A program made the position numbers and the translations under genes. This document shows, one piece after another, positions 1 through 42,618 of a DNA stretch of 42,618 nt (positions are counted from its first letter, which is position 1; each line of letters opens with the position of its first letter). Origin of the DNA: Streptomyces sp. 8L (GTDB lineage Bacteria; Actinomycetota; Actinomycetes; Streptomycetales; Streptomycetaceae); assembly GCF_020176795.1 (NCBI RefSeq), contig NZ_JAIUKE010000043.1, forward strand, positions 1 through 42,618. Direction: 5' to 3'. Under the pieces are notes generated by a model. It searched no databases, was not told the DNA's origin, and saw only the letters and a program-made list of their open reading frames with translations.

Positions 1-105
1 GGGGGGGGGGGGCCCCCCCCCCCCGGGGGGGGGGGGGCCGGGGGCGGGGGGGGGGGCGCGGGGGGGGCCCGGGCCCCCCCGGGGGGGCCCCCCCCCCCCC
101 CCCCC
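1..105. other. G/C-only low-complexity run, probable artefact
   Basis: This stretch holds only G and C in long homopolymers and ends in a C run against readable coding sequence. It interrupts the DAK-domain gene. It is best read as failed base calls, not genomic sequence. Confidence 0.8.
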
Positions 106-519
106 GGACGCGGCGGCCCGCGCCAGGGCGCGGGTGAGGTGTTCGGCCGCCGCGGGCGCGCCGCCGGGGCCGGGTCCCGCCGCCTCGGAGCCGCCGTCGG
201 CGAGCGTGTCCGCCATGCCGCGCAGGAACTGGGCGAGAATGGTGCCGGAGTTGCCGCGCGCGCCGATCAGAGCGCCGTGTGCCATGGCCCGTACAGCGTC
301 CTGGGGGCTGGGCCGCCCGTCGGCAGGGCCGCGTGCGGCGAAGACGGCCTCGACCGCCTGGGCCGCGGACTCGGCCGTCAGATAGAGGTTCGTCCCGGTG
401 TCGCCGTCCGCCACGGGATAGACGTTGATCGCGTCGATCTCCTCGCGGTCCCTGCCGAGGGCGTCGAGCGCCCGTGCGCACCAGGTACGCACCGCGGCGG
501 CGTCGAGGGTGTGCGGCAC
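106..519 (-). CDS. DAK2 (DhaL-like) phosphatase-domain protein, N-terminal part
   Basis: The reverse strand reads 138 codons from a GTG at 519. An AAGGAG ribosome binding site lies 8 nt upstream. The protein begins VPHTLDAAAV and carries the DAK2 signature INVYPVADGDTGTN near residues 30-43, followed by GARGNSGTILAQFLRG. These are the Asp-rich metal/nucleotide site and glycine loop of dihydroxyacetone-kinase L-type domains. Full-length family members run to about 550 residues, so most of the gene is lost in the G/C run at the window edge. In Gram-positive bacteria such proteins (YloV/FakA-like) relate to fatty acid kinases. The exact substrate here is unknown. The neighbours thiD and thiL lie downstream on the same strand. 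Confidence 0.85.
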
Positions 520-574
520 CTGCTGATCTCCTTGGCCTTGGCGCGAAAACCCGCCCGCGGACCGTCCACGGAGC

Positions 575-606
575 GCCCGGAGAACGGAATGCCCGGAGAA
601 CGGAGC
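575..606. repeat. 16-bp tandem duplication
   Basis: Two adjacent 16-nt units begin GCCCGGAGAACGGA and differ only in the last two bases. They lie in the spacer between the DAK gene and thiD. No gene is visible in the 198-bp spacer 520-717 on either strand. Confidence 0.7.
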
Positions 607-717
607 GCCCTGCGCGCGAAACGCCCGGGGAGCGGCCTTGCGGTCCTGCTCCGGGAACACTAGTCGGCGGCGGGCGGGCACCGCCGAGCCGGTCGGACCA
701 GCGGCGCACCGTCCGGG

Positions 718-1533
<816 letters not shown>

Positions 1534-1544
1534 GGCACCCGACC

Positions 1545-2510
1545 CTACTTTTCCGGGCCGTTGAAGTGGTCCCAGCCCCCCTCGCCCGTCCAGGGGGCGC
1601 CGTCGACGGTCACCTGCGGGCGCGCGGTGTGCGCCCGCACCTCGCCGATCACCTTCCACCGGGCGGGCAGTTTCACGTCGGGCGGGAAGGTCGCGACGAT
1701 CGCGTGGTCCTCGCCGCCGCTGAGCACCCAGTGCAGCGGGTCGATGCCGACGGCCTGGCCGATGTCGTTCATCTGGGAGGGGATGTCGACGAGCCCGGAG
1801 CGCAGGTCGATCCGTACGTCGCTGGCGTGGGCGATGTGCCCGAGGTCGGCGACGAGTCCGTCGCTGACGTCGGTCATGGCGGTGGCACCGAGTCCGGCCG
1901 CGGCGGGGCCCGCGTGGTAGGGCGGTTCCGGCCTGCGGTGCGCTTCGACGAAGGCGCGCGGCGAGCGGAAGCCGCGGGAGAGCACCGCGAGGCCCGCGGC
2001 CGACCAGCCGAGCCAGCCGGTGTACGCGACGACGTCGCCGGGGTGCGCGCCGGACCGCGTCACCGGTTCGTGGCCCCGCAGGTCGCCCAGCGCGGTGATG
2101 GCGATGGTGATGCAGTCGCCGCGTACGACGTCACCGCCGACGACGGCCGCGCCGGCGACCTGGCACTCGTCGCGGATGCCGTCCATCAGCTCGGTGGGCC
2201 AGGTGACGGGGAGTTGCGCGGGGACGACGAGCCCCAGCAGCAGTGCCGTGGGCACGGCGCCCATGGCCGCGATGTCGGCCAGGTTCTGTGCGGCGGACTT
2301 GCGGCCCACGTCGTACGCCGTCGACCAGTCACGGCGGAAGTGCCGCCCTTCGAGCAGCAGATCCGTACTGGCCACGACCCTGCCGTCGGGCGCGGTCACG
2401 ACCGCGGCGTCGTCGCCCGGCCCGAGCCGGACCGCCGGGGTGGTGGTGAGCCGGGACGTGAGCCTGTCGATCAGCCCGAACTCCCCCAGCTCCCCCACGG
2501 TTCCCTTCAC
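1545..2510 (-). CDS. thiL: Thiamine-monophosphate kinase ThiL
   Basis: The gene encodes 321 residues. ThiL makes thiamine diphosphate from thiamine monophosphate and ATP. Visible hallmarks are GPGDDAAVV near residue 30 (Mg-binding acidic pair), [11 protein letters not shown], a [11 protein letters not shown] helix, and the later GGD and [11 protein letters not shown] motifs of the AIR-synthase-like fold. The start is a GTG at 2510, which gives the usual opening [17 protein letters not shown] and follows a GGAGAGGAG-type ribosome binding site. It is the first gene of the thiL-thiD operon. The C-terminus ends in a Trp/Gly-rich tail just before thiD. Confidence 0.95.
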
Positions 2511-2740
2511 CGGGTCTCCTCTCCGCTCGTGCGCGCGGTCCGATCGCGCGCGGTCCATGTGCGCCGGGCGGCGTCCGCGGCCCGGCCTGTGCACCCGTCA
2601 CGGCCGGCGATCGCGCCAAGAGGCCAGGTCCGCCCGGCGGACGCGGGGAGCACCGGGTCTCCCCCCGGCGCGGGACGACGCGATACCGTGGCGTCCCTTC
2701 TCCCCTGGGACATGATCCTCATGGCCGCCCTGGAGGCTCC

Positions 2741-2974
2741 GTGGTACAGGCGTACATCCTCATTCAGACCGACGCGGGCAGAGCGACGTCGGTCGCCGAG
2801 ACCATTTCCGTGTTCGACGGCGTGATACAGGCCGAGGACGTCACCGGCCCCTACGACGTGATCGTGCGCGCCCGTGCCGACACGGTCGACGAACTGGGCC
2901 GCATGGTCGTCGCCAAGATCCAGCGGGTGGAGGGCATCACCCGTACTCTGACCTGTCCGGTCGTGCATCTGTAG
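2741..2974 (+). CDS. Stand-alone Lrp/AsnC ligand-binding (RAM) domain protein
   Basis: This is a 77-residue protein starting at GTG 2741, with TGGAGG about 4 nt upstream. It consists only of the beta-alpha-beta ligand-binding domain of Lrp/AsnC regulators (VQAYILIQTDAGR, GPYDVIVRARADTVDEL, VEGITRTLTCPVV). It has no helix-turn-helix. Such single-domain proteins form Lrp-like oligomers and may sense small ligands or co-assemble with full-length regulators. It sits between thiL (divergent) and the DUF3515 gene (same strand, 19 nt downstream). The ligand is unknown. Confidence 0.9.
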   Translation: MVQAYILIQTDAGRATSVAETISVFDGVIQAEDVTGPYDVIVRARADTVDELGRMVVAKIQRVEGITRTLTCPVVHL

Positions 2975-2981
2975 CCCCGTC

Positions 2982-2987
2982 TACGCT
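2982..2987 (+). promoter_or_regulatory. Candidate -10 element of a leaderless promoter (DUF3515 gene)
   Basis: TACGCT lies exactly 6 nt before the GTG start at 2994, and no Shine-Dalgarno is present. The TANNNT-N6-start layout fits transcription beginning at or next to the start codon. No clear -35 box is visible. Confidence 0.5.
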
Positions 2988-2993
2988 TGGCCG

Positions 2994-3497
2994 GTGACAC
3001 CTTTCCGCCGAAGGCGCCCCGGGCGCAGGCTACCGGGCCCTCTCCTCTTGTCGTTGCCCGCCGTCGCCGTGCTGTGCGCCGCGGGCTGTTCCGGTTCGGG
3101 CTCCGCACCGAAGGTCGCGGTGCCCGAACCGCCCCGGGACCAGGCGGCGGTGTGCAAGGCCCTGCACAAGAAGCTCCCCGCGAAGGTCGGCGGGCAGGAC
3201 CGGCGGGACCCGGAGCCGAGTTCGGACCTCACGGCGGGGTGGGGCTCGGGGGACGCCTCGATCGTCCTGCGCTGCGGGATCGCGCGGCCGAAGGAGATGA
3301 GCGACCCGCGGTCCGAGGCCGTGGACGCGGACGGCGTGAACTGGCTCGTCCAGCAGTCGTCGTCGGGCCAGACGTTCACGACCACGTACCGCAGTGCGTA
3401 CGTCGAGGTCACCATGGGCGCGAAGTTCGCCCAGGACGGCACGCCGATCGCCCAGTTCGCGGGGGCGGTGAAGAAGACCGACCCGTCGACGCTGTGA
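2994..3497 (+). CDS. DUF3515-family putative lipoprotein
   Basis: The protein has 167 residues and starts at GTG 2994. The N-terminus has a twin of basic stretches, then a hydrophobic core (LLLSLPAVAVLCAAGC), ending in a lipobox-like AAGC with Cys near residue 32. Export and lipidation are therefore likely. The mature part has two further Cys residues (AAVCKALHKKLP and IVLRCGIARP) that could form a disulfide, and it matches the DUF3515 pattern of actinobacteria. It is convergent with ddl, a neighbourhood I recall as conserved in Streptomyces. Function is unknown; a cell-envelope role is inference from location and context. Confidence 0.8.
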   Translation: MTPFRRRRPGRRLPGPLLLSLPAVAVLCAAGCSGSGSAPKVAVPEPPRDQAAVCKALHKKLPAKVGGQDRRDPEPSSDLTAGWGSGDASIVLRCGIARPKEMSDPRSEAVDADGVNWLVQQSSSGQTFTTTYRSAYVEVTMGAKFAQDGTPIAQFAGAVKKTDPSTL

Positions 3498-3693
3498 CCG
3501 TACGGGCGACCCGGGAGACACACGCGACGCACGGCGGCGGATTCCCTGCGTACGCCGGCGCGACAGCGCCACCCCGTACGCCGTCCCGGCCCGTCGGAAA
3601 CCTGGGGCGGCGGCACGGGCAGGGGCGGTGGACACCGGCAGGACGGCCGGGGAGCACCGCCCCGCACCCCGCCCGGCCGAGGCGTCCGGGTCC

Positions 3694-4851
3694 TCAGCGC
3701 AGTCCGGTCGAGCGCCGCAGCGCCGCCCGGATCAGCAGGTCCACGAGTTCCGCGTAGCCGACGCCCGTCTCCTGCCACATGCGCGGGAACATCGAGATGG
3801 GCGTGAAGCCGGGCATGGTGTTGATCTCGTTGATGACGAACTCGCCGTCGTCGGTGAGGAAGAAGTCCGCGCGCACCAGGCCCTCGCAGGACGCGGCCTC
3901 GAAGGCCTCCACCGCGAGCCGCCGCACCTCGGCCGTCTGCTCCTCGGTGAGCGGCGCGGGCACGATCCCGGGCGCCGCGTCGATGTACTTCGCCTCGAAG
4001 TCGTAGAAGTCGTGCGCGGTGACGGGCGGGATCTCCGCCGGCAGGCTCGCTCGCGGGCCGTCCTCGAACTCCAGCACGCCGCACTCGATCTCGCGGCCCC
4101 GCAGGAGCGACTCCACCAGCACCTTGGGGTCGTGGCGGCGGGCCTCGGCCAGCGCCTCGTCCAGGTCCTCGAAGCCGTCGACCTTGCTGATGCCGACGGA
4201 CGAGCCGCCGCGCGCGGGCTTCACGAACAGCGGCCAGCCGTGCTCCGCCGCGAAGTCCACGATGCGGCGGCGGGCGTCCTCCTCGCCGTTGTCCCACTCC
4301 CGGGGCCTGATCACCAGATACGGGCCGACGCGCAGCCCGAACGAGGTGAAGACCCGCTTCATGTACTCCTTGTCCTGGCCGACCGCCGAGGCGAGGACAC
4401 CCGCTCCGACATAGGGCACCCCCGCGAGTTCCAGCAGGCCCTGGAGGGTGCCGTCCTCGCCGTAGGGGCCGTGCAGCATCGGGAAGACCACGTCGACGTC
4501 GCCCAGCGCCTTGGGCACGGAGCCCGGTTCGCTGTAGACGACCTCGCGGTTGCCGGGCGCCACGGAGAGCACCACGTCGCCCTCGGTGGACTCGGCGATC
4601 TGCTCGACGCTGGGCAGCGACCGGCCCGCGATGGCCATCCGCCCGGGATCGTCGGCGGTCAGCGCCCAGCGGCCGTCGGTGGTGATGCCGATGGGCAGGA
4701 CGTCGTACGTGTCGCGGTCGATGGCGGCGAGCAACGCTCCCGCGGTGACGACGGAGATGCCGTGCTCGGAGCTGCGGCCCCCGAACACGACGGCGACGCG
4801 CGGCTTGCGGGGCGGCCGCTCAGGGCTCTGGGAGGGGTTCAGGCTGCTCAT
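3694..4851 (-). CDS. ddl: D-alanine--D-alanine ligase
   Basis: The protein has 385 residues. It joins two D-alanines with ATP for peptidoglycan precursor synthesis. ATP-grasp features are present: RVAVVFGGRSSEHGISV at residues 18-34 with the substrate-binding Glu29, HGPYGEDGTLQG, PLFVKPARGGSSVGI, and the Mg-binding FVINEINTMPGFTPISM near the C-terminus. Tyr of GPYGEDG, not Phe, indicates a D-Ala-specific ligase; VanA-type D-Lac ligases differ there. The ATG at 4851 (MSSLNPSQ) matches the family opening. No Shine-Dalgarno is evident; a TACCCT hexamer lies 9 nt upstream, so the leader may be very short. An in-frame ATG at 4875 is a weaker alternative. Confidence 0.95.
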   Translation of the reverse strand: MSSLNPSQSPERPPRKPRVAVVFGGRSSEHGISVVTAGALLAAIDRDTYDVLPIGITTDGRWALTADDPGRMAIAGRSLPSVEQIAESTEGDVVLSVAPGNREVVYSEPGSVPKALGDVDVVFPMLHGPYGEDGTLQGLLELAGVPYVGAGVLASAVGQDKEYMKRVFTSFGLRVGPYLVIRPREWDNGEEDARRRIVDFAAEHGWPLFVKPARGGSSVGISKVDGFEDLDEALAEARRHDPKVLVESLLRGREIECGVLEFEDGPRASLPAEIPPVTAHDFYDFEAKYIDAAPGIVPAPLTEEQTAEVRRLAVEAFEAASCEGLVRADFFLTDDGEFVINEINTMPGFTPISMFPRMWQETGVGYAELVDLLIRAALRRSTGLR

Positions 4852-4943
4852 ATCGCGATGAGGGTACCCGCACATCCGGCCCAGGTCAGCGGCCGAGGGC
4901 CGGTTCGGCGCGCCTCGGCGCCTCCGCCCGCGCGCGGCGCTAC

Positions 4944-5945
4944 TCAGAGCCGTTCGGACTTGGCGCTGCGTGACATGAGGTCCTTGAGCGCGGCGAGCGG
5001 CGACTTGCCGTTGTGGACGATGTCCACGATGGTCTCGGTGATCGGCATCTCGACGCCGTGGCGGCGTGCGAGGTCGAGCACGGACTCGCAGGACTTGACG
5101 CCCTCAGCGGTCTGCCTGGTGGCCGCGATGGTCTCCTCCAGCGTCATGCCGCGCCCGAGGTTGAGGCCGAAGGTGTGGTTGCGCGAGAGCGGCGAGGAGC
5201 AGGTGGCGATGAGGTCGCCCATGCCCGCGAGGCCGGAGAAGGTGTGCGGGTCGGCGCCCATGGCGAGGCCGAGCCTGCTGGTCTCGGCGAGCCCCCGCGT
5301 CATCAGGGACGCCTTGGTGTTGTCGCCGAACTCCATGCCGTCCGCGATGCCGACGGCGAGGCCGATGACGTTCTTGACCGCGCCGCCGAGTTCGCAGCCG
5401 ACGACGTCGGTGTTGGTGTACGGGCGGTAGTACGCGGTGTGGCAGGCGGCCTGGAGGCGGCGGGCGACCGACTCGTCCTCGCAGGCGACGACGGCGGCGG
5501 CCGGTGTGCGGGCGGCGATCTCCATCGCGAGGTTGGGCCCGGTGACGACGGCGACCCGCTCGGCGGGCGCCTTGGCCACCTCCTCGACGACCTCGCTCAT
5601 CCGCTTGGCGGTGCCGAGTTCGACGCCTTTCATCAGCGAGACGAGGACGGTGTCGGCGGGCAGGTCCCGCGCCCAGACGGCGAGGTTGGCCCGCAGCGTC
5701 TGGGAGGGCACGCACAGCACGGTGAACTCGGCGTCGCGGGCGGCCTCGGCCGGGTCGCAGGTGGCGCGCACCCCCGCGGGCAGCCGGACCCCCGGCAGGT
5801 ATTCCGGGTTGGTACGGGTGGTGTTGATGGTCTCGGCGATGTCCGCGCGGCGCGCGCAGAGCGTCACCTCGCATCCCGCGTCGGCGAGGATCATGGCGAA
5901 TGCCGTGCCCCACGAACCGGTTCCGAAGACGGCGACCCTGGTCAC
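4944..5945 (-). CDS. gpsA: NAD(P)-dependent glycerol-3-phosphate dehydrogenase
   Basis: The protein has 333 residues. GpsA reduces dihydroxyacetone phosphate to sn-glycerol-3-phosphate, the phospholipid backbone. The Rossmann motif VAVFGTGSWGTA lies at residues 4-15. Downstream are SLMKGVELGT, VTGPNLAMEIA and the catalytic-lysine segment ELGGAVKNVIGLAVG. The GTG start at 5945 overlaps the plsC stop (GTGA), with an AAGGGA site upstream, so the genes are translationally coupled. PlsC plus GpsA supply consecutive steps toward phosphatidic acid. An overlapping longer frame upstream is plsC sequence in another frame. Confidence 0.95.
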   Translation of the reverse strand: MTRVAVFGTGSWGTAFAMILADAGCEVTLCARRADIAETINTTRTNPEYLPGVRLPAGVRATCDPAEAARDAEFTVLCVPSQTLRANLAVWARDLPADTVLVSLMKGVELGTAKRMSEVVEEVAKAPAERVAVVTGPNLAMEIAARTPAAAVVACEDESVARRLQAACHTAYYRPYTNTDVVGCELGGAVKNVIGLAVGIADGMEFGDNTKASLMTRGLAETSRLGLAMGADPHTFSGLAGMGDLIATCSSPLSRNHTFGLNLGRGMTLEETIAATRQTAEGVKSCESVLDLARRHGVEMPITETIVDIVHNGKSPLAALKDLMSRSAKSERL

Positions 5946-6730
5946 GTTGTTCCCTTGTCCTCTTCCAGCTCCGCCGGGGCGGAGTCGTGCTCTGCCACCG
6001 GGGCGGACTTGCGCCGCTCCAGCGCCCGTGCTCTGCGCGGATCGTACGGCACCTCCGGCGCGGGCTCGCCGCGCAACTGGACGAGCAGCTCGGTGATCGC
6101 GGCCATGATGACCTCGGTGGCCTCGCGCAGCAGGTCCTGGGTGATGGCCCGGCCGTAGAAGGCCGACAGGTCCACCGGGGTTCCGACGAGGACGCGGTGG
6201 GTCTTGCGGGGGAAGAGGGACGCCTTCTTGGAGTAGGGCGGCAGCAGTTCGTTCGCGCCCCACTGGGCGATGGGCACGACCGGGCACTTGGTCTGGAGCG
6301 CGACGCGCGCGGCGCCCGTCCTCGCGGTCATCGGCCACTGGTCGGGGTCGCGGGTGAGGGTGCCCTCGGGGTAGAACGCGACGCACTCGCCGCGTTCCAC
6401 GGCGTCCATGGCGGCGCGGAACGCGCCCCGCGCGTCGGTCGAGTCGCGGTACACCGGGATCTGCCCGCTGCCGCGCATCACGGCCCCGACGAAGCCGTCG
6501 GTGAACAGGGAGCTCTTGGCGAGGAATCTCGGCACACGTCCGGTGTTGTACTGGAAATGGCCGTAGGCAAAGGGATCGAGATGCGAATTGTGGTTCACCA
6601 CGGTGATGAATCCGCCGTCCGCCGGAATGTTCTCCGCACCCCGCCAGTCCCGCTTGAACAGAAGGATGAGCGGCGGTTTCGCCAGCACTGCGGCAAGGTG
6701 GTACCAGAAGCCGACTTTTCGGCGGGACAC
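5942..6730 (-). CDS. plsC: 1-acyl-sn-glycerol-3-phosphate acyltransferase (PlsC family)
   Basis: The protein has 262 residues. It transfers an acyl chain to lysophosphatidic acid at the membrane. The HX4D catalytic motif is in VVNHNSHLDPFAYG, and the substrate-binding motif is CVAFYPEGTLTRDPDQW. A hydrophobic amphipathic N-terminus (YHLAAVLAKPPLILLF) suits membrane attachment. The GTG start at 6730 follows AGGAAGG by about 7 nt. The C-terminal 40 residues are charged and probably disordered. The gene is divergent from cofC and its stop overlaps the gpsA start. Confidence 0.92.
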   Translation of the reverse strand: MSRRKVGFWYHLAAVLAKPPLILLFKRDWRGAENIPADGGFITVVNHNSHLDPFAYGHFQYNTGRVPRFLAKSSLFTDGFVGAVMRGSGQIPVYRDSTDARGAFRAAMDAVERGECVAFYPEGTLTRDPDQWPMTARTGAARVALQTKCPVVPIAQWGANELLPPYSKKASLFPRKTHRVLVGTPVDLSAFYGRAITQDLLREATEVIMAAITELLVQLRGEPAPEVPYDPRRARALERRKSAPVAEHDSAPAELEEDKGTT

Positions 6731-6907
6731 GCGGACACCTTCCTGATGGCCTGCCCGGCTCGGTGCCCGGCTGCTGGGGGTCAAGTGTCGCCCCGAGCCC
6801 CTGGTCTGTCGAGCACACCGTACGCCCGGGTCGCGGGGACGCGGCGGCCCGCGGGGGCCCGGTCGCGTCAGAATGAAAGGCAGTCTCACGAGGACGGGGA
6901 GCCCGCC

Positions 6908-7567
6908 ACGAACACCGATCCGACGGCCGGATGGTCCCTGGTCGTCCCGTTGAAACCCTTGGGGCGCGCGAAAAGCAGGCTCGCGCCCGCGGCCGACGCC
7001 TCGCAGCGCCCCCGGCTCGCCCTGGCGTTCGCGCAGGACACGGTGGCCGCCGCGCTCGCCGCCGAGAGCGTGCGGAATGTGGTGGTCGTCACCGACGATC
7101 CGGGCGCCGGGGCCGCGCTGGCCGCGCTGGGGGCGCGTGTCGTGCCGGACTCCCCCGCCGCCGGGCTGAACGCGGCGCTCGCGCACGGCGCCCGGGCGGC
7201 CGGTGCGGCGCGTCCCGGCGGGCGGGTCGCGGCGCTGAACGCGGACCTCCCGGCGCTCCGGCCGGCCGAACTGGCCCGGGTACTGCGCCATGCCGCAGCG
7301 TTTCCGCGTGCTTTCCTCACAGACGCGGCGGGAATCGGCACGACGCTGCTGACCGCGGGCCCCGGTATGGAATTGCGCCCCGCGTTCGGAGGGCCTTCCC
7401 GGCTGCGCCACCGTGCGGGCGGCGCGGTGGAAATCCCGCTGTCCGGCGTGGATTCCGTACGGCAGGACGTGGACACCGCGTCCGATCTGCGGACGGCGGC
7501 GGCGCTGGGGCTCGGCCCGCACTCGGCGCGGGTGTACGCGGCGCTGTCGCCGCTCATGTCGCCGTAG
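6908..7567 (+). CDS. cofC: 2-phospho-L-lactate guanylyltransferase CofC (apparent ACG start)
   Basis: The reading frame gives about 219 residues. CofC activates phospholactate (or phosphoenolpyruvate) with GTP in coenzyme F420 biosynthesis. Family motifs are WSLVVPLKPLGRAKSRLAP near residues 8-26 (nucleotide binding), VVVVTDDPG, LNADLPALRPAEL and GIGTTLLTA. The start is odd. No in-frame ATG, GTG or TTG lies close upstream of the conserved N-terminus. A GGGGAG sequence ends 5 nt before an ACG at 6908, which gives the expected length. ACG is rare as a start, so either initiation is non-canonical or the base is miscalled. In-frame ATG at about 6746 and GTG near 6786 would add long unconserved sequence. 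Confidence 0.85.
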   Translation, partial: TNTDPTAGWSLVVPLKPLGRAKSRLAPAADASQRPRLALAFAQDTVAAALAAESVRNVVVVTDDPGAGAALAALGARVVPDSPAAGLNAALAHGARAAGAARPGGRVAALNADLPALRPAELARVLRHAAAFPRAFLTDAAGIGTTLLTAGPGMELRPAFGGPSRLRHRAGGAVEIPLSGVDSVRQDVDTASDLRTAAALGLGPHSARVYAALSPLMSP

Positions 7568-7632
7568 CGGCGCCGCGGGCGGCGGTCCCCGGGATGGGGG
7601 CGCGACGGAGGGCGGGAGTACGGGCGTGCGGT

Positions 7633-7638
7633 TACGCT
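7633..7638 (+). promoter_or_regulatory. Candidate -10 element of a leaderless promoter
   Basis: TACGCT lies exactly 6 nt before the ATG at 7645. It has the same hexamer and spacing as the site at 2982. No Shine-Dalgarno is present. Confidence 0.5.
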
Positions 7639-7644
7639 GCGGGC

Positions 7645-7854
7645 ATGCAGGCGACCGCGTACACCTACGTTCCCGAGACCCGCAGCGGCAGTGTGCTGCT
7701 CGACGACGGCACCCCGGTCGAGTTCGGCGCGGACGCGTTCGACGCGGGCGGCCTGCGGATGCTGCGGCCCGGGCAGCGGGTGCGGATCGAGACGGAGGAC
7801 CGGGGCGAGGGCGAGGGCCCGAGGATCACGCTGGTGACGCTGCACACCTTCTGA
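7645..7854 (+). CDS. Small OB-fold / cold-shock-like protein
   Basis: The protein has 69 residues and begins MQATAYTYVPETRSGSVLLDDG. The pattern GSVLLDDGTPVEFGADAF...LRPGQRVRIETE resembles the second half of cold-shock domains (gly-val-leu strand, then a PGQRVRIE strand). The aromatic RNP1/RNP2 motifs of classic Csp proteins are not obvious, so nucleic acid binding is uncertain. It follows cofC by 77 nt on the same strand but has its own leaderless-type promoter. The downstream terminator region is lost in a G/C run. Confidence 0.75.
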   Translation: MQATAYTYVPETRSGSVLLDDGTPVEFGADAFDAGGLRMLRPGQRVRIETEDRGEGEGPRITLVTLHTF

Positions 7855-7897
7855 CGTCCGCGCCCTGCCGCCGTACTCGCCGGGCCGGACGCGCCGC

Positions 7898-8061
7898 GGG
7901 GGGGGGGGGGGGCCGCGGGGGGGGCGGGGGGCCGGGGGGGGGCGGGGGGGGGGCCCGGGGCCCCCGGGGGGCCCCCCCCCCCCCCCCCGCCCGCCCCCCC
8001 CGCCCCCCCCCCGCCGCGGGCCCCCCCCCGCGGGGGGGGGGCCCCCCGGGGGGCCCCCGGC
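7898..8061. other. Internal G-run/C-run block, probable assembly artefact
   Basis: Readable sequence ends in long G runs from the left, and C runs lead into readable sequence on the right. The block sits between convergent genes (7854 plus strand, 8110 minus strand), where a strong hairpin terminator would be expected. It probably joins two contigs by uncalled bases. Confidence 0.75.
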
Positions 8062-8109
8062 CCCGGCGTGGACGCGGCCGTTGCCGCCGCTGGATCGTGC
8101 GTGTGGTGC

Positions 8110-8721
8110 TTACTTGCTCCTGGAAGCGGCCTTCTTCGCGGTGGTGCGCGAGGCGGCCTTGCGCGCGGGCGCCTTCTTGGCGGGGGCGGTCTTCTTCGCG
8201 GTGCCCGTGGCCTTCTTGGCGGTGGCCTTCTTCGTCGTGGCGGTGGCCTTCTTCGCCGTCGACTTCTTGGCCGGTGCCGTCTTCTTGGCGGCCGTCTTCT
8301 TCGCGGTCGCGGCCTTCTTCGCCGTGGTCTTCTTGGCGGTGGCCTTCTTGGCGGCGGCCTTGGCCGTCGTACGGGTGGAAGCGCCGCCGGAGAGGCTGCC
8401 CTTGGGCGCCTTCTTCACCGCGACCTCGCCGCCCTTGGGGAGCTTCTTCGAGCCGCTGACGAGGTCCTTGAAGCCCTGGCCGGCCCGGAAGCGCGGCACC
8501 GACGTCTTCTTGACCCGCACCCGCTCACCCGTCTGCGGGTTGCGCGCGTAGCGGGCCGGGCGGTCCACCTTCTCGAACGAGCCGAAGCCCGTGACCGACA
8601 CACGGTCGCCGCTCACGGTGGCGCGGACGATCGCGTCGAGTACCGCGTCCACCGCTTCCGCGGCCTGCTGGCGACCGCCGAGCTTGTCCGCAATCGCTTC
8701 TACGAGCTGAGCCTTGTTCAC
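8110..8721 (-). CDS. hupS: HupS, HU nucleoid protein with lysine-rich C-terminal tail
   Basis: The protein has 203 residues. Residues 1-93 form an HU domain (NKAQLVEAIADKLGG, VTGFGSFEKVDRPARYARNPQTG, KKTSVPRFRAGQGFKDLV). Residues 100-203 form a histone H1-like tail of KKATAKK/KKTAAKK repeats. This two-part architecture is the actinobacterial HupS type; in Streptomyces HupS compacts chromosomes in spores. The GTG start at 8721 follows GAAGGGGAAGAC. A good vegetative-type promoter lies at 8773-8801, giving a leader of about 45 nt. The repeat-rich tail is encoded with few frameshift-prone homopolymers and reads open throughout. Confidence 0.95.
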   Translation of the reverse strand: MNKAQLVEAIADKLGGRQQAAEAVDAVLDAIVRATVSGDRVSVTGFGSFEKVDRPARYARNPQTGERVRVKKTSVPRFRAGQGFKDLVSGSKKLPKGGEVAVKKAPKGSLSGGASTRTTAKAAAKKATAKKTTAKKAATAKKTAAKKTAPAKKSTAKKATATTKKATAKKATGTAKKTAPAKKAPARKAASRTTAKKAASRSK

Positions 8722-8772
8722 GTCTTCCCCTTCGGAGACATTGCCAGAACGAATGTGTTCAAGCCTTTTCGC

Positions 8773-8801
8773 ACGTTAGGCAGATATATACCGCAAATCA
8801 A
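8773..8801 (-). promoter_or_regulatory. Candidate hupS promoter
   Basis: On the reverse strand, TTGATT (-35, 8796-8801), a 17-bp spacer and TAACGT (-10, 8773-8778) precede the hupS GTG by about 50 nt. The spacer includes an AT-rich TATATA. This matches a housekeeping (HrdB-type) promoter. Confidence 0.55.
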
Positions 8802-8862
8802 ACACGAAACGGGCTAATCACCCTAGTGCCGCAACGAAGTCGACCCGGCGGTCTTCCACCGG

Positions 8863-9090
8863 TCAGTCCCCTTCCGGAAAACGACCCTCGTCGAGATCCG
8901 TCAGAAGACGGTCGAGGCGCCGTGCGGCTTCCGGGAGATCATGCTTCGCCGCAGCCGTGATGACCAGCAGCTTCCGTGAGAGCGCCATGCGTACGCCCTC
9001 CGCGACTTGCAGTTCGCGCACTCTTGTGTGCGCTTCTTTCAGTTGTCCGGCGACCAACTCGTAGAGTCCGAGTTGGCTGTCGCGTTCCAT
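8863..9090 (-). CDS. Small coiled-coil hypothetical protein
   Basis: The protein has 75 residues and begins MERDSQLGLYELVAGQLKEAH. It is predicted almost entirely helical, with heptad-like spacing (AGQLKEAHTRVRELQVAEGV), and ends in an acidic EGRFPEGD. I recognise it only as a conserved neighbour of hupS in Streptomyces (from memory, not searched). The ATG at 9090 is preferred because upstream in-frame sequence runs through the leuCD terminator hairpin. No Shine-Dalgarno is present; a CACAAT hexamer lies 6 nt upstream. Confidence 0.7.
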   Translation of the reverse strand: MERDSQLGLYELVAGQLKEAHTRVRELQVAEGVRMALSRKLLVITAAAKHDLPEAARRLDRLLTDLDEGRFPEGD

Positions 9091-9096
9091 GCACCG

Positions 9097-9102
9097 ATTG
9101 TG
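9097..9102 (-). promoter_or_regulatory. Candidate -10 element of a leaderless promoter
   Basis: On the reverse strand CACAAT lies exactly 6 nt before the ATG at 9090, and no ribosome binding site is present. The first base deviates from TANNNT. Confidence 0.35.
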
Positions 9103-9142
9103 CCATCTGGGGCGAGTTGTCGCCCCACGGGGGCTCAACATG

Positions 9143-9180
9143 CAACTGCACCCCCTGCCTGGGGGCAGGGGGTGCAGTTG
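9143..9180 (-). terminator. 17-bp perfect hairpin downstream of leuD
   Basis: Arms at 9143-9159 and 9164-9180 are perfectly complementary around a TGGG loop. The hairpin starts 26 nt past the leuD stop. It has no T-tract, as is common for Streptomyces terminators. It separates leuCD from the small gene starting at 9090. Confidence 0.75.
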
Positions 9181-9205
9181 GGGAAAACCGCTGATCAGAT
9201 GCTGT

Positions 9206-9814
9206 TCAGGCGGCAATTGTGCGCGGCTTGAAGGCCGGTCGCGAGGCCTCGTACGCGGCGATGTCGGACTCGTTCTGCAGGGTGAGGCTGATGTCGTCGA
9301 GCCCGTTCAGCAGACGCCAGCGGGAGTTCTCGTCAAGGTCGAAATCAGCCGTCAGTTGCTCGGTGCCCGCGGCCGAGGCGCGGACCTGGCGGCGCTCCAG
9401 GTCCACGGTGACCTCCGCCGCCGGGTCGGTCTCGACGAGCGTCAGGAGGCGTTCCACGACATCCTGGCCGAGGACGACCGTCAGCAGGCCGTTCTTCAGC
9501 GAGTTGCCGCGGAAGATGTCCGCGAAACGCGACGAGATCACGGCTTTGAAGCCGTAGTTCTGCAGGGCCCAGGCCGCGTGCTCGCGGGAGGAGCCGGTCC
9601 CGAAGTCGGGTCCGGCCACCAGGACGGTCGCGCCCCGGTGGCGCTCCTGGTTGAGCACGAACGACGGGTCCTTGCGCCAGGCCTCGAACAGGCCGTCCTC
9701 GTAGCCGTCGCGGGTGACCTTCTTGAGCCAGTGGGCGGGGATGATCTGGTCCGTGTCGACGTTGCTGCGGCGCAGCGGGACGGCACGGCCGGTGTGGACG
9801 GTGAAGGCTTCCAT
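9206..9814 (-). CDS. leuD: 3-isopropylmalate dehydratase small subunit LeuD
   Basis: The protein has 202 residues. It pairs with LeuC to isomerise 2-isopropylmalate to 3-isopropylmalate in leucine synthesis. Motifs include [33 protein letters not shown] (the swivel-domain substrate loop), [16 protein letters not shown] and the C-terminal [16 protein letters not shown]. The ATG at 9814 follows the leuC stop after 2 nt, so translation is tightly coupled. Confidence 0.96.
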
Positions 9815-9816
9815 GG

Positions 9817-11250
9817 TTATCGGGCTCCAGCGGGCGTGCGGTCGTCGGCGTCGGACAGGTCGGCGGGTGAGGCCAGATGGCCCAGTACCGCCGTCGCGGC
9901 GGCCACCTGCGGGGAGACCAGGTGGGTACGCCCGCCCTTGCCCTGCCTGCCCTCGAAGTTGCGGTTGGACGTGGACGCGGAGCGCTCGCCCGGCGCCAGT
10001 TGGTCCGGGTTCATGCCGAGGCACATCGAGCAGCCCGCGTGCCGCCATTCGGCGCCGGAGCCGGTGAACACCTTGTCCAGCCCCTCCTCGACGGCCTGGA
10101 GCGCCACCCGGACGGACCCGGGGACCACCAGCATCCGTACGCCGTCGGCGACTTTGCGGCCCTCCAGCACGGCCGCGGCGGAGCGCAGGTCCTCGATGCG
10201 GCCGTTGGTGCACGAACCTACGAAGACCGTGTCGACCCTGATGTCGCGCAGGGCCTGCCCGGCGGTCAACCCCATGTATTCCAGGGCCTTTTCGGCGGAG
10301 AGGCGCTGCGAAGCGTCGTCGTACGAAGCAGGGTCGGGGACCCGCTCGGACAGCGGCGCGCCCTGGCCGGGGTTGGTGCCCCAGGTGACGAACGGGGCGA
10401 GCTGCGCCGCGTCGAGGAACACCTCCGCGTCGAAGACCGCGTCGTCGTCGGTGCGCAGCGTCTTCCAGTACGCGACGGCCCGGTCCCACTCCTCGCCCTG
10501 AGGGGCGTGGTCGCGGCCCTCGAGGTAGGCGAAGGTGGTCTCGTCGGGGGCGATCATGCCCGCGCGGGCACCGGCCTCGATGGACATGTTGCAGATGGTC
10601 ATCCGGGACTCCATCGAGAGCTTCTCGATGGCGGAGCCGCGGTATTCGAGGATGTAGCCCTGGCCGCCGCCGGTGCCGATCTTCGCGATGACGGCGAGGA
10701 TCAGGTCCTTCGCCGTGACGTCGTCGGGCAGTTCGCCCTCGACGGTGATGGCCATGGTCTTCGGCCGGGCCATCGGCAGCGTCTGGGTGGCCAGCACGTG
10801 CTCGACCTGGCTGGTGCCGATGCCGAACGCCAGCGCGCCGAAGGCGCCGTGGGTGGAGGTGTGGGAGTCGCCGCACACGACCGTGGTGCCGGGCTGGGTC
10901 AGGCCCAGCTGGGGGCCCACGACATGGACGACACCCTGCTCGACGTCGCCCAGCGGGTGCAGCCGCACACCGAACTCCGCGCAGTTCTTGCGCAGGGTCT
11001 CCAGCTGGGTGCGGGAGACCGGGTCCGCGATGGGCTTGTCGATGTCGAGGGTCGGGGTGTTGTGGTCCTCCGTGGCGATGGTGAGATCGAGCCGCCTGAC
11101 CCTCCTGCCGTTCAGGCGGAGCCCGTCGAACGCCTGCGGGCTCGTGACCTCGTGCAGCAGGTGCAGATCGATGAAGAGAAGGTCGGGCTCGCCCTCCGCG
11201 CGCCGGACGACATGGTCGTCCCAGACCTTCTCCGCGAGTGTCCTACCCAT
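9817..11250 (-). CDS. leuC: 3-isopropylmalate dehydratase large subunit LeuC
   Basis: The protein has 477 residues and carries the [4Fe-4S] cluster of the aconitase superfamily. Cluster ligands are visible in [13 protein letters not shown] and [13 protein letters not shown]. Other hallmarks are [18 protein letters not shown] near the N-terminus and [20 protein letters not shown]. The ATG at 11250 follows GGAGGGAAAGCG. In-frame codons continue upstream (an in-frame GTG follows CCCCAC-type sequence), but the family normally begins [10 protein letters not shown] as here. The gene is divergent from ndgR, whose product is known in Streptomyces to regulate leuCD. Confidence 0.96.
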
Positions 11251-11263
11251 CGCTTTCCCTCCG

Positions 11264-11289
11264 GCCGGCGCCTTCGCCGGCGCTTTTTT
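11264..11289. other. Hairpin with T-tract in the leuC leader, terminator-like on the plus strand
   Basis: GCCGGCG (11264-11270), a CCTT loop and CGCCGGC (11275-11281) are followed on the plus strand by GC and six T. On that strand it resembles an intrinsic terminator, although no plus-strand gene ends here. In the leuC transcript the same hairpin sits directly in front of the GGAGG site, where it could block ribosome access. It may also stop antisense transcription. Confidence 0.45.
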
Positions 11290-11371
11290 AGAGACATGTG
11301 GGCCGCGTCCGTCCCACCCACCGGACAGCGGCTGCGGGCCCATGGTCCGCGGACCCCTGCGGTACAGATTG

Positions 11372-11415
11372 GCAAGTTCGCCGGGAAAAGGAACTTGCGT
11401 TTCACAGAGTGAGAC
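11372..11415. promoter_or_regulatory. Candidate operator region between leuC and ndgR
   Basis: There are two inverted repeats. GCAAGTTC (11372-11379) pairs perfectly with GAACTTGC (11391-11398) across 11 nt. GTTTCAC (11399-11405) faces GTGAGAC (11409-11415) with one mismatch. They lie 15-58 nt before the ndgR start and 120-165 nt before leuC. NdgR/AreB-type IclR regulators bind this intergenic region in Streptomyces (established for the family). That these repeats are the site is inference. Confidence 0.45.
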
Positions 11416-11429
11416 GCGAGTATCGTTGC

Positions 11430-12146
11430 ATGGACAATTCTAGTGGCGTGGGCGTTCTCGACAAGGCCGCTCTCGTATTGGGCGCCTTGGAGTCCGGCCC
11501 GGCCACCCTGGCCGGGCTGGTCGCGGCGACGGGCCTGGCGCGGCCGACGGCCCACCGGCTCGCGGTGGCCCTGGAGCACCACCGGATGGTGGCGCGGGAC
11601 ATGCAGGGCCGGTTCATCCTCGGCCCGCGCCTCGCGGAGCTCGCGGCGGCGGCCGGCGAGGACCGGCTGCTGGCGACGGCCGGCCCGGTCCTCACCCACC
11701 TGCGGGACGTGACGGGCGAGAGCGCCCAGCTCTACCGCAGGCAGGGGGACATGCGCATCTGCGTGGCGGCGGCGGAGCGGCTCTCGGGCCTGCGGGACAC
11801 CGTGCCGGTCGGCTCGACGCTGACGATGAAGGCGGGCTCGTCCGCGCAGATCCTGATGGCCTGGGAGGAGCCCGAGCGGCTGCACCGGGGCCTCCAGGGC
11901 GCGCGGTTCACGGCGACGGCCCTGTCGGGCGTACGGCGCAGGGGCTGGGCCCAGTCGATCGGCGAGCGCGAGCCGGGTGTCGCGTCGGTGTCCGCCCCGG
12001 TGCGCGGGCCCTCGAACCGGGTGGTGGCGGCGGTGTCCGTGTCCGGCCCGATCGAGCGGCTGAGCCGGCACCCGGGCCGGATGCACGCACAGGCCGTGAT
12101 CGACGCGGCGGGCCGGCTGTCGGAGGCGCTGCGCAGGGGCGCGTAG
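11430..12146 (+). CDS. ndgR: IclR-family regulator NdgR
   Basis: The protein has 238 residues and begins [20 protein letters not shown], the standard NdgR opening. An N-terminal winged helix ([22 protein letters not shown], residues 28-49) is followed by an IclR effector domain ([54 protein letters not shown]). NdgR controls leucine and other amino acid genes and influences antibiotic production in Streptomyces. It faces leuC, consistent with local regulation. No strong ribosome binding site precedes the ATG at 11430. Confidence 0.95.
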
Positions 12147-12248
12147 CGCCTGCGCGCCCGCGGGGGCACCCGTGGGCGGGCGGGCGGCCGCGACCGGTCC
12201 CGCAGCCGCTCGGGGCACGCGCCCGCGAACGGCCCGTAGCTCGGCGAG

Positions 12249-12338
12249 CACCCGAGATCGGCCCGGCAGCTCGGCGAGCGCCCACGATCGGCCCGGCACC
12301 TCGGCCGGCGTCCGCGACCGGTCCGGCACCTCGGCCGG
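12249..12338. repeat. Three imperfect 30-bp tandem repeats
   Basis: Units at 12249-12278, 12279-12308 and 12309-12338 share the pattern C-x-CCC-x-CGATCGGCCCGGCACCTCGGC. A degenerate further copy lies just upstream. They occupy the spacer between ndgR and the tRNA genes (12147-12396), which holds no gene. Confidence 0.75.
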
Positions 12339-12352
12339 TCCCGTACACGACG

Positions 12353-12381
12353 AAGACCCCCTCCGTGAAGGAGAGGGCCTC
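12353..12381 (-). terminator. Terminator hairpin between the tRNA operon and ndgR
   Basis: The arms 12353-12364 and 12370-12381 form an imperfect 11-12 bp stem with a 5-nt loop. The stem lies 16 nt past the last tRNA on the reverse strand. On the plus strand it is followed by a pyrimidine-rich tail, so it may act in both directions. Confidence 0.6.
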
Positions 12382-12396
12382 GGCCTTCTTTCTCTG

Positions 12397-12469
12397 TACC
12401 CCCGACCGGATTCGAACCGGCGCTACCGCCTTGAGAGGGCGGCGTGCTAGGCCGCTACACAACGGGGGC
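12397..12469 (-). tRNA. tRNA-Glu (anticodon CTC), copy 1
   Basis: The 73-nt gene has a 7-bp acceptor stem (GCCCCCG with CGGGGGT), an anticodon loop CTCTCAA giving CTC, and a T-arm GCCGG-TTCGAAT-CCGGT. CCA is not encoded. It is identical to copy 3. It is last in the transcript order Gln-Glu-Glu-Gln-Glu. Confidence 0.95.
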
Positions 12470-12483
12470 CTGATCGTGCGAAG

Positions 12484-12555
12484 CTGGGCTACCAGGACTC
12501 GAACCTAGACTAAATGAACCAGAATCACTCGTGCTGCCAATTACACCATAGCCCA
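12484..12555 (-). tRNA. tRNA-Gln (anticodon CTG), variant copy
   Basis: The 72-nt gene has acceptor TGGGCTA/TAGCCCA and anticodon loop TTCTGGT. It differs from the other Gln copy in the anticodon stem, where AGTGA/TCATT replaces ACTGA/TCAGT. A C-G pair has thus become a G-U wobble through two base changes. CCA is not encoded. Confidence 0.93.
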
Positions 12556-12568
12556 TGGTATAGACCAG

Positions 12569-12641
12569 TAGCCCCGACCGGATTCGAACCGGCGCTACCG
12601 CCTTGAGAGGGCGGCGTGCTAGGCCGCTACACAACGGGGCC
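12569..12641 (-). tRNA. tRNA-Glu (anticodon CTC), copy 2
   Basis: The 73-nt gene has the same body as the other Glu copies. The acceptor stem is GGCCCCG/CGGGGCT, so the second pair is G-C where copies 1 and 3 have C-G. The compensated change shows the stem is maintained. Confidence 0.95.
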
Positions 12642-12669
12642 CCAGCGATCTCCCCACGAGGAAGATCCG

Positions 12670-12742
12670 TACCCCCGACCGGATTCGAACCGGCGCTACC
12701 GCCTTGAGAGGGCGGCGTGCTAGGCCGCTACACAACGGGGGC
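12670..12742 (-). tRNA. tRNA-Glu (anticodon CTC), copy 3
   Basis: The 73-nt gene is identical in sequence to copy 1 (12397-12469), with anticodon loop CTCTCAA. CCA is not encoded. Confidence 0.95.
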
Positions 12743-12761
12743 GTTGCAGAGAACATCTGCG

Positions 12762-12833
12762 CTGGGCTACCAGGACTCGAACCTAGACTAACTGAACCAG
12801 AATCAGTCGTGCTGCCAATTACACCATAGCCCA
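12762..12833 (-). tRNA. tRNA-Gln (anticodon CTG), canonical copy
   Basis: The 72-nt gene has acceptor TGGGCTA/TAGCCCA and a fully Watson-Crick anticodon stem ACTGA/TCAGT around TTCTGGT. It is first in the five-gene tRNA transcript. Spacers between the genes are only 13-28 nt, so they are surely co-transcribed and processed. Confidence 0.95.
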
Positions 12834-12842
12834 CCAAAACAC

Positions 12843-12860
12843 AACCCCCTGGTGGGGGTT
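12843..12860. terminator. Short bidirectional hairpin upstream of the tRNA operon
   Basis: AACCCCC (12843-12849), a TGGT loop and GGGGGTT (12854-12860) form a perfect 7-bp stem with T-rich sequence on both sides. It lies 9 nt before the first tRNA. It could insulate the operon or shape the 5' leader for RNase P. Confidence 0.45.
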
Positions 12861-13251
12861 TGTTTGGTTTACACCCCCCGGAGCGCTTGTCTCCCTTGGG
12901 CGGTGCAGAAAGAACATTACCCGATGCCGGACACCGCTCCAAAACGAGTTCCCCCGTGCGGCAAGGCGGGCAGAGCCGTCAGAGCGGCGATCCGCACCAG
13001 CTCAGGACGGCCGCCGCGACCGTCCCCGCCGGACGGCACGGGGTCCGGCCCCGCGGCCGTCGCACCGGACCGCGCCGGTCTCTCCGGACCGCGCCGATCC
13101 CCGGCCTGCCCCGGTCTCTCCCGACCGCCGCTCGTCCCGGGCCCGGAGGCGCTGATTCCGCCGCAACCACCTTTGACCACCGCCTTGTTGGCTGTGAGAC
13201 TGACGGCGGCCACCACCCCCCGCCCGCATCCCTACGCAACCGGAGCCCCCT
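12861..13251. other. Intergenic region without a gene
   Basis: The 391 bp must hold the promoters of the tRNA operon (reverse) and the DUF574 methyltransferase (forward). Open frames here show no recognisable protein and have non-coding-like codon positions. I see no confident promoter. Confidence 0.5.
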
Positions 13252-14043
13252 ATGGCGTCAGGTGTTCCCAGGCCGCAGATCGACACGAGCAAAGCGCACT
13301 CGGCACGCGTCTACGACTATCTGCTGGGCGGCAAGGACAACTACCAGGTCGACCAGGAACTGGGCGAGTGGCTCCCCGAGGCCGTCGCGCACACCGCCCG
13401 GCAGAACCGGGCGTTCATGCACCGGGCCGTCGCGTGGGCGGCCGGCCTGGGCATCGACCAGTTCCTCGACGTCGGCACCGGCATCCCGACCGAGCCGAAC
13501 CTCCACCAGATCGCCCAGGGCGTCAATCCGGCGGCCCGCGTCGTCTACGTCGACAACGACCCCATCGTGCTCACGCACGCGCAGGCACTGCTGGTCTCGT
13601 CGACCGAGGGCCGCACCGAGTACCTCGACGCCGACGTCCGCGCGCCCGGGACCATCCTGAGGCGGGCGGCCGAACTGCTCGACCTGAGCCGCCCCGTCTG
13701 CCTGTCCCTCGTCGCGGTCCTCCACTTCATCCTGGACGAGGAGGACCCGCGCGGCATCGTCCGCTCCTTCACGGACGCGCTGGCGCCGGGCAGCTGCCTG
13801 TTGCTGTCGCACGCCTCGATGGAGACCCACCGGGCTCCCGACGGCGCCGGGGCGCAGGACAGGTACCGCAGCGACATCCCCTACCAGCTCCGCTCGCGGG
13901 CCGAGATCGAGCGGTTCTTCGAGGGCCTCGACCTGGTCGAACCCGGAGTGGTCACGGCCGCGGAGTGGTTCAAGGACACCCCGGCGCCGGACCCGGGTTC
14001 CCTGCCGGTGTTCCTCTACGCGGGCGCCGCGCGCGTGCCGTAG
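13252..14043 (+). CDS. DUF574-family SAM-dependent methyltransferase
   Basis: The protein has 263 residues. The conserved opening is DTSKAHSARVYDYLLGGKDNY. The SAM-binding Rossmann motif is QFLDVGTGIPTEPNLHQIAQ near residues 73-92, then VVYVDNDPIVLTHAQALL and a late LLSHASME. Streptomyces carry many paralogues of this family with largely unknown substrates. The ATG at 13252 follows GGAG by a few nt. The gene is monocistronic and ends at a strong hairpin shared with gltX. Confidence 0.85.
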   Translation: MASGVPRPQIDTSKAHSARVYDYLLGGKDNYQVDQELGEWLPEAVAHTARQNRAFMHRAVAWAAGLGIDQFLDVGTGIPTEPNLHQIAQGVNPAARVVYVDNDPIVLTHAQALLVSSTEGRTEYLDADVRAPGTILRRAAELLDLSRPVCLSLVAVLHFILDEEDPRGIVRSFTDALAPGSCLLLSHASMETHRAPDGAGAQDRYRSDIPYQLRSRAEIERFFEGLDLVEPGVVTAAEWFKDTPAPDPGSLPVFLYAGAARVP

Positions 14044-14095
14044 GCGGCGGGTTCGGAAGGGCCGCTCAGAGGAAGGAGCGGGGGGCGGAAGACGC

Positions 14096-14144
14096 GTACG
14101 GGGCGGGGCGCCGGTGGTGACCGGCGGCCCGCCCCGCCCCGTAC
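14096..14144. terminator. Bidirectional terminator between methyltransferase gene and gltX
   Basis: Perfect 15-bp arms lie at 14096-14110 and 14130-14144, with an inner CCGG/CCGG stem. The hairpin sits between two convergent genes, 52 nt past one stop and 18 nt past the other. Confidence 0.8.
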
Positions 14145-14162
14145 GGTGCGCGAGCGGTGCGG

Positions 14163-15638
14163 TTACGCCGCCGCCAGCTTCGCGAGCGCGGCGTCGACGC
14201 GGGCCAGGGTGCGCTCGCGGCCCAGGACCTCCAGCGACTCGAACAGCGGCAGGCCCACGGTGCGGCCCGTGACGGCGACGCGCAGCGGCGCCTGCGCCTT
14301 GCCGAGCTTGAGCCCGTGCTCCTCGCCCGCGGCCAGGACCGCGTTTTTCAGCGCGTCGGCCTCCCAGGGCACGTCGGCGAGTCCCGCGCGCACCGTCGTG
14401 AGCAGCGCCACCGGATCGCCCTTCATCGCCTTCGTCCAGGACGCCTCGTCCCACACCGGCTCGTCCAGGAAGAGGAAGTCGACGTTGGCCGTGATGTCGG
14501 AGAGGACGGTGACCCGCGTCTGCGCCAGCGGCGCGAGCGCGTCGAACCCGGCCTGGTCGAACTGCTCGGGGGCCCAGGGCGCGTGCGGGGCGGCCAGCCA
14601 GGGCGCGCACGCCTCGGTGAACGCCTTCACGTCGAGCTGGCGGATGTGGTCGGCGTTGATCGCCTCGGCCTTCTTCAGGTCGAAGCGCGCCGGGTTGGCG
14701 TTGACCGCGGTGATCTCGAACGCCGCGACCATCTCGTCCATGGAGAAGATGTCCTGGTCGGCGGCGAACGACCAGCCCAGCAGGGACAGGTAGTTGAGCA
14801 GCCCGTCCGGGAGGAAGCCGCGCTCCCGGTAGAGGTTGAGGGAGGCCTGCGGGTCGCGCTTGGAGAGCTTCTTGTTGCCCTCCCCCATCACGTACGGCAG
14901 GTGCCCGAAGGCCGGTACTCCCTTGGCGGTGCCGAGCTCCATGAGCGCCCGGTACAGGGCGATCTGGCGCGGGGTCGAGGAGAGCAGGTCCTCGCCGCGC
15001 AGCACGTGCGTGATCTCCATCAGCGCGTCGTCGACGGGGTTGACCAGCGTGTAGAGCGGGGCTCCGTTGGCGCGCACGATGCCGTAGTCCGGGACGTTGT
15101 CCCGGGTGAAGGTCAGCTCGCCGCGCACCAGGTCGGTGAAGGTGATCGGCTCGTCGGGCATCCGGAAGCGGACGATGGGCCGCCGTCCCTCCGCCTCGTA
15201 CGCGGCGATCTGCTCGGCGGTGAGGTCGCGGCAGTGGCCGTCGTAGCCGGAGGGCCGGCCGGCCGCGCGGGCGGCCTCGCGGCGCTCGTCCAGCTCCTCG
15301 GTGGTGCAGTAGCAGCGGTACGCGTGGCCGCTCGCGAGGAGCCGCTCGGCGATGTCGCGGTAGATGTCCATGCGCTGCGACTGGCGGTAGGGCGCGTGCG
15401 GGCCGCCGATCTCGGGGCCCTCGTCCCAGTCGAGGCCGAGCCAGCGCATCGAGTCGAGCAGCTGCGCGTAGGACTCCTCGGAGTCGCGCGCGGCGTCCGT
15501 GTCCTCGATGCGGAAGACCAGCTTGCCGCCGTTGTGCCGGGCGAAGGCCCAGTTGAACAGGGCGGTGCGGACCAGGCCCACATGGGGGTTGCCGGTCGGC
15601 GAGGGACAGAAACGTACGCGGACGGAGCCGTTAGCCAC
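14163..15638 (-). CDS. gltX: Glutamyl-tRNA synthetase
   Basis: The protein has 491 residues. It charges tRNA-Glu, and in most actinobacteria also tRNA-Gln before amidation. The class I signature is [20 protein letters not shown] near residues 11-30, with VFRIEDTD, and the KMSKS-equivalent is [11 protein letters not shown] near residue 260. The GTG start at 15638 overlaps the end of the upstream FAH gene by 8 nt, so the two are coupled. The location next to Glu and Gln tRNA genes is notable. Confidence 0.96.
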
Positions 15639-16416
15639 GCTTGATCACCTTGTTGGTGAGAGTGCCGATGCCTTCGATGGTGACGGCGACCTCGTCGCCG
15701 ACGGAGAGCCGGCCGACGCCCGCGGGGGTGCCGGTGAGGACGACGTCCCCCGGCAGCAGCGTCATGGCCTCGCTGACGTGGACGATCAGGTCCTCCACGC
15801 TGCGGATCATCTGACTGGTGCGGCCGAGCTGCCGCTGCTCGCCGTTGACGGTGCACTGCACCGTCAGGTCGGACGGGTCGAGCTCGGTCTCCACCCAGGG
15901 GCCGAGCGGGCAGGAGGTGTCGAACCCCTTCGCGCGGGCCCACTGCTTCTCGGACTTCTGGAGGTCGCGGGCGGTGACGTCGTTGGCGCAGGTGTAGCCG
16001 TAGACGACGTCCTTGACGCGTTCGCGGGGCACCTCGCGGCAGAGCGTGCCGATGACGACGGCGAGTTCCGCCTCGTAGTGGACGTCGTCCGAGAAGTCCG
16101 GGTGGACGATGGGGTCGCCCGAGCCGATGACGGAGGTGCTGGGCTTGAAGAAGGTCATCGCCGTTTCGGGGACCTCGTTGCCCAGCTCCGCCGCGTGCTC
16201 CGCGTAGTTGCGGCCCACGGCCACGACCTTGCTGGGGAGCACCGGCGGCAGGAGGCGTACCTCGCTCAGGCGCACTTTCTTGCCGCTGAGCTGGGCGCCG
16301 CTGTACGGGACGCCCTTGATGATGTCGAGGAGCAGGCCGGCCGGGTCGCCGCCTCCCGCGTCCTCGACCGCGCCGAAGGCGACATTGCCGTCGATGGAGA
16401 ACCTGGCGATGCGCAC
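15631..16416 (-). CDS. Fumarylacetoacetate hydrolase (FAH) family protein
   Basis: The protein has 261 residues. The FAH catalytic core is clear: [18 protein letters not shown] near residue 62, [15 protein letters not shown], the metal-ligand segment [10 protein letters not shown], the second-shell [14 protein letters not shown] and [13 protein letters not shown]. Family members hydrolyse or decarboxylate beta-keto acids; some are acylpyruvases or oxaloacetate decarboxylases. The substrate cannot be told from sequence. The GTG at 16416 follows GAGGGGCGACAG. The stop overlaps gltX, an arrangement I recall as conserved in Streptomyces. Confidence 0.9.
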
Positions 16417-16745
16417 GGTTTGCTGTCGCCCCTCACTTCACTCGCGGACCTGGTCGGGATGGTCAGGATGGTCAGAAATCTGGCCATCAGGCTAGCGCGG
16501 TGCGGAGAGGCGGGTGCGTACCGCCGGGTGCGGACGGGGCCGCCGGTGGATCGATCCCGCCGGACCGGCGGAATCCCGCACGGACCGGCCCGGCGGATCG
16601 GTCCTGCCGGACCGGCATGGCGGGACCGACCGGGCTCGCATGCCCGCCACCAGCACGGGAGCCGGCGCCGGCGCGTCCGCCACGGCACCAGCGCCGCTGA
16701 TAGCCCCTGGAGAGGACCGGTCCGGGCCTGGCGGCGGCCGTACGG
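16417..16745. other. Intergenic region with short palindromes
   Basis: The 329 bp upstream of the FAH gene contain a degenerate direct repeat of roughly 45-48 bp (around 16545-16640) built on CCGGACCGG palindromes. No convincing gene is present. A TAGCCT hexamer on the reverse strand (16489-16494) could be a -10, but no -35 is visible. Confidence 0.4.
16457..16474. repeat. 9-bp tandem repeat upstream of FAH gene
   Basis: GGATGGTCA occurs twice head to tail, 41 nt before the FAH start. A third partial copy (GGTCG) flanks it. It may be an operator or simple slippage. Confidence 0.4.
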
Positions 16746-16940
16746 CTACTCGGCGGGGGCGGCCTGCGGGGTCACGGGAGCGGTCATCAGCTGGGTGCGC
16801 CGGGGGTTGGCCGTACGGTTCGGCAGGGTGAGCGGGTGCTCGGTCGCCTCCGTGCGCACGAGGTGTGCGGCGTCCGCGAGATGGGCCAGCGTGGTGCGCT
16901 TCGGGTTGGCGGTCTTCCGGAAGATCATCGTCGTCTTCAT
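16746..16940 (-). CDS. Small hypothetical protein with an internal repeat
   Basis: The protein has 64 residues and starts MKTTMIFRKTANPKRTTLAH at ATG 16940. The motif TANPKRT near residue 10 recurs as TANPRRT near residue 44, spaced about 34 residues. It is basic, with no membrane segment and no Cys. An AGAAG sequence 5 nt upstream is a weak ribosome binding site. I do not recognise the family. It lies divergent from the first conservon and upstream of the FAH-gltX genes on the same strand. The repeat and codon pattern suggest a true gene. Confidence 0.55.
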   Translation of the reverse strand: MKTTMIFRKTANPKRTTLAHLADAAHLVRTEATEHPLTLPNRTANPRRTQLMTAPVTPQAAPAE

Positions 16941-17305
16941 GGGGTCTTCTGGGTCCTTAGGTCTCGCGGGTACGGGGGCGGGTGGGTGCGCGAACGCGGG
17001 CGGCGGAACGTCAGGAACCCGAAGCGGGAACCCGGACACGGCGACCCGGAACCGGCAACCGGCGAACGGGCCGCCGGGAACCGCCTCCGGCGGCCATCCC
17101 GTAAAGCGTCAGGCTAAACATCTGATTCCCGTCAAACGCGCGCTCTCCCCGCCCCGTTGCTGTGATTTTACTCACCACTTGACGGACAATCCGCGCAAAT
17201 CCCGGTCTCCCAGGCCGTCATGAAAACGGTCATCTCGCACCAGACACCAGCATTCCGCTGCCGATCATGAGGACTGGGACACCTGCCGCCCCCTCGCGGA
17301 TGATC

Positions 17306-17353
17306 CGTAATCACCCGTTTTCTCCGTGATCACTTTCGACGTTTCGTGATCCG
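17306..17353. promoter_or_regulatory. Three spaced CGTRATC direct repeats
   Basis: CGTAATCAC (17306-17314), CGTGATCAC (17325-17333) and CGTGATCCG (17345-17353) recur at 19- and 20-bp intervals. Two helical turns separate each, so a protein could bind all three on one DNA face. They lie 260-305 bp before cvnA1. No known regulator is assigned. Confidence 0.4.
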
Positions 17354-17421
17354 CTCGTTACGCCGCGTCATACAGGTCACACCGGTGCCGTCAGACCTTG
17401 TTGGAGATCCGCCACTGTGCT

Positions 17422-17446
17422 GGAATCACCCCCACCGCCGCGAGTT
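17422..17446 (+). promoter_or_regulatory. Candidate ECF-sigma-type promoter of the first conservon
   Basis: GGAAT (17422-17426) and GTT (17444-17446) are 17 nt apart, within TGCTGGAAT. The same 9-bp context and the same spacing occur upstream of the second conservon. The layout resembles sigma-R/sigma-E-type promoters, though the -10 context is weak here (AGTTC). Confidence 0.3.
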
Positions 17447-17612
17447 CCCACCCGGCGCACACGGGCGCGACGGCAACGTCGCGTGTGCCGCAGGGCAAGG
17501 GGAACAGCGCCGGTGACTCACGACCACCACTGGGGGGCGTCTCGCACCCCCACGACGCCGACACCGTCCTGCCGCACGTGGTGGGACGCCTGGTCCAGAG
17601 GTTGCGACGCTA

Positions 17613-20600
17613 GTGCAGGGACGTTCTAAGAGGGATAGCAGTGCTGCGGCGGAGCAGGAGCCCCGCGGTGGGACCGAACGCGGCTCCTCGGCCCAGCACA
17701 CCCAGAACAGGACGGCGGGCCCGTCGGGCGAGAGCGACCGCGTCGCCCGCCCCGGTGCGGCGGCCGATCCCGCCGCCGCGGCCCCGCGGCCGACGCCGGA
17801 CTCGGGCTCCCGAATAGCCCTGCGCAACTGGCGCATCAGCACGCGCCTGGTCTCCCTGCTCGCGCTGCCGGTGGTCGCCGCCACCACGCTGGGCGCCCTG
17901 CGGATCGACGACTCCGTCAACGACATCCGCCAGCTCGACCACATGCAGCTGCTCACGGAGATGACCAAGGAGGCGACCACCCTCGCCGCCCAGCTCCAGG
18001 CCGAACGCGACCAGGAGGCCGGTCCTCTCAGCCACGGCGTCCCCGCCGACGACCTGAGCATCAAGCAGCTGCGCACCCAGACCGACCGGGCGAGCAAGTC
18101 GTTCCTCGAAGCGACCAACTCGATCGGCAACACCGACAGCGGCGACGACACGCTCAACAGCATCCGGGCCAACGTCAACCAGATCGCCACCCAGGTCCAG
18201 CAGATCAGCGACCTGCGCGAGAGCTCCTACCAGACGCCGGGCGCCTCGTCCCTGACCGTCGACTCGTACGACCAGCTGGTGACGTCCCTGCTGAGCCTGT
18301 CCCAGGACATGGCGCAGGCCACCAACAACCCGGACATGATCAAGCGGACCCGCGCGCTCGCCGCGTTCTCGTCCGCCAAGGAGTACGCCTCCATCCAGCG
18401 CGCGATCATCGCCGCCGCGCTGCCCGAGGACCCGAAGAAGCACCGGGGCAAGCTGAGCAACTCCGACCGGCTGTACGGCAACGCGGCCGCGACGAAGGAA
18501 CGGAACGAACTCACCACGTTCCGCTCCCTCTACGAGTCGATGGGCGGCAACGCCGAGGAGCTGATGGCGCCCCTGGAGGGCGAGGGCAGCCCCGAGATCC
18601 AGGCGGCCGACGACTACGAGAACCGCGTGCTCGGCAGCTCCGACGGCCTCGCGAACCAGCCGAACCGCAGTTACGAGGACTGGATCGACCAGGCCTCGGT
18701 CCGCATCAACACGATGAAGACCATCGAGTCCACGCTGCTGGGCCAGATGGAGACCAAGGCGACGCAGCTGCGCACGCAGTCGCAGCGCGACGCGATCATC
18801 AACGGTGCGCTGATCCTGCTGGTCCTCGGCGTCTCCCTGGTGGGCGCGTTCATCGTGGCCCGGTCCATGATCCGCTCGCTGCGCCGGCTCCAGGACACGG
18901 CCACCAAGGTCGCTCAGGACCGGCTGCCCGAGCTGGTCAAGGAGCTCTCCGAGTCCGACCCGCAGGACGTCGACACCTCCGTCGAGTCCGTCGGTGTCCA
19001 CTCGCGGGACGAGATCGGCCAGGTGGCCGCGGCCTTCGACCACGTGCACCGCGAGGCGGTCCGGCTCGCCGCCGAGCAGGCCCTCCTGCGGGGCAACGTC
19101 AACGCGATGTTCACCAACCTCTCGCGCCGCAGCCAGGGCCTCATCCAGCGCCAGCTCTCGCTCATCTCCGAACTGGAGTCCCGCGAGGCGGACCCGGACC
19201 AGCTGTCCTCGCTGTTCAAGCTCGACCACCTCGCGACCCGTATGCGCCGCAACGGCGAGAACCTGCTGGTCCTCGCCGGCGAGGAGCCGGGCCGCCGGTG
19301 GACCCGCCCGGTCCCCCTCGTCGACGTGCTGCGCGCCGCCGCGTCCGAGGTGGAGCAGTACGAGCGCATCGAACTGGCCGCCGTACCCGCGACGGAGGTC
19401 GCGGGACGCGTCGTCAACGACCTCGTCCACCTGCTCGCCGAGCTGCTGGAGAACGCGACGTCGTTCTCGTCCCCGCAGACGAAGGTCCGGGTCACCGGCC
19501 ACGCGCTGCCCGACGGGCGCGTGCTGGTGGAGATCCACGACACCGGTATCGGCCTGTCCCCCGAGGACCTGGCCGCGATCAACGAGCGGCTCGCCTCGCC
19601 GCCCACCGTGGACGTCTCGGTCTCGCGCCGCATGGGCCTGTTCGTGGTCGGCCGGCTGTCCCTGCGCCACGGCATCCGCATCCAGCTGCGGCCCTCCGAC
19701 TCCGGCGGTACGACGGCACTCGTCATGCTGCCCGTCGACGTCGCACACGGCGGGAAGAAGGCGCCCGGCAAGCCCGGGGCAGCCGCGGGCCAGGGCCGGC
19801 CGGCCCAGAACGCACCCGCCGCGCGCCTCACCAGCGGCCCGGGCGGCGCGCCCGCGGCCGGGGCGAAGCCGGGTCTCGGCGCGGGCCCTGGCGGCGGTCT
19901 CGCCGGTCTCGGCACCGGCGGCAACCGGCTCGGCTCCGGCACCGGCACCGGAGCGGGCGCCCCGCGCGGCCAGGTCGGAGCGGGCGCGGCCCCGCGCGCG
20001 GCGCTGCCCGCCCGGGACACGTCGCAGCCGGGCCGCCCGAACGGCGCGGCCCGGGGCGGCTCCCCGCAGGACTCCGGCGCCCAGGACCGGGGCGCGGGCT
20101 CGGCCAGTCTCTTCGCGCAGAACGCCTTCGGCGCGGGCCAGGGGCCGGCGGGCCCCGGCACCCAGGACCGGCCAGGACAGGACGCGGGCGCGGACCAGGG
20201 TCCTGCCACCGCGCAGATGCCCGCCATCGGCGGCGGTCCCGGCCGGCCCGAACCCGCCGGTTACGACCGCGGCGGCTTCGACCGCGGCGCGGGCGGCCCC
20301 GGCCCGAACGTTCCTGGTCCCGGCGGCCCGTCCGGCCGGGACAGGCAGGGCGGCCCGGCCTTCCAGGGCGGCCAGGGCGGCCAGGACCGCGCGCTCCCGG
20401 TGCGCGGGGACGTCTTCGGCGGCCCGGCCGGGCCCGACGCCTTCGGCGGCCAGGGCCCCGTGGCGCCCGGTTCCGGCGGCGCCGACCCGTCGGCACGGGG
20501 CGGCTTCAGCGGCCAGGCGCAGAACGCCTTCGCCCCGGGACCCGAGGGTCGCGGTGGCTCCGGTCGCGGGGACGAGCGGCAGCTGCCGCCGCCCGGCGCC

Positions 20601-22136
20601 CCGCGCGCGCAGCTGCCCGGCGGCCCGGGGAACACCCCGCCCGAGCGGCAGGAGCGGATACCGCTGCGGCCCTCGCTCGACGCGCCGCGCGGCCACGAGG
20701 AGCCGGCCGCCGGCCAGTTCGCCCGGCCGGGCACCGGACGGCAGGCGCCGCGCCAGGACGACCGGCAGGGGCCCGGCTCCACCGCCGAGTTCGCCCGCCC
20801 CGACTTCGACGCGCCGCGGCCCGGTCAGGGAGCACCCTCCGGCGGTCCCGTACGGGACCAGGGCACGGCGCCGCAGGGGCCTCGGGGCCCCCAGCGGCCG
20901 CAGGGACCGCTGAGCCCCCAGGACCCGTCGTCCATGCCGTCCACGGGTCAGTTCGCCCGCCAGGACCTGGACTCGCAGCGCCCGGACTACGACACCCGCT
21001 CCGGGTACGCCCCGCAGCAGGGCCCCGACGCCGGCGGCAACGCGTACGACACCGGCAGGCAGCCTCTCCAGGGCCCCGCCGCGAGTTCCCCCTACGACAC
21101 GGGAGCGCACCCGGTCGCCGGCCCCGGCGGCAACGCGTACGACACGGGCCGGCACCCGGTCCCGGGCCAGAACCCGGCCTACGACACGGGTCAGAACCCC
21201 GTGTACGACACCGGCCGGCACCCGGTGTACGGCGAGGGCGCCCCGTACGGCGGGCAGACGTCCGCGCCGGCCGGCTACGACGAGGGGCCCCGGGGCGGCG
21301 CCCAGGACTACGGCCGCCAGCAGGGCGACCAGCAGGACTACCGGCAGCAGGACTACGGCCGGCAGGACTACCAGCCGCAGCAGAACCCGCAGGGCGGCAT
21401 GGGACAGCAGCCGCAGTCCCCGTCGGGCGGCCGCGGCCCGCAGCAGCAGGACGCGCTGCCGCCGGCCGCCGGCCCCGGCGACGGACGTACCCCGCTGTAC
21501 GAGGCGCTGGAGACGAACTGGTTCCACGGCGCGAACCAGAGCGGCGGCAACGGCGGGAGCGACTACCCCTCGGCCGGCCGGAACGGCCAGGCGGACGCCC
21601 CGGCGCCCGGCGCCGCCCCGCGGCAGGACGCGGGCTACGGCGAGCAGCGGTCCTTCGAACAGCGGCAGCGGCCCGACGGCGCCCGCCCTGCGATGCCGCG
21701 CCGTGACCCGGGAAGCGGCCTGCGCCGCGAACCGGCCCCGGCCGACCCGCTGTTCGGCCCGGTACCCGGCAGGAGCGACGCGTCGGGCCCGGCCCCCTCG
21801 GCCCCCTCACCGACAGGGCCCGCGCCGAACTCGGCGTGGCGCGCCTCTCCCAACGACGAACTGGTGCGGCAGGCCGAGCGGGTCAAGAAGCCCGCGGCCG
21901 GCGGCATCACCACCTCGGGCCTGCCCCGCCGGGTCCCGCGCGCCAATCTGGTGCCGGGTACCGCGCAGGAGCAGAGCACGCAGACCGGCCCGCAGGTGTC
22001 CCGTGCACCCGCGGACGTCCGGGGCCGGCTGACCAACCTCCGCCGGGGAATCCAGCAGGGCCGCAGCGCCGGCGCCGGTGGTACCAACGGCGGCGGGTTC
22101 GACTTCGGCCCCTCTCACCAGCAGGAGCGTCCGTGA
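17613..22136 (+). CDS. cvnA1: CvnA1, conservon sensor-kinase-like protein with long disordered tail
   Basis: The protein has 1507 residues. Two membrane segments (about 75-95 and 393-418) bracket an extracytoplasmic nitrate-sensor-like (NIT) domain. HAMP follows, then an H-box-like LDHLATRMRRNGENLLVL with His near 538. The ATPase lobe follows (LLAELLENATSFSSP N-box, IHDTGIGLSPEDLAAIN, GLFVVGRLSLRHGI) to about residue 710. The remaining 800 residues are Gly/Pro/Gln-rich and disordered, with five YDTG repeats at 1145-1201 and a conserved C-terminal motif near 1431-1487. CvnA proteins assemble with CvnB-D in a membrane complex that resembles eukaryotic GPCR-G-protein systems. The GTG at 17613 follows AGAGGTTG, as in cvnA2. 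The stop overlaps cvnB1. Confidence 0.93.
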   Translation: MQGRSKRDSSAAAEQEPRGGTERGSSAQHTQNRTAGPSGESDRVARPGAAADPAAAAPRPTPDSGSRIALRNWRISTRLVSLLALPVVAATTLGALRIDDSVNDIRQLDHMQLLTEMTKEATTLAAQLQAERDQEAGPLSHGVPADDLSIKQLRTQTDRASKSFLEATNSIGNTDSGDDTLNSIRANVNQIATQVQQISDLRESSYQTPGASSLTVDSYDQLVTSLLSLSQDMAQATNNPDMIKRTRALAAFSSAKEYASIQRAIIAAALPEDPKKHRGKLSNSDRLYGNAAATKERNELTTFRSLYESMGGNAEELMAPLEGEGSPEIQAADDYENRVLGSSDGLANQPNRSYEDWIDQASVRINTMKTIESTLLGQMETKATQLRTQSQRDAIINGALILLVLGVSLVGAFIVARSMIRSLRRLQDTATKVAQDRLPELVKELSESDPQDVDTSVESVGVHSRDEIGQVAAAFDHVHREAVRLAAEQALLRGNVNAMFTNLSRRSQGLIQRQLSLISELESREADPDQLSSLFKLDHLATRMRRNGENLLVLAGEEPGRRWTRPVPLVDVLRAAASEVEQYERIELAAVPATEVAGRVVNDLVHLLAELLENATSFSSPQTKVRVTGHALPDGRVLVEIHDTGIGLSPEDLAAINERLASPPTVDVSVSRRMGLFVVGRLSLRHGIRIQLRPSDSGGTTALVMLPVDVAHGGKKAPGKPGAAAGQGRPAQNAPAARLTSGPGGAPAAGAKPGLGAGPGGGLAGLGTGGNRLGSGTGTGAGAPRGQVGAGAAPRAALPARDTSQPGRPNGAARGGSPQDSGAQDRGAGSASLFAQNAFGAGQGPAGPGTQDRPGQDAGADQGPATAQMPAIGGGPGRPEPAGYDRGGFDRGAGGPGPNVPGPGGPSGRDRQGGPAFQGGQGGQDRALPVRGDVFGGPAGPDAFGGQGPVAPGSGGADPSARGGFSGQAQNAFAPGPEGRGGSGRGDERQLPPPGAPRAQLPGGPGNTPPERQERIPLRPSLDAPRGHEEPAAGQFARPGTGRQAPRQDDRQGPGSTAEFARPDFDAPRPGQGAPSGGPVRDQGTAPQGPRGPQRPQGPLSPQDPSSMPSTGQFARQDLDSQRPDYDTRSGYAPQQGPDAGGNAYDTGRQPLQGPAASSPYDTGAHPVAGPGGNAYDTGRHPVPGQNPAYDTGQNPVYDTGRHPVYGEGAPYGGQTSAPAGYDEGPRGGAQDYGRQQGDQQDYRQQDYGRQDYQPQQNPQGGMGQQPQSPSGGRGPQQQDALPPAAGPGDGRTPLYEALETNWFHGANQSGGNGGSDYPSAGRNGQADAPAPGAAPRQDAGYGEQRSFEQRQRPDGARPAMPRRDPGSGLRREPAPADPLFGPVPGRSDASGPAPSAPSPTGPAPNSAWRASPNDELVRQAERVKKPAAGGITTSGLPRRVPRANLVPGTAQEQSTQTGPQVSRAPADVRGRLTNLRRGIQQGRSAGAGGTNGGGFDFGPSHQQERP

Positions 22137-22555
22137 GTCCGATGAGTCAGGCTGCACAGAACCTGAACTGGTTGATCACGAATTTCGTGGACAACACCCC
22201 CGGGGTGTCGCACACGGTCGTGGTCTCCGCCGACGGGCTGCTGCTGGCCATGTCGGAAGGCTTTCCACGGGACCGGGCCGACCAGCTCGCGGCCGTGGCG
22301 TCCGGGCTGACCTCGCTGACCGCGGGGGCGTCCCGGATCTTCGAAGGCGGGCCCGTCAACCAGACCGTGGTGGAGATGGAACGCGGTTTCCTCTTCCTCA
22401 TGTCCGTCTCCGACGGCTCCTCGCTGGCCGTGCTCGCCCACCCCGAGTGCGACATCGGCCTCGTGGGCTACGAGATGGCGCTCCTCGTCGACCGAGCGGG
22501 CACGGTCCTCACCCCGGACCTCCGCGCCGAACTCCAGGGAAGCCTGCTGCACTGA
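22133..22555 (+). CDS. cvnB1: CvnB1, roadblock/LC7-domain protein
   Basis: The protein has 140 residues (137 from the internal ATG at 22142). It is a roadblock/LC7 fold (SQAAQNLNWLITNFVDN, SHTVVVSADGLLLAMSEGFP, EMERGFLFLMSVSDGSSLAVL). Family members act as platforms or GAP-like partners for small GTPases, here CvnD. The GTG start overlaps the cvnA1 stop (GTGA), so they are coupled. It differs from CvnB2 at only five positions, while the genes differ at many silent sites. Confidence 0.93.
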   Translation: MSPMSQAAQNLNWLITNFVDNTPGVSHTVVVSADGLLLAMSEGFPRDRADQLAAVASGLTSLTAGASRIFEGGPVNQTVVEMERGFLFLMSVSDGSSLAVLAHPECDIGLVGYEMALLVDRAGTVLTPDLRAELQGSLLH

Positions 22556-22663
22556 GGCTTCCCACAGGTACCGCCCCAGCCCACCAACCGTCAGGCCGCG
22601 AGCCGTCCCCCACCGGCCACTCAGACGGCACGCAGACACCTTGCTGTCACGCCCGGAGGATCA

Positions 22664-23071
22664 ATGACCCCGCCCACCGCCTCTCACGATCCGTACGGCG
22701 CCTCGGTGGACGCCAGCTACGGACCGGAGGGTGACCAGCCGCTGGTACGTCCGTACGCGATGACCGGCGGCCGTACCAGGCCCCGGTACCAGCTCGCCAT
22801 CGAGGCGCTGGTCAGCACGACGGCGGACCCCGCCCACCTCGCCACGCTGCTCCCCGAGCACCAGCGGATCTGCCACCTGTGCCGCGAGGTCAAATCGGTC
22901 GCCGAGGTCTCGGCGCTGCTCAGCATGCCGCTCGGCGTGGCGCGCATCCTCGTCGCGGACCTGGCCGAAGCGGGCATGGTCGCCATCCACCAGCCGGGCA
23001 ACGGCGAGGCGGGCGGCGCTCCGGACGTGACACTGCTCGAAAGGGTGCTCAGTGGACTTCGCAAGCTCTAG
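22664..23071 (+). CDS. cvnC1: CvnC1, DUF742 winged-helix-like protein
   Basis: The protein has 135 residues and starts at ATG 22664 after GGAGG. The core is PLVRPYAMTGGRTRPRYQLA, then a helical region with CHLCREVKSVAEVSALLSMP and a predicted winged helix LGVARILVADLAEAGMVAIH. DUF742 proteins occur only in conservon-type operons and contact the GTPase. The N-terminal leader is only about 25 residues, far shorter than in CvnC2. The last 20 nt overlap the start of cvnD1. Confidence 0.92.
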   Translation: MTPPTASHDPYGASVDASYGPEGDQPLVRPYAMTGGRTRPRYQLAIEALVSTTADPAHLATLLPEHQRICHLCREVKSVAEVSALLSMPLGVARILVADLAEAGMVAIHQPGNGEAGGAPDVTLLERVLSGLRKL

Positions 23072-23636
23072 CGGTTCCGGCTCCGCCAGATCGACCACCA
23101 GCGCGAAGATCGTGGTGGCGGGCGGATTCGGCGTGGGCAAAACCACGTTCGTCGGCGCCGTCTCGGAGATCAACCCGCTGCGTACCGAAGCCGTCATGAC
23201 CAGCGCCTCCGCCGGCATCGACGACCTCACCCACACCGGAGACAAGACCACCACCACCGTGGCCATGGACTTCGGACGCATCACCCTCGACCAGGACCTC
23301 ATCCTCTACCTCTTCGGCACCCCGGGACAGGACCGCTTCTGGTTCATGTGGGACGACCTCGTACGCGGCGCCATCGGCGCCATCGTCCTCGTCGACACCC
23401 GCCGCCTCGCCGACTGCTTCCCCGCCGTCGACTACTTCGAAAACTCAGGACTCCCCTTCGTCATCGCCCTCAACGGCTTCGACGGACACCAGCCCTACAC
23501 ACCCGAAGAAGTACGCGAAGCACTCCAGATCGGCCCCGACACCCCCATCATCACCACCGACGCCCGCCACCGCGCCGACGCCAAAAGCGGACTCATCACC
23601 CTCGTCGAACACGCCCTCATGGCACGGCTCAAATAG
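23052..23636 (+). CDS. cvnD1: CvnD1, conservon small GTPase
   Basis: The protein has 194 residues. G1/P-loop is VVAGGFGVGKTTFVGAVSEI near residues 19-38, switch-like TTTTVAMDFGRI follows, G3 is YLFGTPGQDRFWFMWDD, and the G4 position reads ALNGFDGH, where the usual NKxD lysine is replaced. It belongs to the MglA/Rab-like bacterial GTPases and is the signal switch of the conservon. The GTG at 23052 lies within the end of cvnC1. Bases 23094-23629 look identical to cvnD2. The codon choice (GGA, GAA, AAA) differs from neighbouring genes. Confidence 0.93.
   Translation: MDFASSSGSGSARSTTSAKIVVAGGFGVGKTTFVGAVSEINPLRTEAVMTSASAGIDDLTHTGDKTTTTVAMDFGRITLDQDLILYLFGTPGQDRFWFMWDDLVRGAIGAIVLVDTRRLADCFPAVDYFENSGLPFVIALNGFDGHQPYTPEEVREALQIGPDTPIITTDARHRADAKSGLITLVEHALMARLK
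23094..23629 (+). repeat. 536-bp identical tract, copy 1 (within cvnD1)
   Basis: By line-by-line reading I find no difference from 28890-29425. The identity starts at ACCACCAGCGCGAAG and ends at GGCACGGCT. A separate shared block of about 47 bp, across the cvnC end and cvnD start, is split from it by roughly 20 divergent bases. Confidence 0.9.
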
Positions 23637-23673
23637 TCTTTTCCATACGCCAGTTGCTGTACGCGGCCCCGGC

Positions 23674-23703
23674 GGTGGGCTGTGTCTTCGGACACGGCCC
23701 ACC
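23674..23703 (+). terminator. Terminator of the first conservon
   Basis: The arms 23674-23686 and 23691-23703 form a 13-bp stem with one G-U pair around a TTCG tetraloop, 38 nt past the cvnD1 stop. TTCG loops are unusually stable. Confidence 0.8.
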
Positions 23704-23851
23704 GTGGCCTTCATAACGTTTCGACAGAGAATTCACCGCGCTCCGCCACGCGTTGCGGTCGCCCGGCTCCCCTGCGCTCACCAACCTCCCGCCTTTTGGC
23801 GGATCTCGCCCCTTACGCCCGCTTTATCTGAGGCCTGGATCACTCGGAATG

Positions 23852-23878
23852 GCTGGTTCCCACTGTTTGGAACACAGC
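23852..23878. promoter_or_regulatory. Imperfect inverted repeat upstream of cvnA2
   Basis: GCTGGTTCC (23852-23860) faces GGAACACAGC (23869-23878), with one extra base in the right arm and an 8-nt spacer. It sits just before the GGAAT-N17-GTT element, a good place for an operator. No regulator is assigned. Confidence 0.35.
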
Positions 23879-23891
23879 CGTGACACATGCT

Positions 23892-23916
23892 GGAATTCGA
23901 CGGCTCCCGAGTGGTT
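23892..23916 (+). promoter_or_regulatory. Candidate ECF-sigma-type promoter of the second conservon
   Basis: GGAAT (23892-23896) and GTT (23914-23916) are 17 nt apart. The -10 context GGTTG fits the sigma-R-type pattern GGGAAY-N16/17-SGTTG except for the first base. It would give a leader of roughly 60 nt. The context TGCTGGAAT is shared with the first conservon. Confidence 0.4.
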
Positions 23917-23981
23917 GCGTTACGGCCCCGAAACGAAACACGGCACAGCGCAGGTGCCGTCGCCGAGAGGTTGTTGGTCGA

Positions 23982-26900
23982 GTGAGGCGAAGCAGGACGA
24001 GCTCCGCTGAGGAGGCACGGGACGGCGCCACCGCGACGCCGCGCGCAGCCGTGCCGCCGAGCGCCGCCCCGGCCGCCGCGACCGGCAGTTCCAGCCGCCT
24101 CTCCCCGCGCAACTGGCGGGTGCCCACCCGGCTGAACGCCATTCTCCTGCTGCCCGTCCTCGTCGGTCTTGTGATGGGCGGCTTCCAGGTCAAGGGGTCC
24201 GTCGACACCTGGCACGAGGCGCGGGACGCCGAGCACACCGCCCGGGTGGTGCGGGCCGCCTCCGACTACAGCCAGGCGCTGCTGAACGAGCGCGACCTGA
24301 CCGCACAGCCGCTGCTCACCGGCCACCGCGACGATCCGCTCGTCAGCAGGACCAGGGCCGCCACCGACCGGGCGAAGAAGCGGTTCGACGCCGCCGCCTC
24401 GACCATGCCCGACGAGCCGCGCCTCAAGCGCCGCCTCAGCCTGTTCCGCGCCGTCGAGCCGAAGCTGGCGCGGCTGCGCGCGTCCGCGTACACCGACGCG
24501 ATCGAGACCCCCGACAAGAGCGACGGGCACGGCGGTCCCGTGGCGACCCAGGAGGGCTACGTCCAGGTCCAGCACTCGCTGATGGAGTTCTCCAACGAGC
24601 TGGGCCTCGGCACGGGCAACATCACGAGCTACGGCCGCACGCTGTACGCGATCCAGCTGGCCAAGGCCGCGGAGTCGCTCCAGCGCTCGATCGGCCTCGA
24701 GCTGCTCGTCCGCCCGAACCCGAAGCCGGACATCAGGTCCGGGCAGCTGGTCGCCCTCAACTCGTACGCCTATCTGGAGGGCATCTCCGTCGAGGAGTAC
24801 CAGTCGGGCGGTACGGCCGCCGACACGGCCCGCCTGACCGCCGTGATGAAGAAGGTCGCGGCGCAGGACCCGCCCAAGGGCTCCGTGCCCGCCGATGTCA
24901 CTCCCCCGAGGAGTACGGGCGGGTCCGTGCTGGACGGCATGGCCGCCGCCATCGGGTCCGGGAAGAGCCCGAAGGACCTGAAGGCAGAGGGCATCACTCC
25001 CACGACCTGGATGGCGGCCTCCACCGCCAAGTTCGACGGCTACACCACGATCGAGAAGGGCCTGGTCGCCAAGGCCGTCACGGACGCGGGCGACATCGCC
25101 TCGAACGCCCGGCGCACGGCGATCCTCAACGGCGCGGGCGTACTCCTCGCCCTGCTGGTCGCGTTCGTGATCGCGGCGCTCATGGCACGCCAGATGAGCC
25201 ACGCCATGCGGGCGCTGCGCACGGCCGCCTTCGGCATCGCGGAACAGCGGCTGCCGCTGATGGTCGACCAGCTCTCCCGCAGCGGGCCGAACGCGCGCCC
25301 CGAGCAGCTCGCGACGCGGGTCGCGCCCATCCCGGTCGACTCGCGCGACGAGATAGGGGAGGTCGCTCGCGCCTTCGACCAGGTGCACAGGGAGGCGGTG
25401 CGGCTCGCCGCAGAACAGGCCATGCTGCGCGGAAACGTCAATGCCATCTTCACGAACCTCTCGCGCCGCAACCAGTCGCTGATCGAGGGGCAGCTCACCC
25501 TCATCACGGAGCTGGAGAACCACGAGGGTGAGCCGGAGCAGCTGGAGAACCTGTTCAAGCTGGACCACCTCGCGACCCGGATGCGCCGCAACGGCGAGAA
25601 CCTGCTGGTCCTCGCGGGCGAGGAGCCGGGCCACCGGTGGAACCAGCCGGTGTCGCTGGTGGACGTGCTGCGCGCCGCGTGCTCCGAGGTCGAGGCGTAC
25701 GAGCGGATCGAGCTCGCGGGCCTGCCGGAGACGGAGATACACGGCCAGGCCGTGACCGACCTCGTCCACCTGCTGGCCGAACTGCTGGAGAACGCGACGA
25801 CGTTCTCGTCGCCGCAGACGAGGGTGCGGGTCACGGCGACCCGGCTGCCGGACAGCCGGCTGATGATCGAGATCCACGACCGGGGCATCGGGCTGACGGC
25901 CGAGAACTTCGCGGAGATCAACCACAAGCTGGCCAACCCGCCCACCGTGGACGTCGCCGTCTCGCAGCGCATGGGCCTGTTCGTGGTGGGCCGCCTGGCC
26001 GACCGGCACGGCATCCGCGTGCAGTTGCGCCCCTCGGGCGAGCAGGCGGGCACCACCTCGCTGGTGATGCTGCCCGACGCGATCACCCACGGCGGGGGCG
26101 GCGGGACCGGCGCACCCGAGGATGGGTTCACGGTCTCCGGGATCATCCCCGAGCACCCCTCCGCGCTCCCCGCGGGCCAGGGGTACGGCGCCCCGGCGCT
26201 GACCGCCGCCGAACTCGGCTTCGACGACTCGCGCTACGGCCAGGACCCCGTGCACGAGGCCCGTACGCTCGACCCGGTCAACCGCACGCTGATGCGCGAG
26301 GAGCGGCGCGCCGCCCTGGAGGCCGGACCCGACCGGTCCCCCGCGGCCCTCGCACCCGGCTCCCAGGACGGGGCACAGGGCCCCGGCCTCGCTCAGGAGA
26401 GCCCGGCGCCGGCCCCGGAACAGCAGTTCTGGCTGTACGGGCAGCAGGAGCAGGACCCCGGAGCGGGAACGTACGACGGACAGCGGCAAGGGTCCGGCAC
26501 GGGCATGTACGACGGGCCGCGGGAGAGCACCGGCACCGGCGTGTACGACGACGGGCGGCAGCAGGCCGCGCAGGACCCCTACGGCGACGGCCGGCCCTAC
26601 CCGGTCGCACACGACGACGGATGGCAGGGGTACCCGGGCTCCCAGCCGGGCGCGGCCTACGGCGACTACGTACAGGGCACCGCGTACGTGACGCCCGGCG
26701 GGTACGGGGGCGCCCAGGCATACGGGCCGCAGGACACCTATCCGGCACAGGACGGCTATCCGGCGCAGGACACGTACCCGGCACAGGACGGCTTCCTCGG
26801 TACCGATCACCACACCGCCCCCGCCCCGTACGACGAGCAGCGTGGCGATGCCCATCCGGAAGCGCCCCACGCGACCGGAGGCGATGCCGGGGCACCGGGC

Positions 26901-27545
26901 GCCGAGGGCTTCGGCACCGGCTTCGAACAGGGTGAATGGGCGAACGCGGGCACCTACCAGGAGGCGTTCCCGGTTCTGCCCGAGGCGGAATCGGAGCCTG
27001 CTTTCGACGCTGACGGGAACGGCGGCGACCGGCTAGGCTTCGAGCGTTCCGGTCCTGGACCCTCGCCGAGTGCCAGCCACACGCTGACCGAGGCGGGCCT
27101 GCCGCGCCGGGGCACGGCCAAGCCGCGCCAGGACCGGCAGGAACCACCCCCCGCACAGGACACCGACACCACCACCGGCACCGGAGCGGCGGGACACCTC
27201 CCGACAGCGGCGTCCGACGGCGACAATGGACCGGACGGGGCGGACGGCCCGGAGCAGCCGCGCTCGGCGAACGACGAGCGCTTCCTCAGGGCCGGGAAGC
27301 TGCGCGATCCGAAGGCGGGCGGGGTGACCTCGTCGGGGCTGCCGAAGCGGGTGCCGAAGGCCAACCTGGTCGAGGGCTCGGCGGAGCAGGCCCCGCAGGA
27401 GGGCCCCCAGGTCTCCCGGGCGCCCGAGGACATCCGCGGCAGGCTGAGCAACCTGCGCAGCGGGGTCCAGCGGGGCCGCGACGCGGGGGCGGACATGAAC
27501 AGACCGGGCCACGGCCCGGGCGGTACCTACAACCAGGAGCGTTAG
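23982..27545 (+). CDS. cvnA2: CvnA2, conservon sensor-kinase-like protein
   Basis: The protein has 1187 residues. Membrane segments lie near 48-68 and 376-400 around a sensor domain that is much less similar to CvnA1 than the cytoplasmic core. The core again has HAMP, LDHLATRMRRNGENLLVL (His near 527), the N-box LLAELLENATTFSSP, IHDRGIGLTAENFAEIN and GLFVVGRLADRHGI. The disordered tail (about 700-1187) is shorter than in CvnA1. It has YPAQD repeats near 915-937 and the shared C-terminal motif near 1113-1170. The GTG at 23982 is chosen for its AGAGGTTG spacing, identical to that of cvnA1. The different sensor domain suggests a different signal. Confidence 0.92.
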   Translation: MRRSRTSSAEEARDGATATPRAAVPPSAAPAAATGSSSRLSPRNWRVPTRLNAILLLPVLVGLVMGGFQVKGSVDTWHEARDAEHTARVVRAASDYSQALLNERDLTAQPLLTGHRDDPLVSRTRAATDRAKKRFDAAASTMPDEPRLKRRLSLFRAVEPKLARLRASAYTDAIETPDKSDGHGGPVATQEGYVQVQHSLMEFSNELGLGTGNITSYGRTLYAIQLAKAAESLQRSIGLELLVRPNPKPDIRSGQLVALNSYAYLEGISVEEYQSGGTAADTARLTAVMKKVAAQDPPKGSVPADVTPPRSTGGSVLDGMAAAIGSGKSPKDLKAEGITPTTWMAASTAKFDGYTTIEKGLVAKAVTDAGDIASNARRTAILNGAGVLLALLVAFVIAALMARQMSHAMRALRTAAFGIAEQRLPLMVDQLSRSGPNARPEQLATRVAPIPVDSRDEIGEVARAFDQVHREAVRLAAEQAMLRGNVNAIFTNLSRRNQSLIEGQLTLITELENHEGEPEQLENLFKLDHLATRMRRNGENLLVLAGEEPGHRWNQPVSLVDVLRAACSEVEAYERIELAGLPETEIHGQAVTDLVHLLAELLENATTFSSPQTRVRVTATRLPDSRLMIEIHDRGIGLTAENFAEINHKLANPPTVDVAVSQRMGLFVVGRLADRHGIRVQLRPSGEQAGTTSLVMLPDAITHGGGGGTGAPEDGFTVSGIIPEHPSALPAGQGYGAPALTAAELGFDDSRYGQDPVHEARTLDPVNRTLMREERRAALEAGPDRSPAALAPGSQDGAQGPGLAQESPAPAPEQQFWLYGQQEQDPGAGTYDGQRQGSGTGMYDGPRESTGTGVYDDGRQQAAQDPYGDGRPYPVAHDDGWQGYPGSQPGAAYGDYVQGTAYVTPGGYGGAQAYGPQDTYPAQDGYPAQDTYPAQDGFLGTDHHTAPAPYDEQRGDAHPEAPHATGGDAGAPGAEGFGTGFEQGEWANAGTYQEAFPVLPEAESEPAFDADGNGGDRLGFERSGPGPSPSASHTLTEAGLPRRGTAKPRQDRQEPPPAQDTDTTTGTGAAGHLPTAASDGDNGPDGADGPEQPRSANDERFLRAGKLRDPKAGGVTSSGLPKRVPKANLVEGSAEQAPQEGPQVSRAPEDIRGRLSNLRSGVQRGRDAGADMNRPGHGPGGTYNQER

Positions 27546-27546
27546 T

Positions 27547-27969
27547 GTGAGCCCGATGAGCCAGGCGGCGCAGAATCTCAACTGGTTGATCACCAATTTC
27601 GTGGACAACACCCCCGGGGTGTCCCACACCGTGGTGGTCTCCGCCGACGGACTCCTGCTGGCCATGTCCGAGGGCTTCCCCCGGGACCGCGCCGATCAGC
27701 TCGCCGCGGTGGCGTCCGGCCTGACCTCGCTGACCGCGGGGGCGTCCCGGATCTTCGAGGGCGGCGCCGTCAACCAGACCGTCGTGGAGATGGAGCGCGG
27801 TTTCCTCTTCATCATGTCCATCTCCGACGGTTCGTCACTCGCCGTACTCGCCCACCCCGAGGCCGACATCGGCCTCGTCGGATACGAGATGGCGCTGCTG
27901 GTCGACCGAGCGGGCACAGTACTTACACCGGATCTCCGCGCCGAACTCCAAGGAAGTCTTCTCAACTGA
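27547..27969 (+). CDS. cvnB2: CvnB2, roadblock/LC7-domain protein
   Basis: The protein has 140 residues, and its GTG start lies 1 nt after the cvnA2 stop. It is nearly the same as CvnB1, with five substitutions (Pro to Ala, Leu to Ile, Val to Ile, Cys to Ala, His to Asn). The DNA differs at dozens of silent sites, so this pair has not been homogenised as cvnD has. With proteins this alike, cross-talk between the two conservons is plausible. Confidence 0.93.
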   Translation: MSPMSQAAQNLNWLITNFVDNTPGVSHTVVVSADGLLLAMSEGFPRDRADQLAAVASGLTSLTAGASRIFEGGAVNQTVVEMERGFLFIMSISDGSSLAVLAHPEADIGLVGYEMALLVDRAGTVLTPDLRAELQGSLLN

Positions 27970-28063
27970 CAGACAGTGCGCTTCACGCCGCCGCACCATT
28001 AAGGTGCGGTGGCGCGGCTCCGCAGCGATGCGGGACCGGCAGCCGGCAGTCGGAGGAGGAAAA

Positions 28064-28867
28064 GTGGCGACACCCCCAGACGGGTACCCCTATGACGGGG
28101 CCCGGCGGTACCCCGGTGACCCAGGCCCGCACCACTCAGGTCCTGGCGCTGCGGCGGCGGGTGGCTATCCCGACGGCGGACCGTATCAGGACATGCGTCC
28201 GAACGGTCCACAGAACGGCGGCGCACAGAACAACGGCGGACAGAACGGCGGCGGACCGTACCAAGGCCCCCTCCAGGGCGGGCCCCGGCACGGCGTGTCC
28301 CAGCACGGCAACCCCTTCCCCGGCATGCACCCGAGCGGTGCGCAGCCCGGCGGGACCTATCGGAGCGGCCCCGGCGGGGTCTACCCGGGCGGCCCCGAGG
28401 GCTACCCGACGGGGGGCGCTCCCCGCCGGAGCGCCCAGCAGCCGCAGGGGCCCTACGAGCCCTCGCGCATCCAGCCGATCGCTCCCCGGCCGGCTCCCGA
28501 GCCCACCCGGGAGCCGACGGGCCCGCACAACCCCCTGGTACGCCCGTACGCGATGACGGGCGGCCGTACCAGGCCCCGGTACCAGCTCGCCATGGAGGCG
28601 CTGGTCAGCACCACGGCGGATCTCGCTTCGCTGCACGGGCAGTTGCCCGAGCACCAGCGGATCTGCCGGCTCTGCATCGAGGTCAAGTCGGTCGCCGAGA
28701 TCTCGGCACTGCTCTCGATCCCCCTCGGCGTCACCCGGATTCTCGTAGCCGACCTGGCGGAGGCCGGACTTGTCGCCATTCATCAGCCCGGCGGCGACGA
28801 GTCCGCCGGCGGCCAACCAGATGTGACACTGCTCGAAAGGGTGCTCAGTGGACTTCGCAAGCTCTAG
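28064..28867 (+). CDS. cvnC2: CvnC2, DUF742 protein with long Pro/Gly/Asn-rich N-terminus
   Basis: The protein has 267 residues. GTG 28064 follows GGAGGAAAA and is clearly the start. Residues 1-175 are low-complexity (Gly, Pro, Gln, Asn, Tyr). The conserved DUF742 core follows: PLVRPYAMTGGRTRPRYQLA, CRLCIEVKSVAEISALLSIP, LGVTRILVADLAEAGLVAIH. CvnC1 has almost no such extension. The last 20 nt overlap cvnD2. Confidence 0.92.
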   Translation: MATPPDGYPYDGARRYPGDPGPHHSGPGAAAAGGYPDGGPYQDMRPNGPQNGGAQNNGGQNGGGPYQGPLQGGPRHGVSQHGNPFPGMHPSGAQPGGTYRSGPGGVYPGGPEGYPTGGAPRRSAQQPQGPYEPSRIQPIAPRPAPEPTREPTGPHNPLVRPYAMTGGRTRPRYQLAMEALVSTTADLASLHGQLPEHQRICRLCIEVKSVAEISALLSIPLGVTRILVADLAEAGLVAIHQPGGDESAGGQPDVTLLERVLSGLRKL

Positions 28868-29432
28868 CGGCGCAGCGACCGCCCGCTCAACCACCAGCGC
28901 GAAGATCGTGGTGGCGGGCGGATTCGGCGTGGGCAAAACCACGTTCGTCGGCGCCGTCTCGGAGATCAACCCGCTGCGTACCGAAGCCGTCATGACCAGC
29001 GCCTCCGCCGGCATCGACGACCTCACCCACACCGGAGACAAGACCACCACCACCGTGGCCATGGACTTCGGACGCATCACCCTCGACCAGGACCTCATCC
29101 TCTACCTCTTCGGCACCCCGGGACAGGACCGCTTCTGGTTCATGTGGGACGACCTCGTACGCGGCGCCATCGGCGCCATCGTCCTCGTCGACACCCGCCG
29201 CCTCGCCGACTGCTTCCCCGCCGTCGACTACTTCGAAAACTCAGGACTCCCCTTCGTCATCGCCCTCAACGGCTTCGACGGACACCAGCCCTACACACCC
29301 GAAGAAGTACGCGAAGCACTCCAGATCGGCCCCGACACCCCCATCATCACCACCGACGCCCGCCACCGCGCCGACGCCAAAAGCGGACTCATCACCCTCG
29401 TCGAACACGCCCTCATGGCACGGCTGCGCTGA
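28848..29432 (+). CDS. cvnD2: CvnD2, conservon small GTPase
   Basis: The protein has 194 residues and matches CvnD1 except for a few residues near position 9-11 and the last residue (Arg for Lys). All G motifs are the same: GGFGVGKTTF, FGTPGQDRFW, and ALNGFD in place of NKxD. It overlaps cvnC2 by 20 nt. Two interchangeable GTPases in tandem operons imply that specificity lies in CvnA or CvnC, or that the systems share their output. Confidence 0.93.
   Translation: MDFASSSGAATARSTTSAKIVVAGGFGVGKTTFVGAVSEINPLRTEAVMTSASAGIDDLTHTGDKTTTTVAMDFGRITLDQDLILYLFGTPGQDRFWFMWDDLVRGAIGAIVLVDTRRLADCFPAVDYFENSGLPFVIALNGFDGHQPYTPEEVREALQIGPDTPIITTDARHRADAKSGLITLVEHALMARLR
28890..29425 (+). repeat. 536-bp identical tract, copy 2 (within cvnD2)
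   Basis: This is the second copy of the tract at 23094-23629, offset by 5796 bp in direct orientation. Sequence upstream and downstream diverges at once. Confidence 0.9.
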
Positions 29433-29444
29433 TGCCGTGAGCAA

Positions 29445-29486
29445 CGCGAAAGGGCCCCGTACTCCGAGGAGTCGGGGCCCTTCGCG
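29445..29486. terminator. Strong hairpin between cvnD2 and accE
   Basis: A long stem pairs CGCGAA-AGGGCCCCG...ACTCC with GGAGT...CGGGGCCCTTCGCG, with two small bulges. It lies 12 nt after cvnD2 and 56 nt from the convergent accE end, so it probably serves both. Confidence 0.8.
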
Positions 29487-29542
29487 TGGGACGTGGGACG
29501 GGACTGCGGCGGCCGCGGGGCCGTGCGGCTCCGCGCGGCGGC

Positions 29543-29749
29543 TCAGCCCTGCCAGCTGTGCGGGGCGCGGAAGCCGGGCGTGCGCTCCAGGCGGCGCCAG
29601 CCCGCCACGGAACGGCCGCGGCCGGCCGGGACGGCCGACTCGGTCGCCGAGGCGCGGGCGAGCAGGACCGCGGTGATCGCGGCGAGTTCCTCGGCGTCGG
29701 CCTGGCCCTTCTCGACGCGCAGCAGGGAGGCGGAAGTGATGTCGGTCAT
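29543..29749 (-). CDS. accE: Acyl-CoA carboxylase epsilon subunit AccE
   Basis: The protein has 68 residues. It binds and stimulates the AccB carboxyltransferase of actinobacterial acyl-CoA carboxylases. The epsilon-family pattern is LLRVEKGQADAEELAAITAV followed by a C-terminal WRR...F...HSWQG. The ATG at 29749 follows GGAGACAACCC. It lies 36 nt after accB on the same strand, the known accB-accE order. Confidence 0.92.
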   Translation of the reverse strand: MTDITSASLLRVEKGQADAEELAAITAVLLARASATESAVPAGRGRSVAGWRRLERTPGFRAPHSWQG

Positions 29750-29785
29750 GGGTTGTCTCCGTGGATCGTCAGGTCGCCGACGGTG

Positions 29786-31369
<1,584 letters not shown>

Positions 31370-31375
31370 GTTCCA

Positions 31376-31381
31376 ACCCTA
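31376..31381 (-). promoter_or_regulatory. Candidate -10 element of a leaderless accB promoter
   Basis: On the reverse strand TAGGGT lies exactly 6 nt before the accB ATG. No ribosome binding site is present and no clear -35 is seen. Confidence 0.5.
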
Positions 31382-31553
31382 CGAACCGCGCCGGTTTGCG
31401 CGCGCCGTGGGTTCCTCACAGTCTCCTTCACTGTTTCCTGGCAGAGCTGAACAGAACTCCGACCGCCGCGTGGCGACCGGACAGTTGAGTGGCCCGTCCT
31501 CTTGTGGGAACTCCATAGTCACAGCGACAGAATCACTCGTTCGGCCCATCTGG

Positions 31554-31582
31554 TTGAATTTTGAACCAGGGGGTTCTAGAGT
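31554..31582 (+). promoter_or_regulatory. Candidate promoter of the YceI-family gene
   Basis: TTGAAT (31554-31559), a 17-bp spacer and TAGAGT (31577-31582) form a good housekeeping-type promoter. CTGGTT and AACCAG flank the -35 as an inverted repeat (31550-31569), a likely operator, since YceI genes are often under MarR-type control. Confidence 0.55.
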
Positions 31583-31657
31583 TCCCCCCAGAGCGGTTCG
31601 TTGAATGTTGAATGGCACGCGCGAACGCGCACCCGTCCCCTCTCCAAGGAGCCCGTC

Positions 31658-32293
31658 ATGGCCCTCTTCGGCCGCAAGAACACAGGTACCGACAGCAACG
31701 ACACCGGCGCCGCCGCTCCCGGCCAGGGCGCCGTCGACCCGGGGCTCGCCGTGCTCAGCGGTGAGTACGTGATCGACCCCGCCCACACCGAGATCGGCTT
31801 CAGCGTCCGCCACGCCATGGTCACCAACGTGCGCGGCCACTTCGGCGAGCACGAGGGCAGCCTCTTCATCGACGGCGCGAACCCCGCGAACTCCACGGCC
31901 TCCATCGATGTCGCCATGGCCTCCGTCGACACCGGCGCCCCGGACCGCGACGGCCACCTGCGCGGCGGCGACTTCTTCGACGTCGAGGCGTTCCCGAAGA
32001 TGACGTTCCGCTCGACCAGCGCCGAGGAGCGGGGCGGGGACGACTACCGCATCACCGGCGACCTCACCATCAAGGGCGTCACCAAGCCGCTCACCATCGA
32101 CCTGGAGTTCAACGGCGCGGCCACCGACCCGTTCGGCAACCAGCGCATCGGGTTCGAGGGCACGGCCGAGCTGCTGCGCTCCGACTGGGGCCTGACCTAC
32201 AACGCCGCACTGGAGACCGGCGGCGTGCTGGTCGGCGACAAGATCAAGCTCGTCTTCGACATCTCGGCCATCAAGCAGGCCCCGGCCGCCTGA
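31658..32293 (+). CDS. YceI-family lipid-binding protein
   Basis: The protein has 211 residues and starts at ATG 31658 after AAGGAG. The YceI signature is GEYVIDPAHTEIGFSVRHAM near residues 34-53, with GDFFDVEAFPKMTF, LTIKGVTKPLTI and the C-terminal GDKIKLVFDISAI. Family members form a lipocalin-like barrel that binds polyisoprenoid chains. There is no signal peptide, so it is probably cytoplasmic; residues 1-33 are a polar linker. The gene is monocistronic and divergent from accB. Confidence 0.9.
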   Translation: MALFGRKNTGTDSNDTGAAAPGQGAVDPGLAVLSGEYVIDPAHTEIGFSVRHAMVTNVRGHFGEHEGSLFIDGANPANSTASIDVAMASVDTGAPDRDGHLRGGDFFDVEAFPKMTFRSTSAEERGGDDYRITGDLTIKGVTKPLTIDLEFNGAATDPFGNQRIGFEGTAELLRSDWGLTYNAALETGGVLVGDKIKLVFDISAIKQAPAA

Positions 32294-32360
32294 CCCGGCG
32301 CGCCCCGGCACCCGGGGAGCGCGGCGGGCGGCACCCCTGGCCGCCCGCCCTCCCGGGCCC

Positions 32361-32500
32361 GTGCGCCCGTAGGCAACGGCTCCGGGGCTCGTGCGCCCGT
32401 AGATGCGGCTCCGGGGTCCGTGCGTTCGCGGACAGGGACTCGGAGTCCGAGTGCCCGCGGGCACGACTCCCGATCCCGTGCGCCCGCGGGCACGGATCAG
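32361..32500. repeat. 29-30 bp imperfect tandem repeats (five units)
   Basis: Units start at 32361, 32391, 32420, 32449 and 32478. They begin GTGCGCCCGT or GTGCCCGCGG and end in a CTCCGGGG-type block. They fill the spacer between the convergent yceI-like and TPM-like genes and run into the end of the latter. The period matches the unrelated repeat at 12249-12338. Confidence 0.7.
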
Positions 32501-33831
32501 CCCCCGAAGCCGCCGTCTCCCCCGCCGAAGCCACCGCCGCCGTCCCCGAAGCCGCCGCCGCCGAAATCACCGGGGTCGTAGTCCGCCCCCGAGGTGTCGC
32601 CGCCCGCGTCCCCTCCGTAGCCGCCGCCGTCCGCCGCGTAGGCCGGGCCGGTCAGTGCCGAGCCGAGGATCGTGACGAACAGCAGGCCGGGCAGCAGGCC
32701 GCCGCCGAAGTAGCCGCCCGCCCAGGGCCCGTACACCGGCCCCGCCTCCCAGTAGGGCCGCCGGCCGTAGACCGTCTCCACGGTGCGCCCCGCCGGCTCC
32801 TCGCCGGTCTCGATCCGGGCCGCGTCGGCCGCACAGACCGGCACCGCGCGCGGCACACCGCCCTCCGGCATCCACTCCTCGTCCCGTACCGACGGGCCGT
32901 GCCGCGGGTCGAAGAAGCACGGCGGGCGCCGCTCGGGAAGCGCGGTGCCCGCCCTGCGCGCCGCCAGCGAGGCGAGCGCGAACCTGCCGTCCTCCAGGGC
33001 GGACGTCACCGGGCGTACGTCCTCGGGGTGGCGTGCCGCCGCCATCCGCGCCTTCGCGGCCTCGTACGCGTCGAGCCCGCGCCGGTAGTCCTCCCGCATC
33101 GCCTCGTCCACGCCCGCCTCGTCCGGGTGGAAGTCGAGCCGGTCGAGTTCCTCGCCGTAGGCCGTGATGTCCTCGTCCACGACCACCCGCAGGCGCTCCA
33201 GGGCCTCACGCTCCTCGGAGGCGCGCCGGTTGCGGCCGCGCCGGGCGACGGCGTAGACGCCCGCCGTACCCGCGACGACCGCGGCGCCGAGCACCGCGAG
33301 CGCGGTCCCGGAGCCGGGACCGCCCGCGGAGTCGCCGTTCCAGGAGGACGGGGCGTGGCCGCGCAGCTGCGGGAGCGCCTGGTCCACAAAGGTGTTGAGC
33401 TGGGTGTTCGCGGAGACGGGCCCGCCAGGTTTCGCCGCGGCCGTCAGGTTGGCGACGGCCTGCCTGGACAGGACGGAGGAATCCGCGCCGGCGTTGAAGC
33501 CGGTGCCGAGCCGGATCGCGTACAGGCCCGTGACGCCGGTGTCGGTGCGCACCGTGCGCAGGACGCTGTCCGGCGGGAACTGCGCGTTGCGCGGCAGGAC
33601 GGCGACGAACAGCGGCTTGTCCGCCTTCTTTATCTTGTTCGCGATCGCGTTGGCCTGGGCCCCGGAGAGCTCGCCCGACGCGCGCGGGTCGACGTAGACG
33701 GGCCCGCGCTGGAGGGCGGAGGCCACGGTCCCGGGCCCGGTGGCGGCCTCAGTGGCCGGCGCGACCACAAAGGCGGCGGCCGATCCGGCGAGCAGGACCC
33801 CCGCGACGGTGGTGGATCGCCTGTGCCCCAT
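32497..33831 (-). CDS. Secreted/membrane TPM-domain-like protein with Gly-rich tail
   Basis: The protein has 444 residues. A signal peptide or anchor occupies residues 1-30 (STTVAGVLLAGSAAAFVVAP). An extracellular domain (PVYVDPRASGELSGAQANAI, PLFVAVLPRNAQFPPDSVL) recalls TPM-type domains. A membrane segment lies near 175-197 (ALAVLGAAVVAGTAGVYAVA). A cytoplasmic charged region follows, then a second hydrophobic stretch (LLPGLLFVTILGSALTG), and the tail is almost pure Gly/Asp/Phe. The ATG at 33831 has no ribosome binding site but has TAAAGT 6 nt upstream. Function is unknown. Confidence 0.8.
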   Translation of the reverse strand: MGHRRSTTVAGVLLAGSAAAFVVAPATEAATGPGTVASALQRGPVYVDPRASGELSGAQANAIANKIKKADKPLFVAVLPRNAQFPPDSVLRTVRTDTGVTGLYAIRLGTGFNAGADSSVLSRQAVANLTAAAKPGGPVSANTQLNTFVDQALPQLRGHAPSSWNGDSAGGPGSGTALAVLGAAVVAGTAGVYAVARRGRNRRASEEREALERLRVVVDEDITAYGEELDRLDFHPDEAGVDEAMREDYRRGLDAYEAAKARMAAARHPEDVRPVTSALEDGRFALASLAARRAGTALPERRPPCFFDPRHGPSVRDEEWMPEGGVPRAVPVCAADAARIETGEEPAGRTVETVYGRRPYWEAGPVYGPWAGGYFGGGLLPGLLFVTILGSALTGPAYAADGGGYGGDAGGDTSGADYDPGDFGGGGFGDGGGGFGGGDGGFGG

Positions 33832-33837
33832 ACGGCC

Positions 33838-33843
33838 ACTTTA
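33838..33843 (-). promoter_or_regulatory. Candidate -10 element of a leaderless promoter
   Basis: On the reverse strand TAAAGT lies exactly 6 nt before the ATG at 33831. The surrounding 30 bp are AT-rich compared with the genome. Confidence 0.5.
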
Positions 33844-33969
33844 GGGCCTTTTGTACTAAATCGTTGCCCGAACGGGTGATCGTGGCCGGAAGGCCGGCGG
33901 ACCGGCAGGCCGGCCAGACACGGGAAACCGCGGGGACTCGCGGGCGCAGAGCCGGTCGCGGCAGTCCGC

Positions 33970-34944
33970 TCAGGGTGCCGAGCGGCGCACCACGAGGTCC
34001 GTCGGCAGGACCACGGGCTCGTCCGGCGCCCGGACGCCGCCGAGGTGGCCGAGGAGCATCCGGGCCGCGGTCTCGCCGAGCAGCCCCGCGGGCTGCCGGA
34101 CGGTGGTGAGCGGCGGTTCGGTGTGCCGCGCCATCGGCAGGTCGTCGAAGCCGATCACCGCGACGTCGTCGGGCACGGTGCGGCCCGCGGCGCGCAGGGC
34201 CCGCAGCGCGCCCGCGGCGCTGAGGTCGTTGTGGGCGAAGACGGAGTCGAAGGGCGTGCCCGCCGCGAGGTGCCGCTCGACCGCGTCGCGGCCGGCCCGC
34301 TCGGTGAAGTCGCCCGGGGCCACGACGTGTTCGGGCAGGACCGAGGCGAAGCCGCGCAGCCGGTCCTGTACGCAGGGGAAGTGCCCGGGGCCGGTGATCA
34401 CGAGGGGCCGCCGCCGCCCGCCCGCCCTGAGGTGGCGGGCGGCACCGGCCGCGCCCTCGTGGTTGGTCGTCACGACGGAGGGGAACGCCGGGTGCCGGCC
34501 CCGGTCGTCGATCAGGACGACGGGCAGCCCGCCCCGGTGCATGGCGGCGATGGTGTCGAGAGTGTTCTCCGGCTCGACGACGAGGAGCCCGTCGAAGGCG
34601 CGGGCGGAGACCTGGGACGCGAACCGCTCGACGGACTCGGTGCCCCGGTTGCAGGTGTAGAGGAGCAGCCCGTACCCGGCCGCCTCGACGGTGTCCACGA
34701 CGCCCTGGAGCACCTCCGCGATCCAGGACCAGGTGAGCGAGGGCACCAGCATGCCGAGGGTCCTGCTGGTGCCGCGGGCGAGGCCGACGGCGCCCGAGCT
34801 CGGGACGTAGCCGAGCCGGCCGATGACCGAGCGGACGCGGGCGGCCGTCGCCCGGTCGACTTCACTTCTGGTATTGATGACGCGCGAAACGGTCGTCTTG
34901 CTCACGCCGGCCTCGCGTGCGACGTCCGCGATCGTCACACGCAT
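33970..34944 (-). CDS. LacI-family transcriptional regulator
   Basis: The protein has 324 residues. The N-terminal HTH and hinge are classic: VTIADVAREAGVSKTTVSRV at residues 3-22, then RVRSVIGRLGYVPSSGAVGL. The periplasmic-binding-protein fold follows (LGMLVPSLTWSWIAEVLQG, GLLVVEPENT, FDSVFAHNDLSAAGAL, VIGFDDLPMARHTEPPLTTV). The ATG at 34944 follows GGGAGG. It is divergent from a secreted GH30 enzyme and probably represses it until a sugar inducer appears. Confidence 0.92.
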   Translation of the reverse strand: MRVTIADVAREAGVSKTTVSRVINTRSEVDRATAARVRSVIGRLGYVPSSGAVGLARGTSRTLGMLVPSLTWSWIAEVLQGVVDTVEAAGYGLLLYTCNRGTESVERFASQVSARAFDGLLVVEPENTLDTIAAMHRGGLPVVLIDDRGRHPAFPSVVTTNHEGAAGAARHLRAGGRRRPLVITGPGHFPCVQDRLRGFASVLPEHVVAPGDFTERAGRDAVERHLAAGTPFDSVFAHNDLSAAGALRALRAAGRTVPDDVAVIGFDDLPMARHTEPPLTTVRQPAGLLGETAARMLLGHLGGVRAPDEPVVLPTDLVVRRSAP

Positions 34945-34981
34945 GCTGACCTCCCGCTCCGCCCGCCGTCGAGGAAATGCT

Positions 34982-35017
34982 GCCGGTACCGCAACCGATT
35001 CCGGAACCGGTACCGGC
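34982..35017. promoter_or_regulatory. 9-bp inverted repeat upstream of the LacI-type gene
   Basis: GCCGGTACC (34982-34990) and GGTACCGGC (35009-35017) are perfect complements, 18 bp apart. The right arm lies in the palindrome CCGGTACCGG. The spacer holds AACCGATTCC and GGAACC. It starts 38 bp before the regulator gene, so it may be an autoregulatory operator. Confidence 0.4.
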
Positions 35018-35147
35018 GCCGGACGGTGAGTCAACCGCGCGCCGGACGTGCCGTCAACACTTCACGCGGACATTGGTCCGCACCTTTGTTACAGAGCACG
35101 GGGGCCGCAGGTCAGGCCCGAAGAGGGCGCCCCACGCGTTCAGTTCC

Positions 35148-35191
35148 TGAAAACGGAACCCCTTGACGGATGTCCGGGGGCGCAGTTCACT
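35148..35191 (+). promoter_or_regulatory. Candidate GH30 promoter with adjacent LacI-type half-site
   Basis: TTGACG (35163-35168), a 17-bp spacer and TTCACT (35186-35191) could be the promoter. TGAAAACGG (35148-35156), flanked by GTTCC and GGAAC, resembles one half of a LacI/GalR operator directly upstream of the -35. Confidence 0.35.
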
Positions 35192-35246
35192 CTCGCCGCA
35201 CCCTGAATCGCTCCCCCACCTCAGTGTCGAGAAGGGCAGCCCCACC

Positions 35247-37112
35247 ATGCAGAAACCGACTGGCACAGGCCGCCGGCTGGCGAGCGTCGCGCTCGCCGGC
35301 GCGCTGGCCACCGCCGGCCTCACCGGCCTCGCCGCCACTTCGGCGCACGCCGCGAACGAGCAGGTGAACATCACGCTCACCAGCACGGACGACTCCGGCG
35401 GCCGCCATGTGACCCGGGGCCTCCAGCAGCAGACCCCGGTCGCCTTCCAGTCCGGGACGGGAGGCAGCGGCACCAACATCACCGTCGACGAGAACACCAA
35501 GTACCAGAAGTTCACCGGCGCGGGCGCGTCGTTCACGGACACCGCGGCGTACCTGATGAACAGCAGCGGCGCGCTGTCGCAGGCGACCAGGACCGACGTG
35601 ATGAACAAGCTGTTCTCGCCGACCTCCGGCATCGGCGTCAGCTTCCTGCGCAACCCGATGGGCGCCTCCGACCTGGCCCGCAACAGCTACACGTACGACG
35701 ACGGCGCGGCCGACCCGAGCCTGTCGCGGTTCTCGCTGGCGCACGACCAGACCGACGTCATCCCGCTGACCAAGCAGGCGAAGCAGCTCAACCCCGCGCT
35801 GACGGTGATGGCCTCGCCGTGGACCGCGCCGCCCTGGATGAAGGACAACAACAGCTACAACCAGGGCTGGCTCCAGTCCCAGTACTACGGCGCCTACGCC
35901 CAGTACTTCGTGAAGTACATCCAGGGCTACCAGGCCGCGGGCATCCCCGTCGACTACGTCTCTGAGCAGAACGAGCCGACGGTCGGCTCCGACTATCCGG
36001 GCATGAACTGGAACGGGTCGGGGCTGGCCTACTTCGCGAAGAACGACCTGCTGCCCGCGCTCCAGAACGCCGGGCTGAAGACCAAGGTCCTCGCGCTGGA
36101 CTGGAATCCGGACTCCTACCAGTCGTTCGCCGCGCCCAGCGTGGACGACGCCGCGATCCGCGACCACCCGAACTTCGGCGGCATCGCGTACCACGGCTAC
36201 ACGGGCAACATCGACGTGCAGACGCAGGTCCACAACCAGTACCCGGACGTGCCCGCGTTCGACACCGAGCACTCGGGCGGCACCTGGATCGGCAACCAGC
36301 AGAACGAGGACATGAACAACCTTGTCGACTACTTCCGCAACTGGGGGCAGAGCTGGGTGAAGTGGTCGCTCGCGGTGGACCAGAACATGGGCCCGCACAA
36401 CGGCGGTTGCGGCACCTGCACCGGCCTCGTCACCGTGCACGACGACGGCAGCGGCAAGGTCGACTACACCGTCGAGTACTACACGATGGGCCAGGTCACG
36501 AAGTTCGTGAAGCCGGGTGCGACGCGGATCGACTCGACCTCGTCCACCGCGCTGCCGAACGTGGCGTTCCAGAACCCGGACGGGTCCAAGGCGCTGGTGG
36601 CGTACAACGGTTCCGGTTCCGCGCAGCAGATACGCGTCAACTGGGGCGGCGAGAACTTCAGTTACTCGGTCCCGGCGAACACCTCGGCCACGTTCACCTG
36701 GTCGGGTGCCCAGGCGGGTGGTCCGTCCTCACAGACGGGCACCTTTCGGGGCCTCGCCGGCAAGTGCCTCGATGTGGCGGGTGCGAACAGCGCGAACGGC
36801 ACGGCCGTAGACCTCTACGACTGCAACGGCACCGCCGCCCAGCAGTGGTCCGTCGGCTCGGACGGCACGATCAAGGCGCTCGGCAAGTGCCTCGACGTGA
36901 ACGCGGCGTCGACGGCGAACGGGGCCAAGGTGCAGCTGTACGACTGCAACGGCACGGGGGCGCAGCAGTGGCGGGTCGAGGCAGCGGGCGACGTGGTCAA
37001 CACCGCGGCGAACAAGTGCCTCGACGTGACGGGCCAGTCCTCGGCGAACAGCACCCCGGTCCAGCTGTGGAGCTGCACCGGGACGGCCAACCAGAAGTGG
37101 ACGCTTTCATAG
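35247..37112 (+). CDS. Secreted GH30-family glycoside hydrolase with ricin-type (CBM13) lectin domain
   Basis: The protein has 621 residues. The signal peptide runs to SAHA-AN near residue 36. The GH30 catalytic domain (about 55-490) has the acid/base Glu243 in YVSEQNEPTVG and the nucleophile Glu341 in FDTEHSGGTW, with SPWTAPPWMK and VKWSLAVDQN. The C-terminal beta-trefoil (about 498-621) has three LAGKCLDV/LGKCLDV/NKCLDV repeats with QQW motifs. GH30 enzymes cleave beta-1,6-glucans, glucosylceramide or xylan; the exact substrate is not clear. A fungal-wall glucanase is a reasonable guess. The ATG at 35247 follows GAAGGG. Confidence 0.93.
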   Translation: MQKPTGTGRRLASVALAGALATAGLTGLAATSAHAANEQVNITLTSTDDSGGRHVTRGLQQQTPVAFQSGTGGSGTNITVDENTKYQKFTGAGASFTDTAAYLMNSSGALSQATRTDVMNKLFSPTSGIGVSFLRNPMGASDLARNSYTYDDGAADPSLSRFSLAHDQTDVIPLTKQAKQLNPALTVMASPWTAPPWMKDNNSYNQGWLQSQYYGAYAQYFVKYIQGYQAAGIPVDYVSEQNEPTVGSDYPGMNWNGSGLAYFAKNDLLPALQNAGLKTKVLALDWNPDSYQSFAAPSVDDAAIRDHPNFGGIAYHGYTGNIDVQTQVHNQYPDVPAFDTEHSGGTWIGNQQNEDMNNLVDYFRNWGQSWVKWSLAVDQNMGPHNGGCGTCTGLVTVHDDGSGKVDYTVEYYTMGQVTKFVKPGATRIDSTSSTALPNVAFQNPDGSKALVAYNGSGSAQQIRVNWGGENFSYSVPANTSATFTWSGAQAGGPSSQTGTFRGLAGKCLDVAGANSANGTAVDLYDCNGTAAQQWSVGSDGTIKALGKCLDVNAASTANGAKVQLYDCNGTGAQQWRVEAAGDVVNTAANKCLDVTGQSSANSTPVQLWSCTGTANQKWTLS

Positions 37113-37190
37113 CGGTCCGCGCGATCCGTGCGGCCCGCGCGATCCGTGCGGGCCGTATGGGCCGTATGGGCCGTACGTGCCGTGCGGTGG
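37113..37190. repeat. Short tandem repeats after the GH30 gene
   Basis: CCGCGCGATCCGTGCGG occurs twice (about 37117-37151 region), followed by 9-bp units CGTATGGGC repeated with decay. The tract runs directly into the G/C-only block. Confidence 0.6.
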
Positions 37191-37397
37191 CGCCCCCGGG
37201 CGGGGGGCCCGGGGGGGGGCCCCGGGGGGCCCGGGGGGGCGGGGGCCCCCCCGGGGGCCCCGGCCGGGGAGGACAGGGCGCGGCGCCCCCGGCCGGGTGC
37301 GCCCCGCGGCGCGCCCGCGGGCGGGGGGGGGGGGGGGGGGGGGCGGGGGCGGGGGCGCGGGGGGGGGCCCCCCCGGGGCCCGCCCCCCCCCCCCCCC
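37191..37397. other. Second internal G-run/C-run block, probable assembly artefact
   Basis: G runs follow readable sequence from the left and a C run precedes readable sequence on the right. The middle keeps a few mixed bases. The block lies between convergent genes (GH30 and cimA), like the first internal block. Contig adjacency across it is not proven. Nothing else is visible in 37398-37460. Confidence 0.75.
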
Positions 37398-37460
37398 GTC
37401 CGCGTGCCGCTCGGCGGCAATCGGCGCCCGCGGTGGCCCCTGGCCTGTCCGAACGTGAGG

Positions 37461-39080
37461 CTACGCCTCGGCCGGTTCGACCCCGGCGCGCAGCAGCCCG
37501 TAGGTGTACGCGTCGGCCAGCGCGTGCCAGGACGCGGCGATGACGTTCTCGCCGACGCCGACCGTCGACCAGTCGCCGCTGCCGTCGGAGGTGGTGATGA
37601 GCACGCGGGTGGTGGACTCGGTGCCCTGCTTCCCCTCCAGGATGCGGACCTTGTAGTCCACCAGCTGGAAGGAGGCGAGCGGCGGGTAGATGCGTTCGAG
37701 GCCCGCCCGCATGGCGAGGTCCAGCGCGTTGACCGGGCCGTTGCCCTCCCCGGTGGCCACGATCCGCTCGCCCTTGGCCCACAGCTTCACGGTGGCCTCG
37801 TTGGCGTGGCTGCCGTCGGGGCGGTCCTCGACGATGGCGCGCCAGGACTCGGTGCGGAAGTAGCTGACCGGGCGGCCCTCGGCCTCGGCGCGCAGCATCA
37901 GCTCGAACGACGCGTCGGCGGCCTCGTAGGTGTAGCCCTGGAGTTCACGCTCCTTGACGCGGGCGACGACACGGCCGACCAGGTCGCGGTCCCCGCTCAG
38001 GTCGAAGCCGAGCTCCTTGCCCTTGAGCTCGACGGAGGCGCGGCCCGCCATGTCGGAGACCAGCATGCGCATGGTGTTGCCGACGACCTCGGGGTCGATG
38101 TGCTGGTAGAGGTCCGGGTCGACCTTGATCGCGGAGGCGTGCAGGCCGCCCTTGTGGGCGAACGCGGAGACGCCGACGTAGGGCTGGTGGGTGGACGGCG
38201 CGAGGTTGACGACTTCGGCGATCGCGTGCGAGATCCGTGTCATCTCCGCGAGCGCGCCCGGGGGCAGCACCCGCCGGTCGTACTTGAGCTCCAGCGCGGC
38301 CACCACCGGGAACAGGTTGCAGTTGCCGACCCGCTCCCCGTACCCGTTCGCCGTGCACTGCACATGGGTCGCGCCCGCGTCGACGGCCGCGAAGGTGTTC
38401 GCCACCGCGCACCCCGAGTCGTCCTGCGTGTGGATGCCCAGGCGCGCGCCGGTGGCGGCGAGCACCTCTGTGACGACCGTGTGCACCTGTGCGGGCAGCA
38501 TCCCGCCGTTGGTGTCGCACAGCACGACCACGTCCGCGCCCGCGCCCGCCGCCGTACGCACCACCGACAGCGCGTAGTCGGGATTCGCCCGGTACCCGTC
38601 GAAGAAGTGCTCGCAGTCCACGAACACCCGCCGCCCCTGCTCCCGCAGGTAGGAGACGGTGTCCCGGATCATCTCCAGGTTCTCCTCCAGCGTGGTGCGC
38701 AACGCCAGCTCCACATGGCGGTCGTGGGACTTCGCCACCAGCGTCACCACCGGCGCGCCGGACTCCACCAGGCCCCTGACCTGGGGATCGCTCGCCGCGT
38801 CCCCGCCCGCCTTGCGGGTCGAGCCGAACGCCACCAGCTGCGCGTGCCGGAAGTCGATCTCCTTGCGGGCCCGCGCGAAGAACTCGGTGTCCCGCGGGTT
38901 GGCGCCCGGCCATCCGCCCTCGATGAACCCGACCCCGAACTCGTCCAGGTACCGGGCGATGGCCAGCTTGTCCGCCACCGTGAGGTTGATGCCCTCACGC
39001 TGCGCGCCGTCGCGCAGCGTCGTGTCGAAGACGTGGAAAGCGTCGGATCGGCCGTCGGGAGCCGTGGACTGGGTGGTCAT
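37461..39080 (-). CDS. cimA: Citramalate synthase CimA
   Basis: The protein has 539 residues. It condenses pyruvate and acetyl-CoA to citramalate, a threonine-independent route to 2-ketobutyrate and isoleucine. The HMGL-like TIM barrel starts with VFDTTLRDGAQREGINLT at residues 17-34. Metal ligands are in GIHTQDDSGCAVAN and CTANGYGERVGNCNL. The C-terminal LeuA-type regulatory domain (FQLVDYKVRILEG...VLITTSDGSGDWSTVGVGEN) binds the feedback amino acid. The size and GWPGANPRD motif favour CimA over LeuA. The ATG at 39080 follows AGGAG. A leader peptide and attenuator lie upstream. Confidence 0.92.
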   Translation of the reverse strand: MTTQSTAPDGRSDAFHVFDTTLRDGAQREGINLTVADKLAIARYLDEFGVGFIEGGWPGANPRDTEFFARARKEIDFRHAQLVAFGSTRKAGGDAASDPQVRGLVESGAPVVTLVAKSHDRHVELALRTTLEENLEMIRDTVSYLREQGRRVFVDCEHFFDGYRANPDYALSVVRTAAGAGADVVVLCDTNGGMLPAQVHTVVTEVLAATGARLGIHTQDDSGCAVANTFAAVDAGATHVQCTANGYGERVGNCNLFPVVAALELKYDRRVLPPGALAEMTRISHAIAEVVNLAPSTHQPYVGVSAFAHKGGLHASAIKVDPDLYQHIDPEVVGNTMRMLVSDMAGRASVELKGKELGFDLSGDRDLVGRVVARVKERELQGYTYEAADASFELMLRAEAEGRPVSYFRTESWRAIVEDRPDGSHANEATVKLWAKGERIVATGEGNGPVNALDLAMRAGLERIYPPLASFQLVDYKVRILEGKQGTESTTRVLITTSDGSGDWSTVGVGENVIAASWHALADAYTYGLLRAGVEPAEA

Positions 39081-39118
39081 ACGAGTTGCTCCTGTCAAGG
39101 GGGCGCGGGGCCGCCGGG

Positions 39119-39153
39119 AAAACGAAAAGACCCCTCGCGGATGCGAGAGGTCT
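39119..39153 (-). terminator. Attenuator terminator in the cimA leader
   Basis: On the reverse strand the arms 39153-39143 and 39138-39128 form an 11-bp stem with one G-U pair and an ATCC loop, then TTTTCGTTTT. It ends about 38 nt before the cimA start and 53 nt after the leader stop. A T-rich intrinsic terminator inside a leader is rare in this genome and fits attenuation. Confidence 0.75.
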
Positions 39154-39205
39154 GCGCGCGGGTCGTGGCACGAATGCCGCCGCGTACGTCAGGGGTACGG
39201 GACGG

Positions 39206-39241
39206 TCACTGTGGACCGGCGCGCCTGCTGCCAATAATCAT
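39206..39241 (-). CDS. Putative cimA leader peptide with two Ile codons
   Basis: The frame ATG-ATT-ATT then GGC AGC AGG CGC GCC GGT CCA CAG TGA encodes MIIGSRRAGPQ, 11 residues. ATT is a rare Ile codon in this very GC-rich genome, and two in a row would stall ribosomes when charged tRNA-Ile is low. A short hairpin (CGGTC/GACCG) spans the stop codon, then come the attenuator terminator and cimA. No Shine-Dalgarno is seen, so the leader could be leaderless. Confidence 0.6.
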   Translation of the reverse strand: MIIGSRRAGPQ

Positions 39242-39433
39242 GGCGAACGAGAGCACGCGCCGATTTTCGCACGGCTTGCCGTTCTGGGAAGCCCTGTCTC
39301 ACGATGCGGGCGCCGGGAGCGTCCGGCGGCGGCGTCAGCCTCCCGCCGGCCTACCGTCCCGTACGGCCCCGGCGCCGTCGCCGGCCGCCGGCCCGCGCCG
39401 GCCCCTCGGCCGCACGCGCGGGGCCAGTACCGG

Positions 39434-40513
39434 TCAGACGACCCGGTGCAGCCAGCCGTGCACGTCCTCGGCGGCGCCCGTCTGGATGTCGAGCAGCGCC
39501 TTGCGCAGGCGCATGGTGACCTCGCCGGGCGCGGGCACGGTCCAGTTCCCGGCCTTCGACTGGACCTCGCCGACCGGGGTGATCACGGCGGCCGTGCCGC
39601 AGCCGAAGACCTCGGTGAGCGAGCCGTCCGCGGCGGCCCTGCGCCAGTCCTCGACGGAGATGCGCTCCTCTGCGACCTCGTAGCCGAGGTCGGCCGCGAT
39701 CGTCAGGAGGGAGTCCCGCACGATGCCGGCGAGCAGGGAACCGGAGAAGGACGGGGTGACGACCCGGTCGCCGTAGACGAAGAACAGGTTGTTCGTGCCC
39801 ATCTCCTCGATCCACTTGCGCTCCACGCCGTCGAGCCAGACCACCTGGTCGCAGCCGTGCGCGGTGGCCTCGGCCTGCGCGAGCAGCGAGGACGCGTAGT
39901 TGCCTCCGGCCTTCGCCTCGCCGGTGCCGCCGGGCGCGGCGCGGACGTAGTCGTCGGAGATCCACACCGAGACGGGCCGCACGCCGCCGCTGAAGTAGGC
40001 GCCGGCCGGCGAGGCGATGACGAGGAAGAGGAACTCGTTCGCGGGGTGGACGCCCACGCCGACCTCGGTCGCGAACATGAAGGGCCGCAGGTAGAGGCTC
40101 TCCTCGCCGCTCGCGGGCACCCAGTCGACGTCCTGCTTGACGAGGGCGTCGCAGGCCTCGATGAACAGCTCCTCGGGCAGCTCGGGCATCGCCATGCGGC
40201 GGGCGGAGCGCTGGAAGCGGCGGGCGTTGGCCTCGGGGCGGAACGTGGCGACCGAGCCGTCCGCGTTCCGGTACGCCTTGAGCCCCTCGAAGATCGTCTG
40301 CGCGTAGTGCAGCGTCATGTTGGCGGGGTCGAGGGAGAGCGGCGCGTAGGGCACGAGCTGGGCGTCGTGCCAGCCGCGGCCCTCGGTCCAGCTGATCGTC
40401 ACCATGTGGTCGGTGAAGTGGCGGCCGAAGCCGGGGTTGGCCAGGATGCGCTCGCGGTCGGCGGCGGAAACCAGGTTCGACGAGGGCTTGAGCTCGATCG
40501 TGGGCGTGGTCAT
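39434..40513 (-). CDS. ilvE: Branched-chain amino acid aminotransferase IlvE
   Basis: The protein has 359 residues. It makes the last step of Ile, Leu and Val synthesis and the first of their breakdown, which supplies branched fatty acid starters in Streptomyces. Class IV PLP fold motifs are [31 protein letters not shown], the PLP-lysine segment [15 protein letters not shown], and [13 protein letters not shown]. The late [15 protein letters not shown] binds the cofactor phosphate. The ATG at 40513 follows AAGGA. Confidence 0.96.
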
Positions 40514-40760
40514 GAGTAATCGTCCTTCACCGGTTGTGTGGGTCGGACCGCGTCACACCCCTGGCTGTCCGCGGGGGCCTCTCGTTCCGGTCCTGTCGGG
40601 CTCACTGATCCGACCTGATCCGAACGAAAGGTCCTAGGACATCCGAGTACCCCTGTGGACAGCGGTCGCAGTGACGATTATCCCGCGTACGCGGCGCTGG
40701 TCGAGGGCGGGAGGGGCGTGAGTACGGCCACTGATGGGTGGTGCGCCCGGTGGCAGCACG
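40514..40760. other. ilvE upstream region with direct repeat and palindrome
   Basis: CTGATCCGA occurs twice (40605-40613 and 40615-40623), next to the perfect 10-bp palindrome GTCCTAGGAC (40631-40640). This pair lies about 90-130 bp before ilvE. No gene is present in the spacer. Confidence 0.5.
40631..40640. promoter_or_regulatory. Perfect GTCCTAGGAC palindrome upstream of ilvE
   Basis: The 10-bp palindrome contains CTAG, a tetranucleotide usually rare in bacterial genomes. It adjoins a tandem 9-bp repeat. It could be an operator for a dimeric regulator; none is assigned. Confidence 0.35.
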
Positions 40761-40797
40761 CGACAGCCGCCGGGCCATGTGCACCCGGCGGCTGTCG
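40761..40797 (-). terminator. 14-bp perfect hairpin downstream of leuB
   Basis: The arms 40761-40774 and 40784-40797 pair perfectly around a 9-nt loop. The hairpin starts 16 nt past the leuB stop and has no T-tract. It separates leuB from ilvE transcription. Confidence 0.8.
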
Positions 40798-40813
40798 TGA
40801 GGGGTCCGTCGGG

Positions 40814-41854
40814 TCAGCTCGCTACGCGTACCGCGAGCGCGTCGCCGATCTCGTCCGTGGTGCGGCTCGCCGCGCCGCGCTCCGCCAGGTCGGCCGTGAC
40901 GGCCTCCTCGACCCTGGCGGCTTCGGCGTCGAGGCCGAGGTGGCGCAGCAGCAGCGCCACCGAGAGGACGGTGGCCGTCGGGTCGGCCTTGCCCTGGCCC
41001 GCGATGTCCGGCGCGGAGCCGTGGACCGGCTCGAACATGGACGGGAAGGTGCGGTCCGGGTTGATGTTCGCGGACGCGGCGAGGCCGATGCCGCCGCTGA
41101 CGGCGGCGGCGAGGTCGGTCAGGATGTCGCCGAAGAGGTTGTCGGTGACGATGACGTCGAAGCGCTCGGGCTGGGTGACGAGGAAGATCGTCGCGGCGTC
41201 GACGTGCAGATAGTCCGTGGTGACCTCGGGGTACTCCTGGCCCACCCGGTCGAAGATGTTCTTCCACATGTGGCCCGCGTAGACGAGGACGTTGTTCTTG
41301 TGGACCAGCGTCAGCTTCTTGCGGGGGCGCGCCTTGGCCCGCTCGTAGGCGTCGCGGACGACGCGCTCCACGCCGTAGGCCGTGTTGAGGCTGACCTCGG
41401 TGGCCACCTCGGCGGGGGTGCCGGTGCGCAGCGAGCCGCCATTGCCCGTGTAGGGGCCCTCGGTGCCCTCGCGCACGACGACGAAGTCGATCGAGGGGGT
41501 GCCGGCGAGCGGCGTCCCGGTGTTCGGGAACAGGCGCGAGGGGCGCAGGTTCACGTAGTGGTCGAACGCGAACCGCAGCTTGAGCAGCAGCCCGCGCTCC
41601 AGGACGCCCGACGGCACGGACGGGTCGCCGATGGCGCCGAGCAGGATGGCGTCGTGGCCCTTGAGGGCCTCGAAATCCTCGTCCGGGAGGGTCTCCCCGG
41701 TGCGGTGCCAGCGGCCCGCCCCGAGGTCGTAGTGCTTGGTCTCCAGCTTCACATCCTGCGGGAGGACCGCCTCGAGGACCTTGAGGCCCTGAGCCACGAC
41801 TTCCTTGCCGATGCCATCACCGGGGATCACTGCGAGATCGATGCTGCGAGACAT
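40814..41854 (-). CDS. leuB: 3-isopropylmalate dehydrogenase LeuB
   Basis: The protein has 346 residues. It oxidises 3-isopropylmalate with NAD to the leucine 2-keto precursor. Motifs are [20 protein letters not shown] at residues 5-24, [39 protein letters not shown] and the NAD-binding [19 protein letters not shown]. The ATG at 41854 has no Shine-Dalgarno, and TAGGCT lies 6 nt upstream, so the mRNA is probably leaderless. Confidence 0.96.
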
Positions 41855-41860
41855 GGCCGC

Positions 41861-41866
41861 AGCCTA
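41861..41866 (-). promoter_or_regulatory. Candidate -10 element of a leaderless leuB promoter
   Basis: On the reverse strand TAGGCT lies exactly 6 nt before the leuB ATG. No ribosome binding site and no clear -35 are visible. Confidence 0.5.
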
Positions 41867-41991
41867 ACCCCCGTCCCAGGGGATGACATCGGCCGTCCAC
41901 ATGGCGGACCTCGCGGATGCCGTCCGGAGTCGCCCCGAGTCGCCGGGGAACGTCCGGGCCCCGGCGCCGAGCCGCTCCGGGCGGCCGGCGG

Positions 41992-42126
41992 TCAGTGGCC
42001 GGTGGAGCCGCCGTTGTCCCGGCGGTCGAGGGCGCGCTGAAGGGCGGCCGCCGCGTTCCTGCGGTCGGACTCGCCGGTACGGGGAGTGTGCCGGACACGG
42101 ATGCGACGGACGGTCGTCTCTGCCAT
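41992..42126 (-). CDS. Small basic hypothetical protein
   Basis: The protein has 44 residues and begins MAETTVRRIRVRHTPRTGES. A good AAGGAG lies 9 nt before the ATG at 42126, which is the main support. It is very basic, with an Ala-rich helix (RRNAAAALQRALDRRD) and a Gly/Ser end. I do not recognise a family. It is 137 nt upstream of leuB on the same strand; leuB has its own promoter-like element. Confidence 0.65.
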   Translation of the reverse strand: MAETTVRRIRVRHTPRTGESDRRNAAAALQRALDRRDNGGSTGH

Positions 42127-42531
42127 GGGAATCGACTCCTTCTGCCAGCTGGAGCCGCACTGCGGCGGGGCGCGGCGCGGCACGCGAGGGGGCCGGACAG
42201 GGGTGGGGGACGCACTCCGCAGGGGTCACCTGCCTCGGAGGGTCCGCATCCGCCGTTCGCTCGATGGAGCGGCATGCTCGGCACTTACCACGCTAAGGGA
42301 GCGGGTCCTCGCTGTCTGCATCATTACTCGGACGTCCTACTATCTGAGACGGACCGCACTCCCGAGGGTGAATCCGGTGCGCGCACGGCCGCGAGCGCGC
42401 GCAGTTCCCCGACGGGCACAGGGGGCAGCCGCTGCGGGAGGGGAACGCGGGACTCGCGGGCATGGCGGTGCGACAGACGCCGGCCGGCGGGCATGGCGGT
42501 GCGACAGACGGCGGCGGGCGGGCACAAGGCC
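42127..42531. other. Intergenic region at the right end
   Basis: No supportable gene is seen in these 405 bp. A less GC-rich patch at 42290-42350 with GGACGTCC and TAATGA-like sequence may hold the promoter of the small basic gene. A direct repeat lies near the end. Confidence 0.45.
42457..42510. repeat. 23-bp perfect direct repeat, period 31 bp
   Basis: The copies at 42457-42479 and 42488-42510 both contain GGGCATGGCGGTGCGACAG and are separated by 8 bp. No coding role is apparent. Confidence 0.7.
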
Positions 42532-42618
42532 GCCCCCCGCCGGGGGGGGGGGGGGGGGGGGGGGGCCGCGCGGGCGGGGGGGGGGGGGGGGGGGGGCCCC
42601 GGGGGGGGGGGCGGGGGG
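42532..42618. other. Terminal G-run block, probable artefact
   Basis: From about 42541 the sequence is almost only G with a few C. It mirrors the C-run that precedes readable sequence at the left window end. Confidence 0.8.

Follow-up and report, generated by a model that had tools for sequence, protein, structure and literature searches.

A conserved isoleucine-codon leader upstream of cimA in Streptomyces, a probable ribosome-mediated attenuator with two abutting hairpins

The window, a stretch of 42,618 nucleotides from Streptomyces sp. 8L, carries on its minus strand cimA (37461..39080, with the ATG at 39080), which encodes citramalate synthase (NCBIfam TIGR00977, 626.9 bits against a cut-off of 450) and is the gene that the leader described here would regulate. 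Upstream of cimA, on the same strand, lie in order a conserved CGCATCGTGAGAC box, the hexamer GAAAAT, a short open reading frame with two ATT codons, a helix termed P1, an 11-bp terminator and a T-rich tail. An earlier first-pass annotation had described the reading frame with its two ATT codons, the 11-bp terminator and then cimA, and all of these are present as it described them, on the minus strand. The helix that it placed between them, a small hairpin spanning the stop codon, is not the conserved one; that is the long-range helix P1, formed by GCGCGCCGGTC and GACCCGCGCGC, which abuts the terminator. The 5′ arm of P1, GCGCGCCGGTC (39214..39224), lies within the reading frame and is supported by the alignment fold and by covariation in 45 leaders. 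The loop of P1 (39165..39213) holds the stop codon and, in Streptomyces, a variable inner hairpin with compensatory changes between columns 54-56 and 82-85; in families other than Streptomycetaceae this loop is often much shorter. The 3′ arm, GACCCGCGCGC (39154..39164), is invariant in 79/79 aligned Streptomycetaceae rows and directly adjoins the terminator stem-loop AGACCTCTCGC-ATCC-GCGAGGGGTCT (39128..39153, 11 bp), which is supported by a terminator scan, the alignment fold and covariation. The stem-loop carries the tail TTTCGTTTTC; the T-rich tail TTTCGTTTT is placed at 39119..39127 from the sequence and the terminator scan.

The folding energy of the leader is -85 kcal/mol, which corresponds to a z-score of -4.5 relative to 200 shuffles. 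A consensus scan of positions 35000-42618, the part for which the first-pass remark on the rarity of T-tailed terminators in the window was examined, gave 3 terminator-like sites where 1.7 were expected, which alone is not decisive; the reality of the cimA terminator is settled by conservation. At the gathering threshold, Rfam returned only tRNAs over the whole window and no match to the leader, and a relaxed scan of 39050-39350 gave a single match at chance level, so that no covariance model, of the T-box or of any other Rfam family, matches the cimA leader. A tandem array of five tRNA genes lies on the minus strand at 12397-12833.

The leader open reading frame (39206..39256) probably begins with the GTG at 39256 and encodes MLSFAMIIGSRRAGPQ followed by a stop codon. 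The first-pass annotation had read the frame MIIGSRRAGPQ from ATG ATT ATT GGC to CAG TGA (39241-39206); its reading frame and Ile codons stand, while its start codon probably gives way to the conserved GTG, 15 nt further 5′. In an alignment of 81 rows, made up of the window and the 80 top-ranking cimA loci of a protein search, a start codon stands 18 nt 5′ of the first Ile codon in every row (GTG in 80, ATG in 1), and the codon at the previously proposed ATG is ATG in 63 rows, ACG in 17 and GTG in 1. The two putative regulatory Ile codons, ATT ATT, occupy 39233..39238. The first is ATT in 81/81 rows; the second is an Ile codon in 77/81 (ATT 60, ATC 17, ATG 3, ACC 1), and their distance to P1 is similar across families. 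The description of ATT as rare is justified, since all 43 Ile codons of cimA, ilvE and leuB in the window are ATC. The stop codon follows after 16 codons in 71/81 rows and after 18 codons in the other 10, where a single-base difference 3′ of the Ile codons shifts the frame, alters the end of the peptide and moves the stop two codons downstream. Ile-Ile is kept in nine of these ten frame-shifted rows, and the tenth (L021) has Ile-Met.

The hexamer GAAAAT (39263..39268), 6 nt 5′ of the GTG, resembles a -10 element: it has the A and the T of the pattern [TC]AnnnT and lacks the first [TC]. That pattern occurs 4-10 nt 5′ of an in-frame start in 146/181 leaders against 221/3320 control positions, a comparison in which each control contributed one position whereas a leader could offer more than one start. 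Among 181 Ile-type leaders, 119-125 have a hexamer of the form A...T exactly 6 nt 5′ of an in-frame start, and no other distance comes near this count. This spacing fits a leaderless mRNA, and the leader is probably transcribed from the GTG itself; several S. lividans leaders have been reported as leaderless (PMC8079986). Further upstream, about 40-52 nt 5′ of the leader start, the box CGCATCGTGAGAC (39296..39308) is a candidate regulator site, with TGAGAC in 78/81 rows and TGAGAT in 3/81. The form CGCATCNTGAGAC has one copy in the genome of Streptomyces sp. 8L. The cimA gene of S. coelicolor is presumably SCO5529. This locus is absent from the main text of the NdgR study (PMC4340878), and control by NdgR was rejected as an explanation of the box because CGCATCNTGAGAC differs from the NdgR motif published there.

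Following the lineage of the source genome, the family considered here is Streptomycetaceae and the class is Actinomycetes. A protein search gave 586 cimA relatives; the best 80 comprise 79 from Streptomyces and one from Actinacidiphila, and the leader reading frame, P1 and the terminator are present at all 80 loci, including one (L032) that the first search pattern had missed. The alignment of cimA leaders that the first-pass annotation had proposed as a check thus finds both the leader frame and the Ile codons conserved. An RNA model, R1, built from 79 of the 81 Streptomycetaceae leader sequences, matches 121/121 genomes of the family in 17/17 genera; among 40 of these sites that were read, 31 precede cimA and 9 precede a small gene.

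P1 and the terminator covary. Across 45 class leaders, 93.3% of the cells in the two helices are paired and double changes occur at 12 of the 21 pairs, with 76 double-change cells where shuffles gave 18 and slid versions 5-17. These 45 rows were drawn from 80 non-redundant elements (103 before filtering), with long-loop and a few short elements left out, and they include 6 elements that do not precede cimA. The four foot pairs of P1, GCGC with GCGC, are invariant in 45/45 rows, though the model that found the rows itself carried these letters. A consensus fold that covers the entire leader consists of P1 plus the terminator.

The two hairpins stand almost without a gap. In a search that looked no further than 6 nt and therefore favoured short spacers, the spacer between P1 and the terminator is 0-1 nt in 164/178 cimA, 20/22 ilvB, 7/8 leuS, 2/2 leuA, 2/3 small-gene and 0/2 ilvA-like leaders; the two small-gene spacers are 0 nt, and both ilvA-like spacers are 4 nt with the helix apparently misplaced by the script. 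Rows in which the script found no terminator were not counted (11/189 cimA, 6/28 ilvB, 7/15 leuS and 8/11 small-gene). When the sequence 5′ of the terminator is folded freely, P1 lies 0-1 nt from the terminator in 173/187 leaders. In 118/143 cimA rows P1 begins 7-11 nt past the first base of the last Ile, Leu or Val codon; the stop codon lies at -4 to +23 relative to the start of P1 in 123/143, the position of P1 being apparently misplaced by long inner helices in 18/143. With the reported ribosome occlusion of 26 nt (PMC13236596), a ribosome on the Ile codons would clear or just touch P1, and a ribosome at the stop codon would cover its 5′ arm.

Outside Streptomycetaceae, R1 matches 69/181 genomes of the class. 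The 69 sites read there precede cimA in 60 cases, ilvB in 4, leuA in 2, an ilvA-like gene in 1 and a small ACT-like gene in 2, with three or four class matches (including G252, G261 and G297) left out of the sites read; by a tally from the match tables, the 60 cimA cases are spread over 18 families. The reading frame in these genomes is about 8 codons long, typically of the form M-x(4-5)-I-I-x-stop (for example, MTYSLIIS, VAQALIIG and VALPLIIA), with the stop codon often just 5′ of P1. A second model, R2, matches 216/296 class genomes, including 28 of the genus Streptomyces. Since both models contain the letters of ATT ATT and GCGC, the class-wide conservation of those letters is partly circular. 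A check from the protein side used 30 class genomes that are all absent from the R1 match table, 15 of them with no R2 match; cimA was found in 19 of the 30, and a leader was visible by eye at 9 of these 19 genes. Among the 15 R2-negative genomes, 10 gave no cimA match and 5 had cimA with no visible leader. These counts indicate that the leader is widespread and not universal, and that R1 alone misses part of it.

The amino acid encoded in the leader matches the gene that follows. Leaders of cimA, the ilvA-like gene and the small ACT-like gene have Ile codons, those of leuS and leuA have Leu codons, and those of ilvB have Val, Leu and Ile codons. Ile-Ile is present in 172/189 cimA rows by our own count, and a run of two Ile, Leu or Val codons is missing from 13/189. 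A run of this kind, for example ILVL or LVV, is present in 28/28 ilvB leaders; at least two Leu codons are present in 15/15 leuS leaders, and Leu-Leu-Leu in both leuA leaders (L223 and L224). Because the script chose the frame with the longest Ile, Leu or Val run, the counts of runs are favoured by design, while the kind of residue is not. In a further 60 R2 sites, the gene downstream was ilvB in 24, cimA in 17, leuS in 15 and ilvA-like in 1; three second matches were set aside, two that by eye overlap tRNA-like sequence (L299 and L303) and one too short to name (L288). The identity of leuS rests on tblastn for 15/15 genes and also on NCBIfam for two. The genome of Streptomyces sp. 8L itself has three such leaders, those of cimA, ilvB (MRTRILVLGQRVG, L294) and leuS (MRAVRLLLSEPR, L295). 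Its ilvB leader peptide is one residue off the published S. lividans leader, and its leuS leader peptide is identical to LeuL2 of S. lividans (PMC8079986).

In one family of the class, f18, the sole R2 match precedes an ilvA-like gene in 12/12 genomes, and the leader has one or two Ile codons (11 sites read, and L214). No leader was visible at the cimA genes read in two f18 genomes (L319 and L321). The ilvA-like genes score 294 and 300 bits against the NCBIfam model of threonine ammonia-lyase, below its cut-off of 496. Threonine is the substrate of IlvA. The last codons of the f18 leaders (L214, L282 and L337-L348) are often Ile-Thr. The small gene, of about 75-114 codons, follows a leader with one to three Ile codons at nine Streptomycetaceae sites and two sites of a further family, f19. 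Pfam ACT models match four of five small proteins tested, every score being below the cut-off, and a profile built from nine of the proteins finds a plant acetolactate synthase small subunit with an E-value of 4.7e-5; the product is tentatively an ACT protein resembling the small subunit of acetohydroxyacid synthase (AHAS). In some genomes these sites (L143, L145, L147, L148, L150-L154, L193 and L208) form a second target of the leader.

The first-pass annotation had proposed an Ile-codon attenuator upstream of cimA, and the conserved leader (80/80 loci) and the match of codons to gene support this. Judged by sequence comparison, the cimA leader is very likely a ribosome-mediated transcription attenuator that would sense charged isoleucine tRNA through its Ile codons. 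Ribosome stalling, the direction of the response and the mode of action of P1 are what we infer from the arrangement. Transcription would begin at or near the GTG, a ribosome would translate the short leaderless reading frame, and its position would set whether RNA polymerase halts at the terminator. When Ile-tRNA is ample, the ribosome would reach the stop codon and cover the 5′ arm of P1; P1 would not form, the terminator would be active and cimA would be off. When Ile-tRNA is scarce, the ribosome would wait on the Ile codons, where the spacing just leaves P1 free, and P1 would form and cimA be transcribed. Since P1 does not appear to compete with the terminator for bases, the helix abutting the terminator would have to hinder its closure at the exit of the polymerase. 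This role of P1, as an antagonist of the terminator by position, has roughly an even chance of being correct; it is favoured because it gives the right direction of response with the geometry observed, and the report that tandem hairpins raise rather than lower termination (PMC8355165) counts against it.

The main rival to an antagonistic P1 keeps the same attenuator and has P1 help the terminator, the two acting as tandem hairpins. A ribosome on the second Ile codon would cover the GCGC base of P1 and weaken termination; a ribosome that has finished would leave, P1 would form and transcription would stop. Such an arrangement would be a better fit than an antagonist to the effect of tandem hairpins reported from M. 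smegmatis (PMC8355165), and, given the spacing, the edge of a ribosome paused on the second Ile codon would indeed fall at the base of P1, with the foot pairs invariant within the limit given above. However, a ribosome on the first Ile codon would clear P1 or barely touch it, and the position of the stop codon, at which a waiting ribosome would cover P1, would have no clear purpose. A helping P1 is thus considered rather doubtful, though the strongest of the alternatives.

A second alternative is an attenuator of the trp type whose real antiterminator was missed by folding, whether it involves pairing with the region of the reading frame, a tertiary contact, a protein or a kinetic intermediate. 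Mutually exclusive structures have been reported for ilvB1 of M. tuberculosis and ilvB-II of C. ulcerans (PMC13236596, PMC10272879). In equilibrium folding from the start of P1 to the end of the terminator, a span that excludes the reading-frame region and so leaves room for such a partner, the median probability of the terminator in 155 cimA leaders is 0.953 with P1 free and 0.952 with P1 masked, although 28 of the 155 fell below 0.8 in either state and four were zero, owing to the pair register in the script. In a register-free test of 90 cimA leaders outside the first 81, the mean terminator pairing was 0.957 for free and 0.951 for masked P1, and the pairing was likewise unchanged in 20 ilvB and 9 leuS or leuA leaders. 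In this test the 3′ arm of the terminator pairs upstream with a mean probability of at most 0.004. The covariation scan gave no third helix: the seven column pairs that no shuffle reached all belong to P1 or the terminator, and the 22 others in the list, which goes down to 1 of 200, form no stacked helix. The whole-leader consensus fold shows P1 and the terminator, and in 17/155 leaders the loop of P1 is 6 nt or less, which leaves no room for the loop partner that the ilvB-II model requires. P1 and the terminator thus coexist in folding, where a trp-type antiterminator would be mutually exclusive with the terminator, and a missed antiterminator is regarded as unlikely. Visual inspection suggested several antiterminators (GGTC paired to the second GACC, CGCG to the terminator loop, GACCC to GGGTC, and CTCTCG near the start to the 3′ arm of the terminator); each fits only some of the sequences, and they were rejected, with no support from folding or covariation. 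Because the defining antiterminator was sought by equilibrium folding from the start of P1 and by covariation and not found, the leader is described as working like an attenuator and is not filed as a classical one. That the leader is instead a constitutive terminator with a conserved RNA, a source of sRNA or a riboswitch in which the reading frame is incidental, is very improbable: the terminator sequence is kept beyond need, and the RNA is kept in the ten Streptomycetaceae rows whose frame changes, but the codons vary with the downstream gene, the leaderless start signature and the rare ATT codons are kept, and the Rfam scans gave no match beyond chance level.

The first-pass annotation had noted that such leaders exist for other actinobacterial amino acid genes, and those of ilvB, leuS, leuA and trp are indeed on record (PMC1262725, PMC8079986). 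Among the matches listed in a search of open-licence articles, supplements apart, no published cimA leader or attenuator appears, and we have found no earlier description of one. A close relative is the leader of ilvB(N)C (ilvL, MRTRILVLGKRVG, in S. lividans, ilvB-II in Corynebacterium and ilvB1 in M. tuberculosis), which also has a reading frame with Ile, Leu and Val codons and two hairpins, the second a T-tailed terminator, and whose hairpins abut in 20 of the 22 measured. Like ilvB-II, the cimA leader has an upstream reading frame with an in-frame start and stop, P1 and a terminator, P2. It differs in that it would sense Ile and precedes cimA rather than ilvB; its reading frame is shorter in genera other than Streptomyces, and its P1 loop is at times very short. 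Moreover, the ilvB-II antiterminator, in which the P1 loop pairs with the 3′ shoulder of the terminator, is not found in 90 cimA leaders, where the 3′ arm pairs upstream with a mean probability of 0.004. The leuS leader (LeuL2, MRAVRLLLSEPR, in S. lividans) has the same layout, with P1 0-1 nt from the terminator in 7/8, and differs in its Leu codons and in preceding a gene for an aminoacyl-tRNA synthetase. The LEU element before leuA (Seliverstov 2005) shares a leader peptide with codons for the end product and has been described as a pseudoknot in which the Leu codons pair with the Shine-Dalgarno box of leuA to form the base stem; the two leuA leaders found here (L223 and L224), unlike that element, have P1 and a T-tailed terminator. 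The trp-type attenuator shares with the cimA leader the end-product codons in a reading frame, an intrinsic terminator between that frame and the gene, and the role of ribosome position; no helix that would exclude the terminator was found in the cimA leader.

The evidence from relatives points both ways. In M. tuberculosis ilvB1, changing the LVVI codons to Ala gave low, drug-independent reporter expression (PMC13236596), and this homologous leader is a precedent that speaks for codon sensing in a relative. For the ilvB leader of S. coelicolor, codon changes were reported to have no effect (Craster 1999, via PMC1262725), which counts against a codon-sensing attenuator. A tentative proposal is that the leaders of cimA, ilvA-like, ilvB, leuS, leuA and AHAS-small-subunit-like genes form one actinobacterial family for branched-chain amino acids, in which antitermination would need no competing helix; the ribosome would expose or mask a hairpin abutting the terminator, and this hairpin would control the polymerase by its position alone. 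If there is no competing helix, the accepted picture of amino acid attenuation would not be complete across an entire bacterial class, and the null result with S. coelicolor ilvB would be worth testing again. The natural differences in codons between genes, together with f18, in which the leader stands before the ilvA-like gene and not before cimA, provide a ready-made test set. Through the cimA leader, the entry step into isoleucine synthesis would have an Ile control of its own in many actinobacteria, Streptomyces among them.

The distance between the terminator and cimA varies. In many of the 80 best loci (L001-L080), the gap is about 80-100 nt longer than in the window and contains, by eye, a recurring sequence similar to GTGGAGCCGGTCATTCCGGTAGACCGAGATCC or GATGATGGGGGCAAGTGGAGCC that is missing from the window. 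In these Streptomyces relatives, the extra stretch is possibly a second promoter or an RNA element.
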